Shown one piece after another: positions 1-46,941 of a stretch of 46,941 bases of DNA. Each line of letters begins with the position of its first letter. The first letter of the stretch is position 1. Source of the DNA: Bacteroidota bacterium (GTDB lineage Bacteria > Bacteroidota > Bacteroidia > Chitinophagales > Chitinophagaceae); assembly GCA_030706635.1 (NCBI GenBank), contig JAUZOD010000031.1:1-46941 (forward strand). The letters run 5' to 3'. Below the pieces are notes generated by a model that made no database searches, had not been told where the DNA came from, and saw only the letters and a program-made list of their open reading frames with translations. Both the position numbers and the translations under genes were made by a program.

Positions 1-357
1 CATACGAATGTCATGATGTGTGTTGGGGACCGGTTTGTGGTCATATGTCTTGATTCTGTCCGGGATGCGGAAGAAAAAAAATCCGTCTCAGACAGGATCC
101 TCCGAACCGGAAAAGAAATCATCCCCATCAGCCTGCAACAGATGAATCATTTTGCCGGAAATATGCTGCAGGTTGAAAATGTTCATGGAGAAAAATTCCT
201 CATCATGTCCAGTGCGGCATATTACTCGCTCAGCAGCGCTCAGATAGAAAAATTATCCGCCTTCAGCCGGATAATCCATTCCGCTCTTCACACGATTGAA
301 ACCAATGGTGGCGGCAGTGCACGCTGCATGATTGCGGAAATATACCCGGGTAATTAG
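1..357 (+). CDS. ctlX: CtlX-type citrulline/arginine amidinohydrolase, 3' end
   Basis: This is the C-terminal 118 residues of a gene that enters from the left; the frame is open to base 1 (HTNV before the first Met), so no start lies in the window. The HTNVMMCVGDRF segment and the terminal GGGSARCMIAEIY are characteristic of the guanidino-group hydrolase superfamily (arginine deiminase/DDAH fold), specifically the CtlX group of citrulline-utilisation hydrolases. The Cys in GGGSARC is the expected nucleophile and HTN carries the expected catalytic His. The fold assignment is secure from these motifs; the exact substrate is inferred. It ends 139 bp before the convergent RmlD-like gene. Confidence 0.8.
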   Translation, partial: HTNVMMCVGDRFVVICLDSVRDAEEKKSVSDRILRTGKEIIPISLQQMNHFAGNMLQVENVHGEKFLIMSSAAYYSLSSAQIEKLSAFSRIIHSALHTIETNGGGSARCMIAEIYPGN

Positions 358-480
358 TCAGCAGCCGGATAAGGTCTTTTTCCGGATTCATATTCAACAA
401 GGATTGCAAAAATCAAAAAGACAAAGGATCAAATGATCCGGCATTGCGAAGCAGTTTGTCCGTCAAAAAAAAACTAATTT

Positions 481-503
481 ACACATTTACACATTTTCAC
501 ATT
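481..503. repeat. octamer-period ACATT repeat, short copy
   Basis: Consecutive ACATTTAC, ACATTTTC, ACATTGCC units with an exact 8-nt period. It overlaps the 3' end of the RmlD-like gene. The same kind of unit, in a larger mirrored arrangement, occurs between sufB and sufC at 30408-30493, so this looks like an interspersed intergenic family in the genome rather than simple low complexity. Confidence 0.55.
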
Positions 504-1390
504 GCCTCATTGATCAGCCCTTCCAGTCCTTCCTGAAGGCTGCCTGGCGCAAAACCCAGGACCTGCCGGGCCTTGCTGATATCAAACCCGGTTTTTAATG
601 GTCGTTTCCCGACCTGCGAAAAAGTATTCGAATTTACCTCCCCGATTTTTGACTTATCCAGAGAGAAAAAATCAGCCGTCGCCAGTGCCAGCTGATAAGG
701 GGTCATCACCTCATCTCCGGAAAGATGAAAAAAACCGGCAGCCCCCTGGTGAAGGATTTTTTCGATGCCCCGGGCAAAATCTTTTACATCTGTCGGGGTG
801 CGGACCTGATCGTTCACAACACGGATCTGTTCTCCTTTTTCCAAAGCGGATTTTATCCAGCTGATGATATTGGTTCTGGAGGAATTTTTGGAAATGCCGT
901 AGAGCAGGCAGGTTCGGGCAACAGACCATCTGTATGGATACTGTTTTATGAGTTGCTCCGCCTCAACCTTGGTTTGCCCATACCAGTTCACCGGGTTCAC
1001 GATATCTTCTTCCCGGTAATTTCCTTTGTTGCCGTCAAATACGAAATCAGTGGAGAGAAAGATAAAATGACTACCACAACCCGCTGCGGCTTCGAGCAGG
1101 TTTTCTGTTGCGGTGACGTTCACTTCGCGGCATTTTGCCCTGTCTTTTTCGCAGTCATCCACCTGCGTCATAGCGGCTGAATGAACCAGCACATCAGGTC
1201 GCTCCCGAAGAATAAGATCCTGCATCTCCCGGTATCTGGTGATATCGAAATCCCGGTACTCTACCATGCCCTGCCAGAAAACTCTTTGCGGTCCCCTGCC
1301 CAGTGCAGCCACCTGATGCTGCGCATTCAGGAGTTGCCTGATCAGATGCTGACCGAGTAGGCCATTAGAACCGGTAACCAGTATTTTCAT
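497..1390 (-). CDS. SDR family NAD(P)-dependent sugar-nucleotide reductase, RmlD-like
   Basis: A 297-residue extended SDR. The N-terminal ILVTGSNGLLGQHL carries the GxxGxxG Rossmann motif, STDFVFDG is the usual strand with the active-site Ser/Thr, and WYGQTKVEAE supplies the YxxxK catalytic pair. These features and the length match the RmlD (dTDP-4-dehydrorhamnose reductase) family, which makes dTDP-L-rhamnose in the cytoplasm. No rmlA, B or C gene is next to it, so the substrate is uncertain; stand-alone relatives are common in Bacteroidota. It is convergent with the ctlX end and divergent from pfkA, with 215 bp between the two starts. Confidence 0.75.
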   Translation of the reverse strand: MKILVTGSNGLLGQHLIRQLLNAQHQVAALGRGPQRVFWQGMVEYRDFDITRYREMQDLILRERPDVLVHSAAMTQVDDCEKDRAKCREVNVTATENLLEAAAGCGSHFIFLSTDFVFDGNKGNYREEDIVNPVNWYGQTKVEAEQLIKQYPYRWSVARTCLLYGISKNSSRTNIISWIKSALEKGEQIRVVNDQVRTPTDVKDFARGIEKILHQGAAGFFHLSGDEVMTPYQLALATADFFSLDKSKIGEVNSNTFSQVGKRPLKTGFDISKARQVLGFAPGSLQEGLEGLINEAM

Positions 1391-1605
1391 ATCAGATCAG
1401 AAATATATATTGAATTTTTATAACCTAAAAAAAATGTCCGGAACAAGCCAGTGTTTAGCATGATTCTTTTATTAAGACGTCAACCTCCGTTCTGATTCCA
1501 TTCAAAATGCTTATTTTTGGGACTTGTTCTGGAAAGACTAAAGAAAATTCAATAATTCGGGATTTGGTTGAAGCTGATGCAACGAATACAACTCTTTATT
1601 AGTTA

Positions 1606-2589
1606 ATGCAACAAAAAGTATCAAAAATAGGGGTACTCACTTCCGGTGGTGACGCACCCGGAATGAATGCCGCTGTTCGCGCCGTAGTACGTACCGGAAT
1701 TTATTATGGATTGGAGGTTTATGGAATCATGCGCGGTTATAGCGGAATAATTGAAAACGATATTGTTCCCATGCACTCCCGCAGCGTTGCTAATATTATC
1801 CAGCGCGGGGGAACAGTGTTAAAGACTGCCCGTTGTAAGGAATTCTTCGAATATGAAGGCCGCTCAAGGGCTTTTTCCAACCTTAAGAAACTGGGCATTA
1901 ACGGCCTGATCATTATTGGCGGCGACGGATCTTTCCGTGGCGCCCATAAATTCAGCTCCGAATTCCAGATTCCCTGCATCGGGCTTCCCGGCACAATTGA
2001 TAAAGACATTGCCGGAACGGATTTTACAATCGGGTTTGACACGGCCGTTAACACGGCTGTGGAAGCCATTGATAAAATAAGAGATACTGCCGATGCCCAT
2101 GACCGTCTTTTCGTAATCGAGGTGATGGGCAGGGATGCCGGCTATATTGCCCTGCATAGTGGCATTGCGACCGGAGCGGAAAACATACTCATCCCGGAAA
2201 GAAAAACAGATATAGAAGAGCTGATCGCATCTCTCCAGGAAAAAGAAAAAAGAAAAAAACTGGTGAACCTGATGGTGGTTGCCGAAGGAGATAATTATGG
2301 CGGCGCGGAAGAAGTGGCTAAGGTGGTTAAACAGCGACTTCCGAATATAGACACCAAAGTTTGCATACTCGGTCATATTCAGCGGGGTGGTTCACCAACC
2401 TGTCTGGACCGGGTTATTGCCAGCCGCATGGGTTATTCCGCTGTGGAATGTCTGCTCGAAGGAAAATTCAACGTAATGATTGGTATCGTAAATAATAAAA
2501 TACACTTCACGCCGTTGGAAAAGGCAGTTAAAGCCAAACAAAAAATCAGCGACGACTGGCTTAAAATTATTAAAATATTGGCGTCATAA
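1606..2589 (+). CDS. pfkA: ATP-dependent 6-phosphofructokinase
   Basis: Phosphorylates fructose 6-phosphate to fructose 1,6-bisphosphate, the committed step of glycolysis, in the cytoplasm. The 327-residue length is typical of bacterial PfkA. Visible signatures are GVLTSGGDAPGMNAAVR at the ATP site, GGDGSFRGA (Gly rather than the second Asp of PPi-dependent enzymes, so ATP is expected), PGTIDKDI with the catalytic Asp, MGRDAGYIAL, and LGHIQRGGSPT, which binds the sugar phosphate. It is followed after 67 bp by pyruvate kinase on the same strand, so the two regulated steps of glycolysis are probably co-transcribed. Nothing looks degenerate. Confidence 0.97.
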   Translation: MQQKVSKIGVLTSGGDAPGMNAAVRAVVRTGIYYGLEVYGIMRGYSGIIENDIVPMHSRSVANIIQRGGTVLKTARCKEFFEYEGRSRAFSNLKKLGINGLIIIGGDGSFRGAHKFSSEFQIPCIGLPGTIDKDIAGTDFTIGFDTAVNTAVEAIDKIRDTADAHDRLFVIEVMGRDAGYIALHSGIATGAENILIPERKTDIEELIASLQEKEKRKKLVNLMVVAEGDNYGGAEEVAKVVKQRLPNIDTKVCILGHIQRGGSPTCLDRVIASRMGYSAVECLLEGKFNVMIGIVNNKIHFTPLEKAVKAKQKISDDWLKIIKILAS

Positions 2590-2656
2590 ATGCATTAAGC
2601 ATGTGAAATTGAGAATTCCCGGTTTCACCAGCTTAACGTTCAACTAAAAAACAACC

Positions 2657-4147
2657 ATGTCAAAAAATATCGACAAATACATTTATGGCCAGATGGACAA
2701 AAGAGCCGGACTGGAACATACATTTCACCGGACAAAGATTGTTGCGACCGTAGGGCCTGCCTGTAATACGTACGACAAACTGCTCTCCCTGGTAAAAGCC
2801 GGCGTGAATGTATTCCGGTTAAACTTTTCGCATGGGTCTCATGAAGACAAGGCGGAGATTATTCAGTACATCCGCAAAATAAACACTGATGAGCCCTTTA
2901 ATATTGCCATCCTGGGAGATCTGCAAGGCCCTAAACTACGGGTTGGTGAAATTGAAGGGGGCAGCATGCTGGTGAACGAGGGAGACATTCTTACTTTTAC
3001 CAATACCAAACTGGTCGGCAACAAAGAACGGATTTACGTTTCTTACCCAAATCTGCACCTGGATGTAAAGACCGGCAATACCATAATGATCGATGACGGC
3101 AAGCTGGAAGTGAAAGTAATCAGCATCGAAAGTAATAATGATGTAAAAGTGCAGGTTACCCTTGGTGGAATTCTGTCATCTAAAAAGGGTGTGAATCTTC
3201 CGGACACTAAAATTTCCCTGCCTGCGATTACGGAAAAAGATGAGATTGACCTTCAATTCATCATTGAACAGCAACTGGACTGGGTGGCACTTTCCTTTGT
3301 AAGAAAGGTGAATGATATTGTCGGATTGCGGGAAAAACTGAATCAGAAAAAAAGCAAGACCAAGATCATTGCAAAAATTGAAATGCCCGAGGCGTTAACC
3401 AACTTGCGGGAAATTATTCTGGAATCAGATGGCATTATGGTCGCCCGGGGCGATCTTGGTGTGGAACTGCCCGTTGAGCAGGTGCCTCTTATTCAAAAGC
3501 AGATCATCCGGAAGTCCATTCACCGTGCGAAACCGGTGATTGTGGCCACACAGATGATGGAGAGCATGATTGACCGCACCAAGCCAAACCGGAGTGAAAT
3601 CACCGATGTGGCCAATGCCGTGCTGGAAGGCGCAGACGCCGTGATGCTGAGTGCAGAGACAGCCACTGGTAATTATCCCACCCTCGTGGTGGAGACCATG
3701 CGCAAAATCATCATGGAGGTGGAGAGAACCGACTACAACTACAACCGCGAAGACGAACTGGCACCCCAGCCCCATTCCCCTTCCTTTCTGAGCGATGCCA
3801 TTTGCTACAATGCCTGTAAGCTCGCAAAAGATACACATGCAGATGCCCTGATCGGCATGACACAGACGGGTTATACCGGCTTCATGTTATCCAGTTATCG
3901 TCCCAAGTCCCCGTTATATATTTTTTCGAAAGAAAAGACCCTCATCAACCAACTCAGCCTTAGTTGGGGCGTACGTGCTTTTCATTATGCGGAAGAAGAA
4001 AGTATGGATGAGATCATTGGGGACCTTACGGAGATACTGAAACAAAGAGGATTTATTAAAAAGGGCGATGTAATCATCAATACCGGCAGCCTTCCGGTGA
4101 ACGAGCATCTGCCAACCAACCTGCTGAAGATTTCCAAGGTGGAATAA
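2657..4147 (+). CDS. pyk: pyruvate kinase
   Basis: Converts phosphoenolpyruvate and ADP to pyruvate and ATP. The protein is 496 residues, full length for the family. The N-terminal barrel has TKIVATVGPA, FRLNFSHG, the metal/catalytic segment VARGDLGVELP, KPVIVATQMMESM and the signature PNRSEITDVANAVLEGADA; a normal C-terminal regulatory domain follows. The phosphate-binding segment reads GDLQGPKLR. The Lys at residue 93 occupies the position that is Glu in K+-dependent enzymes (Glu117 of rabbit muscle), so by family knowledge this should be a K+-independent enzyme. It is likely transcribed with pfkA. Confidence 0.97.
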   Translation: MSKNIDKYIYGQMDKRAGLEHTFHRTKIVATVGPACNTYDKLLSLVKAGVNVFRLNFSHGSHEDKAEIIQYIRKINTDEPFNIAILGDLQGPKLRVGEIEGGSMLVNEGDILTFTNTKLVGNKERIYVSYPNLHLDVKTGNTIMIDDGKLEVKVISIESNNDVKVQVTLGGILSSKKGVNLPDTKISLPAITEKDEIDLQFIIEQQLDWVALSFVRKVNDIVGLREKLNQKKSKTKIIAKIEMPEALTNLREIILESDGIMVARGDLGVELPVEQVPLIQKQIIRKSIHRAKPVIVATQMMESMIDRTKPNRSEITDVANAVLEGADAVMLSAETATGNYPTLVVETMRKIIMEVERTDYNYNREDELAPQPHSPSFLSDAICYNACKLAKDTHADALIGMTQTGYTGFMLSSYRPKSPLYIFSKEKTLINQLSLSWGVRAFHYAEEESMDEIIGDLTEILKQRGFIKKGDVIINTGSLPVNEHLPTNLLKISKVE

Positions 4148-4159
4148 TATTCCGTCTAA

Positions 4160-4885
4160 TCATCTGCTCAGCTGAATCAGCATTTGTTCAATTTCGTGCC
4201 GGTCTGCCATCACAGATTCCTGATCTTCCTGCATGGAATGCTGAATGAAATGCATGCCGGATTTTTTATGAATACGTGCTGAACTGTGGAATTCATGCGC
4301 ACCCGTTTGCCTTCGGAGATCTGCGATATTCGATGCGCGCACGCCGGAACCGGGCATTATGAGAATGCGTCCGGCAGCCTGTTTAACGAGATCCTTTATT
4401 AAAGCGGAACCCAGAATGGCTGTGGGTTGCTGACCGGAAGTGAGAATTCTTTCACAACCAATATCTATGATATCCTCCAGCGATTCGAAGGGATTGCGGG
4501 TCCAGTCGAAGGCCCGGTGAAAAGTGACGCCCATGGGATACGCTCTTTCCACCAGCATGGAGGAATGCAGTTTATCTATCCGGCCATCGGGAAGCAGCAT
4601 ACCGATCACGACGCCATCGCAACCGGCGGATTTGCACGATTCAATATCGTGCAACATCACCTCAAATTCTTCTTCGGAAAACAAAAAATCCCCGCCGCGG
4701 ATCCGGATGATGGGATACAATTCAATAGTAATTTTTCTCCGGACCGCTTTGATCAATCCTAAAGGGGGTGTTGTTCCACCGCCGGAAGGGTCTGCGCACA
4801 ATTCTACCCTGTCGGCCCCACTGTCTGAGGCAATGAGAGCAGATTCGAGGTTAAAGCAGCAGATTTCCAGTAAGGAGTTTTCCAT
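4160..4885 (-). CDS. cutC: CutC family protein (copper homeostasis)
   Basis: A 241-residue TIM-barrel protein of the CutC family. The N-terminal LEICCFNLESALIA, GADRVELCA and GGGTTPPLGL, the central IRPR-like IIRIRGGDF and the GVTFHRAFDW motif are all diagnostic. The family is named for copper tolerance in E. coli, but a direct biochemical role is not settled, so the name describes family membership. Its ATG overlaps the last base of the glycosylasparaginase stop codon, which implies co-transcription and translational coupling with that gene. It is convergent with pyk, with 12 bp between the stop codons. Confidence 0.93.
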   Translation of the reverse strand: MENSLLEICCFNLESALIASDSGADRVELCADPSGGGTTPPLGLIKAVRRKITIELYPIIRIRGGDFLFSEEEFEVMLHDIESCKSAGCDGVVIGMLLPDGRIDKLHSSMLVERAYPMGVTFHRAFDWTRNPFESLEDIIDIGCERILTSGQQPTAILGSALIKDLVKQAAGRILIMPGSGVRASNIADLRRQTGAHEFHSSARIHKKSGMHFIQHSMQEDQESVMADRHEIEQMLIQLSR

Positions 4886-5907
4886 TATTTGAACCAGCTT
4901 TCGGAATCATAAATTTTTTCCTCTGTACCGGAATGAACGGCATAGTTGAAGCCTTTCTGAATGCAGTATGCGCCATAAGTTCCGTCATTTTTTAATGCCA
5001 GGAATCCGACCTGAAGGGTTTTCGCTTTTTCAGGATCCCGGCTGACAATCCTTTCCACCGCTTTTTTGCAGGCTTCTTCCGGACCAACACCCTGGCGCAT
5101 CAGTTCAACCACGAGGTGCGAACCAACTATCCGGATCACCTCTTCCCCGACACCCGTTGACGTGGCGCCTCCGACTTCATTATCTACAAATAAGCCGGCG
5201 CCAATTACTGGGGAATCGCCTACCCTGCCGCGCATTTTAAAAGCCATCCCGCTGGTGGTGCACGCGCCGCTCATATTCCCGGAACTGTCCAGGGCCAGCA
5301 TGCCGATAGTATCGTGATTATATGGGCCACCAGGCATGAGCGGCTTTCCATTGGAATCATATACTTTGTTTTCGATATTAATTACGGGTTCATACTTGGC
5401 AGTCTTCAACCAGTCTTTCCATATCTTTTCACTTTCCGGAGTCAGCAGATTTTCTTTTTTAAATCCGTTGGCCAGCGCAAATTGCAAAGCGCCTTCCCCA
5501 GCCAGGATAATGTGCGGAGTCTTTTCCATTACCAGTCGGGCTACGGAAATGGCGTGTGTTACGTGTTCCAGACACATCACCGAACCACAATTGCTCTTCT
5601 CGTCCATAATGCAGGCATCCAGCGTAACGTGGCCGTCCCGGTCCGGCAGACCGCCATATCCGATGGAATGATTTTTCGGATCAGCTTCGGGGATTTTCAC
5701 GCCTGCTTCCACAGCGTCCAGTGCGCGACCCTGTTTACTCAGTATTTCCCAGGCACCGGCATTAGCAGCCTTTCCGAAATTCCACGTGGAGATCACAATG
5801 GGTTTGTTTACCGTCGTTTTCTTCAGGATTGGAGACAAATGATCTTTCATCACCCATCCGGTGGAAGCAAACAGGGAGGATTGCAGAAATTTGCGACGAT
5901 TGAACAT
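4885..5907 (-). CDS. glycosylasparaginase (N4-(beta-N-acetylglucosaminyl)-L-asparaginase)
   Basis: An Ntn-hydrolase of 340 residues that cleaves the GlcNAc-Asn bond of N-linked glycan stubs. The precursor self-cleaves before Thr200 in HDTIGMLALD, which becomes the N-terminal nucleophile. The RVGDSPVIGAG segment downstream is the substrate-binding loop, and the preceding chain matches the alpha subunit (STWNFGKAANAGAWE, GYGGLPDRDG). The N-terminus FNRRKFLQSS resembles a Tat signal, so the enzyme is probably exported. This fits breakdown of host- or detritus-derived glycopeptides. It overlaps cutC by 1 bp. Confidence 0.93.
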   Translation of the reverse strand: MFNRRKFLQSSLFASTGWVMKDHLSPILKKTTVNKPIVISTWNFGKAANAGAWEILSKQGRALDAVEAGVKIPEADPKNHSIGYGGLPDRDGHVTLDACIMDEKSNCGSVMCLEHVTHAISVARLVMEKTPHIILAGEGALQFALANGFKKENLLTPESEKIWKDWLKTAKYEPVINIENKVYDSNGKPLMPGGPYNHDTIGMLALDSSGNMSGACTTSGMAFKMRGRVGDSPVIGAGLFVDNEVGGATSTGVGEEVIRIVGSHLVVELMRQGVGPEEACKKAVERIVSRDPEKAKTLQVGFLALKNDGTYGAYCIQKGFNYAVHSGTEEKIYDSESWFK

Positions 5908-6156
5908 GATGTTGATTTATAACTCAATTTATGACAATTGAAATTGCCATTTCATTTCTAGATCATATTTAATCACGATTGTCTGACTATTCTGTCCGGC
6001 ATTAACTGGCGGCAAATCGATAACATTTTTTTATCTGCCAAAGCACCCCAGGTTCTGATATTTTCAAAAATTTGCATGGGTGATGGTTCTTCGGGGCTGT
6101 CTTTTTTAATCCAAAAGATCATACTTTAGCCTGACAACCGCCAAATTTTACAGCTC

Positions 6157-8058
6157 ATGTGTAAGAAAAAACTTCTTGTACTTACAGCCCTTTTGTTTTG
6201 TTCCGGATTAATTTTTTCGCAAAATCAGTATCAGGATAGCGCCTGGTTCCGGGAAAATTATTACAAGCTGGAACGACGGATCACTATGCGGGACGGGGTA
6301 AAACTATTCACTTCTATGTACATTCCAAAAGATAGTACCCAAAAACATCCCATACTGATGGAAAGGACTCCCTATTCCTGCGCGCCGTATGGAGAAGATC
6401 AGTACGCCCGCTTATGGCAGAATTACAAACGGTATTATCTGAGAGAAGGATATATCCTGGTTTTCCAGGATGTAAGGGGCCGTTGGATGAGTGAGGGAAA
6501 ATTTGTTGACGTGCGTCCATTCATTAAAGAAAAAAAATCGGCAGCTGATATAGACGAGTCAACGGATGCTTATGATGTGATTGACTGGCTCGTTAAGAAT
6601 ATACCAGGCAATAACGGGAATGTAGGTGTAATCGGTGTTTCTTATCCTGGTTTTTACGCCGGCATGGCCGCGGCTTCCGGGCATCCGGCTTTGAAAGCGG
6701 TTAGCCCGCAGGCACCCGTCACCGATTGGTTCCGGGGAGATGATTTTCACCACAATGGCGTTTTCTTTTACATGGATGCATTTGATTTTTATGTATCCGG
6801 CGGATTTGGGCGACCGCATCCTGTTCCAAGAAATTCAGAAACATCCATGCCAGACCTGTATGACAGCAAAGACAATTACACGTTTTATCTGCGCCAGGGT
6901 GCGGATAAGAATCTGCTGAAATACACAGGTGACAGTATTGCTTTTTATCAGGAATTATATCAGCACCCGGATGAAGACAACTGGTGGCAGGCCCGGAATG
7001 CCAGGGTAGCTCAATATAATATCAAACCGGCGATTTTGGTTACCGGTGGTTTGTTTGATGCGGAGGATGGATACGGCGCGTGGAATCTGTATAAAGCTAT
7101 CCGGGCGCAAAGTGCCGGAACAAATGCCCGCCTGGTTATGGGCCCATGGTACCATGGCCAATGGGAAACGGATGATGCCACCCATCTCGGAAATGTTGCA
7201 TTTGGCAGCAATACATCTGTCTGGTATCAGAACCGGATCGAAATACCATTTTTCAATCACTACCTGAAAGGGAACGATGATCCTTCCCTGGCGCGAGCTA
7301 CCATTTTCTTCAGTGGTGAAAATAAATGGAGAACCTTTGACAACTGGCCGACTGAAAAAGCAAAAACAGAAAATCTTTATCTTCAAAAAAATGGTGGCCT
7401 GGACTGGAGCGCGCCAAAAGATGCCAGGGGATACGATGAGTATGTCAGCGATCCTGCGCATCCTGTTGCCTACACCGAAGCCGTTCATTTTAACAGGACC
7501 AGGGAATATATGACGGACGATCAGCGTTTTGCAGAACGCAGGGCGGATGTGCTTTCCTATCAAACGCCTATTCTTACAGAAGACCTTACGCTGGGCGGAC
7601 CCGTGATTGCAGACCTGCGGACGAGCATCAGCACCACGGATGCCGATTTTGTTGTGAAGCTGATTGATGTTTTCCCGGACACGCTTTCTTATCAGCGCAT
7701 AGACATCTATGCATCTTCCGAGGCGAAGAAAGCCTATCCCATGGGAGGATATGAAATGCTGGTCAGAGCTGAAATATTCCGCGGAAAATACAGGAACAGT
7801 TTTGAGAAGCCGGAACCTTTTAAACCGGGGAACGTGGAGACCGTCCGGTTTACGCTACCCGATGTGGCACATACTTTTAAAAAAGGTCATCGGCTGATGG
7901 TGCAGATTCAAAGCACCTGGTTTCCGCTGGCTGACCGGAATCCCCAGCGGTTTACAAACATCTATACCTGCAATGACACTGATTTTCAAAAAGCAACGAT
8001 CCGGATCTTTCACGATAAGGATCATCCCTCTGCGCTTATGTTACCCATTATCCCATGA
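6157..8058 (+). CDS. secreted CocE/NonD family (S15) alpha/beta hydrolase
   Basis: A 633-residue exported hydrolase with a signal peptide of about 21 residues (KKLLVLTALLFCSGLIFSQ). The alpha/beta-hydrolase domain has RDGVKLFTSMYIP, QDVRGRW and the nucleophile elbow GVSYPG with Ser162. Probable triad partners are the Asp in GGLFDAEDGYGAW and the His in MGPWYHGQW. The C-terminal part is the jelly-roll X-Pro dipeptidyl-peptidase C domain. Relatives include cocaine esterase, glutaryl-7-ACA acylases and X-Pro peptidases, so the bond cleaved (ester, amide or dipeptide) cannot be chosen from sequence. It is a monocistronic-looking gene divergent from the glycosylasparaginase, with a 249-bp gap. Confidence 0.9.
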   Translation: MCKKKLLVLTALLFCSGLIFSQNQYQDSAWFRENYYKLERRITMRDGVKLFTSMYIPKDSTQKHPILMERTPYSCAPYGEDQYARLWQNYKRYYLREGYILVFQDVRGRWMSEGKFVDVRPFIKEKKSAADIDESTDAYDVIDWLVKNIPGNNGNVGVIGVSYPGFYAGMAAASGHPALKAVSPQAPVTDWFRGDDFHHNGVFFYMDAFDFYVSGGFGRPHPVPRNSETSMPDLYDSKDNYTFYLRQGADKNLLKYTGDSIAFYQELYQHPDEDNWWQARNARVAQYNIKPAILVTGGLFDAEDGYGAWNLYKAIRAQSAGTNARLVMGPWYHGQWETDDATHLGNVAFGSNTSVWYQNRIEIPFFNHYLKGNDDPSLARATIFFSGENKWRTFDNWPTEKAKTENLYLQKNGGLDWSAPKDARGYDEYVSDPAHPVAYTEAVHFNRTREYMTDDQRFAERRADVLSYQTPILTEDLTLGGPVIADLRTSISTTDADFVVKLIDVFPDTLSYQRIDIYASSEAKKAYPMGGYEMLVRAEIFRGKYRNSFEKPEPFKPGNVETVRFTLPDVAHTFKKGHRLMVQIQSTWFPLADRNPQRFTNIYTCNDTDFQKATIRIFHDKDHPSALMLPIIP

Positions 8059-8119
8059 TGGCCGCGTTCTGCATGATTTAAAAAAAATGATTTAATTTGC
8101 AGTACCCTTGGGGTAATGA

Positions 8120-8827
8120 ATGCTTAAACTTTCATTCATGGAATCCGTCAGTAAACAACCCACACCACTTGAAATATGGCTGCATGATGTTCAGTCTTAT
8201 ATCTATAAGTGCACCCATCCGCTGATGTCCCAGGCCAATTTCAATTTTAACCGGGCCAGCTACAGTTACAAAAGGAAAAATAAAAAAAGCATTGATGAAC
8301 TCTTTTTTATTTTTCTGAATAAGTACCCGGTTAATTTCCGTGTCAGCTTTATATTGGAGATAGGGCATCCCCAGATCCGGCAGATCAAACAATCCTTTAT
8401 GGGCGATATCCTGCAAAAAGAATCGAATTTATGCAGCATTGTTTTAAATCTTAAGGATTTCTCCTCCCGGGATCCCCAACAGGAACGGATAAAGGACTAT
8501 ACCATTTATAATTATCGCGATTTATTTATTGCCGGCGATTCGCTGACACAAATCCTGCAATATGAAGTTATTCCTTTGTGTGACCAGATGAGTACGATTG
8601 CCCACATGAATGGTTTTTTTGAACGCAACCCGGAATGGTCCTTAAACACCCATAGCGGCGGAAACGTCTGCACCGATCTTATCGTGGCCAAACTCAATGA
8701 CAGCAGGGATTTTGAATTGCGGTACAACCAACTCATGCAAGGCATTCAGTATAGGGTACAGCAACAGCTGGTGTCACCGGAAAGCCGGCAGCTTCTGTCG
8801 CTTTGTTATGATGCGATAAAAGGCTAA
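8120..8827 (+). CDS. hypothetical protein, 235 aa
   Basis: I do not recognise this family. It is a soluble protein without a signal peptide or membrane segment, with an aromatic- and basic-rich N-terminal third (NFNFNRASYSYKRKNKK) and a C-terminal part ending in SPESRQLLSLCYDAIKG. A second in-frame ATG at 8138 (MESVSKQP) is an equally possible start, since neither has a clear ribosome-binding site. Codon use and the uninterrupted 708-bp frame support a real gene. It lies 61 bp after the CocE-type hydrolase and 95 bp before nagB, so its operon membership is unclear. Confidence 0.7.
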   Translation: MLKLSFMESVSKQPTPLEIWLHDVQSYIYKCTHPLMSQANFNFNRASYSYKRKNKKSIDELFFIFLNKYPVNFRVSFILEIGHPQIRQIKQSFMGDILQKESNLCSIVLNLKDFSSRDPQQERIKDYTIYNYRDLFIAGDSLTQILQYEVIPLCDQMSTIAHMNGFFERNPEWSLNTHSGGNVCTDLIVAKLNDSRDFELRYNQLMQGIQYRVQQQLVSPESRQLLSLCYDAIKG

Positions 8828-8922
8828 ATAAGAAAAAGTATCTTCCCTCCTGCACGATCTAATTTTTACTTTTTAATTGTTTAATTACCAAGTATTTTCG
8901 CACCCTAAAACTGCGCATATAC

Positions 8923-10830
8923 ATGAAAATGGTTGATTCTTTTGAAAAAATACCCCTGGAAATTTTCCCTGATGCCCAACAGGGATCTGTTTTTGTTGCC
9001 CAAGAAATAGCTGCCCTTATCCGGAGAAAACAGCAAAATAAAGAAACCTGCGTGCTGGGTCTCTCCACAGGATCTTCGCCGCTGAAGCTTTATGCGGAGC
9101 TGGTCAGAATGTACAAAGAGGAAAACCTGAGCTTCCGTAACGTAATTAGTTTCAACCTGGATGAATATTATCCGATTGACCGGGAAGCGCCACAGAGCTA
9201 TTACCAATTCATGCGGAAAAATCTTTTTGATCACATTGATATCGAGCCATCGAACTACCATGTTCCGGACGGACAACTTCCCAAAGACGCCATGAAAAAA
9301 TATTGCTCCGATTACGAGCAAGCCATAGAAACGGCCGGTGGGATAGACCTCCAGATACTGGGTATAGGAACAAACGGTCATATCGGTTTTAACGAGCCGG
9401 GCTCGAGCCTGTACTCCAAAACCCGGATAACTCCGCTCGAAAATTCCACGAGGCTTTCAAATGCGGGCGATTTCCCCAGTATAACCAACATGCCCAGGCT
9501 TTCCGTAACAATGGGGATAAGCACTATTCTCAAAAGTAAACGGATCATCCTGATGGCCTGGGGTTATCCAAAAGGCAGCGTGATCCAAAAATCAGTGGAA
9601 GGACCTGCCACGGAAGAAGTTCCTGCATCGCTGCTTCAACAGCATGATGATACTTTGTTTGTCACCGATCAGGCTGCGGCTGCACTACTCACCCGGTTCA
9701 CGGCTCCCTGGCTGATGGGTGAATGTGAATGGACCAAAGAGTTTATCAGGAAGGCGGTGGTCAATACCGCGTTGAAACTCGGAAAACCGATCTTAAGTTT
9801 AACCGATAAAGATTATAACGAACAGGGTTTAAGTGATTTACTCGCCGTAAAGGGTGATGCTTACGAAATCAACCTGGAAGTCTTTTATATGGTAAGGGAC
9901 AGCATTACCGGATGGCCGGGCGGTAAAAACCAACCCCTTCCCAATCCACCGGAAAGGATGTCTCCTTATCCCAAAAGATGCCTCATCTTTTCACCTCATC
10001 CGGATGATGACATTATCTCCATGGGTGGAACTTTTATGCGTTTGCACGACCAGGGACATGAAGTGCATGTAGGGTACCAAACTTCCGGTAATATTGCTGT
10101 TACTGATGAATTTGTCACCCGTTTTGTGGATTTTGCCGTTGGATTCGAATTGCTATCCGGCATAGACAACAAACGCTCCTCGCAGATATTGAAAGATGCG
10201 AAAAGCTATCTGAAGCAAAAGAAGGGCACCGGTGCGCTGGATTCTCCGGAGATCCGCGCCATCAAAGGACTGATCCGGCGTACAGAAGCGAGCGCCACCT
10301 GCCGTTATGTGGGCATTAAAGAGGAAGGAATTCATTTTCTGAACCTTCCTTTCTACGAAACAGGCACCATTGAAAAGAACCCGATGAGTGAGGCGGACAT
10401 AAAAATTACCATGGATCTGCTGCGTTCGGTTAAACCCCACCAGGTTTACTGCGCCGGCGACCTCGCGGATCCACACGGTACCCATAAGGTTTGCCTGGAC
10501 ATTGTTTTCGAATCTTTAAAACGCCTGAAGGCTGCCGGAGAACCCTGGATAAAGGATTGCTGGGTCTGGTTATATAAAGGCGCCTGGCAGGAATGGGATG
10601 TTAGCGAAATAGAGATGGCTATCCCGATGAGCCCCGACCAGGTATTGAAGAAAAGATTTGGCATTTTCATTCATCAGTCCCAGAAAGACATGGTTCCGTT
10701 TCAGGGAGCCGACAGCAGGGAATTCTGGCAAAGAGCCGAAGACCGGAATGCCAATACGGCCAGTCTGTATGCTCAGCTTGGGCTTACTAAATACGCGGCC
10801 ATGGAGGCTTTTGTGAGATGGCATTATTAA
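8923..10830 (+). CDS. nagB: glucosamine-6-phosphate deaminase fused to a PIG-L/LmbE deacetylase domain
   Basis: A 635-residue two-domain protein. Residues about 15-290 are NagB (glucosamine 6-phosphate to fructose 6-phosphate plus ammonia): LGLSTGSSPLKLY, FNLDEYY with the catalytic Asp, and GTNGHIGFNEPGSS with the His/Glu relay. Residues about 350-635 are a PIG-L/LmbE zinc deacetylase: FSPHPDDDIISMGGT gives the HPDD zinc site and DPHGTHKVC supplies the second His pair. The combined length of about 640 residues is the usual Bacteroidota form and roughly twice enteric NagB. Deacetylation of an amino sugar followed by deamination in one chain is the obvious inference. A second ATG at 8929 is a possible alternative start. 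Confidence 0.93.
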   Translation: MKMVDSFEKIPLEIFPDAQQGSVFVAQEIAALIRRKQQNKETCVLGLSTGSSPLKLYAELVRMYKEENLSFRNVISFNLDEYYPIDREAPQSYYQFMRKNLFDHIDIEPSNYHVPDGQLPKDAMKKYCSDYEQAIETAGGIDLQILGIGTNGHIGFNEPGSSLYSKTRITPLENSTRLSNAGDFPSITNMPRLSVTMGISTILKSKRIILMAWGYPKGSVIQKSVEGPATEEVPASLLQQHDDTLFVTDQAAAALLTRFTAPWLMGECEWTKEFIRKAVVNTALKLGKPILSLTDKDYNEQGLSDLLAVKGDAYEINLEVFYMVRDSITGWPGGKNQPLPNPPERMSPYPKRCLIFSPHPDDDIISMGGTFMRLHDQGHEVHVGYQTSGNIAVTDEFVTRFVDFAVGFELLSGIDNKRSSQILKDAKSYLKQKKGTGALDSPEIRAIKGLIRRTEASATCRYVGIKEEGIHFLNLPFYETGTIEKNPMSEADIKITMDLLRSVKPHQVYCAGDLADPHGTHKVCLDIVFESLKRLKAAGEPWIKDCWVWLYKGAWQEWDVSEIEMAIPMSPDQVLKKRFGIFIHQSQKDMVPFQGADSREFWQRAEDRNANTASLYAQLGLTKYAAMEAFVRWHY

Positions 10831-10868
10831 TGGGTTGACGGATGACGGTTGACCATTAACCTTTCGAA

Positions 10869-11510
10869 TTGAGTATAAAATATAACTGGCGTTCCGCCTG
10901 GCAGATATCCTCTTTTCGTATCAAACTCCTGACCGGCCTGGTTGTGCTGGTAGCGATACTGGTCTATTTTCCTTTCTTTTTTGAGGCTATAGATAACAGG
11001 AATGGACGTCTGTTGCATGATATCCTGCTACAATGGCTTACCCCAAAAAACATGTCTCTCCCGGTTTTTCTGCTTATTTGGGCAAGCTTCCTGCTGCTGA
11101 TCTGGCGGTTAATTCCGGATCCGGACCTGGTGCTCCTGGTCCTTTGGGGCTACAATCTGCTTACCCTGCTCAGGATGACCTGTATTGGTTTGATATCTCT
11201 CAACCCCCCGCCTGGCCTGATCCCCCTGGAAGACCCCCTGACGAATATGTTCTATGGCTCGCATTATATCACCCATGATCTGTTTTTTTCCGGACATACG
11301 GCCACGGTTTGCCTTATCTTTTGTTGTTTAAAGCCCAGAGCGGACAAATATTTAGCAGGTTTTGCAACCATTTTGATAGGTATATTTCTCCTGATCCAGC
11401 ACGTACATTACACAATCGACGTGCTGGCCGCCCCTTTTTTTACCTATGGTGCCTACCGTTGTGCCCTGCTTTTTACAAGAAGGGAGCATGTTCTGTTAAC
11501 AATGACTTAA
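10869..11510 (+). CDS. PAP2/sphingomyelin-synthase-like integral membrane protein
   Basis: A 213-residue polytopic membrane protein with about six hydrophobic helices. The catalytic signature is split as HDLFFSGHTA and QHVHYTIDV. The His-His-Asp pattern and the SGHT...HYT-D spacing match the PAP2_C/sphingomyelin-synthase-like branch of lipid phosphatases and phosphotransferases. Such proteins move or remove head-group phosphates on membrane lipids; ceramide is an attractive acceptor because many Bacteroidota make sphingolipids, but that is inference. An in-frame stop at 10857 leaves TTG at 10869 as the only sensible start before the first helix. It begins 38 bp after nagB and may be co-transcribed. 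Confidence 0.8.
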   Translation: MSIKYNWRSAWQISSFRIKLLTGLVVLVAILVYFPFFFEAIDNRNGRLLHDILLQWLTPKNMSLPVFLLIWASFLLLIWRLIPDPDLVLLVLWGYNLLTLLRMTCIGLISLNPPPGLIPLEDPLTNMFYGSHYITHDLFFSGHTATVCLIFCCLKPRADKYLAGFATILIGIFLLIQHVHYTIDVLAAPFFTYGAYRCALLFTRREHVLLTMT

Positions 11511-11657
11511 CCAGATATTCTGGGGATATTCTCCAGAAATTGTAAATACGAATCCGCATAGCCGAGCGTTATTCAGAAGAACTTTAGCCCCTGTACATCT
11601 GATTTAGTCAATAGCCATCCGATTCATTTTAGACGCTTGGGAAATACCTTAATTCCT

Positions 11658-11665
11658 TATTTTTG
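11658..11665 (+). promoter_or_regulatory. candidate -7 element (TATTTTTG)
   Basis: Matches the Bacteroidota TAnnTTTG -7 consensus. A CTTG at 11636-11639 sits about 18 bp upstream where the -33 TTTG is expected. It would give a leader of roughly 100 nt for the PhyH-family gene. This is weak evidence from pattern only. Confidence 0.35.
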
Positions 11666-11771
11666 GAAATAATAGAAATTTCATAATTATTTTAAGTTAA
11701 TTTCATCCTGCCCAATTAATGGGTTCTTAAGCAGTTGCCTTAAACTGCCAAGATTTAAATGCTACCATGAT

Positions 11772-12587
11772 ATGAAAAAATTACTATGCCCTGATTTTGT
11801 TTTGGGAGAAAAAGTAACCCGGGAACAAGCCAGCTTTTTTGATAAAAACGGGGTGATTGTATTCCGTAATGTGTTGAAACCCGAGACCGTTCAGTTTTTT
11901 ATTGAGGAAATCGGCCGGATTGAAAAGAAATTACTGGAAGAAGGAAAAGAGAAGATAAATGGAGTTCCGCTCAAATTCGGAAAAGACCTGGATGGCAGTA
12001 AAATCATACAACGTCTTTGCTTTTTGTCGTTATTCAGCCCCACTTTCCACGAGTTTCTGAACGATCCGCGGCTTCATGCCCTGCTGGAATTGCTCCAGCC
12101 TTATGAGGGCCGTATTGCAGAAATTGAGAAGGATGGGTTGATCCTGAACCATTATGTGCGTACCCCGGAAAGCAATTTTTCCCAGATGGGATGGCATACA
12201 GACAGCCCCAGGGATCTTTTTCTGGGTCAAAAAATTCTGCCTATGCTCAACGTCGGCATCCACCTGGACCCCTGTCCCTTTGAAAATGGAGGTCTTCGGG
12301 TATTGCCGGGCACACACAAACAGGGCGTATTACGCCTTCTATTCAAAAAGAAATATTTTATTGACAATAATCCGGACGCCAGGGAAATTGGATTCGACAT
12401 CAATCCGGGCGACCTGACCGTACATGACGGACGCATCTGGCACCGGGCCCAGAAGTCTCCACATGTTGGCGAAGCCAGCAGAAGGCGGGTCATGTATGTA
12501 CCCATAATAACCGGCAAATACATGCCAAAAGATGAAAACAGCAAAACCCCTTTTTACCATCGTTTTGCTTCCAAAGTTCAGAATTAG
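11772..12587 (+). CDS. phytanoyl-CoA dioxygenase (PhyH) family protein
   Basis: A 271-residue Fe(II)/2-oxoglutarate oxygenase. GWHTDSPRD provides the HxD iron ligands and DGRIWHRAQKS the distal His. The Arg-rich SRRRVMYVPI lies where the 2-oxoglutarate-binding Arg is expected, and GGLRVLPGTHKQG is typical of PhyH proteins. Family members hydroxylate diverse small molecules and lipids, so the substrate is unknown. The gene is followed after 35 bp by an SDR oxidoreductase and then by NamZ on the same strand, suggesting one transcript. Confidence 0.88.
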   Translation: MKKLLCPDFVLGEKVTREQASFFDKNGVIVFRNVLKPETVQFFIEEIGRIEKKLLEEGKEKINGVPLKFGKDLDGSKIIQRLCFLSLFSPTFHEFLNDPRLHALLELLQPYEGRIAEIEKDGLILNHYVRTPESNFSQMGWHTDSPRDLFLGQKILPMLNVGIHLDPCPFENGGLRVLPGTHKQGVLRLLFKKKYFIDNNPDAREIGFDINPGDLTVHDGRIWHRAQKSPHVGEASRRRVMYVPIITGKYMPKDENSKTPFYHRFASKVQN

Positions 12588-12622
12588 CCGCCGCATTAGT
12601 CCATTCAAAAATTAATATAGAC

Positions 12623-13396
12623 ATGCCTTTTGCCCTGATTACAGGAGCCAGCAAAGGAATTGGAAAAGCCATTGCCCTTTCATTGGCAGCCAGGGGTTAT
12701 GATCTTTTACTCATTGCCCGTTCCGAGGATTTACTCAAAGAAGCATCTATAGAAATTTCGACCGGTTCAGGCAGGCTTTGCCACTATCTCGCACTTGATC
12801 TTTCTACTGATCATGCTGCCGAGCTCGTGCATGCTTGGTGTACAAAAAATCAGTTCCCGGTAAGTGTTCTCGTTAACAATGCCGGTTATGGGCTGAGCGG
12901 GTCTTTTGAAAAATATTCCGCAGAAACGCATGCAGAAATGTTGCACCTGAACATCATCACACTCGTCATGCTTACCCGCCGTTTTCTTCCCGATTTAAAG
13001 AAACAGCCGGCTTCATATATTCTGAATATCGGTAGCTCGGCTGCCTATCAGGCCGTGCCTTTTTTATCGGCCTATGCAGCTTCCAAATCCTTTGTGCTGA
13101 GTTTTAGCCGCGGACTTAGCCAGGAGTTAAGGGGGACAACAGTTTCTGTTACCTGTGTTTGTCCCGGCCCGACCGACACGAATTTTGTTAACCGTGCCAA
13201 CATTGGGAAAAAAGGCCAAAAAGCAGCTGCGCGGTTTAATATGTCGCCTGAAACCGTGGCACATATTGCTGTCAGCAGTCTTTTTAAACGCAAGACAGAA
13301 GTTATTACGGGCGGAATGAATAAACTGAGCGCATTCTTCGCGTGGCTGCTTCCAAAATCTGTGGTGGAGGGTGTCGCAAAAAAACTCTACGATTAG
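12623..13396 (+). CDS. SDR family NAD(P)-dependent oxidoreductase
   Basis: A classical short-chain dehydrogenase of 257 residues. ITGASKGIGKAIA is the TGxxxGxG cofactor motif, NNAGYG the structural NNAG, IGSSAAYQ carries the catalytic Ser, and SAYAASKSF the YxxxK pair. LLLIARSEDL at the end of the second strand has an Arg, often seen with NADP(H) preference. It most resembles the YqjQ/DltE-like short-chain dehydrogenases; the substrate is not deducible. The spacing to its neighbours is 35 bp upstream and 23 bp downstream, consistent with an operon with the PhyH protein and NamZ. Confidence 0.9.
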   Translation: MPFALITGASKGIGKAIALSLAARGYDLLLIARSEDLLKEASIEISTGSGRLCHYLALDLSTDHAAELVHAWCTKNQFPVSVLVNNAGYGLSGSFEKYSAETHAEMLHLNIITLVMLTRRFLPDLKKQPASYILNIGSSAAYQAVPFLSAYAASKSFVLSFSRGLSQELRGTTVSVTCVCPGPTDTNFVNRANIGKKGQKAAARFNMSPETVAHIAVSSLFKRKTEVITGGMNKLSAFFAWLLPKSVVEGVAKKLYD

Positions 13397-13419
13397 CTCT
13401 GTGAGTTAAATTTTTCCGG

Positions 13420-14631
13420 ATGCTGAAAAAATATATTTTAACCGGGTTACTTTTATTAGTCTTTTATGCCGGTCGGAGTCAGCCCGAACAGAAACGCATT
13501 ATACCCGGCGCCGATCAAACACAATCCTATATTCCTATTCTCAAAGGAAAACGGGTGGCCATGGTGGCCAACCCCACTTCGACGATTGCAGGAACGCCAA
13601 CGGTAGACAGCCTCCTGCATTCCGGAATAAAGATTGTAAAAGTTTTTGGCCCGGAACATGGCTTCCGCGGCCTGGCCAGTAATGGAGCCATTGTTTCCGA
13701 CGACCGGGACCCGGCTACGGGAATTCCCATCATCTCGCTTTATGGCCGGAAGTCAAAACCATCCAGGGAAGACCTGCAGGACGTGGATATCCTTGTATTC
13801 GATATCCAGGATGTCGGCGCCCGCTTTTACACCTATATCCTTACCCTGCAACGGGTAATGGAATCCTGCGCTGAAAATCATAAACCTCTTTTGATTCTGG
13901 ACCGCCCTAATCCTAATGGATTTTATGTAGATGGTCCGGTACTGGAAGATTCTCTTCACTCCGGTATCGGAGGGCAACCTATTCCGATTGTTCATGGCAT
14001 GACGATTGGCGAGCTTGCCCGGATGATCAACGGAGAAGGTTGGCTGACCGGACATCTTTCCTGTTCGCTGACCATTATCAAAGTGGCGAATTATACCCAT
14101 GACTCGGATTATATTTTGCCGGTCTCCCCCTCCCCCAACCTCAATACCCCCCAATCCATTTTATTATATCCGAGTTTGTGTTTGTTTGAGGGCACCGTGA
14201 TCAGCCAGGGAAGAGGCACTTATTATCCGTTCACTATTCTGGGAGCGCCGGCGCTGGAAGGGAAATATACATTTTCATTCAAACCGGTGAGTTTACGGGG
14301 TATGAGTGAAACGCCATTACATCAGGATTCGCTGTGTTATGGACTGGACCTGCGAAACTATGATACAAAGATCTTTCATAAAACCAGGCAATTAAACCTC
14401 CGCTGGCTAATGGAATTATATCAGGCTTACCCTCAGAAAGAAAAGTTCTTTGACAAATCCCAGAGCAGACAGATCGGTAATTTCGACAAACTGGCAGGCA
14501 CGGTCAACCTCCGAAAACAAATTATTGCCGGTGTTTCGGAACAGCAGATCCGGAACAGTTGGGAGCCTGCGCTTTCTCAATTCAGGAAAAAAAGAAAGAA
14601 ATATTTGTTGTATAGGGATTTTACCAATTGA
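13420..14631 (+). CDS. namZ: DUF1343 exo-beta-N-acetylmuramidase, NamZ family
   Basis: A 403-residue exported protein with a short signal peptide (LTGLLLLVFYAGRSQ). The diagnostic DUF1343 blocks are present in order: GKRVAMVANPTS, VFGPEHGFRG, FDIQDVGARFYTYI, ILDRPNPNG, VHGMTIGELARMINGEGW and a C-terminal domain. This family (GH171) releases non-reducing terminal N-acetylmuramic acid from peptidoglycan fragments. It probably works in the periplasm in cell-wall turnover or muropeptide salvage. No murQ or muropeptide transporter lies beside it. It starts 23 bp after the SDR gene. Confidence 0.88.
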   Translation: MLKKYILTGLLLLVFYAGRSQPEQKRIIPGADQTQSYIPILKGKRVAMVANPTSTIAGTPTVDSLLHSGIKIVKVFGPEHGFRGLASNGAIVSDDRDPATGIPIISLYGRKSKPSREDLQDVDILVFDIQDVGARFYTYILTLQRVMESCAENHKPLLILDRPNPNGFYVDGPVLEDSLHSGIGGQPIPIVHGMTIGELARMINGEGWLTGHLSCSLTIIKVANYTHDSDYILPVSPSPNLNTPQSILLYPSLCLFEGTVISQGRGTYYPFTILGAPALEGKYTFSFKPVSLRGMSETPLHQDSLCYGLDLRNYDTKIFHKTRQLNLRWLMELYQAYPQKEKFFDKSQSRQIGNFDKLAGTVNLRKQIIAGVSEQQIRNSWEPALSQFRKKRKKYLLYRDFTN

Positions 14632-14718
14632 CGATGCCGAACTTTTACAGGTAACGAACCATTACGCCGGTTGGTTGTTGATCAAATACTTATTCAATAA
14701 TATTCAATTCTTAGTACA

Positions 14719-15762
14719 ATGACAGCAACGAAAGCCTATGCTGCGCAGAGCGCAAGTTCTCCCTTGAGTTCCTGGAGTTTTGAACGCCGGGAGCCCGGAC
14801 CCAAAGACGTTCAGTTTGATATTTTATATTGCGGGGTTTGCCACACAGACATTCATCTGGTCAGGAATGAATGGGGTAGTTCTGTATATCCCATGGTTCC
14901 CGGTCACGAAATAGTAGGCCGGGTTACCAGGGTCGGAAATCAGGTGAGGAAATTCAAAACCGGTGATCTCGTCGGTGTGGGCTGTCTGGTCGATTCCTGC
15001 CGGGATTGCGAGAACTGTGCCGAAGGATTGGAACAATATTGTCTCAACGGCAATTCACCTACCTACAACGGCAAAGAACAGGACAAGAAAACAATCACGT
15101 ATGGAGGCTATTCCAAGATGATGGTAACCAACGAAGACTTTGTACTTCGCGTTTCTGATAAGCTACCGCTGCAAGCTGTGGCGCCGCTGCTCTGTGCCGG
15201 AATAACAACCTATTCTCCGTTAAAACACTGGCGAATTGGTAAGGGACATAAGATAGGCGTCCTGGGCCTGGGTGGATTGGGACATATGGCCGTGAAGTTT
15301 GGCGTTGCTTTTGGTGCTGAAGTAACCATGCTTAGCGGCTCTGCTTCAAAAGAGGCCGATGCCAAACGACTGGGCGCACATAAGTTTCTGCTTACAAAAG
15401 ATGAGCAGCAACTGAAAAAGGTCAACGGATATTTTGATTTTATTATAGACACGGTTTCCGCTCCGCACGATCACAATCTATACCTGGGGCTTTTAAGAAC
15501 CAATGGCGTGCTGATTTGCGTTGGCGCTCCACCCACGCCTACCCAGATATTGGGATTTAATCTCATCGGCGGAAGGAAAAGCATTGCGGGATCGCTGATT
15601 GGCGGACTTCCGGAAACCCAGGAAATGCTGGATTATTGTGCCGCAAATAATATCGTGTCCGATGTGGAAATGATTGACATGAAAGACATCAGCACAGCCT
15701 ACGAAAGGATGTTAAAAGGCGACGTGCGTTACCGGTTTGTGATTGATATGGCTAGTCTCTGA
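14719..15762 (+). CDS. zinc-dependent NAD(P)-alcohol dehydrogenase, CAD/YahK-like
   Basis: A 347-residue medium-chain dehydrogenase. CGVCHTD and PGHEIVG hold the catalytic-zinc ligands, and the cluster CRDCENCAEGLEQYC holds the structural zinc. GLGGLGHMAVK is the Rossmann nucleotide motif. The YCLNGNSPTYNG segment and overall pattern match the cinnamyl-alcohol-dehydrogenase/YahK group, usually broad NADPH-dependent aldehyde reductases. The ATG at 14719 is used because the N-terminal TATKAYAAQSA is typical of this group. Its stop codon directly abuts the stop of the convergent beta-barrel gene (15762/15763), so no room exists for a separate terminator. Confidence 0.92.
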   Translation: MTATKAYAAQSASSPLSSWSFERREPGPKDVQFDILYCGVCHTDIHLVRNEWGSSVYPMVPGHEIVGRVTRVGNQVRKFKTGDLVGVGCLVDSCRDCENCAEGLEQYCLNGNSPTYNGKEQDKKTITYGGYSKMMVTNEDFVLRVSDKLPLQAVAPLLCAGITTYSPLKHWRIGKGHKIGVLGLGGLGHMAVKFGVAFGAEVTMLSGSASKEADAKRLGAHKFLLTKDEQQLKKVNGYFDFIIDTVSAPHDHNLYLGLLRTNGVLICVGAPPTPTQILGFNLIGGRKSIAGSLIGGLPETQEMLDYCAANNIVSDVEMIDMKDISTAYERMLKGDVRYRFVIDMASL

Positions 15763-16338
15763 CTAAAAATTAAACACACCCCCAATACCAAAGATATTCG
15801 ACGCGCTGATATCGAGAGTTTTCATATAGGAAAGCCGGATCTCTACATTTCTGGATCTTTGTCCTACGCCAATGCGAATTCCCAGATTGCCAACCGGGCC
15901 AAAGCCGGCCATTTTTTCGGAATAAGAATCTCCATATATATCGTCCGCCGAATAGGAACTGGTATGATATCCAAAGCCACCGCCCACAAAGAACCCGAAC
16001 CGGCTTTCAGCCGCTTTACTTGACCCCGCTCCTACATTAAAGTTCAGGATGAGTGGAGCATCCAGCATCACGGCGAGAGAATTATTTTCTCCGCCGTAAC
16101 TGGAATAATTGTATGAGCCCGAAGCGCCCACGCTGAAGGGAATACCCAGAGACAGGGAACTGTTGTCGGTCTCCAGGAAACTGACCTTGGGTGAATAAGT
16201 TATTCCGCCGGTAACGGATGTGGTAAAGCCGGGCGCTGACTGAATATAAGTGACAACACCTATACCCTGCATAAATGTCTGGGAAAAACCAAGCTGAACA
16301 CAAATTACAGCGAGTGCTGAAAAAAAGGTTTTTTTCAT
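15763..16338 (-). CDS. outer-membrane beta-barrel protein, 191 aa
   Basis: A signal peptide of about 19 residues (KKTFFSALAVICVQLGFSQ) is followed by alternating hydrophobic/polar strands rich in Gly, Ser and Tyr (GASGSYNYSSYGG, GFFVGGGFGYHTSSY) and ends in aromatic Phe, as outer-membrane insertion requires. The length fits an eight-strand barrel. No specific function can be assigned; such proteins are numerous in Bacteroidota. It is convergent with the alcohol dehydrogenase with no gap between stop codons. Confidence 0.75.
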   Translation of the reverse strand: MKKTFFSALAVICVQLGFSQTFMQGIGVVTYIQSAPGFTTSVTGGITYSPKVSFLETDNSSLSLGIPFSVGASGSYNYSSYGGENNSLAVMLDAPLILNFNVGAGSSKAAESRFGFFVGGGFGYHTSSYSADDIYGDSYSEKMAGFGPVGNLGIRIGVGQRSRNVEIRLSYMKTLDISASNIFGIGGVFNF

Positions 16339-16419
16339 TGACAGGTTGTTTTCGGAGGTTAAAAGGTAAAATGGGAAACGGGTGAAGCAGGGGTTTATTG
16401 TCCGGATAAGTGCATATGC

Positions 16420-17007
16420 CTAACCGTTATATTTTCCCAGAGCACGCTCGATATTCCGGTCCGGAACGATCCAAATAACAGCGACGAGTACAAAAAGTAC
16501 ACCCGAGAAGATGGTATTGTAATAAGCCAGCGGAATGGCCAGGCTATAACAGACTACCGAGAAAATACCTTTCCGCATAACCCGTTCAAAAGCCTGCATC
16601 AACTGCGGGTTATTCCGGTTGACCCGCTGAATGCATAATTGCAGTATGGTGAAGGAAATACCACAGGTCAGCAGCAGGCCGGCGTAAAGGATGACCGGAT
16701 TCTGCGCAAAGCGATTCTCCCCCATCCATCCAGTGGCAAAGGGGATCAGGGACAGCCAGAACAACAGGTTCATGTTCGACCAGATGATGCCGGCATTGAT
16801 ATTTTGAAAAGTATGAAACAGGTGATGGTGGTTGCCCCAGTAAATGCCGACAAATACAAAGCTCAGGACATAACTCAGAAAGTAAGGATATATCTCCCGT
16901 AGGGCTGACCAACCGGCGTTATGTGGGGTTTTTATTTCCAGCACCATAATGGTGATGATGATCGCCAAAACGCCATCACTGAAAGCTTCCAGCCTTGATT
17001 TACTCAT
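16420..17007 (-). CDS. TMEM175 family (DUF1211) potassium-channel-like protein
   Basis: A 195-residue, six-helix membrane protein. The N-terminal RLEAFSDGVLAIIITIMVLEI matches the RxxxFSDG signature of TMEM175/DUF1211, including the pore-lining hydrophobic helix. Bacterial members studied elsewhere are tetrameric K+-conducting channels with weak selectivity. WGNHHHLFHTF in helix 3 is also typical. Function in this organism (membrane potential, K+ leak) is inferred. It is the last gene of a leftward stretch and is separated from the beta-barrel gene by about 80 bp. Confidence 0.9.
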   Translation of the reverse strand: MSKSRLEAFSDGVLAIIITIMVLEIKTPHNAGWSALREIYPYFLSYVLSFVFVGIYWGNHHHLFHTFQNINAGIIWSNMNLLFWLSLIPFATGWMGENRFAQNPVILYAGLLLTCGISFTILQLCIQRVNRNNPQLMQAFERVMRKGIFSVVCYSLAIPLAYYNTIFSGVLFVLVAVIWIVPDRNIERALGKYNG

Positions 17008-17097
17008 AAGAATAAGCCTGATTCTTCGGCTGAAGATAAATAATCCTGATTAGTTATCCATAGCGGAGCATACGACCAAAGGGGATTTGCCGTTGAC

Positions 17098-17355
17098 TTA
17101 AGCTTCCTGTTCCTGAATGGCCGGATTAAACTGGGGGACTGCCTCCTGAATCCAGGGAGGAAGATTTTTTTCCTGGACGGTCCAGATTTCTTCCACGGGA
17201 AGCAGGGTCAGATAGTAGCGGTTACCGCGATCATCACCAACGTCAACATGGTAAACCGGGCCGGCAATTCCATTACTTTTCCTGAAATTGAATTCACGCA
17301 AACGGCCCTCCGCCTTAATCAACCTCGAAAACTGCACATTTTTCAAAACTGCCAT
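17098..17355 (-). CDS. small conserved hypothetical protein, 85 aa
   Basis: A soluble, mixed alpha/beta protein starting MAVLKNVQFS. An upstream in-frame Met at 17379 adds only eight poorly coded residues, so I prefer 17355. It contains the strands YHVDVGDDRGNRYYLTLLPVE and ends in a Pro/Glu-rich tail. I do not recognise the family; nothing like a signal peptide or metal site is seen. It is probably monocistronic and lies 90 bp from the TMEM175 gene. Confidence 0.6.
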   Translation of the reverse strand: MAVLKNVQFSRLIKAEGRLREFNFRKSNGIAGPVYHVDVGDDRGNRYYLTLLPVEEIWTVQEKNLPPWIQEAVPQFNPAIQEQEA

Positions 17356-17674
17356 ATTGCAAATGTAAAACCTTCCCACATAATTTATGCGTAAAATATA
17401 CCTGTCCGGCGAAAGAGATTATCCCCAAAACATCGATCGATTGCAGGATATGACGCTTCCGCCCGGCTTTCGGGCAAGGTTAGAAATTTTTTGAATAAAA
17501 TATTGAGTCAAAAGACCCTATTAAAAAAGTAAAATGACCCGTTATTTGCCTGGAAAAATCCTGGTTTGCCTGGATCAGGTCACCTTATCCGCATTAACAT
17601 TTTCTTAATGAGGATATCGGTCGCCGGATTTTGACCGGAATTATATTTTGCGACCTTTGAAAAAACGACATCTC
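17356..17674. other. intergenic region with CCTGG direct repeats
   Basis: 319 bp between divergent small genes with no credible ORF. TTTGCCTGGA occurs twice, at 17545-17554 and 17565-17574, exactly 20 bp apart (two helical turns), with a third CCTGG between them at 17560. This could be a regulator site for the gene starting at 17675. Otherwise the stretch is A/T-rich and unremarkable. Confidence 0.4.
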
Positions 17675-17920
17675 ATGACTTCGAAAAGTATTGAGCTTTC
17701 CCGCGAAGAGATTGAGAAACTTATTGTCGAATATGAACTGAAGCCTGCACTGAAATTTCAAAACCTATATATCGCCAGCGGCCCGGACTATGAGATATTG
17801 GCGAGTCTGAAACCCGGTGGACGGTATGATGTTCAGCTCCTGGATAAAAAGCAGGTGGAGAAATCCGTTCAGGATACCATCCGGATTTTCAGGGATTATG
17901 CCAACGGGTTAAAGTCCTGA
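17675..17920 (+). CDS. small hypothetical protein, 81 aa
   Basis: A soluble 81-residue protein beginning MTSKSIELS. A TTG 27 bp upstream would extend it, but the extension is basic and poorly convincing, so ATG 17675 is chosen. It is predicted alpha-beta-alpha: a charged N-terminal helix (REEIEKLIVEYEL), strands YEILASLKPGG and YDVQLLD, and a C-terminal helix. I do not recognise the family. It is convergent with the fragment at 17932, 11 bp away. Confidence 0.55.
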   Translation: MTSKSIELSREEIEKLIVEYELKPALKFQNLYIASGPDYEILASLKPGGRYDVQLLDKKQVEKSVQDTIRIFRDYANGLKS

Positions 17921-17931
17921 AATTTTCTTTG

Positions 17932-18255
17932 TCATTTTTTATTGGGTATTTCCCCGGCCAGTTTTACAGTGAAATAAATCAGGACGATCAGCAATCCGAA
18001 AAGCGTGATCCATAACGAGTTTTCGGAGAAAAAACTTTTTGTTTTAGAGGACGAGGGAATAATCTCGACTGGTAAAAGTTTTGCTATCGGAATGCTAAAT
18101 GAAAGGCTGTCCTTAAAATCCTGTAGATCATAATGAGGCATCGATGCCTGCCCGTTCGTCATTTTCAGCAGATAGTCGGCTCCTGAATCCAGATACAGTA
18201 TGATCTTCTTTGGTTCCTGACTGGTTTTAGCATCCCACAGAAAAGTCCTATGCAA
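17932..18255 (-). pseudogene. C-terminal fragment of a membrane-anchored protein (DUF3999-like), truncated
   Basis: This is the readable 3' end of a larger gene. KKIILYLDSGADYLLKM looks like the middle of a beta-rich extracytoplasmic domain, and the end carries a single transmembrane helix (SLWITLFGLLIVLIYFTVKLAG) followed by a short basic tail. The ATG at 18253-18255 is probably fortuitous, because it lies inside the preceding DUF2339 frame. The C-terminal anchor and position suggest the DUF3999-type gene that often follows DUF2339 genes, but that identity is inference. It is out of frame with the upstream fragment. Confidence 0.5.
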
Positions 18256-18704
18256 ACCCGACCTGTCTTATTGATCCATTCCTGGTCTATGGCATATTTG
18301 ACAAAAAAAGAAATGCCCAGCACGAGCACGGCAATGCCCACTTTATTAATCAGGTTCTCGCCAATAAATTTTTCTATATCCGGAGTATCACGGAGCCATT
18401 TGGCAAACCAGGATGCCTTTGCCGATGCATCTGCAAAGGGAATGGAGTTCGAAAGTTTTTTTTCGTCGGGGGACTGCGGCACCGGCAAAGGTCTAACGGA
18501 TTCAGGCTTTGGCGGAAGCGGAACAGAAACGGGATCCGGTGCAACAAATGTTTTGGTTTCTGTAAAGCTTGACTGGCTTTTTAGCTGCTCCTTCAAATCA
18601 TCCAGCTGATCTTGGATCTGTGCGCTGATCTGGCTGTTTCTGTTCAAGGCTTTTAGAATAAAAATCAAAAAAACCAGGACCAGGAGTAAAAGCGCTATTT
18701 CCAT
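18165..18704 (-). pseudogene. DUF2339 family membrane protein, N-terminal remnant
   Basis: The first ~145 residues are a clear DUF2339 start: an N-terminal helix (EIALLLLVLVFLIFIL), a coiled-coil stretch (QIQDQLDDLKEQL), a Pro-rich linker, and the signature IEKFIGENLINKVGIAVLVLG...FFVKYAIDQEWINKTGRV. DUF2339 proteins normally continue for several hundred residues with many helices. Here the frame changes to unrelated sequence after about GLFCG and stops at residue 179. In another frame the DNA continues as the C-terminal end of a different protein (17932-18255). This is best read as a large internal deletion fusing two neighbouring genes. Confidence 0.7.
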
Positions 18705-18770
18705 GGACGTCAGCAGGGTTAATTTTCCGTCTAATATAGCAATTACCTGCTGTAAGGAGAAACCTGCTTT

Positions 18771-19883
18771 TTATTCTCCGGGAGTATTTTCTAAAGTCAG
18801 AACAACAGCCTTCTTCCGGGATTGTCTTTCTTCTTCTCCCAGCAGAAGACCCCAGGATTTCAGACTCTCCACCCGGTCAAAAACAATTTTCATCACCGCA
18901 ATCACCGGAATGGACAGGAACATGCCGGAAATACCCCAGATCATTTCTCCGATAACAACGCCCAACACGGTGATCAGAGGATTTATTTTTACTTTGGAAC
19001 CTACAATTACGGGAAGCAACACATTGCTGTCAATCAAATGCGTTATAACCAGGGTGATGATTACCAGAAATACTTTGCCGGCAACGGCAGCTGTAGCAAA
19101 AGTGATCAATGAGCTTAAGAGAAGCGCCGTAAATATACCCAGGTAAGGAATAATATTAAACAATCCGGTGATCAGTCCGAGCAGGATGGCATATTTCACG
19201 TCCAGGGCCCAGAAAACAATACAGACCACGGTGCAAACAATGATCATTTCAATAAATAATCCCAGGATGTATTTCCGCAGGATGAATTGAACCTTTTCAA
19301 CGATATCATGAACAACAAGGGAATTTTCTTCCAGGAACACGGATACCAGGAAGGTCATGATCAGCCTGCGGTAGGTAAGAAAAAAGAAGGTATAGATAAA
19401 AGTAAAGATCAGGAAAAGCAGGATCGACGACAGGGAGAGCAGCGTGGCTCCTACCACCGAGGTTCCTGACGACAATACCTGGGATGTGGCTGACTGAACA
19501 TAATTTAATTGTTTGTGAGCGTTAATATGATACTTACGCGAAATCCAGTGCTGCAGGTCCGAAAGGGAGCTGAATACCTGCTGTTTAAACTGTGGCCAGT
19601 CATCGGCAAGTGTGCCGATTTGCGAACCGACCACATAAACGATGAGTGTAATGGCCGCCAGTAGCAGTAAAACAGCCAGCATGGATGCGGCACCCCGCGG
19701 CAATTTTAATCTGTTCTCCAGGAAGGCCGCCAGCGGCAGGAGCAAAATCGAAAACAGGCACGAAAAAATAATAGGACTCAGCAGGTCTTTGGAAATGATC
19801 ACCAGAAAGCCAATACCGATCAGGATCACCAGTACAGAGGCCAGCTTGTGGTAAAAAGGCAGGGCGTTGGCATTAAGGCGCAT
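18771..19883 (-). CDS. AI-2E/PerM family transporter (UPF0118)
   Basis: A 370-residue polytopic inner-membrane protein with the family layout: two N-terminal helices, an amphipathic periplasmic domain (about residues 85-150), then a helix bundle. It has the typical GLFNIIPYLG and the late PVIVGSKVKINPLITVLGVVIGEMIWGISGMFLSIPVIAV. The family was named for autoinducer-2 export, but members include Na+/H+ antiporters and uncharacterised permeases, so the substrate is open. It is transcribed leftward, 66 bp ahead of the DUF2339 remnant, and diverges from the FKBP gene. Confidence 0.9.
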   Translation of the reverse strand: MRLNANALPFYHKLASVLVILIGIGFLVIISKDLLSPIIFSCLFSILLLPLAAFLENRLKLPRGAASMLAVLLLLAAITLIVYVVGSQIGTLADDWPQFKQQVFSSLSDLQHWISRKYHINAHKQLNYVQSATSQVLSSGTSVVGATLLSLSSILLFLIFTFIYTFFFLTYRRLIMTFLVSVFLEENSLVVHDIVEKVQFILRKYILGLFIEMIIVCTVVCIVFWALDVKYAILLGLITGLFNIIPYLGIFTALLLSSLITFATAAVAGKVFLVIITLVITHLIDSNVLLPVIVGSKVKINPLITVLGVVIGEMIWGISGMFLSIPVIAVMKIVFDRVESLKSWGLLLGEEERQSRKKAVVLTLENTPGE

Positions 19884-19963
19884 AAAATGAGATATTAACC
19901 TTTCACAGAATATAATTAATTAATAAAAAAGGCCGGGAAATACAGGATAAATGTAGTTTAAAT

Positions 19964-19971
19964 TAACTTTG
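19964..19971 (+). promoter_or_regulatory. -7 promoter element (TAACTTTG) for the FKBP gene
   Basis: Exact match to the Bacteroidota TAnnTTTG -7 consensus, 15 nt before the ATG at 19987. It supports that ATG over the upstream TTG at 19969, which lies inside the element. No clear -33 TTTG is seen. Confidence 0.5.
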
Positions 19972-19986
19972 CGTAAACGATCATTT

Positions 19987-20421
19987 ATGGGTATTGCAGA
20001 CAAATTATTTCAGCTGAAGAATGATAAAGCAAGTGCCAATTTAAAAGCAGGGCGTGATTTTTTAGAAGCCAATAAACAAAGGCCGGAAGTTATTGCTTTA
20101 CCCAGTGGTTTGCAGTATGAAGTGCTTTCGGAAGGAACGGGCCTGAAGCCTGGCCCAAGAAGCAAAGTGACCTGCCACTATCACGGAACCCTGATAGATG
20201 GTACCGTATTTGACAGCTCAGTAAATCGCGGCCAGCCGGCAACTTTTCCGTTAAACATGGTGATTAAGGGATGGACGGAAGGTTTACAATTAATGAACAC
20301 CGGCAGCAAATGGCGTTTCTTCATTCCGGCAGATCTGGGTTACGGGAACAGACAGGCGAGTGCAGAGATTGGCCCGAACAGCGCCCTGATTTTTGACGTG
20401 GAACTGATAGAAGTAAACTGA
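19987..20421 (+). CDS. FKBP-type peptidyl-prolyl cis-trans isomerase
   Basis: A 144-residue cytoplasmic FKBP with a short helical N-terminal extension (ADKLFQLKNDKASANLKAG), like the FklB/FKBP22 group. The FKBP core runs from ALPSGLQYEVL to the end, with VTCHYHGTLIDGTVFDSS, VIKGWTEGLQLM, WRFFIPADLGYGNR and a final IFDVELIEV, including the conserved Trp and Tyr of the active pocket. No signal peptide is present. It catalyses proline isomerisation in protein folding. The 58-residue ORF that follows 34 bp later may be co-transcribed. Confidence 0.93.
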   Translation: MGIADKLFQLKNDKASANLKAGRDFLEANKQRPEVIALPSGLQYEVLSEGTGLKPGPRSKVTCHYHGTLIDGTVFDSSVNRGQPATFPLNMVIKGWTEGLQLMNTGSKWRFFIPADLGYGNRQASAEIGPNSALIFDVELIEVN

Positions 20422-20455
20422 TAAAGGAATATATTCTAATCTACAACAATCCGGA

Positions 20456-20632
20456 ATGAAAAGCAGAAAAGTGCTGATCGGCGTGGGTATCGGCCTAACC
20501 GTGCTGGTGGTTATTCAATTCATCAGAACCAGGAAGAAAAAAGAAAGAAAACGCATTCACATTGCCAATGAGGGCTATGAAACGGCAGAGGATATCCTGT
20601 ATCCCAAGCGGGGCAGTCTAAAATTGAGTTGA
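20456..20632 (+). CDS. small single-helix membrane protein, 58 aa
   Basis: An ATG-initiated 58-codon frame: a basic start (MKSRK), one hydrophobic helix (VLIGVGIGLTVLVVIQFI), a strongly basic stretch (RTRKKKERKRIH) and an acidic/Tyr-containing tail. The topology is N-out or a reverse anchor with a cytoplasmic basic tail. It starts 34 bp after the FKBP stop and ends 3 bp before the stop of the convergent T9SS gene. No family is recognised. The compact fit between the two genes and the coherent membrane-anchor pattern support it as real. Confidence 0.6.
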   Translation: MKSRKVLIGVGIGLTVLVVIQFIRTRKKKERKRIHIANEGYETAEDILYPKRGSLKLS

Positions 20633-20635
20633 TGG

Positions 20636-23600
20636 TTAACGCTCTCCAAACAACAGTTTATAAGTACTGCTCTCTCCGTTCGAAAGATTCTTCACTTTCA
20701 GCATATATAGTCCCGGCACAACCGAATCATCCCGATGATAGATCAGGGTGCTGTTTTGAACAGAAGCCGGCGAGCTGGCATACAGGATCTGTCCGGCAAC
20801 ATTAAATAATACGATCTGGTACCGCGAGGTCTGACCTGACTGAATGTTAACGTTAAGCACATTGCCTACGGGATTCGGATAAACTGAAATCCGGTCGGTA
20901 GTCTTTAAGTTTATCTGTACGATATTGCTGTAAGTAAATTTATTATCTGTGCCGGATATTTTGAGTCGGTACAGATTTACACCACTCCCGGGGCTGTTAT
21001 CAATAAAATTATAAGAGCCTGAACCAGGGTTTCCCGATATTGATCCGATGGATACAAAATCACCGCTTTCATTTTTTCGTTCAATCTGGTAGGTGATCCC
21101 GTCTGGGCTGCCCGGTGCATCCCAGGTTAACTGCGATGCGGTTTCATTCAGGGCATGCCCCTTCAGGGTAACGGATTGCGGCAATACCCACAGCCCGCCA
21201 CACATACCGTCCAGATGGAAATAAGACAGTTTGGTAAGACAGCCGCTGTTGATGGACATCCGGTTCACATAGATCCCGGTATCTGCCGGCGTAAGATAAG
21301 GAACGTTATACGTTGGGTCCGTTCCTACCAGAATGCTGTCAGTAGAAGCAGCCGTTAATTTCTTATACCAGATATACGTTGCGTTGGGAATTACATTGGT
21401 TGATAAGGTGATGTTCTGGTAAATACAATTGGATGTTGCCGTAACAAGGGTATTGGCCAGCGGAAGAATGCTTACATCGTTTAATCCGGCATTTCCACAG
21501 GCATCTATAGCTCTCAGTCGCACCAGGGAATAAGGCACTCCGTTACCGATGCTGAATACCGGATTCGATTGCGGCGCAGAAACAATGCTTGGCGTGGAGG
21601 GGATACTTCCGATCACCTGATAAGTAAACGGATATACGCCGCCGCTTACGGAGGCCCCGACACTAAAACTATTGTTATCACACTGGTAGGCTGCGGACCG
21701 GGCCAGGTTGGGGAATGTATAGTTGGGTAGTGTAACGGTATCGTTCAGCGTAGTTGAACAGCCGGTGAAGGAATAGGTGATCACGTACACCGCATCTTCC
21801 AGATTACTGAATGTAAAGTTGTTTCCTGAGTTAAAGGAATAGCCGATGGAAACAGGCGCGAAATCTTTTTGGGTGACGGATAGATTTACCCCCGTCAGGT
21901 TGGTGCTGGCAACCACCAGAAGATCGGAAGAACCATTCGGCGTTATGCTGGAAGGGCATTTTGGCGTTATGGTATAATTGTGGGTAAGCCCGCTTTGCTG
22001 CGCCAATACGTATTGTGTTGCCGGTGTGCCGCAGGTGCCGGTCACAACCACTTTATATTTTTGGCCCGGTATCAGTGCCGGGATCTGGGAAATAACCAGG
22101 TTGTTGGATGCTGATGAAACGGATTTAATCAGGTTATTCAGAGTGTCGTATACCGTCACCACATAGGGTGAAAATCCGGAAGTAATATGCACATTCAGAT
22201 CACTCGCATTATAGGCGCAGGATGGCGTTGCCGTTACGGTCATCGCGGTAGCGCTTGCGGCTACGGTGAAACATCTTTCAATGGTTGTATCCATACAGCT
22301 GTTCTGAACATCGATGCAATAAGATCCATACGGCAGGTTATCAAAAACACCGGACGTGTTGTTACTGATCACGGTTCCGGAACTGCTCTTGAGATAATAA
22401 GTGGCCGCGGTAAGATTTACCTGCCCATTGATAGTTGCACTGAACGTGGTACAGCCCTGATTGGTAAAATTAACAGTTGATCCAACAGAAGCTATAGGTT
22501 TGGTAACGGTAAAATTTGAAGTAAACACAGTGCCAGCACAACCATCGGTTGTCTTGATATAATAGCTGCCAAAACCGCTGATGTTAAATATACCGGTATT
22601 GTTACAGGTTCCGATCTGGTTATTCAGGTTATCGTAGAGACAAAAACTGCGGTTGGTCAGATTTTGCTGATTGGAAACCTTTGCAGTAAATCCGGCGCAG
22701 GTGAGGTTACTGGTGACGACCGGCCCAACGGAAGGAACAGGTGCCGTAACGTTAACACAACTTAAAATAACTGCGCCGGAGCAACCGTCTGTTATCTGAA
22801 CGCAATAATCTCCATAAGGAATATTGGTGAACACGCCTGTATTATTGCAGGGGACACCCGTTACCGGATTACCGGTAACCTTGTCCAGAAGACAGTACTG
22901 GCCGTTGTAAACGTTCGCCTGACCGGTAACCGTAACCGTAAAGCCGGTGCATGTTTTATTGCTGATGGTGGGTGTGCCTACGGTTGGCGGCGGTTGCGTT
23001 GCCGTAAAACATCTCTGTATGCTCGTGTCTCCACAAGCGTCGGTCACGTTGATACAGTACGAGCCAAAGGCGAGACCGGGAAATATGCCCGTGCTGTTGC
23101 AGGTAACCGGATTACCCAGATGATCTACCAGACAGTATTGCGGCGTGATCAGATTAGATTGTCCGTTCACTGTTGCTGTGAAGGTTGTACAGGTATAGCC
23201 ATTAATTGTTACCGAAGCGCCAACCGAACGCAGCCGTTTGCTGGCAGTAAAGTTGACGGTAAAGATTGCTCCGGTACATCCGTCAGTTACTTTTATTGAA
23301 TAAGCGCCGTAAGGAACATGATTAAAGATGCCGGTTGCGTTACAGGCACCTACCGCATTTCCGAGATTATCAAAAAGACAGTATTGGGGACTGGTCAGGT
23401 TTTGCTGGCCTGTTACCGTGGCCGTTACGTCAGTACAGGTATAATTGGAGATGGCTACCGAACCGGTGACGGCCGGGATGGCCCGGGACTGTGTAAAACA
23501 TCTGGAGATCACCGTATCATAGCAGGTATTTGTTATTTTAATGCAATAGGATCCGTAGGGAATATTGCTAAAGGAACCGGTAGCATTGCAGGATTGACCG

Positions 23601-24586
23601 GTTACCGGATTACCCAGATTATCTACGAGACAATATGATGGATTCGTCAGGTTTTGCATGCCGGTGATGGCGGCATTAAAACCGGTACAGGTCGGAGCCG
23701 TAATGGTCGCATTGGCTGCAACCGAAGGAATATTGCCATTTGTCCAGTTCTTAAACTGAACATTTCCGCAGCGGTCTTTTGACACAAGGGTCAGGGTTCT
23801 TTTTTGTCCCGGATCAAAACTAAAAGTATTGGTTGTGAACCAGCTGGTGTCGCCGGTATTATTCACCACACCATATTGAAATCCGTTGAAAGCAGTTCCG
23901 CTATTGTTGTTATTTCCTTTGCTGTCTGTGAGATTAATGACGGCCTGAAAAGAATTACAAGCCGGCTGGGTAACCGGAGCAGAAGCAATGGACCACGTAT
24001 AATTCTGTATGCTGATATTGCGGGTTTGAATGCCTCCGCAGGAATCTGTGAGCTGAACAGAATAAGAACCCGGGATCAGGCCGGTAAATACACCCGTGGC
24101 ATTGCTCGTTCCGACACTCATGGGAGAAGGAGAAACCAGCGTAAATAAAAAGGGGCCGCGGCCGTTTTGAATCGCCGCAACCGAAACAGTGCCATCCGTA
24201 CCATTCACGCAGCTAACATCTGTTTCCGTGATCCCAAACCGCGGGTCACTGTAGGACCCGGGAATAATAATATTATCCACTTCGTATGTACATCCGCTGA
24301 CAATATCTTTTACTATGATATTGTATGTTCCCGGTGTTAATCCGGTTATTAAGCTGGACGAAGTAAAATCTGTGGTTATGGTTCCTGTTAGTTTGTAATT
24401 GTAGGTTCCTGATCCGCCTGAAGCATTAATTTGGAGAGCGCCTGTAGCCGTGCATCTGGATTCTATGGCCGAGTACGTTGCTGTTAGTCCGCTGCAATCC
24501 TGGGCATCCAGTTTGTTTGTAAAAATGAGCTGCAACAACAACAAGGGCACAACAAACCCGGAAATAGGGTAAAGGTTAAGTTTCAT
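20636..24586 (-). CDS. T9SS-sorted secreted repeat protein, 1316 aa
   Basis: A very large extracellular protein. Residues 1-28 are a signal peptide (ending NKLDAQ). Residues about 30-200 hold two SprB-like repeats (TGLTPGTYNIIVKD, TGLIPGSYSVQLTD). Residues about 300-776 hold six tandem Cys-rich repeats of 80-84 residues. Later regions are Ig-like, and residues about 1130-1230 are fibronectin-like (ETASQLTWDAPGSPDGITYQIER). The last ~80 residues form a type A T9SS sorting domain (ISVYPNPVGNVLNV ... PGLYMLKV). The protein should be exported by Sec, then moved over the outer membrane by T9SS and anchored. Adhesin or gliding-associated roles are usual for SprB-repeat proteins, but its ligand is unknown. 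Confidence 0.88.
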   Translation of the reverse strand: MKLNLYPISGFVVPLLLLQLIFTNKLDAQDCSGLTATYSAIESRCTATGALQINASGGSGTYNYKLTGTITTDFTSSSLITGLTPGTYNIIVKDIVSGCTYEVDNIIIPGSYSDPRFGITETDVSCVNGTDGTVSVAAIQNGRGPFLFTLVSPSPMSVGTSNATGVFTGLIPGSYSVQLTDSCGGIQTRNISIQNYTWSIASAPVTQPACNSFQAVINLTDSKGNNNNSGTAFNGFQYGVVNNTGDTSWFTTNTFSFDPGQKRTLTLVSKDRCGNVQFKNWTNGNIPSVAANATITAPTCTGFNAAITGMQNLTNPSYCLVDNLGNPVTGQSCNATGSFSNIPYGSYCIKITNTCYDTVISRCFTQSRAIPAVTGSVAISNYTCTDVTATVTGQQNLTSPQYCLFDNLGNAVGACNATGIFNHVPYGAYSIKVTDGCTGAIFTVNFTASKRLRSVGASVTINGYTCTTFTATVNGQSNLITPQYCLVDHLGNPVTCNSTGIFPGLAFGSYCINVTDACGDTSIQRCFTATQPPPTVGTPTISNKTCTGFTVTVTGQANVYNGQYCLLDKVTGNPVTGVPCNNTGVFTNIPYGDYCVQITDGCSGAVILSCVNVTAPVPSVGPVVTSNLTCAGFTAKVSNQQNLTNRSFCLYDNLNNQIGTCNNTGIFNISGFGSYYIKTTDGCAGTVFTSNFTVTKPIASVGSTVNFTNQGCTTFSATINGQVNLTAATYYLKSSSGTVISNNTSGVFDNLPYGSYCIDVQNSCMDTTIERCFTVAASATAMTVTATPSCAYNASDLNVHITSGFSPYVVTVYDTLNNLIKSVSSASNNLVISQIPALIPGQKYKVVVTGTCGTPATQYVLAQQSGLTHNYTITPKCPSSITPNGSSDLLVVASTNLTGVNLSVTQKDFAPVSIGYSFNSGNNFTFSNLEDAVYVITYSFTGCSTTLNDTVTLPNYTFPNLARSAAYQCDNNSFSVGASVSGGVYPFTYQVIGSIPSTPSIVSAPQSNPVFSIGNGVPYSLVRLRAIDACGNAGLNDVSILPLANTLVTATSNCIYQNITLSTNVIPNATYIWYKKLTAASTDSILVGTDPTYNVPYLTPADTGIYVNRMSINSGCLTKLSYFHLDGMCGGLWVLPQSVTLKGHALNETASQLTWDAPGSPDGITYQIERKNESGDFVSIGSISGNPGSGSYNFIDNSPGSGVNLYRLKISGTDNKFTYSNIVQINLKTTDRISVYPNPVGNVLNVNIQSGQTSRYQIVLFNVAGQILYASSPASVQNSTLIYHRDDSVVPGLYMLKVKNLSNGESSTYKLLFGER
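22259..23689 (-). repeat. six tandem ~246-bp coding repeats (~82 aa each)
   Basis: Unit starts, taken at the conserved first Cys, lie at residues 300, 384, 466, 546, 630 and 712 of the T9SS protein. The unit consensus reads roughly TCTGF-A-V-GQ-NLT-PQYCL-DNLGNPV---CN-TGIF-N-PYGSYCI-VTDGC-----RCFT. Units are diverged at the protein level (about half of positions vary), so the array is old or under diversifying pressure, and not a recent slippage product. The Cys pattern would allow two or three disulfides per unit. Confidence 0.85.
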
Positions 24587-24987
24587 GGGCTACGATTTTC
24601 CTACGGCACGTCAAAACGATGAATAACCTGGACTACGTATGGATCTGCCCAAAGTTTAACATTAAATAATAGCGGGGAATATTTTTTCGATCGATCACTT
24701 TAATTGATCGATTTTTGGACGTTTTCATTCGACGAATGAAATGACCAAAACTTAGTGGTCGGGAAATCGATCTCCGGACCTTCAGCCAAAGAACGGCTGA
24801 TAACGGTAACAAAGATGTTTCAGGATAAGAGGAAAGAAGAATGATTTCGATGAGGAGACGGATTTTGCGGTTTAATACCTGAAAATACCGGTTAAAACAA
24901 TTCGGGATTGTCTCGAATCTGACTGCAATGGCACAACGCGCTATTTACCAATTCGGGAAAATTATTCAAATGACCTGAAAATACCCA

Positions 24988-25013
24988 AATAAAAGTATTT
25001 ATATACTTTTATT
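24988..25013. promoter_or_regulatory. perfect 11-bp inverted repeat, probable ric operator
   Basis: AATAAAAGTAT, spacer TTAT, ATACTTTTATT. It ends 5 bp before the TAACTTTG -7 element, so a bound dimer would cover the -33 to -15 region and block transcription. The A/T-rich dyad with a 4-bp spacer resembles operators of NsrR/IscR-type Rrf2 regulators. A Rrf2 gene closes the same operon (28431-28862). The operator role is inferred. Confidence 0.65.
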
Positions 25014-25018
25014 AGACA

Positions 25019-25026
25019 TAACTTTG
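25019..25026 (+). promoter_or_regulatory. -7 promoter element (TAACTTTG) of the ric operon
   Basis: Exact TAnnTTTG match, 4 nt before the ATG at 25031. The expected start of transcription would fall at or next to that ATG, implying a leaderless or near-leaderless message, unless translation starts at the second ATG (25052). Confidence 0.55.
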
Positions 25027-25030
25027 CAGC

Positions 25031-26014
25031 ATGAATATTAAATCTTCTGATATGGAAACAGTCACAGAAAATATATTGAACGTAACCTTGCTGCCCCCCA
25101 GGCAGAAGCATCCCGCTATTTTTGCCCGTTTTGATTTATTGCGGGAAGGGGAAAGCCTGACCCTGCACAACGATCATGATCCCAAACCCCTGTATTATCA
25201 GCTATTGGGAGAAAGAGGTGACATATTCACCTGGGAATACCTGGAACAGGGTCCCGAATGCTGGAAAGTGCAGATTGGTAAAAGGATTACCGGGGCGAAT
25301 GGGGAAACCCTCGGACAAATCGCCGCGAAAGATCTGCGCAAAGCGGAGGTATTTAAGAAATATGGACTTGATTTTTGCTGCGGGGGTAAAAAAACCGTTC
25401 GGGAAGCTTGTAAAGAGAAAGGGATTGATGCAACCCGCGTGGAAGAGGAACTGCAGCATCCGGAAAATCTGGAATCTGCCGACAGGAATTCCTACAATGA
25501 ATGGAGCCTTGGTTTCCTCGCGGATTTCATCGTCAACAACCACCATAATTACATCCGCAAAAATCTGCCGGAACTTCGGGGTTATGCCGAAAAATGTGCC
25601 CGGGTTCACGGAGCCCATCATCCGGAATTGCTGTCGATCAAACAACTCGTAGAGCAAGTCAACGATGAGCTGCTGGATCATCTTGAACATGAAGAAAGAA
25701 TTTTATTTCCCTACATAAAATCATTGGAGCATGCCGACCCAAATCGGGCCACGGCAAAAACCACAGGCGCGCAAAAATTAAAAGACCTCATCGACAATCT
25801 GGAAAAAGAGCATGCTTTTATCGGGGAGGCTTTTGACAGGATCAGGCAACTGAGCAGGAACTATCAGGTTCCAGAAGATGGATGCGGCAGTTACCGGTTA
25901 TTATTTAAAATGCTGCCGGACTTTGAAGAAGATCTTCACCAGCATATTCACCTGGAAAATAATATCCTCTTTCCCAAGGCAATCGAACGGGAATCGAACG
26001 ATCATGCTGATTGA
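25031..26014 (+). CDS. ric: iron-sulfur cluster repair di-iron protein RIC (ScdA/YtfE) with N-terminal DUF2249 domain
   Basis: A 327-residue three-domain protein. Residues about 12-85 are DUF2249 (KHPAIFARFDLLREGESL, NDHDPKPL, YLEQGPECWKV). Residues about 88-142 are the ScdA_N domain with the DFCCGG motif at residues 114-119. The rest is a hemerythrin-like di-iron domain with ligand candidates NNHHNYI, GAHHPEL, DHLEHEERILFP, EHAFIGE and HIHLENNILFP. RIC proteins repair Fe-S clusters damaged by NO or peroxide and are cytoplasmic. The added DUF2249 domain matches the neighbouring protein, which has two more. ATG 25031 gives an ATG 4 nt from the promoter; ATG 25052 (METVTEN) is the alternative. 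The downstream gene overlaps by 11 bp. Confidence 0.93.
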   Translation: MNIKSSDMETVTENILNVTLLPPRQKHPAIFARFDLLREGESLTLHNDHDPKPLYYQLLGERGDIFTWEYLEQGPECWKVQIGKRITGANGETLGQIAAKDLRKAEVFKKYGLDFCCGGKKTVREACKEKGIDATRVEEELQHPENLESADRNSYNEWSLGFLADFIVNNHHNYIRKNLPELRGYAEKCARVHGAHHPELLSIKQLVEQVNDELLDHLEHEERILFPYIKSLEHADPNRATAKTTGAQKLKDLIDNLEKEHAFIGEAFDRIRQLSRNYQVPEDGCGSYRLLFKMLPDFEEDLHQHIHLENNILFPKAIERESNDHAD

Positions 26015-26819
26015 CGAACAAACAAAAATTGCCGTGTTACTCAGGCATCATCCCGATGCTCTGGAAACCATCATCAGGCTAAGCCCGAATTTTAAGAAAT
26101 TGCGAAATCCCGTACTGCGCAAACTGATGGCCGGCCGTACGAGTATTGCCATGGCCGCTAAAATCGGTGGCTGCCATCCGGAAGATTTTTTTAAAAAGCT
26201 TGAACCGCTTGGCTTTGAAGTAAACCTCCAAACCGCGGTGGCGGAAGAAACGCCGGGGGATACCAAACCCATTCCTGTTTTCTTAAAGGAGCTTAAAGAA
26301 GAGGAACTGGTTCCCCTGGACGTCCGCCCCATGCTGGCAGAAGGAAAAGATCCGTTAAAGCAAATCCAGCAGGAGATCAGGAACTTAAAGAACGGGCAGG
26401 TATTGAAGATCATCAACAGTTTTGAACCAACGCCGCTTTTGAAACTGCTGGAAAATCAGGGCTTTCAATCTTATGTGGATGCCAGGGGAGAGAATTGGGT
26501 GGAGACTTACTTTTATAAATCATCCCTGGCAAAAACTCCTGTCCTGGAAGTGGAGGCAACTTCTTCGGCGGGTTGGGATCAGTCGCTAAAAAGGTTCCGG
26601 GATAAATTACAAGCTATTGATGTCCGCCATCTGGAAATGCCCCAACCCATGATGACCATTCTCGAGGCATTGGGGAGATTGCCGCATGATCATGCATTAT
26701 TTGTACATCATAAGCGGATTCCTGTTTTTCTGCTGACGGAATTGAAGGAGCGAAACTTTGACTACCGCATCCGGGAGACCGGGGAGGGAGAAGTGTCTTT
26801 GCTTATTTTTCATAATTAA
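26004..26819 (+). CDS. DUF1858-DUF2249-DUF2249 domain protein
   Basis: A 271-residue soluble protein. Residues about 1-75 are DUF1858 (TKIAVLLRHHPDALETI, NPVLRKLMAGRTSIAMAA). Residues about 100-170 and 185-271 are two DUF2249 modules (VPLDVRPMLAEGKDPLKQI; DVRHLEMPQPMMTILEAL). DUF2249 modules recur in RIC, hemerythrin and nitrogen-oxide-response proteins and probably act as docking or small-ligand domains; no catalytic residues stand out. ATG 26004 is chosen because it restores the domain start and couples to ric by an 11-bp overlap; the longer frame reading inside ric is not supported. It probably works with RIC and the membrane protein in NO or Fe-S stress. Confidence 0.82.
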   Translation: MLIDEQTKIAVLLRHHPDALETIIRLSPNFKKLRNPVLRKLMAGRTSIAMAAKIGGCHPEDFFKKLEPLGFEVNLQTAVAEETPGDTKPIPVFLKELKEEELVPLDVRPMLAEGKDPLKQIQQEIRNLKNGQVLKIINSFEPTPLLKLLENQGFQSYVDARGENWVETYFYKSSLAKTPVLEVEATSSAGWDQSLKRFRDKLQAIDVRHLEMPQPMMTILEALGRLPHDHALFVHHKRIPVFLLTELKERNFDYRIRETGEGEVSLLIFHN

Positions 26820-26820
26820 A

Positions 26821-28107
26821 ATGATTAACGCTCCATCAAATACAGGTCTGCAGCAAACTACATCTTATAAGGTGGTCCTCCCCTTTTATATCTATGCAGC
26901 CATTTCATTTCTAACAGCCTGCATTTTGTTACTGCTGAATACACGTGCCATGCATCAGCATTATTTTCTTCCACAAACCCTCGCAATAACCCATATCATG
27001 GCATTGGGATGGGGAACTATGATTATCCTGGGGGCCAGTCATCAGTTGTTGCCAGCGATGATTGATGGAAAATTAAGCAGCAATACGATGGCTTATTTGT
27101 CGTTCGGATTTGCTGCCGTTGGAATTCCAATACTGGCAACAGGATTTTATTTATTTCAAACCGGATGGCTGCTTCAGGCTGGCGCATTACTCGTTAACGC
27201 CGCGATGGTTTGTTACCTGGTGAATGTAGTCAGCAGTATTTATGAAACCAAAAAAACGGATGTACATGCCGTTTTCATTGCCACCGCCGCACTGTGGTTA
27301 TTTGCGACGACATTTTTTGGACTATTATTAGTATTTAATTTTACCCGGGCATGGCTGCCGCGCAATTCCGTTGACTATTTGTCCCTGCATGCGCATATGG
27401 GCATCACCGGGTGGTTTCTATTGCTTGTACTGGGCGTGGCCTCCCGGTTGATTCCCATGTTCCTGATCTCCAAATACAGCAGCCGGAAAAGACTGTGGTG
27501 GATTTATGCACTGATCAACCTGGGTCTGTTGGTTTTTATTTTATTAAAACTTTTTGTAAAGCCTGGTCTTGTCTTCTATGTTCCGGTTTTGCTCATCGGC
27601 GCTGCCTTAGCCGGCTTTGCTGACTATTGCCGCCGCGCATACAAGGTCCGCCTCAGAAAGCAAGTGGATGAGCAGTTAACATTATCCCTTTTGTCCGTCG
27701 CGTTATTGCTTTTACCCGTCCTCTGTTTGCTCGTGACCATGGCCTTCATGAGTAAAAATCAGCAGGCGCATATCGTGGTCTTGTACGGGTTTTGTATTTT
27801 TTTCGGATGGATTACGGCCATGATATTGGGAATGACCTTTAAAACGCTGCCCTTTATCGTGTGGAACAAAGTTTACCACGACAGGGCGGCCAAAGGAAAA
27901 ACGCCGGCGCCAAAGGAATTATTCAGCGAAAAACTATTTCGCCAGATGAAGGTTTTTTACCTATCGGGATTTGGACTTTTTATTACTGGCCTTGTTTTCC
28001 TGAATGATATATTACTCATTTCCGGTGCTGCAGCATTGGTGCTGGCGGCCTTATCTTACGCAGGCAATGTCGCCCGGATCATTCTCCATAAGCCGGTATC
28101 TCTATGA
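26821..28107 (+). CDS. polytopic membrane protein, NnrS/heme-copper-oxidase subunit I-like
   Basis: A 428-residue protein with about 12 predicted helices. Conserved-looking His residues lie in membrane segments: LAITHIMALGWGTMIILGASHQLLP (H58, H74) and SLHAHMGITGWFLLLVLG (H190, H192). The pattern recalls NnrS-type and cytochrome oxidase/NO reductase subunit I-like haem proteins. Catalytic Cu-ligand sets of true oxidases are not evident, so a haem-binding NO-protective or NO-sensing role is inference. ATG 26821 follows the previous stop by 1 bp and gives the expected N-terminus; its last 4 bp overlap the next gene (ATGA). Confidence 0.75.
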   Translation: MINAPSNTGLQQTTSYKVVLPFYIYAAISFLTACILLLLNTRAMHQHYFLPQTLAITHIMALGWGTMIILGASHQLLPAMIDGKLSSNTMAYLSFGFAAVGIPILATGFYLFQTGWLLQAGALLVNAAMVCYLVNVVSSIYETKKTDVHAVFIATAALWLFATTFFGLLLVFNFTRAWLPRNSVDYLSLHAHMGITGWFLLLVLGVASRLIPMFLISKYSSRKRLWWIYALINLGLLVFILLKLFVKPGLVFYVPVLLIGAALAGFADYCRRAYKVRLRKQVDEQLTLSLLSVALLLLPVLCLLVTMAFMSKNQQAHIVVLYGFCIFFGWITAMILGMTFKTLPFIVWNKVYHDRAAKGKTPAPKELFSEKLFRQMKVFYLSGFGLFITGLVFLNDILLISGAAALVLAALSYAGNVARIILHKPVSL

Positions 28108-28427
28108 AAGTAATAACCAATGACCAGATCAATTGCGACAAAGCGTTGGGTCCTCTCTATCAGGTGTATGATCCGGAGATCGGTTTGAATGTGGTTGACC
28201 TGGGGTTGATCTATCAGATCGATTTTTTGGATGACGAAAATGGCGTGGAGGCAACGATGACCCTGACAACCCAATTCTGCCCGATGGGCGAATCCATAAG
28301 GAATAATGTAGCCCGGTCTTTATCCAATACTTTTGCAGGCTTCCGGATAACCGTGAACCTGGTATTCAACCCGCCGTGGAATGCGGCCCGGATTTCGGAA
28401 AGGGGAAGACAATTCTTGAATCGGTAA
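28104..28427 (+). CDS. DUF59/MIP18 family metal-sulfur cluster assembly factor (ric operon copy)
   Basis: A 107-residue DUF59 protein: YDPEIGLNVVDLGLIY, then TLTTQFCPMGESI with the conserved Cys, then VNLVFNPPWNAARISERGR. Family members (PaaD, SufT, MIP18) help mature Fe-S proteins. It overlaps the membrane-protein gene by 4 bp and precedes the Rrf2 gene by 3 bp. A paralogue sits at the end of the suf operon (34326), so each operon carries one. A role in rebuilding clusters after RIC-mediated iron release fits the context but is inferred. Confidence 0.9.
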   Translation: MKVITNDQINCDKALGPLYQVYDPEIGLNVVDLGLIYQIDFLDDENGVEATMTLTTQFCPMGESIRNNVARSLSNTFAGFRITVNLVFNPPWNAARISERGRQFLNR

Positions 28428-28430
28428 ACT

Positions 28431-28862
28431 ATGTTAAGTTCAACCTGTAAAACAGCCATCAAAGCGGTCATTTACCTCGCCGCTGCCAGCGAGACCGGCG
28501 AAAAAGTGGGTATACGGGAGGTTGCCCGGAATATTCGTGCCAGCGAACATACCGTAGGAAAAATATTGCAGCTCCTTGCCCGGAGGGGACTGATTAACAG
28601 CAACAAGGGCCCTTCCGGAGGGTTTTCGATCAGCCGCTTACAGTTTAACCGGCCGATTATCCACATCATAGAAGCCATTGAAGGTGAGCAGGTATTCAGG
28701 GAATGCGGGTTGGGACTGAGTAAATGCTCGGCCGCCCACCCCTGCCCCATTCACCATGAGTATAAAATGGCCCGGGAAAGGATAGCGAAATTGTTCAGGG
28801 AAAATACGCTGAAAACCCTGTGTGACCCCGTTTCCAGTGGATTCGCCTATCTGATCGGATGA
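28431..28862 (+). CDS. Rrf2 family transcriptional regulator (ric operon)
   Basis: A 143-residue winged-helix regulator. Residues about 1-65 are the DNA-binding domain (STCKTAIKAVIYLAA, SEHTVGKILQLLARRGLI, GPSGGFSISR). Cysteines 92, 99 and 105 (ECGLGLSKCSAAHPCP) match the three Fe-S ligands of NsrR and IscR. It is the last gene of the ric operon and lies directly before the suf promoter, so it probably controls one or both operons, sensing NO or Fe-S status. Likely targets are the palindromes at 24988-25013 and 28881-28900. Confidence 0.9.
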   Translation: MLSSTCKTAIKAVIYLAAASETGEKVGIREVARNIRASEHTVGKILQLLARRGLINSNKGPSGGFSISRLQFNRPIIHIIEAIEGEQVFRECGLGLSKCSAAHPCPIHHEYKMARERIAKLFRENTLKTLCDPVSSGFAYLIG

Positions 28863-28880
28863 CTTAAAGAAAAATTTCTG

Positions 28881-28900
28881 TTTATACTTTTTAGTATAAA
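28881..28900. promoter_or_regulatory. perfect 8-bp inverted repeat, probable suf operator
   Basis: TTTATACT, spacer TTTT, AGTATAAA. It ends 8 bp before the TAAATTTG -7 element, the same position as the ric palindrome. The half-sites use the same ATACTTTT word as the ric operator, although the arms are in the opposite relative order, so it is not certain that one protein reads both. Confidence 0.6.
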
Positions 28901-28908
28901 TAGATTCG

Positions 28909-28916
28909 TAAATTTG
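28909..28916 (+). promoter_or_regulatory. -7 promoter element (TAAATTTG) of the suf operon
   Basis: Exact TAnnTTTG match with 4 nt (TACC) before the sufB ATG, the same spacing as at ric. This implies a leaderless or near-leaderless sufB message. Confidence 0.55.
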
Positions 28917-28920
28917 TACC

Positions 28921-30402
28921 ATGAAGACAGAATTATACCCATCTAAAAGAAATGATGCTGAGGATGAGTTGCGTACGATCGAAGAAACCGTTTTCAGCGA
29001 TTATAAATATGGGTTTGTCACAGATATAGAAGCAGATGAGGCGCCGCGGGGTCTGAATGAGGAAGTTATCCGGTTCATCTCTGCCAAAAAGAAGGAGCCC
29101 GAATGGATGCTCGAATGGAGATTAAAGGCCTATAGTTACTGGCTGACTATGAAAGAGCCCGGCTGGGCTAATGTCAAATACCCGAGGATCGATTATCAGG
29201 ATATTATCTACTATTCCGCCCCCAAACAAAAAATTAATCCCAAAAACCTGGATGAAATTGATCCTGAACTGAGGAAAACCTTTGAAAAACTGGGCATTTC
29301 ACTGGATGAGCAAAAAAGACTGAGCGGTGTTGCCGTAGATGCGGTGATTGACAGTGTTTCGATTGGTACTTCTTTTAAAGGCCAGTTGGCTGAGCTCGGC
29401 ATAATCTTCTGCTCTATGAGTGAGGCTATCCGGGAACACCCGGATCTGGTTAAAGAGCATCTAAGTTCAGTGGTACCCATTACCGACAATTATTTTGCGG
29501 CTTTGAATGCGGCCGTCTTCAGCGACGGCTCGTTCTGTTATATACCCAAAGGGGTAAGGTGCCCGATGGAACTTTCCACCTATTTCCGGATCAACGCCGA
29601 AAATACCGGGCAGTTTGAAAGAACACTGATCATTGCGGAAGCCGGAAGTTATGTGAGTTACCTGGAAGGTTGTACGGCGCCCATGCGGGATGAGAATCAG
29701 TTGCATGCAGCTGTTGTTGAACTGATTGCCATGGAAAATGCTGAAATTAAGTATTCCACTGTCCAAAACTGGTATCCGGGAGATAAAAAGGGTGTCGGCG
29801 GGGTTTATAATTTCGTCACCAAACGCGGTATTTGTAAGGGAGATCATGCCAAAATATCCTGGACCCAGGTTGAAACGGGTTCAGCCATAACCTGGAAATA
29901 TCCCAGCGTCATCCTGAAGGGCGACTATTCAACCGGAGAATTTTATTCCGTGGCCGTGACAAATAATTATCAACAGGCAGATACGGGCACCAAAATGATG
30001 CATCTTGGAAAAAACACCAAGAGCCGGATCGTTTCGAAAGGGATATCAGCAGGCTTCAGCAACAACAGTTACCGCGGTTTGGTGCACGTAGGCAAGAACG
30101 CCAGGAATGCCAGGAACTTCTCCCAGTGTGATTCACTTTTACTGGGCGATAAATGCGGTGCGCACACCTTTCCCTACATTGAAGTGAGAAATAACTCGGC
30201 CGTTGTTGAACATGAAGCCACCACATCCAAGATCGGGGAAGACCAGATTTTTTATTGCAACCAGCGTGGTATCCCCACGGAAACAGCGGTTGCCCTGATC
30301 ATCAATGGTTTTGCCAAAGAGGTTATGAACCACCTGCCGATGGAATTTGCCATCGAGGCGCAAAAGCTGCTGGCGATCAGCCTCGAGGGAAGCGTGGGGT
30401 AA
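28921..30402 (+). CDS. sufB: Fe-S cluster scaffold subunit SufB
   Basis: The 493-residue SufB scaffold of the SufBCD complex, on which clusters are assembled in the cytoplasm. Diagnostic segments are [75 protein letters not shown] and [21 protein letters not shown] with the late conserved Cys. The length is normal (480-495). It is the first gene of the suf operon, 58 bp after the Rrf2 gene. The only ATG near the promoter is at 28921; no ribosome-binding site is seen. Confidence 0.98.
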
Positions 30403-30407
30403 AGGCA

Positions 30408-30493
30408 GATGTGAAAATGTGGAAATATGTAAATGTGCTAGTGAGAGACCTGTATTTCATTTTCACATTTCCACATTAGCACATTTTCACATT
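30408..30493. repeat. mirrored octamer-period ACATT repeat between sufB and sufC
   Basis: The left arm (30408-30440) reads GTGAAAAT-GTGGAAAT-ATGTAAAT-GTGCT. The right arm (30459-30493) reads its near-reverse complement ACATTTCC-ACATTAGC-ACATTTTC-ACATT. The period is 8 nt in both, and about 18 nt separate them. The RNA would fold into a long imperfect hairpin inside the suf mRNA. A related short copy occurs at 481-503. Confidence 0.7.
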
Positions 30494-30523
30494 ATTTTAG
30501 TAATCAAATAATAGCACACGAAT

Positions 30524-31288
30524 ATGTTGTCGATTCAGGATTTGCACGCGGGAATTGAAGGAAAGAAAATTTTAAACGGAATCAACCTGGATATCAAACC
30601 CGGTGAAGTTCACGCGATCATGGGACCCAACGGCTCGGGCAAAAGTACGCTGGCCAATGTGCTGGCAGGCAGAACGGATTATGAAGTCAGTCGCGGCACC
30701 GTGGAGTTCCTTGGAAAGGACCTGCTGGATCTTGCTCCCGAAAAGAGAGCCGGAGAAGGTTTGTTCCTTGCCTTTCAGTATCCGGTTGAAATCCCGGGAC
30801 TCAATACCATCAATTTCATTAAAACGGCCGTAAATGAAGTGAGGAAATACCGCGGCCTGGAACCGCTCGACGCCGTGTCTTTTCTGAAACTGATGAAGGA
30901 GAAAATGGCCCTGATGAATATTGAACAATCTTTACTGAGCCGCTCCCTGAATGAGGGGTTTTCCGGTGGCGAAAAGAAACGCAATGAGGTCTTTCAGATG
31001 GCCATGCTGGAGCCGAAACTGGCGATACTGGATGAAACAGATTCCGGACTTGATATTGACGCCATCCGCATCGTTTCCAACGGGGTGAATAAATTACGAA
31101 ACAAGGACAACGCCGTTCTGGTGGTGACCCATTATCAGCGTCTGCTGGACTATATCGTTCCGGATTTTGTGCATGTGCTCTATAACGGCCGGATTGTAAA
31201 ATCGGGTACAAAAGAACTGGCGCTTGAACTGGAAGAAAGAGGATATGATTTTATCAAAAATGAGACCAGCGCGGTTGAGGCTGTTTAA
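30524..31288 (+). CDS. sufC: Fe-S assembly ATPase SufC
   Basis: A 254-residue ABC-type ATPase of the SufBCD complex. Walker A is GPNGSGKST, the Q-loop region is FQYPVEIPG, the SufC-style signature is LNEGFSGGEKKRNEV, Walker B is LAILDETDSGLD, and the H-loop is VVTHYQRLL. All catalytic residues are intact. It is preceded by the 121-bp gap containing the mirrored octamer repeat, and sufD starts 31 bp after it. Confidence 0.98.
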   Translation: MLSIQDLHAGIEGKKILNGINLDIKPGEVHAIMGPNGSGKSTLANVLAGRTDYEVSRGTVEFLGKDLLDLAPEKRAGEGLFLAFQYPVEIPGLNTINFIKTAVNEVRKYRGLEPLDAVSFLKLMKEKMALMNIEQSLLSRSLNEGFSGGEKKRNEVFQMAMLEPKLAILDETDSGLDIDAIRIVSNGVNKLRNKDNAVLVVTHYQRLLDYIVPDFVHVLYNGRIVKSGTKELALELEERGYDFIKNETSAVEAV

Positions 31289-31319
31289 TTTCCGTAAGGG
31301 GAATCCATAAAAAAAATGA

Positions 31320-32630
31320 ATGAACTCCATAGAGTATTTTAAAGAACGCTTTGAACAATGGCAGCCGGACGCCGGCCATAACGGTTTTGGCGCCATCCGC
31401 CAGGAAGCTTTTAATGCTTTCAGTAAACTGGGCATCCCCACTTCCAAAAACGAAGAATGGAAATATACCCGTGTTGCCGGCTTATTTAATAAGGACTATC
31501 AATTTACACCTGATCCCCAGCCTGCTTCCGTTACAGCGGCAGACGTGAACCGTTTGCGCCTACCCGGATATGAAGAGGCCAATGAACTGGTATTTGTGAA
31601 TGGGTTCTTTTCTTTTGCTCTTTCTGTGATCCGTTCATCAGACCTGACCGTGCTGGCTTTGGAGGAAGCTGCGAAAAATGATTTCAGGGAACTGGTGGCG
31701 AAACAGTTCGGAGATAGCAATAAATACATTAAAGACGGTATTCATGCCCTGAACACCGCATTTGTTCACGGAGGCGTGTTCGTTCACATAAAAAAGGACC
31801 AGGTTTTAGAACATCCCGTCTACGTTTATAATATCACAGACGCCCGCTCGGCCAATATCCTGGCCCAGCCCCGCAGTCTCATTCATATCAATGAAAATGC
31901 GCAGGTGCAACTGGTGGAAACCTATATTACCCTGGGCGCCAATCAAAGTTTCACCAACCAGGTTATGGAAGTGACTGTTGAAAAAGATGCACGGCTGGAA
32001 TATTACAAAATTCAAAACGACGGAGACCATACAAACCAGGTCAGCACCACACATATCCGGCAAACCGGCAAAAGTAATGTGCACACGGTCACCGTTTCTC
32101 TAAACGGAGGGCTGGTCAGAAACAATCTGAACCTGATACTCGATGCCAAATTCTGCGAGGCGCATTTGTATGGACTGTATTTCCAAACCGGGAATAGTCA
32201 TATTGACAATCATACCATCGTTGACAATATCAAGCCGAATTGCCTAAGCAATGAATTGTACAAGGGGATCATGAGCGATCAGTCCACCGGAGTGTTCAAC
32301 GGAAAAATATTTGTCAGGCCCCAGGCGCAAAAAACAAATGCTTACCAGTCGAATAAAAACGTATTGCTCTCCGATACCACGAGTGTAAATGCCAAACCCC
32401 AGCTTGAAATATTTGCTGATGATGTAAAATGTACGCACGGATGTACCGTTGGCAAATTGAATGAAGAGGGTCTGTTTTATCTGCAGTCCAGGGGCATCCC
32501 GGAAAAAACAGCCCGCACTTTATTGTTGCGCGCCTATTCGGCAGATATCCTGGAGCACATCAAACCCGCCCCCATACGATCCTATGTTGAACGGCTGATT
32601 TTTGAACGTCTGGAATCGGATATATCATGA
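31320..32630 (+). CDS. sufD: Fe-S cluster assembly protein SufD
   Basis: The 436-residue SufB paralogue that partners SufB and SufC. The N-terminal GIPTSKNEEWKYTRV is typical. The beta-helix core carries NENAQVQLVETYITLG, HIDNHTIVDN, FNGKIFVRPQAQKTNAYQSNKN and ADDVKCTHGCTVGKL with the conserved HG/Cys motif near the SufB-SufD interface, then the helical end FYLQSRGIPEKTARTLLLRA. It begins at the second ATG of an ATGAATGA stretch, and its last 4 bp overlap sufS. Confidence 0.97.
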   Translation: MNSIEYFKERFEQWQPDAGHNGFGAIRQEAFNAFSKLGIPTSKNEEWKYTRVAGLFNKDYQFTPDPQPASVTAADVNRLRLPGYEEANELVFVNGFFSFALSVIRSSDLTVLALEEAAKNDFRELVAKQFGDSNKYIKDGIHALNTAFVHGGVFVHIKKDQVLEHPVYVYNITDARSANILAQPRSLIHINENAQVQLVETYITLGANQSFTNQVMEVTVEKDARLEYYKIQNDGDHTNQVSTTHIRQTGKSNVHTVTVSLNGGLVRNNLNLILDAKFCEAHLYGLYFQTGNSHIDNHTIVDNIKPNCLSNELYKGIMSDQSTGVFNGKIFVRPQAQKTNAYQSNKNVLLSDTTSVNAKPQLEIFADDVKCTHGCTVGKLNEEGLFYLQSRGIPEKTARTLLLRAYSADILEHIKPAPIRSYVERLIFERLESDIS

Positions 32631-33877
32631 TGCCATCTTCCACCATACAGAAAGCCCAAACGCTGGATGTCATAGCAATCCGCAAACAGTTTCCGGTATT
32701 GAACCGGGAAGTTAAAGGCAGGCCACTGGTTTATCTGGACAATGCCGCCACATCACAGAAGCCACAGGCCGTGATTGATGCGCTGCTGGATTATTATACG
32801 AACTACAACGCCAATATTCACCGGGGAATTCATACGCTGGCAGAAGAAGCCACGGCTGCTTTTGAAGAGACCCGTGATGCCGTTCAGCGCTTTATTCATG
32901 CTCCGGCCAGGGAAGAGATCATTTTTACCCGCGGCACAACAGAAAGTATAAACCTGGTCGCCTATACCTGGGGCAGAAAGAACATAAAGTCAGGTGACGA
33001 GATCATTATTTCCACCCTGGAGCATCATTCCAATATTGTTCCCTGGCAAATTCTGTGTGAGGAGAAAAATGCCATACTGAAAATAATTCCCATCAACGAT
33101 AACGGGGAATTAATGATGGATGAATATAAACAGCTGTTGGGACCTAAAACCAAACTGGTTTCCATCGCCCATGCTTCCAATGCCCTGGGCAGCATTAACC
33201 CGGTGAAGCAGATCATTGAATGGGCGCACGCCGCAGGGTCCCTGGTTTTGGTGGATGGCGCTCAATCTACAGTCCATCTCGATATTGACGTGCAGGATAT
33301 GGATTGTGATTTTTTTGCTTTTTCTGCGCATAAATTATATGGTCCTACGGGTACCGGCATTTTGTATGGCAAAAAACATATCCTCGAGGACATGCCTGTT
33401 TTTCTCGGTGGCGGGGAAATGATCAAAGAAGTAACATTTGCCAAAACCACATACAACGACCTGCCCTATAAATTCGAAGCGGGAACGCCGAATATAGCAG
33501 ATGTAATTGCCTTCAAAACAGCCCTGCAATTCATTGAGGATGTTGGAAAAGAAAAAATCAGGAAACATGAACAGGATCTCCTGGTATATGCTACGGCCCA
33601 ATTGGAACAGATACCGGGATTAAGGATTATAGGCAGGGCCAAAGAAAAAGTGAGTCTGATATCTTTTGTGATTGACAAAGCACATCCGCAGGATATCGGG
33701 ATATTGTTGGACAACCGCGGGATTGCGGTAAGAACAGGTCATCACTGCGCTGAGCCCCTGATGAAATGTTACCATATTCCAGGTACCATCCGCGCTTCTT
33801 TTGCCGTCTATAATACCCGGGAAGAAGTGGATGAGCTGACTGGCGGCTTGCGGAAAGCGATAAAAATGTTATCCTGA
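32627..33877 (+). CDS. sufS: cysteine desulfurase SufS
   Basis: A 416-residue class V aminotransferase-fold enzyme using PLP, which takes sulfur from cysteine and leaves alanine. The PLP Lys is K236 in FSAHKLYGPTG, and the persulfide Cys is C374 in VRTGHHCAEPLM, typical of the SufS/CsdA (type II) group. NIHRGIHTLAEEAT near the N-terminus also fits. It overlaps sufD by 4 bp and passes sulfur to SufE, encoded 3 bp downstream. Confidence 0.98.
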   Translation: MMPSSTIQKAQTLDVIAIRKQFPVLNREVKGRPLVYLDNAATSQKPQAVIDALLDYYTNYNANIHRGIHTLAEEATAAFEETRDAVQRFIHAPAREEIIFTRGTTESINLVAYTWGRKNIKSGDEIIISTLEHHSNIVPWQILCEEKNAILKIIPINDNGELMMDEYKQLLGPKTKLVSIAHASNALGSINPVKQIIEWAHAAGSLVLVDGAQSTVHLDIDVQDMDCDFFAFSAHKLYGPTGTGILYGKKHILEDMPVFLGGGEMIKEVTFAKTTYNDLPYKFEAGTPNIADVIAFKTALQFIEDVGKEKIRKHEQDLLVYATAQLEQIPGLRIIGRAKEKVSLISFVIDKAHPQDIGILLDNRGIAVRTGHHCAEPLMKCYHIPGTIRASFAVYNTREEVDELTGGLRKAIKMLS

Positions 33878-33880
33878 GGA

Positions 33881-34360
33881 ATGAGTGAAGAAAAAACCAT
33901 AGCAGCAACAGAGAAAGAAATAGTGGAGGAGTTTTCGTTGTTTGATTCCTGGGATGATAAATATGAATACATTATCGATCTGGGAAAAAAGCTTCCTCCC
34001 CTGGAAGACCGGTTTAAGATAAATGAAAACAAAGTAAAGGGATGCCAGTCAACCGTATGGCTGGCTTCCGATTTCAGGGAAGGGAAAGTGTTTTTTAAAG
34101 CAGATAGTGATGCCATGATCGTAAAAGGGCTGATCAGTATGCTAATCAGGGTATTGTCGGGACACACGCCCGATGAAATTCTGAGCGACAAACTGGATTT
34201 CATCAGGGAAATCGGGATGACCACGCATTTGGCGCAAACCCGCTCGAACGGCCTGCTGTCCATGGTAAAACAAATGAAGCATTTTGCCTTGGCCTATAAA
34301 ATAAAAAATGGTTCAATAACAGAATATGAGCACGGAAGAACTGAAAACAAAAGTAATTGA
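33881..34360 (+). CDS. sufE: SufE sulfur-acceptor protein
   Basis: A 159-residue protein that accepts persulfide from SufS and stimulates it. The active Cys is C55 in NKVKGCQSTVWL; YIIDLGKKLPPLED and LDFIREIGMTTHLAQTRSNGL are diagnostic. It is 20-25 residues longer than enteric SufE because of short N- and C-terminal tails. Its 3' end overlaps the next gene by 35 bp in another frame, which indicates coupling. Confidence 0.97.
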   Translation: MSEEKTIAATEKEIVEEFSLFDSWDDKYEYIIDLGKKLPPLEDRFKINENKVKGCQSTVWLASDFREGKVFFKADSDAMIVKGLISMLIRVLSGHTPDEILSDKLDFIREIGMTTHLAQTRSNGLLSMVKQMKHFALAYKIKNGSITEYEHGRTENKSN

Positions 34361-34637
34361 CTGTCTGCACACCATCTATGACCCGGAGATACCGGTGAAT
34401 ATCTACGAAATGGGCCTGGTGTACGAAGTGAATGTATTGCCCATCAACAATGTGCAGATTGTTATGACCCTTACCGCACCGAGTTGCCCTGCCGCGCAAT
34501 CCTTACCTGTGGAAGTGGATCAGAAGGTCCGTTTGATTGAAGGGGTTAATGACGTGCATGTATCGGTTACCTGGACGCCGCCCTGGGATAGAAGTATGAT
34601 GTCTGAAACGGCCCAGCTGGAATTGGGTATGCTGTGA
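34326..34637 (+). CDS. sufT: DUF59/SufT family Fe-S assembly factor (suf operon copy)
   Basis: A 103-residue DUF59 protein: YDPEIPVNIYEMGLVYEV, MTLTAPSCPAAQSLP with the conserved Cys, and VSVTWTPPWDRSMMSETAQLELGML. Such proteins are found in suf operons of many bacteria as maturation factors for demanding Fe-S enzymes. It starts inside sufE (35-bp overlap) and precedes the second Rrf2 gene by 25 bp. It is a paralogue of the copy at 28104. Confidence 0.93.
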   Translation: MSTEELKTKVIDCLHTIYDPEIPVNIYEMGLVYEVNVLPINNVQIVMTLTAPSCPAAQSLPVEVDQKVRLIEGVNDVHVSVTWTPPWDRSMMSETAQLELGML

Positions 34638-34662
34638 TCATGTATTCACAATAATTGATCGA

Positions 34663-35148
34663 ATGAAAATAACGGCACAGGAAGAATTTGGATTACGCAT
34701 TCTGATCCGCATCGCCGGATGCCAGACCGAGGAAGGTATGAGCATTCCGCAATTGAGTAAAACGGAAGGATTGAGCAGTCATTATGTGGCGAAACTTACG
34801 CGCACTCTCCGGATGGCGGGCTTTATCAATAGTACCCCGGGATATAAAGGCGGATATGTGCTGGCAAAGCCGGCCAGGGAGATTCGCATCCGGGAAGTGC
34901 TGAAGGCTTTAGGCGGTGTGCTGTATGACCAGGACTTCTGCGGTCTCCACGCAGGAGGTCTGAATCTATGCACCAATTCCGTTGACTGTTCCGCACGCTC
35001 TCTCTGGAAAATGATTCAGTTTACGGTTGATCAGTTGCTCGATAAGATCACCCTTCACGATATGGCCAATACGGAAAAGGAATCCACCAGATTCCTGCGA
35101 GAGATCCTGGAGCAAAGGATTGAAGTGCCGGAAGAAAAAACCGTATAA
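34663..35148 (+). CDS. Rrf2 family transcriptional regulator (suf operon)
   Basis: A 161-residue winged-helix regulator of the Rrf2 type (AQEEFGLRILIRIA, LSSHYVAKLTRTLRMAGFI, GYKGGYVLAKP). Cysteines 93, 103 and 109 (DFCGLHAGGLNLCTNSVDC) could bind a cluster; the first spacing is 9 residues, against 6 in the paralogue at 28431, so the sites differ. As the last gene of the suf operon it most likely senses Fe-S sufficiency and represses suf, like IscR or SufR. Its tail carries about 20 extra charged residues. Confidence 0.9.
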   Translation: MKITAQEEFGLRILIRIAGCQTEEGMSIPQLSKTEGLSSHYVAKLTRTLRMAGFINSTPGYKGGYVLAKPAREIRIREVLKALGGVLYDQDFCGLHAGGLNLCTNSVDCSARSLWKMIQFTVDQLLDKITLHDMANTEKESTRFLREILEQRIEVPEEKTV

Positions 35149-35268
35149 TTCCATTCCCCTCTTAAAACTGGCTGATTTTTTTACAGCTGTCATTCCGCAA
35201 TCTTCAGACTTTCGGCACTTCGCTTTATACTATTTATTAGATTTACCACTGCATAACTTTTGCCAGGT

Positions 35269-37083
35269 ATGAAAAAAATAGTCTTGTCAGGGATAATCGC
35301 TCTCCTTTTCTTCTCTATGGCGCAGGCTCAGCAGAAGCACCGCTTTGGCTTTAGTAACGATCAGTTTTTGCTCGATGGCAAACCCTACCGCATCATCAGC
35401 GGAGAAATTCATCCGGCCCGCGTACCCGCAGAATATTGGAGACAGCGGATCAAAATGGCAAAAGCCATGGGCTGTAATACGATTGCCGCATATATTTTCT
35501 GGAATTATCATGAAACGGAGCCTGGCCGGTTTGATTTTCAAACCGGGAATAAAAATATCAGCCGGTTTTTACAGATTTGTAAAGAAGAGAACATGTGGGT
35601 CATCATGCGCCCGGGGCCCTATGTGTGTGCGGAATGGGATTTCGGTGGCATCCCGCCCTATCTGCTAAAGATACCCGATATCAAGTTGCGCTGTATGGAT
35701 CCCCGTTATATGCAGGCGGTGACAAGATATTTTCAACATTTCTCCCGTGTGATAAAGCCCTTCATGCTGGTTAACGGCGGCACCATTTTAATGGTGCAGG
35801 TGGAAAATGAGTACGGCAGCTATGGTAATGACCGGGAATACATGAAGACCCTGAGAAGTTTATGGATTAGAAATGGAATCAACGGGCCTTTTTACACTTC
35901 AGATGGAGCCACTGCCTATATGCTTGAAGCGGGTACCCTGGATAGCGCGGCCATCGGGTTAGACAGTGGCGTATCTCCGGATGATTTTGAGGCTGCTGCC
36001 AAACAAAATCCGCATGTTCCTGCTTTCAGTGGAGAAACCTATCCCGGCTGGTTAACCCATTGGGGTGAAGCATGGCAGAGACCGGATACTAATAATCTGA
36101 AAAGGGAAATTAAATTTCTACTTGAAAATAACAAGTCATTCAATCTCTATGTTATTCACGGGGGCACCAACTTTGGATTTACCGCTGGAGCCAATGCCTT
36201 TTCGCCGACACAATATCAGCCAGACGTCACCAGTTATGATTATGACGCGCCCATCAATGAACAGGGACGGGCCACACCGAAATACTATATGCTGCGCAAT
36301 TTAATTCAGCAGTATGTGTCCCATCCCCTGCCGGAAATTCCGGCTCCGGTTAAAACCATCGAGATTCCTCCCATTGAAATGAAACGGACATTGAGCTTAT
36401 GGAATTATGTAAAGCCCTCTTTGCATTCTGCCCAGCCCAAACCTATGGAGGATTTCGGACAGAATCAGGGCGTGATTGTTTACAGTACCCGGCTCATCGG
36501 CCACAAGAGCGGTGTTTTAAAAATCTGGGAACCTCATGATTACGCGCTGGTCTTTTTAAATGGTGAATTTATTGACACGGTTTACCGCGATGGCGGTAAG
36601 TGGGAAGTGAAACTTCCCAAGACCAGTGAAAAAAACCCGTTTTTAGAAATCGTGGTGGAAGGCATGGGGCATATCAATTTTGCCCAGTTTATGATTGACA
36701 GAAAAGGCATTACCGACCGGGTTACCCTGAATGGAATGACCCTCATGAATTGGAATATGGCTTTATTGCCCCTCGATGAGCATTTTATTAAAACGGCCAA
36801 GCCAGACTTATCTATTCATTCGAAACCAGACAAACCCTGTAATTTTTTTGAAGCCGAATTCAATCTTACCGAAACAGGCGATACCTATTTTGATGTGAGC
36901 CAGTTTTCCAAAGGAATACTGTATGTGAATGGTCATAATCTTGGAAGATACTGGAACAAAGGACCCCAGGAAAGACTGTATTGTCCTGCATCCTGGTTAA
37001 AGAAAGGAACAAATCAAATCCTGCTTTTCGATTTTCGCCAGTTGGAAAATGCAGTCATTTCCGGAAAGCAGTCTTTGTATTAG
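35269..37083 (+). CDS. secreted beta-galactosidase, glycoside hydrolase family 35
   Basis: A 604-residue exported GH35 enzyme. Signal peptide about 1-20 (IVLSGIIALLFFSMAQA). Catalytic barrel motifs: SGEIHPARVPAEYW, FWNYHETEPG, RPGPYVCAEWDFGG, the acid/base in VQVENEYGSYG (E181) and the nucleophile in SGETYPGWLTHWGE (E257). C-terminal jelly-roll domains follow, ending with ILYVNGHNLGRYWNKGPQERLYCP. It removes terminal beta-galactose from glycans. ATG 35269 is used, since an upstream TTG adds nothing to the signal peptide. It heads a run with a sulfatase (49 bp later) and an SGNH esterase. Confidence 0.95.
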   Translation: MKKIVLSGIIALLFFSMAQAQQKHRFGFSNDQFLLDGKPYRIISGEIHPARVPAEYWRQRIKMAKAMGCNTIAAYIFWNYHETEPGRFDFQTGNKNISRFLQICKEENMWVIMRPGPYVCAEWDFGGIPPYLLKIPDIKLRCMDPRYMQAVTRYFQHFSRVIKPFMLVNGGTILMVQVENEYGSYGNDREYMKTLRSLWIRNGINGPFYTSDGATAYMLEAGTLDSAAIGLDSGVSPDDFEAAAKQNPHVPAFSGETYPGWLTHWGEAWQRPDTNNLKREIKFLLENNKSFNLYVIHGGTNFGFTAGANAFSPTQYQPDVTSYDYDAPINEQGRATPKYYMLRNLIQQYVSHPLPEIPAPVKTIEIPPIEMKRTLSLWNYVKPSLHSAQPKPMEDFGQNQGVIVYSTRLIGHKSGVLKIWEPHDYALVFLNGEFIDTVYRDGGKWEVKLPKTSEKNPFLEIVVEGMGHINFAQFMIDRKGITDRVTLNGMTLMNWNMALLPLDEHFIKTAKPDLSIHSKPDKPCNFFEAEFNLTETGDTYFDVSQFSKGILYVNGHNLGRYWNKGPQERLYCPASWLKKGTNQILLFDFRQLENAVISGKQSLY

Positions 37084-37132
37084 CAGTAAAAACGGGTATG
37101 ATAAATGAATTGATAAAAAGGATCTATTTTTA

Positions 37133-38551
37133 ATGATGAATCGGATAAGCATTCTCTCTCCGGCATTAGGCTGCATCTTTTCTGTATATATTTTAAATGC
37201 TTCTGCCCAGCAAAAGCCCAACGTAATATTTATTCTGGCCGATGACATGGGTTATGGAGATTTGGGTTGCTATGGACAAAAACTAATAAGAACACCAAAT
37301 ATAGATCTGCTGGCATCGGGCGGAATCCGGTTCACCCGGTTCTACGCCGGCACATCAGTTTGTGCACCGTCCCGGTCGTCTCTTTTGACCGGCCAGCATA
37401 CGGGTCACACAGCAATCCGCGGAAACTACGAAATTCAGCCGGAAGGGCAGTTGCCTCTCCCCGACTCAACCTATACCATGGCGAAAATGTTTAAAGAGGC
37501 CCGATATATCACCGGTTGCTTTGGTAAATGGGGGCTCGGTTTTGTTGGTTCTTCCGGAGACCCCGTTAAACAGGGGTTCGATCAGTTTTTCGGATATAAC
37601 TGTCAACGTCAGGCACACAATTATTTCCCCGATCACTTATGGGATAACGATGAGCGGGTGAACCTGGCGAATACGAATGCAAGTCAAAAGGAATATGCAC
37701 CGGAACTGATACAGAAGAAAATACTGGCATTTATTGAAAATAATAAGGCAAAACCATTTTTTCTCTTTCTCACTTATACCCTGCCGCATGCCGGCCTGCA
37801 ATTGCCGGCAGGCGATAAATTATTGGAAGCGTATAAACAGCAGTTTGAAGAAAAGCCACGGTCCGTTAAACTGCCATGGGATGGAAATGGCTATCAGCCC
37901 CAGGAATATCCGCATGCTGCCTATGCGGCCATGGTTACAAAATTGGATCATTATGTTGGGGAGATAAAGAATGAGTTGAAAACCCTGGGCATTGAAAATA
38001 ATACCCTGATTATTTTCACAAGCGACAACGGACCACACAGGGAAGGTGGCAACGATCCTGAATTTTTCAAGAGCAGCGGCGGTTTGCGGGGAATAAAAAG
38101 AGATTTGTACGAGGGCGGAATCAGGGAGCCCATGATTGCCTACTGGCCTGCTGTCATCAAAAAGAAAAAAGATGACGAACAGATGGGCGCCTTTTGGGAC
38201 TTCTTCCCAACATTTGCTGAAATGGCAGGTCAACCAATACCCTCATCTTCGGATGGCATTTCCCTTTTGCCAACACTGAGATCTAAGGGAAAACAAAAGC
38301 AGCATGATTATCTGTATTGGGAATTTCATGAGGATGGTGGAAGCCAGGCGGTGAGGATGGGCAACTGGAAAGCCGTGCGGCTTGGGGTTATGCAGGATCC
38401 GGATAGTCCGATCCTGTTATTTAACCTCAGCAAAGACCAGCAGGAGCAAGATAATGTTGCGGCAGAAAACCGCGAAGTTGTGCTGAAAGCAAAACTGATC
38501 ATGAAAAAAGCACATGTCGAAAACAAAAATTTTCCATTTATAAAAGAATGA
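37133..38551 (+). CDS. secreted sulfatase, Cys-type (S1 family)
   Basis: A 472-residue exported sulfatase. Signal peptide about 1-25 (ending NASAQ). Metal site: FILADDMGYGD (D37, D38). C77 in VCAPSRSSLLTG is the CxPSR motif, which must be converted to formylglycine by a maturase not seen in this window. FTSDNGPHREGG and GKWGLGF are further active-site segments. It resembles arylsulfatase-A-like enzymes acting on sulfated glycans. With the preceding GH35 and the following SGNH protein (7 bp away) it suggests stepwise removal of sulfate, galactose and acyl groups. Confidence 0.95.
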   Translation: MMNRISILSPALGCIFSVYILNASAQQKPNVIFILADDMGYGDLGCYGQKLIRTPNIDLLASGGIRFTRFYAGTSVCAPSRSSLLTGQHTGHTAIRGNYEIQPEGQLPLPDSTYTMAKMFKEARYITGCFGKWGLGFVGSSGDPVKQGFDQFFGYNCQRQAHNYFPDHLWDNDERVNLANTNASQKEYAPELIQKKILAFIENNKAKPFFLFLTYTLPHAGLQLPAGDKLLEAYKQQFEEKPRSVKLPWDGNGYQPQEYPHAAYAAMVTKLDHYVGEIKNELKTLGIENNTLIIFTSDNGPHREGGNDPEFFKSSGGLRGIKRDLYEGGIREPMIAYWPAVIKKKKDDEQMGAFWDFFPTFAEMAGQPIPSSSDGISLLPTLRSKGKQKQHDYLYWEFHEDGGSQAVRMGNWKAVRLGVMQDPDSPILLFNLSKDQQEQDNVAAENREVVLKAKLIMKKAHVENKNFPFIKE

Positions 38552-38558
38552 ACGGCTC

Positions 38559-40334
38559 ATGAAAAAAAATATACGATTTGTTGCTTCTGTTCTTGCTCTT
38601 TTCTTATTTCAAACCGGATTTACCCAGACTCCCGATGGATATAAGTCATGGAATCCGGCAACAGACAGCCTATCTGTTTTGGAAGGGCAGGCATGGCCCC
38701 ACGAAGGGAAGAGTTTTTACGACCGTTTGCCTGCAAAGGCCGAGCCTTCGGTGCGCCATGCAGTCTGGGAGCTGTCGAGAAATTCAGCAGGTCTTAAGCT
38801 CAGGTTTATTACCGATGCCGATGAAATTATTGTCAAATACAAAGTAACCGGAAGTCTGCAAATGCCACACATGCCCGCGACTGGCGTGAGCGGCGTGGAT
38901 CTATACATAAAAACCATTGATGGCAAATGGCTATGGGGTGCGGGTAAGTATTCGTTTGGAGATACCATTGTGTACCGCTTTAAGGACCTGATCGCGAATG
39001 ATCAGCATGTCAGCAATCGCGAGTATTCATTATACCTGCCGTTGTATAATTCCGTGAGCTGGATGGAGATAACCGTTCCCGAAAAAAGCCTGTTTAAACC
39101 GTTGCCTGCACGAAGAGACAAGCCTGTGCTGATTTACGGAACATCCATTGCCCAGGGCGGATGTGCGAGTCGCCCGGGTCTTGCATGGACGGCTTTACTC
39201 GAAAGGAAACTGGACCGGCCGTTGATAAATTTAAGTTTTTCAGGGAACGGCCGGCTGGACCAGGAAGTGCTTGACCTTATCGCTGAAGTTGATGCGAAAA
39301 TATACGTACTGGATTGTTTGCCCAATATGGTCGCTCCGGCTTTTACAACTGCGGAATTGAAGAAACGGGTCGTTCATGCCATTCAGCTGCTTCAGACTAA
39401 ACGACCCGGTATTCCCATTTTATTAACTGATCACGCCGGCTATACGAATGAAGCCAGCAGTACTGTACGCCAAAAACAATATCAGAACGCAAACACGGCA
39501 TTGCATGAAGTATTTGACTCGCTGGTCAGCACAGGTTATAAAAATATTTACCGGCTCACTAAGGAGGAGATCGGCCTGGATATAGAAAGCACGGTAGATG
39601 GGATTCATCCGAACGATATCGGCATGATGCAGTATGCGGTTGCTTATGCTAAAAAAATCGGGAGCATATTGAACGAACCCGCGGGGAGTATATCAACAAC
39701 CATCCCGATAACCCAACGACGGGATGCTGCTACCTATGACTGGGAGACAAGACACAACGAGGTACTGGCTTTTAACCAGGATCATTCTCCCGCGCTCGTT
39801 TTCATCGGAAATTCCATTACCCATTATTGGGGTGGACTTCCCTTGGCGCAACGGATCTGGGGCGCCGGATCGTGGAAAAAATATTTCGAGCCACGGAATG
39901 CGGAGAATTTGGGCTATGGCTGGGACCGGATTGAAAATGTATTGTGGAGGATATACCACGGTGAGCTGGATGGTATCCACCCAAAACAAATCGTCATGAT
40001 GATCGGAACGAATAACCTGGAACTGAACAGCGATAAAGAAATAATTGAAGGATTAAGGTTTTTAATGCAGGCCATACAGGAAAAACAGCCTGCATCCCAA
40101 ATTCTGCTGCTGGGTATTCTACCCAGAAGAAATATGGAGAAAAGAGTTTCCGCACTAAATACGCAAATCGCCGCAATAAAGTTTAATGCGAAGGTTCATT
40201 ATGCTGATGCGGGCAGGCTATTTCTTAAGCCCGATAAAAAAATTGACGAGTCTTTGTTTTCAGATGGTTTACATCCCAATGAGGCGGGCTACGAGCGGTT
40301 TGGCAAATTCATCGTTTCTCATTTGACACCCTGA
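38559..40334 (+). CDS. secreted tandem SGNH/GDSL hydrolase
   Basis: A 591-residue exported protein (signal peptide about 1-22) with an N-terminal beta domain (about 25-190) and two SGNH modules. Module 1 (about 195-370): IYGTSIAQGG with Ser, NLSFSGNGRLDQEV with Gly/Asn and DGIHPNDIGM with the Asp-His pair. Module 2 (about 405-590): FIGNSITHYWGG with Ser, MMIGTNNLE and SDGLHPNEAGY. Both appear catalytically complete, which is unusual for fused copies. SGNH enzymes near glycosidases are mostly carbohydrate or sialate O-acetylesterases. It is 7 bp after the sulfatase. Confidence 0.9.
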   Translation: MKKNIRFVASVLALFLFQTGFTQTPDGYKSWNPATDSLSVLEGQAWPHEGKSFYDRLPAKAEPSVRHAVWELSRNSAGLKLRFITDADEIIVKYKVTGSLQMPHMPATGVSGVDLYIKTIDGKWLWGAGKYSFGDTIVYRFKDLIANDQHVSNREYSLYLPLYNSVSWMEITVPEKSLFKPLPARRDKPVLIYGTSIAQGGCASRPGLAWTALLERKLDRPLINLSFSGNGRLDQEVLDLIAEVDAKIYVLDCLPNMVAPAFTTAELKKRVVHAIQLLQTKRPGIPILLTDHAGYTNEASSTVRQKQYQNANTALHEVFDSLVSTGYKNIYRLTKEEIGLDIESTVDGIHPNDIGMMQYAVAYAKKIGSILNEPAGSISTTIPITQRRDAATYDWETRHNEVLAFNQDHSPALVFIGNSITHYWGGLPLAQRIWGAGSWKKYFEPRNAENLGYGWDRIENVLWRIYHGELDGIHPKQIVMMIGTNNLELNSDKEIIEGLRFLMQAIQEKQPASQILLLGILPRRNMEKRVSALNTQIAAIKFNAKVHYADAGRLFLKPDKKIDESLFSDGLHPNEAGYERFGKFIVSHLTP

Positions 40335-40358
40335 ACTTGTTCATCGTCCATCCGGATG

Positions 40359-40985
40359 CTAAAATAAATGCGCTGGAATTGGAATATTCAGGCTTAGCGC
40401 GTCCGGCACGGCCGGCATTCTTCTGTGCTTCAGCGGAATGATTCCCGACCAGATGGGCAGACCCAGATCTTCTTCTTCATCAACGGGCATCCCGGTACGG
40501 ATTTTTGCTGAAGCCTCGTCTATGCGGAATGAAAGGGCTGTTGTTTTCATCACCTCCCGTTCCTGAATGGGCCTGAGATAATGCCAGCTATCGGGCACAA
40601 TCTTATGCGTGAGCCATTCAAAAACATTCGTTTTTTCATTCGGGTCTTCAACTTTTTCCGCTTTCGAAAACAGAATGACCGAACGATAATTCACGGAATG
40701 GTGAAAAGCTGATTTGGCGACTACGATGGCATCCAGAAGAGTAACCGAAATGCAAACTGGAATACCTTTTTCAATTTCTCTTATAAAATGACTTCCAACG
40801 GAACCGTGGATGTAAATTTTCTTTTCATGCCGCACGAAAGCAGTGGGGATCGTGAATGGCTTGTTTCCATCTGCATAAGCTATTGTGCAGAACAGGGCTT
40901 CGTCCAATATCGGATAAATGGTTTCGCTGTCAAACCGTGCGCGTTTGGCCAGGCGGCTGGGAACTAACGGAGAATTATTTGCCAT
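40359..40985 (-). CDS. pyridoxamine 5'-phosphate oxidase-like FMN-binding split-barrel protein
   Basis: A 208-residue protein of the PNPOx-like split-barrel family: KRARFDSETIYPILDEALFCTIAY at the start, IPTAFVRHEKKIYIHGSVGSHFI for FMN contacts, FHHSVNYRSVILFSKAEKV, and EDLGLPIWSGIIPL at the end. Members reduce or bind flavin and often act on pyridoxal-type compounds. It is transcribed away from a MocR/PdxR regulator that shares its 81-bp control region, a common pairing in which the regulator controls this gene. Its own substrate is unproven. Confidence 0.87.
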   Translation of the reverse strand: MANNSPLVPSRLAKRARFDSETIYPILDEALFCTIAYADGNKPFTIPTAFVRHEKKIYIHGSVGSHFIREIEKGIPVCISVTLLDAIVVAKSAFHHSVNYRSVILFSKAEKVEDPNEKTNVFEWLTHKIVPDSWHYLRPIQEREVMKTTALSFRIDEASAKIRTGMPVDEEEDLGLPIWSGIIPLKHRRMPAVPDALSLNIPIPAHLF

Positions 40986-41014
40986 GCCTTATGTTTCTGC
41001 AAAATTCTACCTTT

Positions 41015-41062
41015 ATTGGATCACCGTGGTGGTCCAATTTGAATAAAACAGGTAGTCCAATT
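41015..41062. promoter_or_regulatory. MocR-type operator: inverted plus direct repeats
   Basis: ATTGGATCACC (41015-41025) and GGTGGTCCAAT (41028-41038) form a 10/11 inverted repeat with a 2-bp spacer. GGTGGTCCAATT (41028-41039) recurs as GGTAGTCCAATT (41051-41062), a direct repeat exactly 23 bp apart. Direct plus inverted half-sites between a MocR gene and its divergent target is the known PdxR/GabR style. The second repeat ends 5 bp before the regulator ATG, so autorepression is likely. Confidence 0.75.
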
Positions 41063-41066
41063 AATT

Positions 41067-42551
41067 ATGAACCCCTTCTTATCCCTTCTTTCCATAAACA
41101 AAAAAGGTAGGCAGCCGCTGTATTTACAGATTGCCGGTCAGCTCACGGACCTGATCCGGAACGGTAGTTTGCCTGCCGGTCAGCGGCTGATGAGTACAAG
41201 GCAGGCGGCGGATCTGCTGAGCTTGCACCGGAGAACGATCGTAAGGGCCTATGAAGAATTACTGGCGCAGGGCTGGCTCGATAGCCAGATGGGCAGCGGA
41301 ACGTTCGTTGCCCGTCAATTGCCGGAGATTCATCCGCAAAAACTTTTAAAGCGCAGAGAAATTACCAGGCCGGCCACAACAGCAGGCTTTAGCTTTGATT
41401 CCCTTCCCCACCTGAACAGGGAATTGCCGTATTACACATCCAGATACCATCTCGATGAAGGTTTTCCGGATTCGAGGCTGGCGCCGCTGGAGGAGCTTTC
41501 ACGCGCTTACAAAAGCCAGATGCTCACGGGAAATCCGTATGTCCGTTTGGGTTATGCAGATCCCATGGGCTCATCCTGGCTGCGGGAGGAACTGTCTTCC
41601 TATCTCAATGAAACCCGGGGATTAAAAACAAATACAGAAAATATACTCATTACCCGTGGAGTGATTATGGGCATTTACCTGGTCAGTACCGCCCTGCTGA
41701 ATCGTGGAGATCTGGTGGTGGTTGCGGAAAAAGGTTATCAGGGCGCAAACAATAATTTTTTACAGGCCGGGGCGAAGTTGATAAAAATACCTGTAGATGA
41801 GAACGGCATGCAGGTTGAACTGCTTGAGCCTTTGTGCGTGAAGAAAAAAATAAGACTGGTTTATATTACATCTCACCATCATTATCCGACCACCGTCCCC
41901 CTTCGTGTCGAGCGCCGGATCCGTTTGTTGCAACTGGCCGAAAAGTATGGCTTTATCATTTTTGAAGATGATTACGACTACGATTTTCATTACCTCAGTA
42001 AACCCTTGCTGCCACTGGCCGGTTCTGATACTTCCGGTATGGTATTGTATTGCGGTTCTTTTACAAAAACCATTTCCCCGGCCTTCCGGGTTGGCTATCT
42101 GACCGGTTCCGAAAATGTTATTCGTCACCTCAGTCAATTGAGGCGCATCATTGATCGCCAGGGTGACAGTCTGTTGGAAAATGCTATGGCTGATTTGCTG
42201 CAGCAGGGAGTTGTTCAAAGACATCTGAGAAAATCTTTGCGTTTATACAAAGCCAGAAGGGATATTTTTTGTGACTTGCTGAAAGTACATCTTGGCAAAC
42301 AACTCGAATTCCAGATTCCCGATGGCGGCATGGCCGTATGGACGAATTTTGATTCCGGCATTGATCTGACAGCGCTTTCAAAGAAAGCATTGCAACAGGA
42401 TCTTTATTTTTCTGACGGCCGGAACCATCATCCTGATTGGTCAGCTTCCCATGCCACCCGGCTGGGCTTTGCCTCATCAACGCCGGAGGAACTGGAGCGC
42501 TGCGTTGAAATTCTTACCGGTCTGATGCCTAAATCAAGGAAGCAGAAATAA
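41067..42551 (+). CDS. MocR/PdxR family PLP-dependent transcriptional regulator
   Basis: A 494-residue fusion. Residues about 10-80 are a GntR winged helix (PLYLQIAGQLTDLIRNGSL, GQRLMSTRQAADLLSLHRRTI). Residues about 125-485 are a type I aminotransferase domain, with FEDDYDYDFHY, CGSFTKTISPAFRVGYL (PLP Lys in SFTK) and RLGFASSTPEELE at the end. MocR proteins sense PLP or amino compounds through bound PLP and both activate and repress. It is divergent from the PNPOx-like gene, so vitamin B6 or amine sensing is the likely role. It ends at a hairpin shared with the convergent beta-barrel gene. Confidence 0.93.
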   Translation: MNPFLSLLSINKKGRQPLYLQIAGQLTDLIRNGSLPAGQRLMSTRQAADLLSLHRRTIVRAYEELLAQGWLDSQMGSGTFVARQLPEIHPQKLLKRREITRPATTAGFSFDSLPHLNRELPYYTSRYHLDEGFPDSRLAPLEELSRAYKSQMLTGNPYVRLGYADPMGSSWLREELSSYLNETRGLKTNTENILITRGVIMGIYLVSTALLNRGDLVVVAEKGYQGANNNFLQAGAKLIKIPVDENGMQVELLEPLCVKKKIRLVYITSHHHYPTTVPLRVERRIRLLQLAEKYGFIIFEDDYDYDFHYLSKPLLPLAGSDTSGMVLYCGSFTKTISPAFRVGYLTGSENVIRHLSQLRRIIDRQGDSLLENAMADLLQQGVVQRHLRKSLRLYKARRDIFCDLLKVHLGKQLEFQIPDGGMAVWTNFDSGIDLTALSKKALQQDLYFSDGRNHHPDWSASHATRLGFASSTPEELERCVEILTGLMPKSRKQK

Positions 42552-42557
42552 AACAGA

Positions 42558-42589
42558 AAAAGGACTGCCCGGTCAGCAGCAGCCCTTTT
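42558..42589. terminator. bidirectional hairpin terminator
   Basis: AAAAGGACTGC and GCAGCCCTTTT form an 11-bp stem with one mismatch around a 10-nt loop. The stem ends in T on the + strand and in T-rich sequence on the - strand. It lies between the stops of the MocR gene and the convergent beta-barrel gene. Confidence 0.75.
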
Positions 42590-42595
42590 AAAAAT

Positions 42596-43270
42596 TCAGA
42601 ATCCGAATCCCACATAAATAGAAATCCCGGCATTCTTTGAATTTCGGGTCAGGTCACCGGAAAGGCTTCCTGATTTTCCGATATTCGCCAATCCATAATT
42701 GTAGCGCGCACCCATGGTAAAGTTTTCAACATCAATACCGAATCCACCGGTCAGCCCATAATCAAAACGTTGAAAATTATCCGCATTCAGGTCAGTTGCC
42801 CCATGGATATTTCCATTATTATCCACATTTTTTATATCGGCTGAAACCAGGTATGCGGCGTATCCGCCGGCCTGAAGATTGAAATTCTTTGCCAGGTTAA
42901 TCACAGCCAGCACGGGCAGCTCAATATAGCCGAGATTAAAGCGGTATTCCCCGCTACCCTGAACAAAATTGCTGTACGAATCCTTCGCCCCTTTCAAGCT
43001 ATATAGCAGCTCGGGCTGAACGGAAAAGCCTCTGGTAACAGGCAGTTTGGCAAATAGGCCTGCATTAAAACCAGCTTTCATGTGCTCGTCAGTTGCATTA
43101 TCCACATATAAGTTGGTCAGGTTAAGGCCGCCCTTAATCCCGAATTTCGGCCTGAGCCCGTTTTCCATGGACGTTTGTTGTTCCTGCGCGGAAACGCATA
43201 AGGATGTTAAAAAGATCGTTACGATAAAAAGAAGCGCTAATCTCAATATCCTGACTGTCTGCATTTTCAT
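42596..43270 (-). CDS. outer-membrane beta-barrel protein, PorT-like family, 224 aa
   Basis: A signal peptide of about 29 residues (ending LCVSAQEQ) is followed by an eight-to-ten-strand barrel: KFGIKGGLNLTNLYVDN near the start, FNAGLFAKLPVTRGFSVQPELLYSLKGA, YIELPVLAVINLA, and a C-terminal strand ending YVGFGF, with terminal Phe. This is the PF13568-like outer-membrane beta-barrel family, numerous in Bacteroidota. Specific function is unknown. It has its own promoter region (36 bp to the convergent-side neighbour is too short for another gene). Confidence 0.87.
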   Translation of the reverse strand: MKMQTVRILRLALLFIVTIFLTSLCVSAQEQQTSMENGLRPKFGIKGGLNLTNLYVDNATDEHMKAGFNAGLFAKLPVTRGFSVQPELLYSLKGAKDSYSNFVQGSGEYRFNLGYIELPVLAVINLAKNFNLQAGGYAAYLVSADIKNVDNNGNIHGATDLNADNFQRFDYGLTGGFGIDVENFTMGARYNYGLANIGKSGSLSGDLTRNSKNAGISIYVGFGF

Positions 43271-43305
43271 AACGTATGAATTTAGTTGCTATACTAAATC
43301 AATAG

Positions 43306-44100
43306 TTATGCCGGGATAGGCGGTTGGGGATTGTCCAGTTTGCCGTAAAATAATTTTGTTTGAAACTCCATATTTACAAAACCTTTTTCATTATGACGAT
43401 GAAACAGTTCAGAAAGCTCATGGAGCATTTCCGTATAGCCTGGTTCGTTTTCGAGCGGAATATAAGAGGAGGACAAAAGCTGTCCTTCTAATGCCCGCTG
43501 ATCAAGCCATTGAATATTTTGGAAAACTGCGGTATGGAATGAGTTCGGTTTAAAGAAAGAATCAATAGCGTCTTCGTCGGCCCTGGAGACCAATTTATAA
43601 TCGGTACCATATTTAAGTTTCAAATCTTCTATCGCCTGGAGAAAAGGCGTATTTTTCAACCGGACATTCCAGATCAATGCCACATGACCATTTGGGATCA
43701 GTATCCGTTCAAATTCCTTTCGGGCAGCCACCGGTTCCATCCAGTGAAAGGCCTGGGCTGCCGTAATGAGCTGGACACTGTGGTTGCTCAATCCGGTTTT
43801 TTCCGCAGTATGGTTACTACTCGTAAATCCGGGATATTTCCGCAATTGTTGTTCGGCCACTTTCCGCATTTCATCATTGGGTTCTACAGCCGTTACCTGA
43901 TAGCCATGTTTCAGTAAGATTTCTGTAAATATGCCGGTGCCTGAGCCGATGTCAGCGATCTGATGGTCCCGGTTCAAAGACAAGGTTTCTTCCAGGAATC
44001 GAACGATCTCCGGCGGATAGCCGGGCCTGTATTTGGTATAGTTGTCAACCCTGTTGGAAAAACGGGTGGTCGGTTTGAACGATGCGTAATCTTTTCCCAT
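43306..44100 (-). CDS. class I SAM-dependent methyltransferase
   Basis: A 264-residue methyltransferase: ADIGSGTGIFTEILL (motif I), QVTAVEPNDEMRKVAE (acidic loop binding the SAM ribose), AAQAFHWMEP and RILIPNGHVALIWN (motifs II-III). It matches the methyltransferase-11 type seen in UbiE/BioC-like and small-molecule methyltransferases; the substrate is not deducible. The 44101-44254 region upstream holds an inverted repeat (44159-44184) and separates it from a divergent small ORF. Confidence 0.88.
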   Translation of the reverse strand: MGKDYASFKPTTRFSNRVDNYTKYRPGYPPEIVRFLEETLSLNRDHQIADIGSGTGIFTEILLKHGYQVTAVEPNDEMRKVAEQQLRKYPGFTSSNHTAEKTGLSNHSVQLITAAQAFHWMEPVAARKEFERILIPNGHVALIWNVRLKNTPFLQAIEDLKLKYGTDYKLVSRADEDAIDSFFKPNSFHTAVFQNIQWLDQRALEGQLLSSSYIPLENEPGYTEMLHELSELFHRHNEKGFVNMEFQTKLFYGKLDNPQPPIPA

Positions 44101-44158
44101 GATTTATAATAAAAAATAAATTTATGATTTTTTCCATTTGTTATTGATGCGTGAGTAA

Positions 44159-44184
44159 TATGTTAACCATGATTTATTAACATA
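44159..44184. promoter_or_regulatory. inverted repeat in divergent control region
   Basis: TATGTTAA (44159-44166) and TTAACATA (44177-44184) are perfect 8-bp arms with a 10-nt spacer. The site lies between the methyltransferase and a small + strand ORF. An 11-bp direct repeat CCATGATTTAT (44097-44107, 44167-44177) overlaps it and the methyltransferase start codon. Confidence 0.45.
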
Positions 44185-44254
44185 AAGCTAAGAATGACTT
44201 TCCCGTCAATGTATAATTTTACAGCAGTTAATTCTTCATCTAAAATTAAAGATC

Positions 44255-44452
44255 ATGTTGCACCGGATTTCTTCACTGGACGAAATTAAAAATGGGATTA
44301 TACTGTATGATAATCCGGATGAACGCAAAGCGAACCGGTTCTCCATTCTGGATATTAATGAAGATTTTGTCCGGGTGATCCAAACGGAAACAAAAGCCCT
44401 CCTCAAGGTGTTTTTAATAAATAAACTGCTATCTGAGAACTGGTGGATATAA
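44255..44452 (+). CDS. small hypothetical protein, 65 aa
   Basis: ATG-initiated 65-residue frame: MLHRISSLDEIKNGIILYDN, a basic centre (PDERKANRFSI), and a hydrophobic C-terminus (VFLINKLLSENWWI). It has no signal peptide or known domain. Support comes from acceptable codon use, an A/T-rich promoter-like region ahead of it and the neighbouring inverted repeat. It is convergent with the Tat-exported protein, whose stop is 1 bp away. It may be a real small protein or a chance frame. Confidence 0.45.
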   Translation: MLHRISSLDEIKNGIILYDNPDERKANRFSILDINEDFVRVIQTETKALLKVFLINKLLSENWWI

Positions 44453-44453
44453 A

Positions 44454-45971
44454 CTAGCCTTTAACGGTTTCCCGGATTGCTTTTCCCGCCGCATCCAGGC
44501 TGCTCAGTTTCATCTCGGAATATTTACGGGACAAAATGACGCCGTCCGCCCCGGCATTGAAGGCAGCACGGGTGGCCGCGTAAGCATCTTCCGGTGAGCC
44601 TTTCCGGCTCGCGGCTTCGGTTGGAATGCCGATGTCGATGCCCGCCAGGATAAGGCATCTCCCCTTTACACCTGCCACCGCACGTTGTGTTTCGCGAAAT
44701 ACATAATCAGGAGAAAGACCGGCTGCAGGCAGTGACTCCAGAGAGGCTTCGTTGCCATAATTCAGCAGGTGATTATTGAAACGCATTAATTCTTCCAGGG
44801 GTACATCGCGGAATACAGTTGAACCGATATTTCGGATGAAATGCGCGTACCGTTCCCCGCCGCAGGTGTTGTAACACACTACTTTCAGGAAATCCGCTTT
44901 TGTGGCCAGCTCTTCGTAACTACGCGTTGCTCTGTAAAAGGGATTGAATGAATTCACGTGTTCGATATGAAAACCAACCTTCAGGTTTTTGTTGATGGCT
45001 TTAACCGTTGTATTCACCTGTTCCAGTATCTGGTGCTTGCCCAGATCAAACAGTTTATCCCAGGCAAGGATTTCGGGATATTCCAGCAGCAACCGGTTGA
45101 ACTCCACATAGTAGCCGTCGCTGGGACGACTTCCTTTGAGTGAAGCCTGCACAAACTGATCCAGTTTCCGATAGCCCTGCTTCGCCCGGTCAAAATTTAT
45201 TCCGCGTTCTTTCGCCGCACGCTGATGATGCTCACAAAAGCAGGTGGCCCGCGATGAATCTATATTCTGAAAATGACTCGCTCCCAGCGCATTTAAGAGC
45301 GGCCCATTGTGTTCGTTAAATAACAGAATACCGTCAACATCGTATGACTTGCAGATATCTGTAACCAGCGCGGTCCAGAATGTCTGTACGTCAGGGTGAA
45401 AAAGACAAAGGGTATCCGTTCTTCTGCCCGCTAAATCAACTTCAGCACATTCTTTTACGCCGGGCACATCCGGGCGCCACTGATCTTCCACGGAAGCAAA
45501 TATTTTCATGCCTCTTTTCTTTGCTGCCGGAAGAACGGAAGCCAGCAGATCGAAGTCGCCGTGTTCCGGAGCATGTAAGCATTTCAGCGCCGTATTTCTG
45601 TAAAATTCCAGGTGCGGTGCAGCATAGTTGCCCCCGTGAAAAGTTTTTTCGTCGGACTCCCTGGATCCGTGATCAGGAAATGGCTGTCCGGGAATCTGAC
45701 GCCCCGCAAGGCCACGTCCGTACGTGAATGTGGTCAGAAAGAGGGTATTAATGTCTCCGCGTTTTTCCAGAATGTCCAGCACATTTTCTACGCCCTCATC
45801 TACGAAAGATACGGCGCCGATTTGGATGCCATGCATGCTTTTCTCAGCTAAAGGCTTGTTATCCGTCATTGCATTCAGTGGAGAAAATCCGGCAAGGGGG
45901 CCCGCAGCCGCAAGCGCCGTGAATGCAGCGCCATTTTTAATGAAAGCTCGTCTCGAGTTGTGATGGGGCAT
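44454..45971 (-). CDS. Tat-exported TIM-barrel-like protein of unknown function
   Basis: A 505-residue protein with a Tat signal (NSRRAFIKNGAAFTALAAAG) and an architecture that reads as a (beta/alpha)8 barrel: IQIGAVSFVDEG, INTLFLTTFTYG, MKIFASVEDQW, VDGILLFNEHNGPLL, LKVGFHIEHVNSF, FLKVVCYNTCGGERY and CLILAGIDIGIP. The acidic residues DGILLFNEHNG and the final GADGVILSRKY resemble glycosidase barrels. I cannot name the family. Its neighbourhood (partly secreted glycan-acting proteins) suggests a carbohydrate-related role, which is inference. Confidence 0.7.
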   Translation of the reverse strand: MPHHNSRRAFIKNGAAFTALAAAGPLAGFSPLNAMTDNKPLAEKSMHGIQIGAVSFVDEGVENVLDILEKRGDINTLFLTTFTYGRGLAGRQIPGQPFPDHGSRESDEKTFHGGNYAAPHLEFYRNTALKCLHAPEHGDFDLLASVLPAAKKRGMKIFASVEDQWRPDVPGVKECAEVDLAGRRTDTLCLFHPDVQTFWTALVTDICKSYDVDGILLFNEHNGPLLNALGASHFQNIDSSRATCFCEHHQRAAKERGINFDRAKQGYRKLDQFVQASLKGSRPSDGYYVEFNRLLLEYPEILAWDKLFDLGKHQILEQVNTTVKAINKNLKVGFHIEHVNSFNPFYRATRSYEELATKADFLKVVCYNTCGGERYAHFIRNIGSTVFRDVPLEELMRFNNHLLNYGNEASLESLPAAGLSPDYVFRETQRAVAGVKGRCLILAGIDIGIPTEAASRKGSPEDAYAATRAAFNAGADGVILSRKYSEMKLSSLDAAGKAIRETVKG

Positions 45972-46062
45972 TGAACACTTATTTTATTATTTCATAGAAA
46001 CAAATCCATCTCGTTAAAGTTATGCAATTTGGCCTGTTAACAGCCATCATTGCCGGTGCTGG

Positions 46063-46941
46063 TCACCTCAACTGAATTATCCGTTTGCCACCCTTTGCGT
46101 TGATAATTTCTATTTGCTGCATGGTATCATCCGGCAGGACAAATCTTGAGGACTGGGACAAAAACGAGGTTCCATAATATAATTCCATTTTTCTGGTCCT
46201 TCCGTTTTTCAAATGGACATAAGCGGTCACATCATCGGGATTGAAACGGATGATTCTGCTCTTTTGATTTAGCCTGAATAATTGAAGAAAATCCCTGTTT
46301 TGGGTGGCAGCAACAGCGTACGTATTTTGACCGATCTGTAATCTGGACAGGGCCTTGGCATCCCCCGGGATAAAAAAACCACTCCGGGTAAAGGATTCAG
46401 ATTGAAATGTTCCGTCGCCGTTGCCAAGCAATACCAATCCATTCATGGCATCATCTCTTCCATTAGCCACTTCGGCTCCAAAATCATTTCCGCAAACCAT
46501 CAGATCCGGGAAACCATCATGATTGATGTCATCGGCCACCATACCGTTTAGTGGCGCAAACTGGGCCATGGCAGGCAGGGGATGCATACTGAATTTTCCG
46601 CCCCCTTCATTTTTTATCAGGCAACTGGAAAAATAATTTGCCTTCAGGGTCAACGCGTTTTTCTTATCCGGAAGGATCTCGTTTATATCTGCGGCTGCAA
46701 AGTCTTTATAGGTCGGGAATCTTTTGCGTATGCCCGCCATTTGCCTGATCATATCATCGCGGCTATTCGCCGGGAACTCTTTTCTTTCCCCCGCTTCATT
46801 TTTCAAAAACAGGCTGGTGACTGCATCATAGGTTCCATCCTTGTCAAAATCCATTCCGTAAATACCAACAGGTTCCGCTTCTGAAGCGCGGTAAAAAGAA
46901 TTTAACCCGAGATTGCCAAGGACATAATCTGTTTTACCGTC
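46063..46941 (-). CDS. VCBS/FG-GAP repeat protein (CRTAC1-like), 3' part
   Basis: The frame is open to the right window edge, and the first visible residues are DGKTDYVLGNLGLNSFYRA; the start is beyond the edge. Calcium-binding FG-GAP/VCBS motifs are visible: MDFDKDGTYDAVTS, DDINHDGFPDLMVCGND and LLGNGDGTFQ. These form beta-propeller blades with Ca2+ loops. The C-terminus (VTAYVHLKNGRTRKMELYYGTSFLSQSSR) is the ASPIC/UnbV-like domain that follows such propellers in Bacteroidota secreted proteins. Binding or scaffolding at the cell surface is the likely role. Confidence 0.85.
   Translation of the reverse strand, partial: DGKTDYVLGNLGLNSFYRASEAEPVGIYGMDFDKDGTYDAVTSLFLKNEAGERKEFPANSRDDMIRQMAGIRKRFPTYKDFAAADINEILPDKKNALTLKANYFSSCLIKNEGGGKFSMHPLPAMAQFAPLNGMVADDINHDGFPDLMVCGNDFGAEVANGRDDAMNGLVLLGNGDGTFQSESFTRSGFFIPGDAKALSRLQIGQNTYAVAATQNRDFLQLFRLNQKSRIIRFNPDDVTAYVHLKNGRTRKMELYYGTSFLSQSSRFVLPDDTMQQIEIINAKGGKRIIQLR

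What the first reader, a model, noticed from the sequence alone, without database searches (positions are those of the whole stretch)
25031..35148. Mirrored Fe-S modules: a ric repair operon and a suf assembly operon, each with its own DUF59 factor and Rrf2 regulator
Two adjacent operons on the same strand each end with a DUF59 protein and a three-Cys Rrf2 protein (28104/28431 and 34326/34663). Gene spacing is tight throughout (overlaps of 11, 4, 4 and 35 bp; gaps of 1 to 3 bp). The symmetry suggests the locus has two sensors with different cluster chemistry: Cys spacing is 6 and 5 residues in the first regulator and 9 and 5 in the second. Repair and synthesis would then be tuned separately but cross-talk at the shared middle promoter. 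Family functions are known; the two-sensor division of labour is inference.
Basis: partly seen in the sequence, partly recalled or inferred. Interest (0 to 1): 0.72.

Follow-up and report, generated by a model that had tools for sequence, protein, structure and literature searches.

The report
Two self-regulated iron-sulfur repair/assembly operons
Two neighbouring bacterial gene sets, one that repairs and one that builds iron-sulfur clusters, each appear to carry their own switch protein and their own matching DNA control site, so they are probably controlled separately; the gene families are known, but these control sites seem undescribed.

Summary
"Tight throughout" is wrong: a hairpin repeat sits in a 121-bp sufB-sufC gap. 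New here: each operon has its own palindrome at its promoter, AATAAAAGTA-N6-TACTTTTATT before ric (24988-25013) and TTTATAC-N6-GTATAAA before sufB (28881-28900). In the 4.6-Mb genome the first occurs once even with 3 mismatches allowed, the second once without mismatch. In the family the suf palindrome goes with RrfB (25 of 25 operons with it, 1 of 29 complete ones without). The ric palindrome precedes the ric module in 68 of 69 named Bacteroidota loci with enough upstream DNA. Separate control is therefore well supported, as inference; cross-talk at the middle promoter is not. The modules are adjacent in only 2 of 8 family genomes found with both, in opposite orders. Likely picture: two self-repressed cassettes, RrfA an NsrR-like (probably NO) sensor, RrfB a RisR-like sensor of Fe-S supply. 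Binding, signals and read-through are untested.

The parts
24988..25013 (+). RIC operator, AATAAAAGTA-N6-TACTTTTATT, 11-bp perfect arms
   Evidence: only site in the genome at up to 3 mismatches
25019..25026 (+). TAACTTTG, Bacteroidota -7 promoter element (consensus TAnnTTTG recalled)
   Evidence: read; in 71 of 82 distinct ric-type sites a TAnnTTTG lies within 40 nt downstream, 1 of 82 in shuffles
25031..26014 (+). ric (DUF2249 + ScdA_N + hemerythrin), Fe-S repair di-iron protein
   Evidence: TIGR03652 240.8 bits over cut-off 204.7
26004..26819 (+). DUF1858 + DUF2249 (two stretches) protein, domain order as in DrpB of Thermus
   Evidence: PMC6282519 passages
26821..28107 (+). membrane protein of the haem-copper oxidase subunit I / NnrS kind
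   Evidence: window protein alone: no Pfam family; among 45 aligned homologues COX1 in 24 (best 2e-9) and NnrS in 4 (best 1.3e-4); His58, His190, His192 invariant in the 45
28104..28427 (+). DUF59 protein of the ric module
   Evidence: PF01883 43.2 bits
28431..28862 (+). RrfA, Rrf2 regulator, CX6CX5C-P-x-H
   Evidence: PF02082 81 bits
28881..28900 (+). SUF operator, TTTATAC-N6-GTATAAA
   Evidence: only perfect site in the genome
28909..28916 (+). TAAATTTG, -7 promoter element of sufB; ATG follows 4 nt later (near-leaderless)
   Evidence: read; 26 of 30 suf sites have TAnnTTTG within 40 nt, 0 of 30 in shuffles
28921..30402 (+). sufB
   Evidence: NF008773 903 bits over cut-off 717
30409..30492 (+). 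dispersed hairpin repeat inside the sufB-sufC gap
   Evidence: z -5.2; 66 match rows in own genome, both strands, the place itself included
30524..31288 (+). sufC
   Evidence: TIGR01978 359.5 bits over cut-off 212.8
31320..32630 (+). sufD
   Evidence: PF01458 278.6 bits, and position
32627..33877 (+). sufS
   Evidence: TIGR01979 591 bits over cut-off 475
33881..34360 (+). sufE
   Evidence: PF02657 159.4 bits
34326..34637 (+). sufT-like DUF59 protein
   Evidence: PF01883 62.3 bits; TIGR02945 138.2 of cut-off 143.4
34663..35148 (+). RrfB, Rrf2 regulator, CX9CX5C
   Evidence: PF02082 94.2 bits

Best explanation
These are two separately controlled, self-regulated cassettes that sit end to end. RrfA, last gene of the ric module, binds the AATAAAAGTA-N6-TACTTTTATT dyad at the ric promoter. 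RrfB, last gene of the suf operon, binds the TTTATAC-N6-GTATAAA dyad at the sufB promoter. Each most likely represses its own operon while its Fe-S cluster is intact; damage or loss of the cluster releases the promoter, and because the regulator is in its own operon the response limits itself. RrfA probably reads nitrosative damage (it stands with ric, an NnrS-like gene and a DrpB-like DUF2249 protein). RrfB probably reads Fe-S supply, as RisR does. Shown by sequence: genes, palindromes, their place at the promoter, their association with the regulators in relatives, one strong site each in this genome. Inferred: which protein binds, repression, the signals, and possible read-through of the ric transcript into suf (58-bp gap, no terminator-like match there on the coding strand).
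For: Own genome: one RIC site at up to 3 mismatches, one perfect SUF site. Family: suf operator within 3 of 16 mismatches in 25 of 25 operons with RrfB, in 1 of 29 complete operons without it, in 4 of 6 cut by a contig end; RIC site at 0-1 mismatch before all 12 of the 12 full ric operons with a close RrfA. Phylum: 63 of 80 named loci hold RIC, DUF2249, membrane, DUF59 and RrfA; of the 69 with at least 3 kb upstream of the membrane gene, 68 have the RIC site at up to 3 of 18 mismatches in the 5 kb before it; of 11 with less, 4; taking the best of five shuffles for each, 5 of 80. 91 RIC-type hits at up to 2 mismatches in 3.65 Mb of fetched loci (some fetched twice) against 2 for the reversed pattern. 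RrfB ends the suf operon in 20 of 20 distant loci read, out of 51 genomes outside the family with RrfB (55 of 395 searched). The sampled ric-type RrfA and the RrfB proteins are each one clade, support 100/99. RrfA-like paralogues differ in the presumed recognition helix (A37-S38-E-H-T41-V-G43 against S-P-x-H-F-x-A) and go with ATAAAAGA(C/T) half-sites. The genome carries nosZ on C155, with a second ric-like match, below the cut-off, on that contig. M. xanthus RisR has Cys92/102/108, the RrfB spacing, and its holo form represses suf (PMC9973013, passages and section 6).
Against: No binding or expression data. The motifs were read off the family promoters before being counted there, so 25 of 25 and 12 of 12 are partly circular; the operons without RrfB and the named loci are the freer tests, and at least 8 of the 80 named loci seem, by equal contig length, to be contigs of the family set. 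In distant relatives the suf operator drifts to forms such as ATCTTGAC-N6-GTATAGAT: 18 of 20 exceed 3 mismatches, one of them because the contig has no upstream DNA. RrfB lacks the first Cys in 3 of 25. RrfA is far below the NsrR cut-off (28.6 of 182 bits). Of 24 DUF2249-membrane-DUF59 modules read in the family, 12 have no close RrfA, and one distant module stands behind a Crp-type gene (L291), so the module can live under other regulators. The RrfA paralogues are not one clade in the tree, which warns of long branches.
Confidence: 0.72

Rival explanations
1. One reading: RrfA also acts at the middle (sufB) promoter, so repair and synthesis are coupled by two regulators on one promoter.
For: The two modules are next to each other; the left arm and T-rich spacer of the suf operator resemble one RIC half-site (2 of 9 mismatches in the window).
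Against: The full RIC dyad is missing there (6 of 18 mismatches). Half-site likeness is no better in the 8 suf promoters of genomes with a found RrfA operon (1-2 mismatches) than in the 17 without one (1-2 mismatches). In G076 the order is reversed and each module has its own operator at 1 mismatch.
Confidence: 0.12
2. Coupling by read-through: the ric transcript runs on into suf in this genome, so a signal that opens ric also raises suf, while suf alone stays under RrfB.
For: 58-bp gap, same strand, no terminator-like match between 28862 and 28921 on the coding strand.
Against: Bound RrfB may block passage. Of the other 7 family genomes found with both modules only one has them adjacent, in the reverse order. 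The terminator scan found no more than shuffles (12 against a mean of 13.0), so it says little.
Confidence: 0.4
3. The two modules are functionally one unit that selection has kept together.
For: Adjacency in two orders (window, G076); suf-RrfB, a Crp-type gene, then a DUF2249-membrane-DUF59 set in L291; a SufA-type suf operon 3.7 kb from ric on the other strand in L246.
Against: Adjacent in only 2 of 8 family genomes found with both; sufB lies within the fetched flanks (up to 10 kb, often cut by contig ends) in 1 of 80 named loci.
Confidence: 0.1
4. The Rrf2 proteins are activators or thiol switches without an Fe-S cluster.
For: Rrf2 proteins do other jobs too: passages of PMC9973013 name CymR (cysteine metabolism) and SifR (quinone sensor) (that these need no cluster is recalled). 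RrfB's nearest solved relatives include CymR. Thermus NsrR also activates (PMC5748679 passages).
Against: In the window the palindromes end 5 and 8 bp upstream of the -7 element, where a repressor would sit; Cys92, 99, 105 and His108 are invariant in the 89 ric-type and 42 paralogous RrfA proteins compared (the two locus sets overlap, so some are the same gene).
Confidence: 0.15

Closest known systems
RisR of Myxococcus xanthus (Rrf2, IS6 group)
   Same: CX9CX5C spacing as RrfB; holo form represses the suf and isc operons (PMC9973013, passages and section 6)
   Different: RisR site has a GAC-N7-GTC core, RrfB's predicted site is TAC-N6-GTA in the family; RisR also governs isc; no direct sequence comparison of the two was made here
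NsrR (NO-sensing Rrf2 repressor)
   Same: controls ric/ytfE in several proteobacteria (PMC1274295, PMC9268430 passages); RrfA sits with ric and an NnrS-like gene
   Different: RrfA 28.6 of 182 bits for the NCBIfam NsrR model; operator differs from gATGyAT-N5-ATrCATc (PMC1274295) and from CTTGACCNNGGTCATGG of Thermus NsrR (PMC5748679); residue 8 is mostly Thr, where S. coelicolor NsrR uses Asp8 as ligand (PMC9338935 passages)
IscR
   Same: three Cys plus a following His (recalled for E. coli IscR: Cys92, 98, 104, His107), like RrfA Cys92, 99, 105, His108
   Different: IscR model scores 43.7 (RrfA) and 63.2 (RrfB) of 207.55 bits
DrpA/DrpB of Thermus thermophilus
   Same: DUF2249 proteins in nitrate respiration; DrpB has DUF1858 + two DUF2249 like the window's second gene (PMC6282519 passages)
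   Different: no ric, DUF59 or Rrf2 neighbour is mentioned in the passages seen

Membership tests
RIC/YtfE/ScdA Fe-S repair protein (25031-26014) | ScdA_N + hemerythrin domains, score above TIGR03652 cut-off | tested here: met
   240.8 bits over 204.7; domains
RIC/YtfE/ScdA Fe-S repair protein (25031-26014) | repairs damaged Fe-S clusters | not testable with these tools
   biochemistry needed
SUF operon | sufB, C, D, S, E present and above a curated cut-off | tested here: met
   (sufD as SufBD core)
SufT (TIGR02945 SUF_assoc) | score above cut-off 143.4 | tested here: not met
   34326-34637 scores 138.2, just under; 28104-28427 scores 77.6; hence 'sufT-like'
NsrR (RrfA) | NCBIfam NsrR model above cut-off | tested here: not met
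   28.6 of 182 bits
NsrR (RrfA) | N-terminal Asp8 as fourth ligand (S. coelicolor) | tested here: not met
   Thr8 in the window; Thr in 82% of 89 ric-type proteins
NsrR (RrfA) | NO releases DNA binding | not testable with these tools
   needs purified protein
RisR/IS6 (RrfB) | CX9CX5C | tested here: met
   met in the window and in 22 of 25 family members; first Cys missing in L048, L025, L038
RisR/IS6 (RrfB) | place inside the IS6 clade | not tested
   no RisR sequence was at hand; tree holds no IS6 reference
RisR/IS6 (RrfB) | GAC-N7-GTC operator | tested here: not met
   window and family: TAC-N6-GTA; some distant relatives show forms with TTGAC in the left arm
IscR | NCBIfam IscR model above cut-off | tested here: not met
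   43.7 and 63.2 of 207.55 bits

The most novel reading that the evidence does not exclude
Bacteroidota have their own pair of Rrf2 circuits: an NsrR-like sensor (RrfA) with a widespread AATAAAAGTA-N6-TACTTTTATT site at the ric module, and a suf-specific sensor (RrfB). RrfA duplicates have been kept from interfering by a joint change of recognition helix (S38 to P, T41 to F, G43 to A) and half-site (GTA to GAC/GAT); the window's genome holds both kinds. Whole self-repressed cassettes are exchanged between strains, and where ric lands in front of suf, read-through makes a damage-repair-then-rebuild relay.
Probability: 0.4. Interest if true: 0.65.

Novelty: new variant of a known kind. Interest (0 to 1): 0.5.

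Why it matters
How Bacteroidota control Fe-S assembly, and what stands in for NsrR there, was not found in the open papers searched (passages and listings only). The operators turn both questions into simple binding and reporter tests, and they give a way to read the regulon from sequence in many genomes. The RrfA paralogues with matching operator changes are a natural case for how duplicated regulators become insulated.

Tried and rejected
Cross-talk at the middle promoter: looked for the RIC dyad there; not found beyond a half-site likeness shared by suf promoters of genomes without a found RrfA operon. A larger regulon in this genome: the scans gave one site each; the C120 place that matched AGTAT-N4-ATACT lies before a gene that looks unrelated by eye and fails the full pattern. 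Structure of the membrane protein: prediction never ran because the machine was busy, so only sequence evidence is given. Naming RrfA as NsrR and RrfB as RisR: not done, tests not met or not possible. Solved-structure search with the membrane protein: nothing of note (one hit at E 0.11; none with the profile). Sigma-70 and terminator scans: no more than shuffles. Foreign base composition: GC of the locus 0.465 against 0.461 for the rest of the window, no sign.
Full report
Observation. The window holds, on one strand, ric (25031-26014), a DUF1858/DUF2249 protein, a membrane protein, a DUF59 protein and an Rrf2 regulator (RrfA, ends 28862), then sufB, sufC, sufD, sufS, sufE, a sufT-like DUF59 protein and a second Rrf2 (RrfB, ends 35148). 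The claim of tight spacing throughout fails at sufB-sufC: 121 bp that hold a strong hairpin (-34.7 kcal/mol, z -5.2), a member of a dispersed repeat with 66 match rows, both strands counted, in this genome. The genome has 4 Rrf2 and 4 DUF59 matches, two of each here.

The membrane protein has no Pfam family by itself, but 24 of 45 aligned homologues match COX1 (best 2e-9) and 4 match NnrS (best 1.3e-4). I take it as NnrS-like, that is of the haem-copper oxidase subunit I kind. The second gene has the domain order of DrpB from nitrate-respiring Thermus (PMC6282519, passages). The genome has nosZ on C155 (938.8 bits over 625), and a second ric-like match, below the cut-off (180.2 bits), lies on the same contig.

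Operators. Upstream of ric lies AATAAAAGTA-N6-TACTTTTATT (24988-25013), upstream of sufB TTTATAC-N6-GTATAAA (28881-28900). They end 5 and 8 bp before a TAnnTTTG element that is almost at the start codon (the -7 consensus is recalled). Across loci, TAnnTTTG follows within 40 nt in 71 of 82 distinct ric-type sites and 26 of 30 suf sites, against 1 of 82 and 0 of 30 in single letter-shuffles. In the whole genome the RIC pattern occurs once at up to 3 mismatches (reversed pattern 0) and the suf pattern once without mismatch, with 43 places at up to 2 mismatches against 47 for the reversed pattern.

Family survey. Among 117 genomes of the family, sufB was found in 60 (E up to 1e-100) and ric in 76 (60 over the cut-off). 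I read 59 suf neighbourhoods (all but the own one, which is in the window) and 80 of the ric places, best-scoring first, leaving out the window's ric and G076's C346 place, which other sequence already held. In these loci 25 genomes including the own have suf+RrfB, 12 have the full ric operon with a close RrfA, 8 have both and 2 have them side by side: window ric-suf, G076 suf-ric. Suf operons without RrfB often carry a gene of about 109 aa upstream of sufB; the two such genes scanned are PF01521, SufA-like (L064; L246, a named locus). The suf operator (up to 3 of 16 mismatches) is in 25 of 25 operons with RrfB, 1 of 29 complete operons without it, and 4 of 6 cut by a contig end. The RIC site at 0-1 mismatch precedes 12 of 12 full ric operons with a close RrfA. 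The one same-genus genome (G035) has no RrfB match at E 1e-20; its SufB is only 74.7% like the window's (rank 38 of 59; SufC rank 56 of 59, SufS 49 of 52), and its one ric match stands without the DUF2249-membrane-DUF59 genes (L096; the module was not sought elsewhere in that genome). The suf-RrfB unit therefore seems to have been swapped or lost within the genus; this is inference.

Phylum survey. A profile of the membrane protein found 497 relatives in the named genome contigs; the best 80 were read. 63 of 80 hold RIC, DUF2249, membrane, DUF59 and RrfA together; 13 lack RIC in reach, 3 lack RrfA, 1 has DUF2249 and membrane gene only. Of 69 with at least 3 kb upstream of the membrane gene, 68 have the RIC operator at up to 3 of 18 mismatches within 5 kb before it; of 11 with less, 4; by the best of five shuffles, 5 of 80. 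At least 8 of these contigs seem, by equal length, to be contigs of the family set. One of the 80 has sufB in its flanks, 3.7 kb from ric and on the other strand (L246). RrfB was found in 55 of 395 genomes of the phylum, 51 of them outside the family. RrfB ends the suf operon 20 of 20 times, but the operator there drifts, and only 2 of 20 keep 3 mismatches or fewer (one of the 18 has no upstream DNA). One of these, L291, has suf-RrfB followed by a Crp-type gene and a DUF2249-membrane-DUF59 set.

Regulators. RrfA keeps Cys92, 99, 105 and His108 in the 89 ric-type and 42 paralogous proteins compared, some of them the same gene fetched twice. RrfB keeps Cys103 and Cys109 in 25 of 25 but lacks the first Cys in 3; Glu7 and Glu8 are invariant there. 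In a tree of 77 rows (25 ric-type and 25 paralogous RrfA, 25 RrfB, 2 others; the RrfA rows sampled at random apart from the own ones) the ric-type and the RrfB rows are each one clade with support 100/99; the paralogues are not one clade, and the program warns of long branches. Nearest solved chains are 6y45/6hsd, deposited as Rrf2 family regulators, for the RrfA profile (single-sequence search: NsrR 5n07 at E 5e-4) and 4cic, CymR and IscR for RrfB. RisR has the RrfB spacing and its holo form represses suf (PMC9973013, passages and section 6). RrfA paralogues differ at positions 38, 41 and 43, in what I take from the winged-helix fold as the recognition helix, and go with ATAAAAGA(C/T) half-sites: 12 of 21 such hits lie 12-135 bp before an RrfA-like gene. 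The window's genome has such a paralogue on C89, with a 3-mismatch site upstream and a CcoN-related gene behind it, read only in part.

Reading. Each cassette most likely represses itself through its own operator; the signals are inferred from neighbours and from RisR and NsrR. The middle promoter shows only the suf operator. Its likeness to one RIC half-site is no better in genomes with (8) than without (17) a found RrfA operon, so cross-talk is not supported. Read-through from ric into suf is open: 58 bp, no terminator-like match on that strand.

Literature. Searches returned no paper; 40, 53, 54 (20 of 32 listed), 87 and 102 returned papers. Of eight I read passages (PMC1274295, PMC3534657, PMC5748679, PMC6264515, PMC6282519, PMC9268430, PMC9338935, PMC9973013, the last with one section); of the others I saw listings only. 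None of what I saw describes these operators or an Rrf2 gene of a Bacteroidota suf or ric operon; PMC6264515 and PMC3534657 report Rrf2 genes beside nos clusters. The library is open-access only.

Noticed in passing
window 30403-30523: The sufB-sufC gap holds an 84-bp hairpin that belongs to a dispersed repeat (66 match rows in the genome, both strands counted). It splits an otherwise tight operon.
   Followed up: partly
L002 (own genome C89:28987-29373, minus strand): A paralogue of RrfA with an R2-like site (3 mismatches) upstream and a CcoN-related protein with a long N-terminal extension behind it.
   Followed up: partly
L001 (own genome C1:24672-25070): Another Rrf2 protein with CX11CX4C spacing, between a dapB-like gene and groEL by eye; not of either type.
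   Followed up: no
L041 12626-13222 and similar loci: A bacilliredoxin (BrxA/BrxB family, TIGR04191, scanned in L041) sits between sufT and rrfB; genes of like size stand there in several other suf operons, none in the window.
   Followed up: partly
L291 11786-15271: suf-RrfB followed by a Crp-type gene and a DUF2249-membrane-DUF59 set: the ric-type module beside another regulator.
   Followed up: partly
ric loci such as L093 and L162: Ric genes stand beside gene sets that look like nos clusters by size and order; nosZ was confirmed by search only for the own genome's C155.
   Followed up: partly
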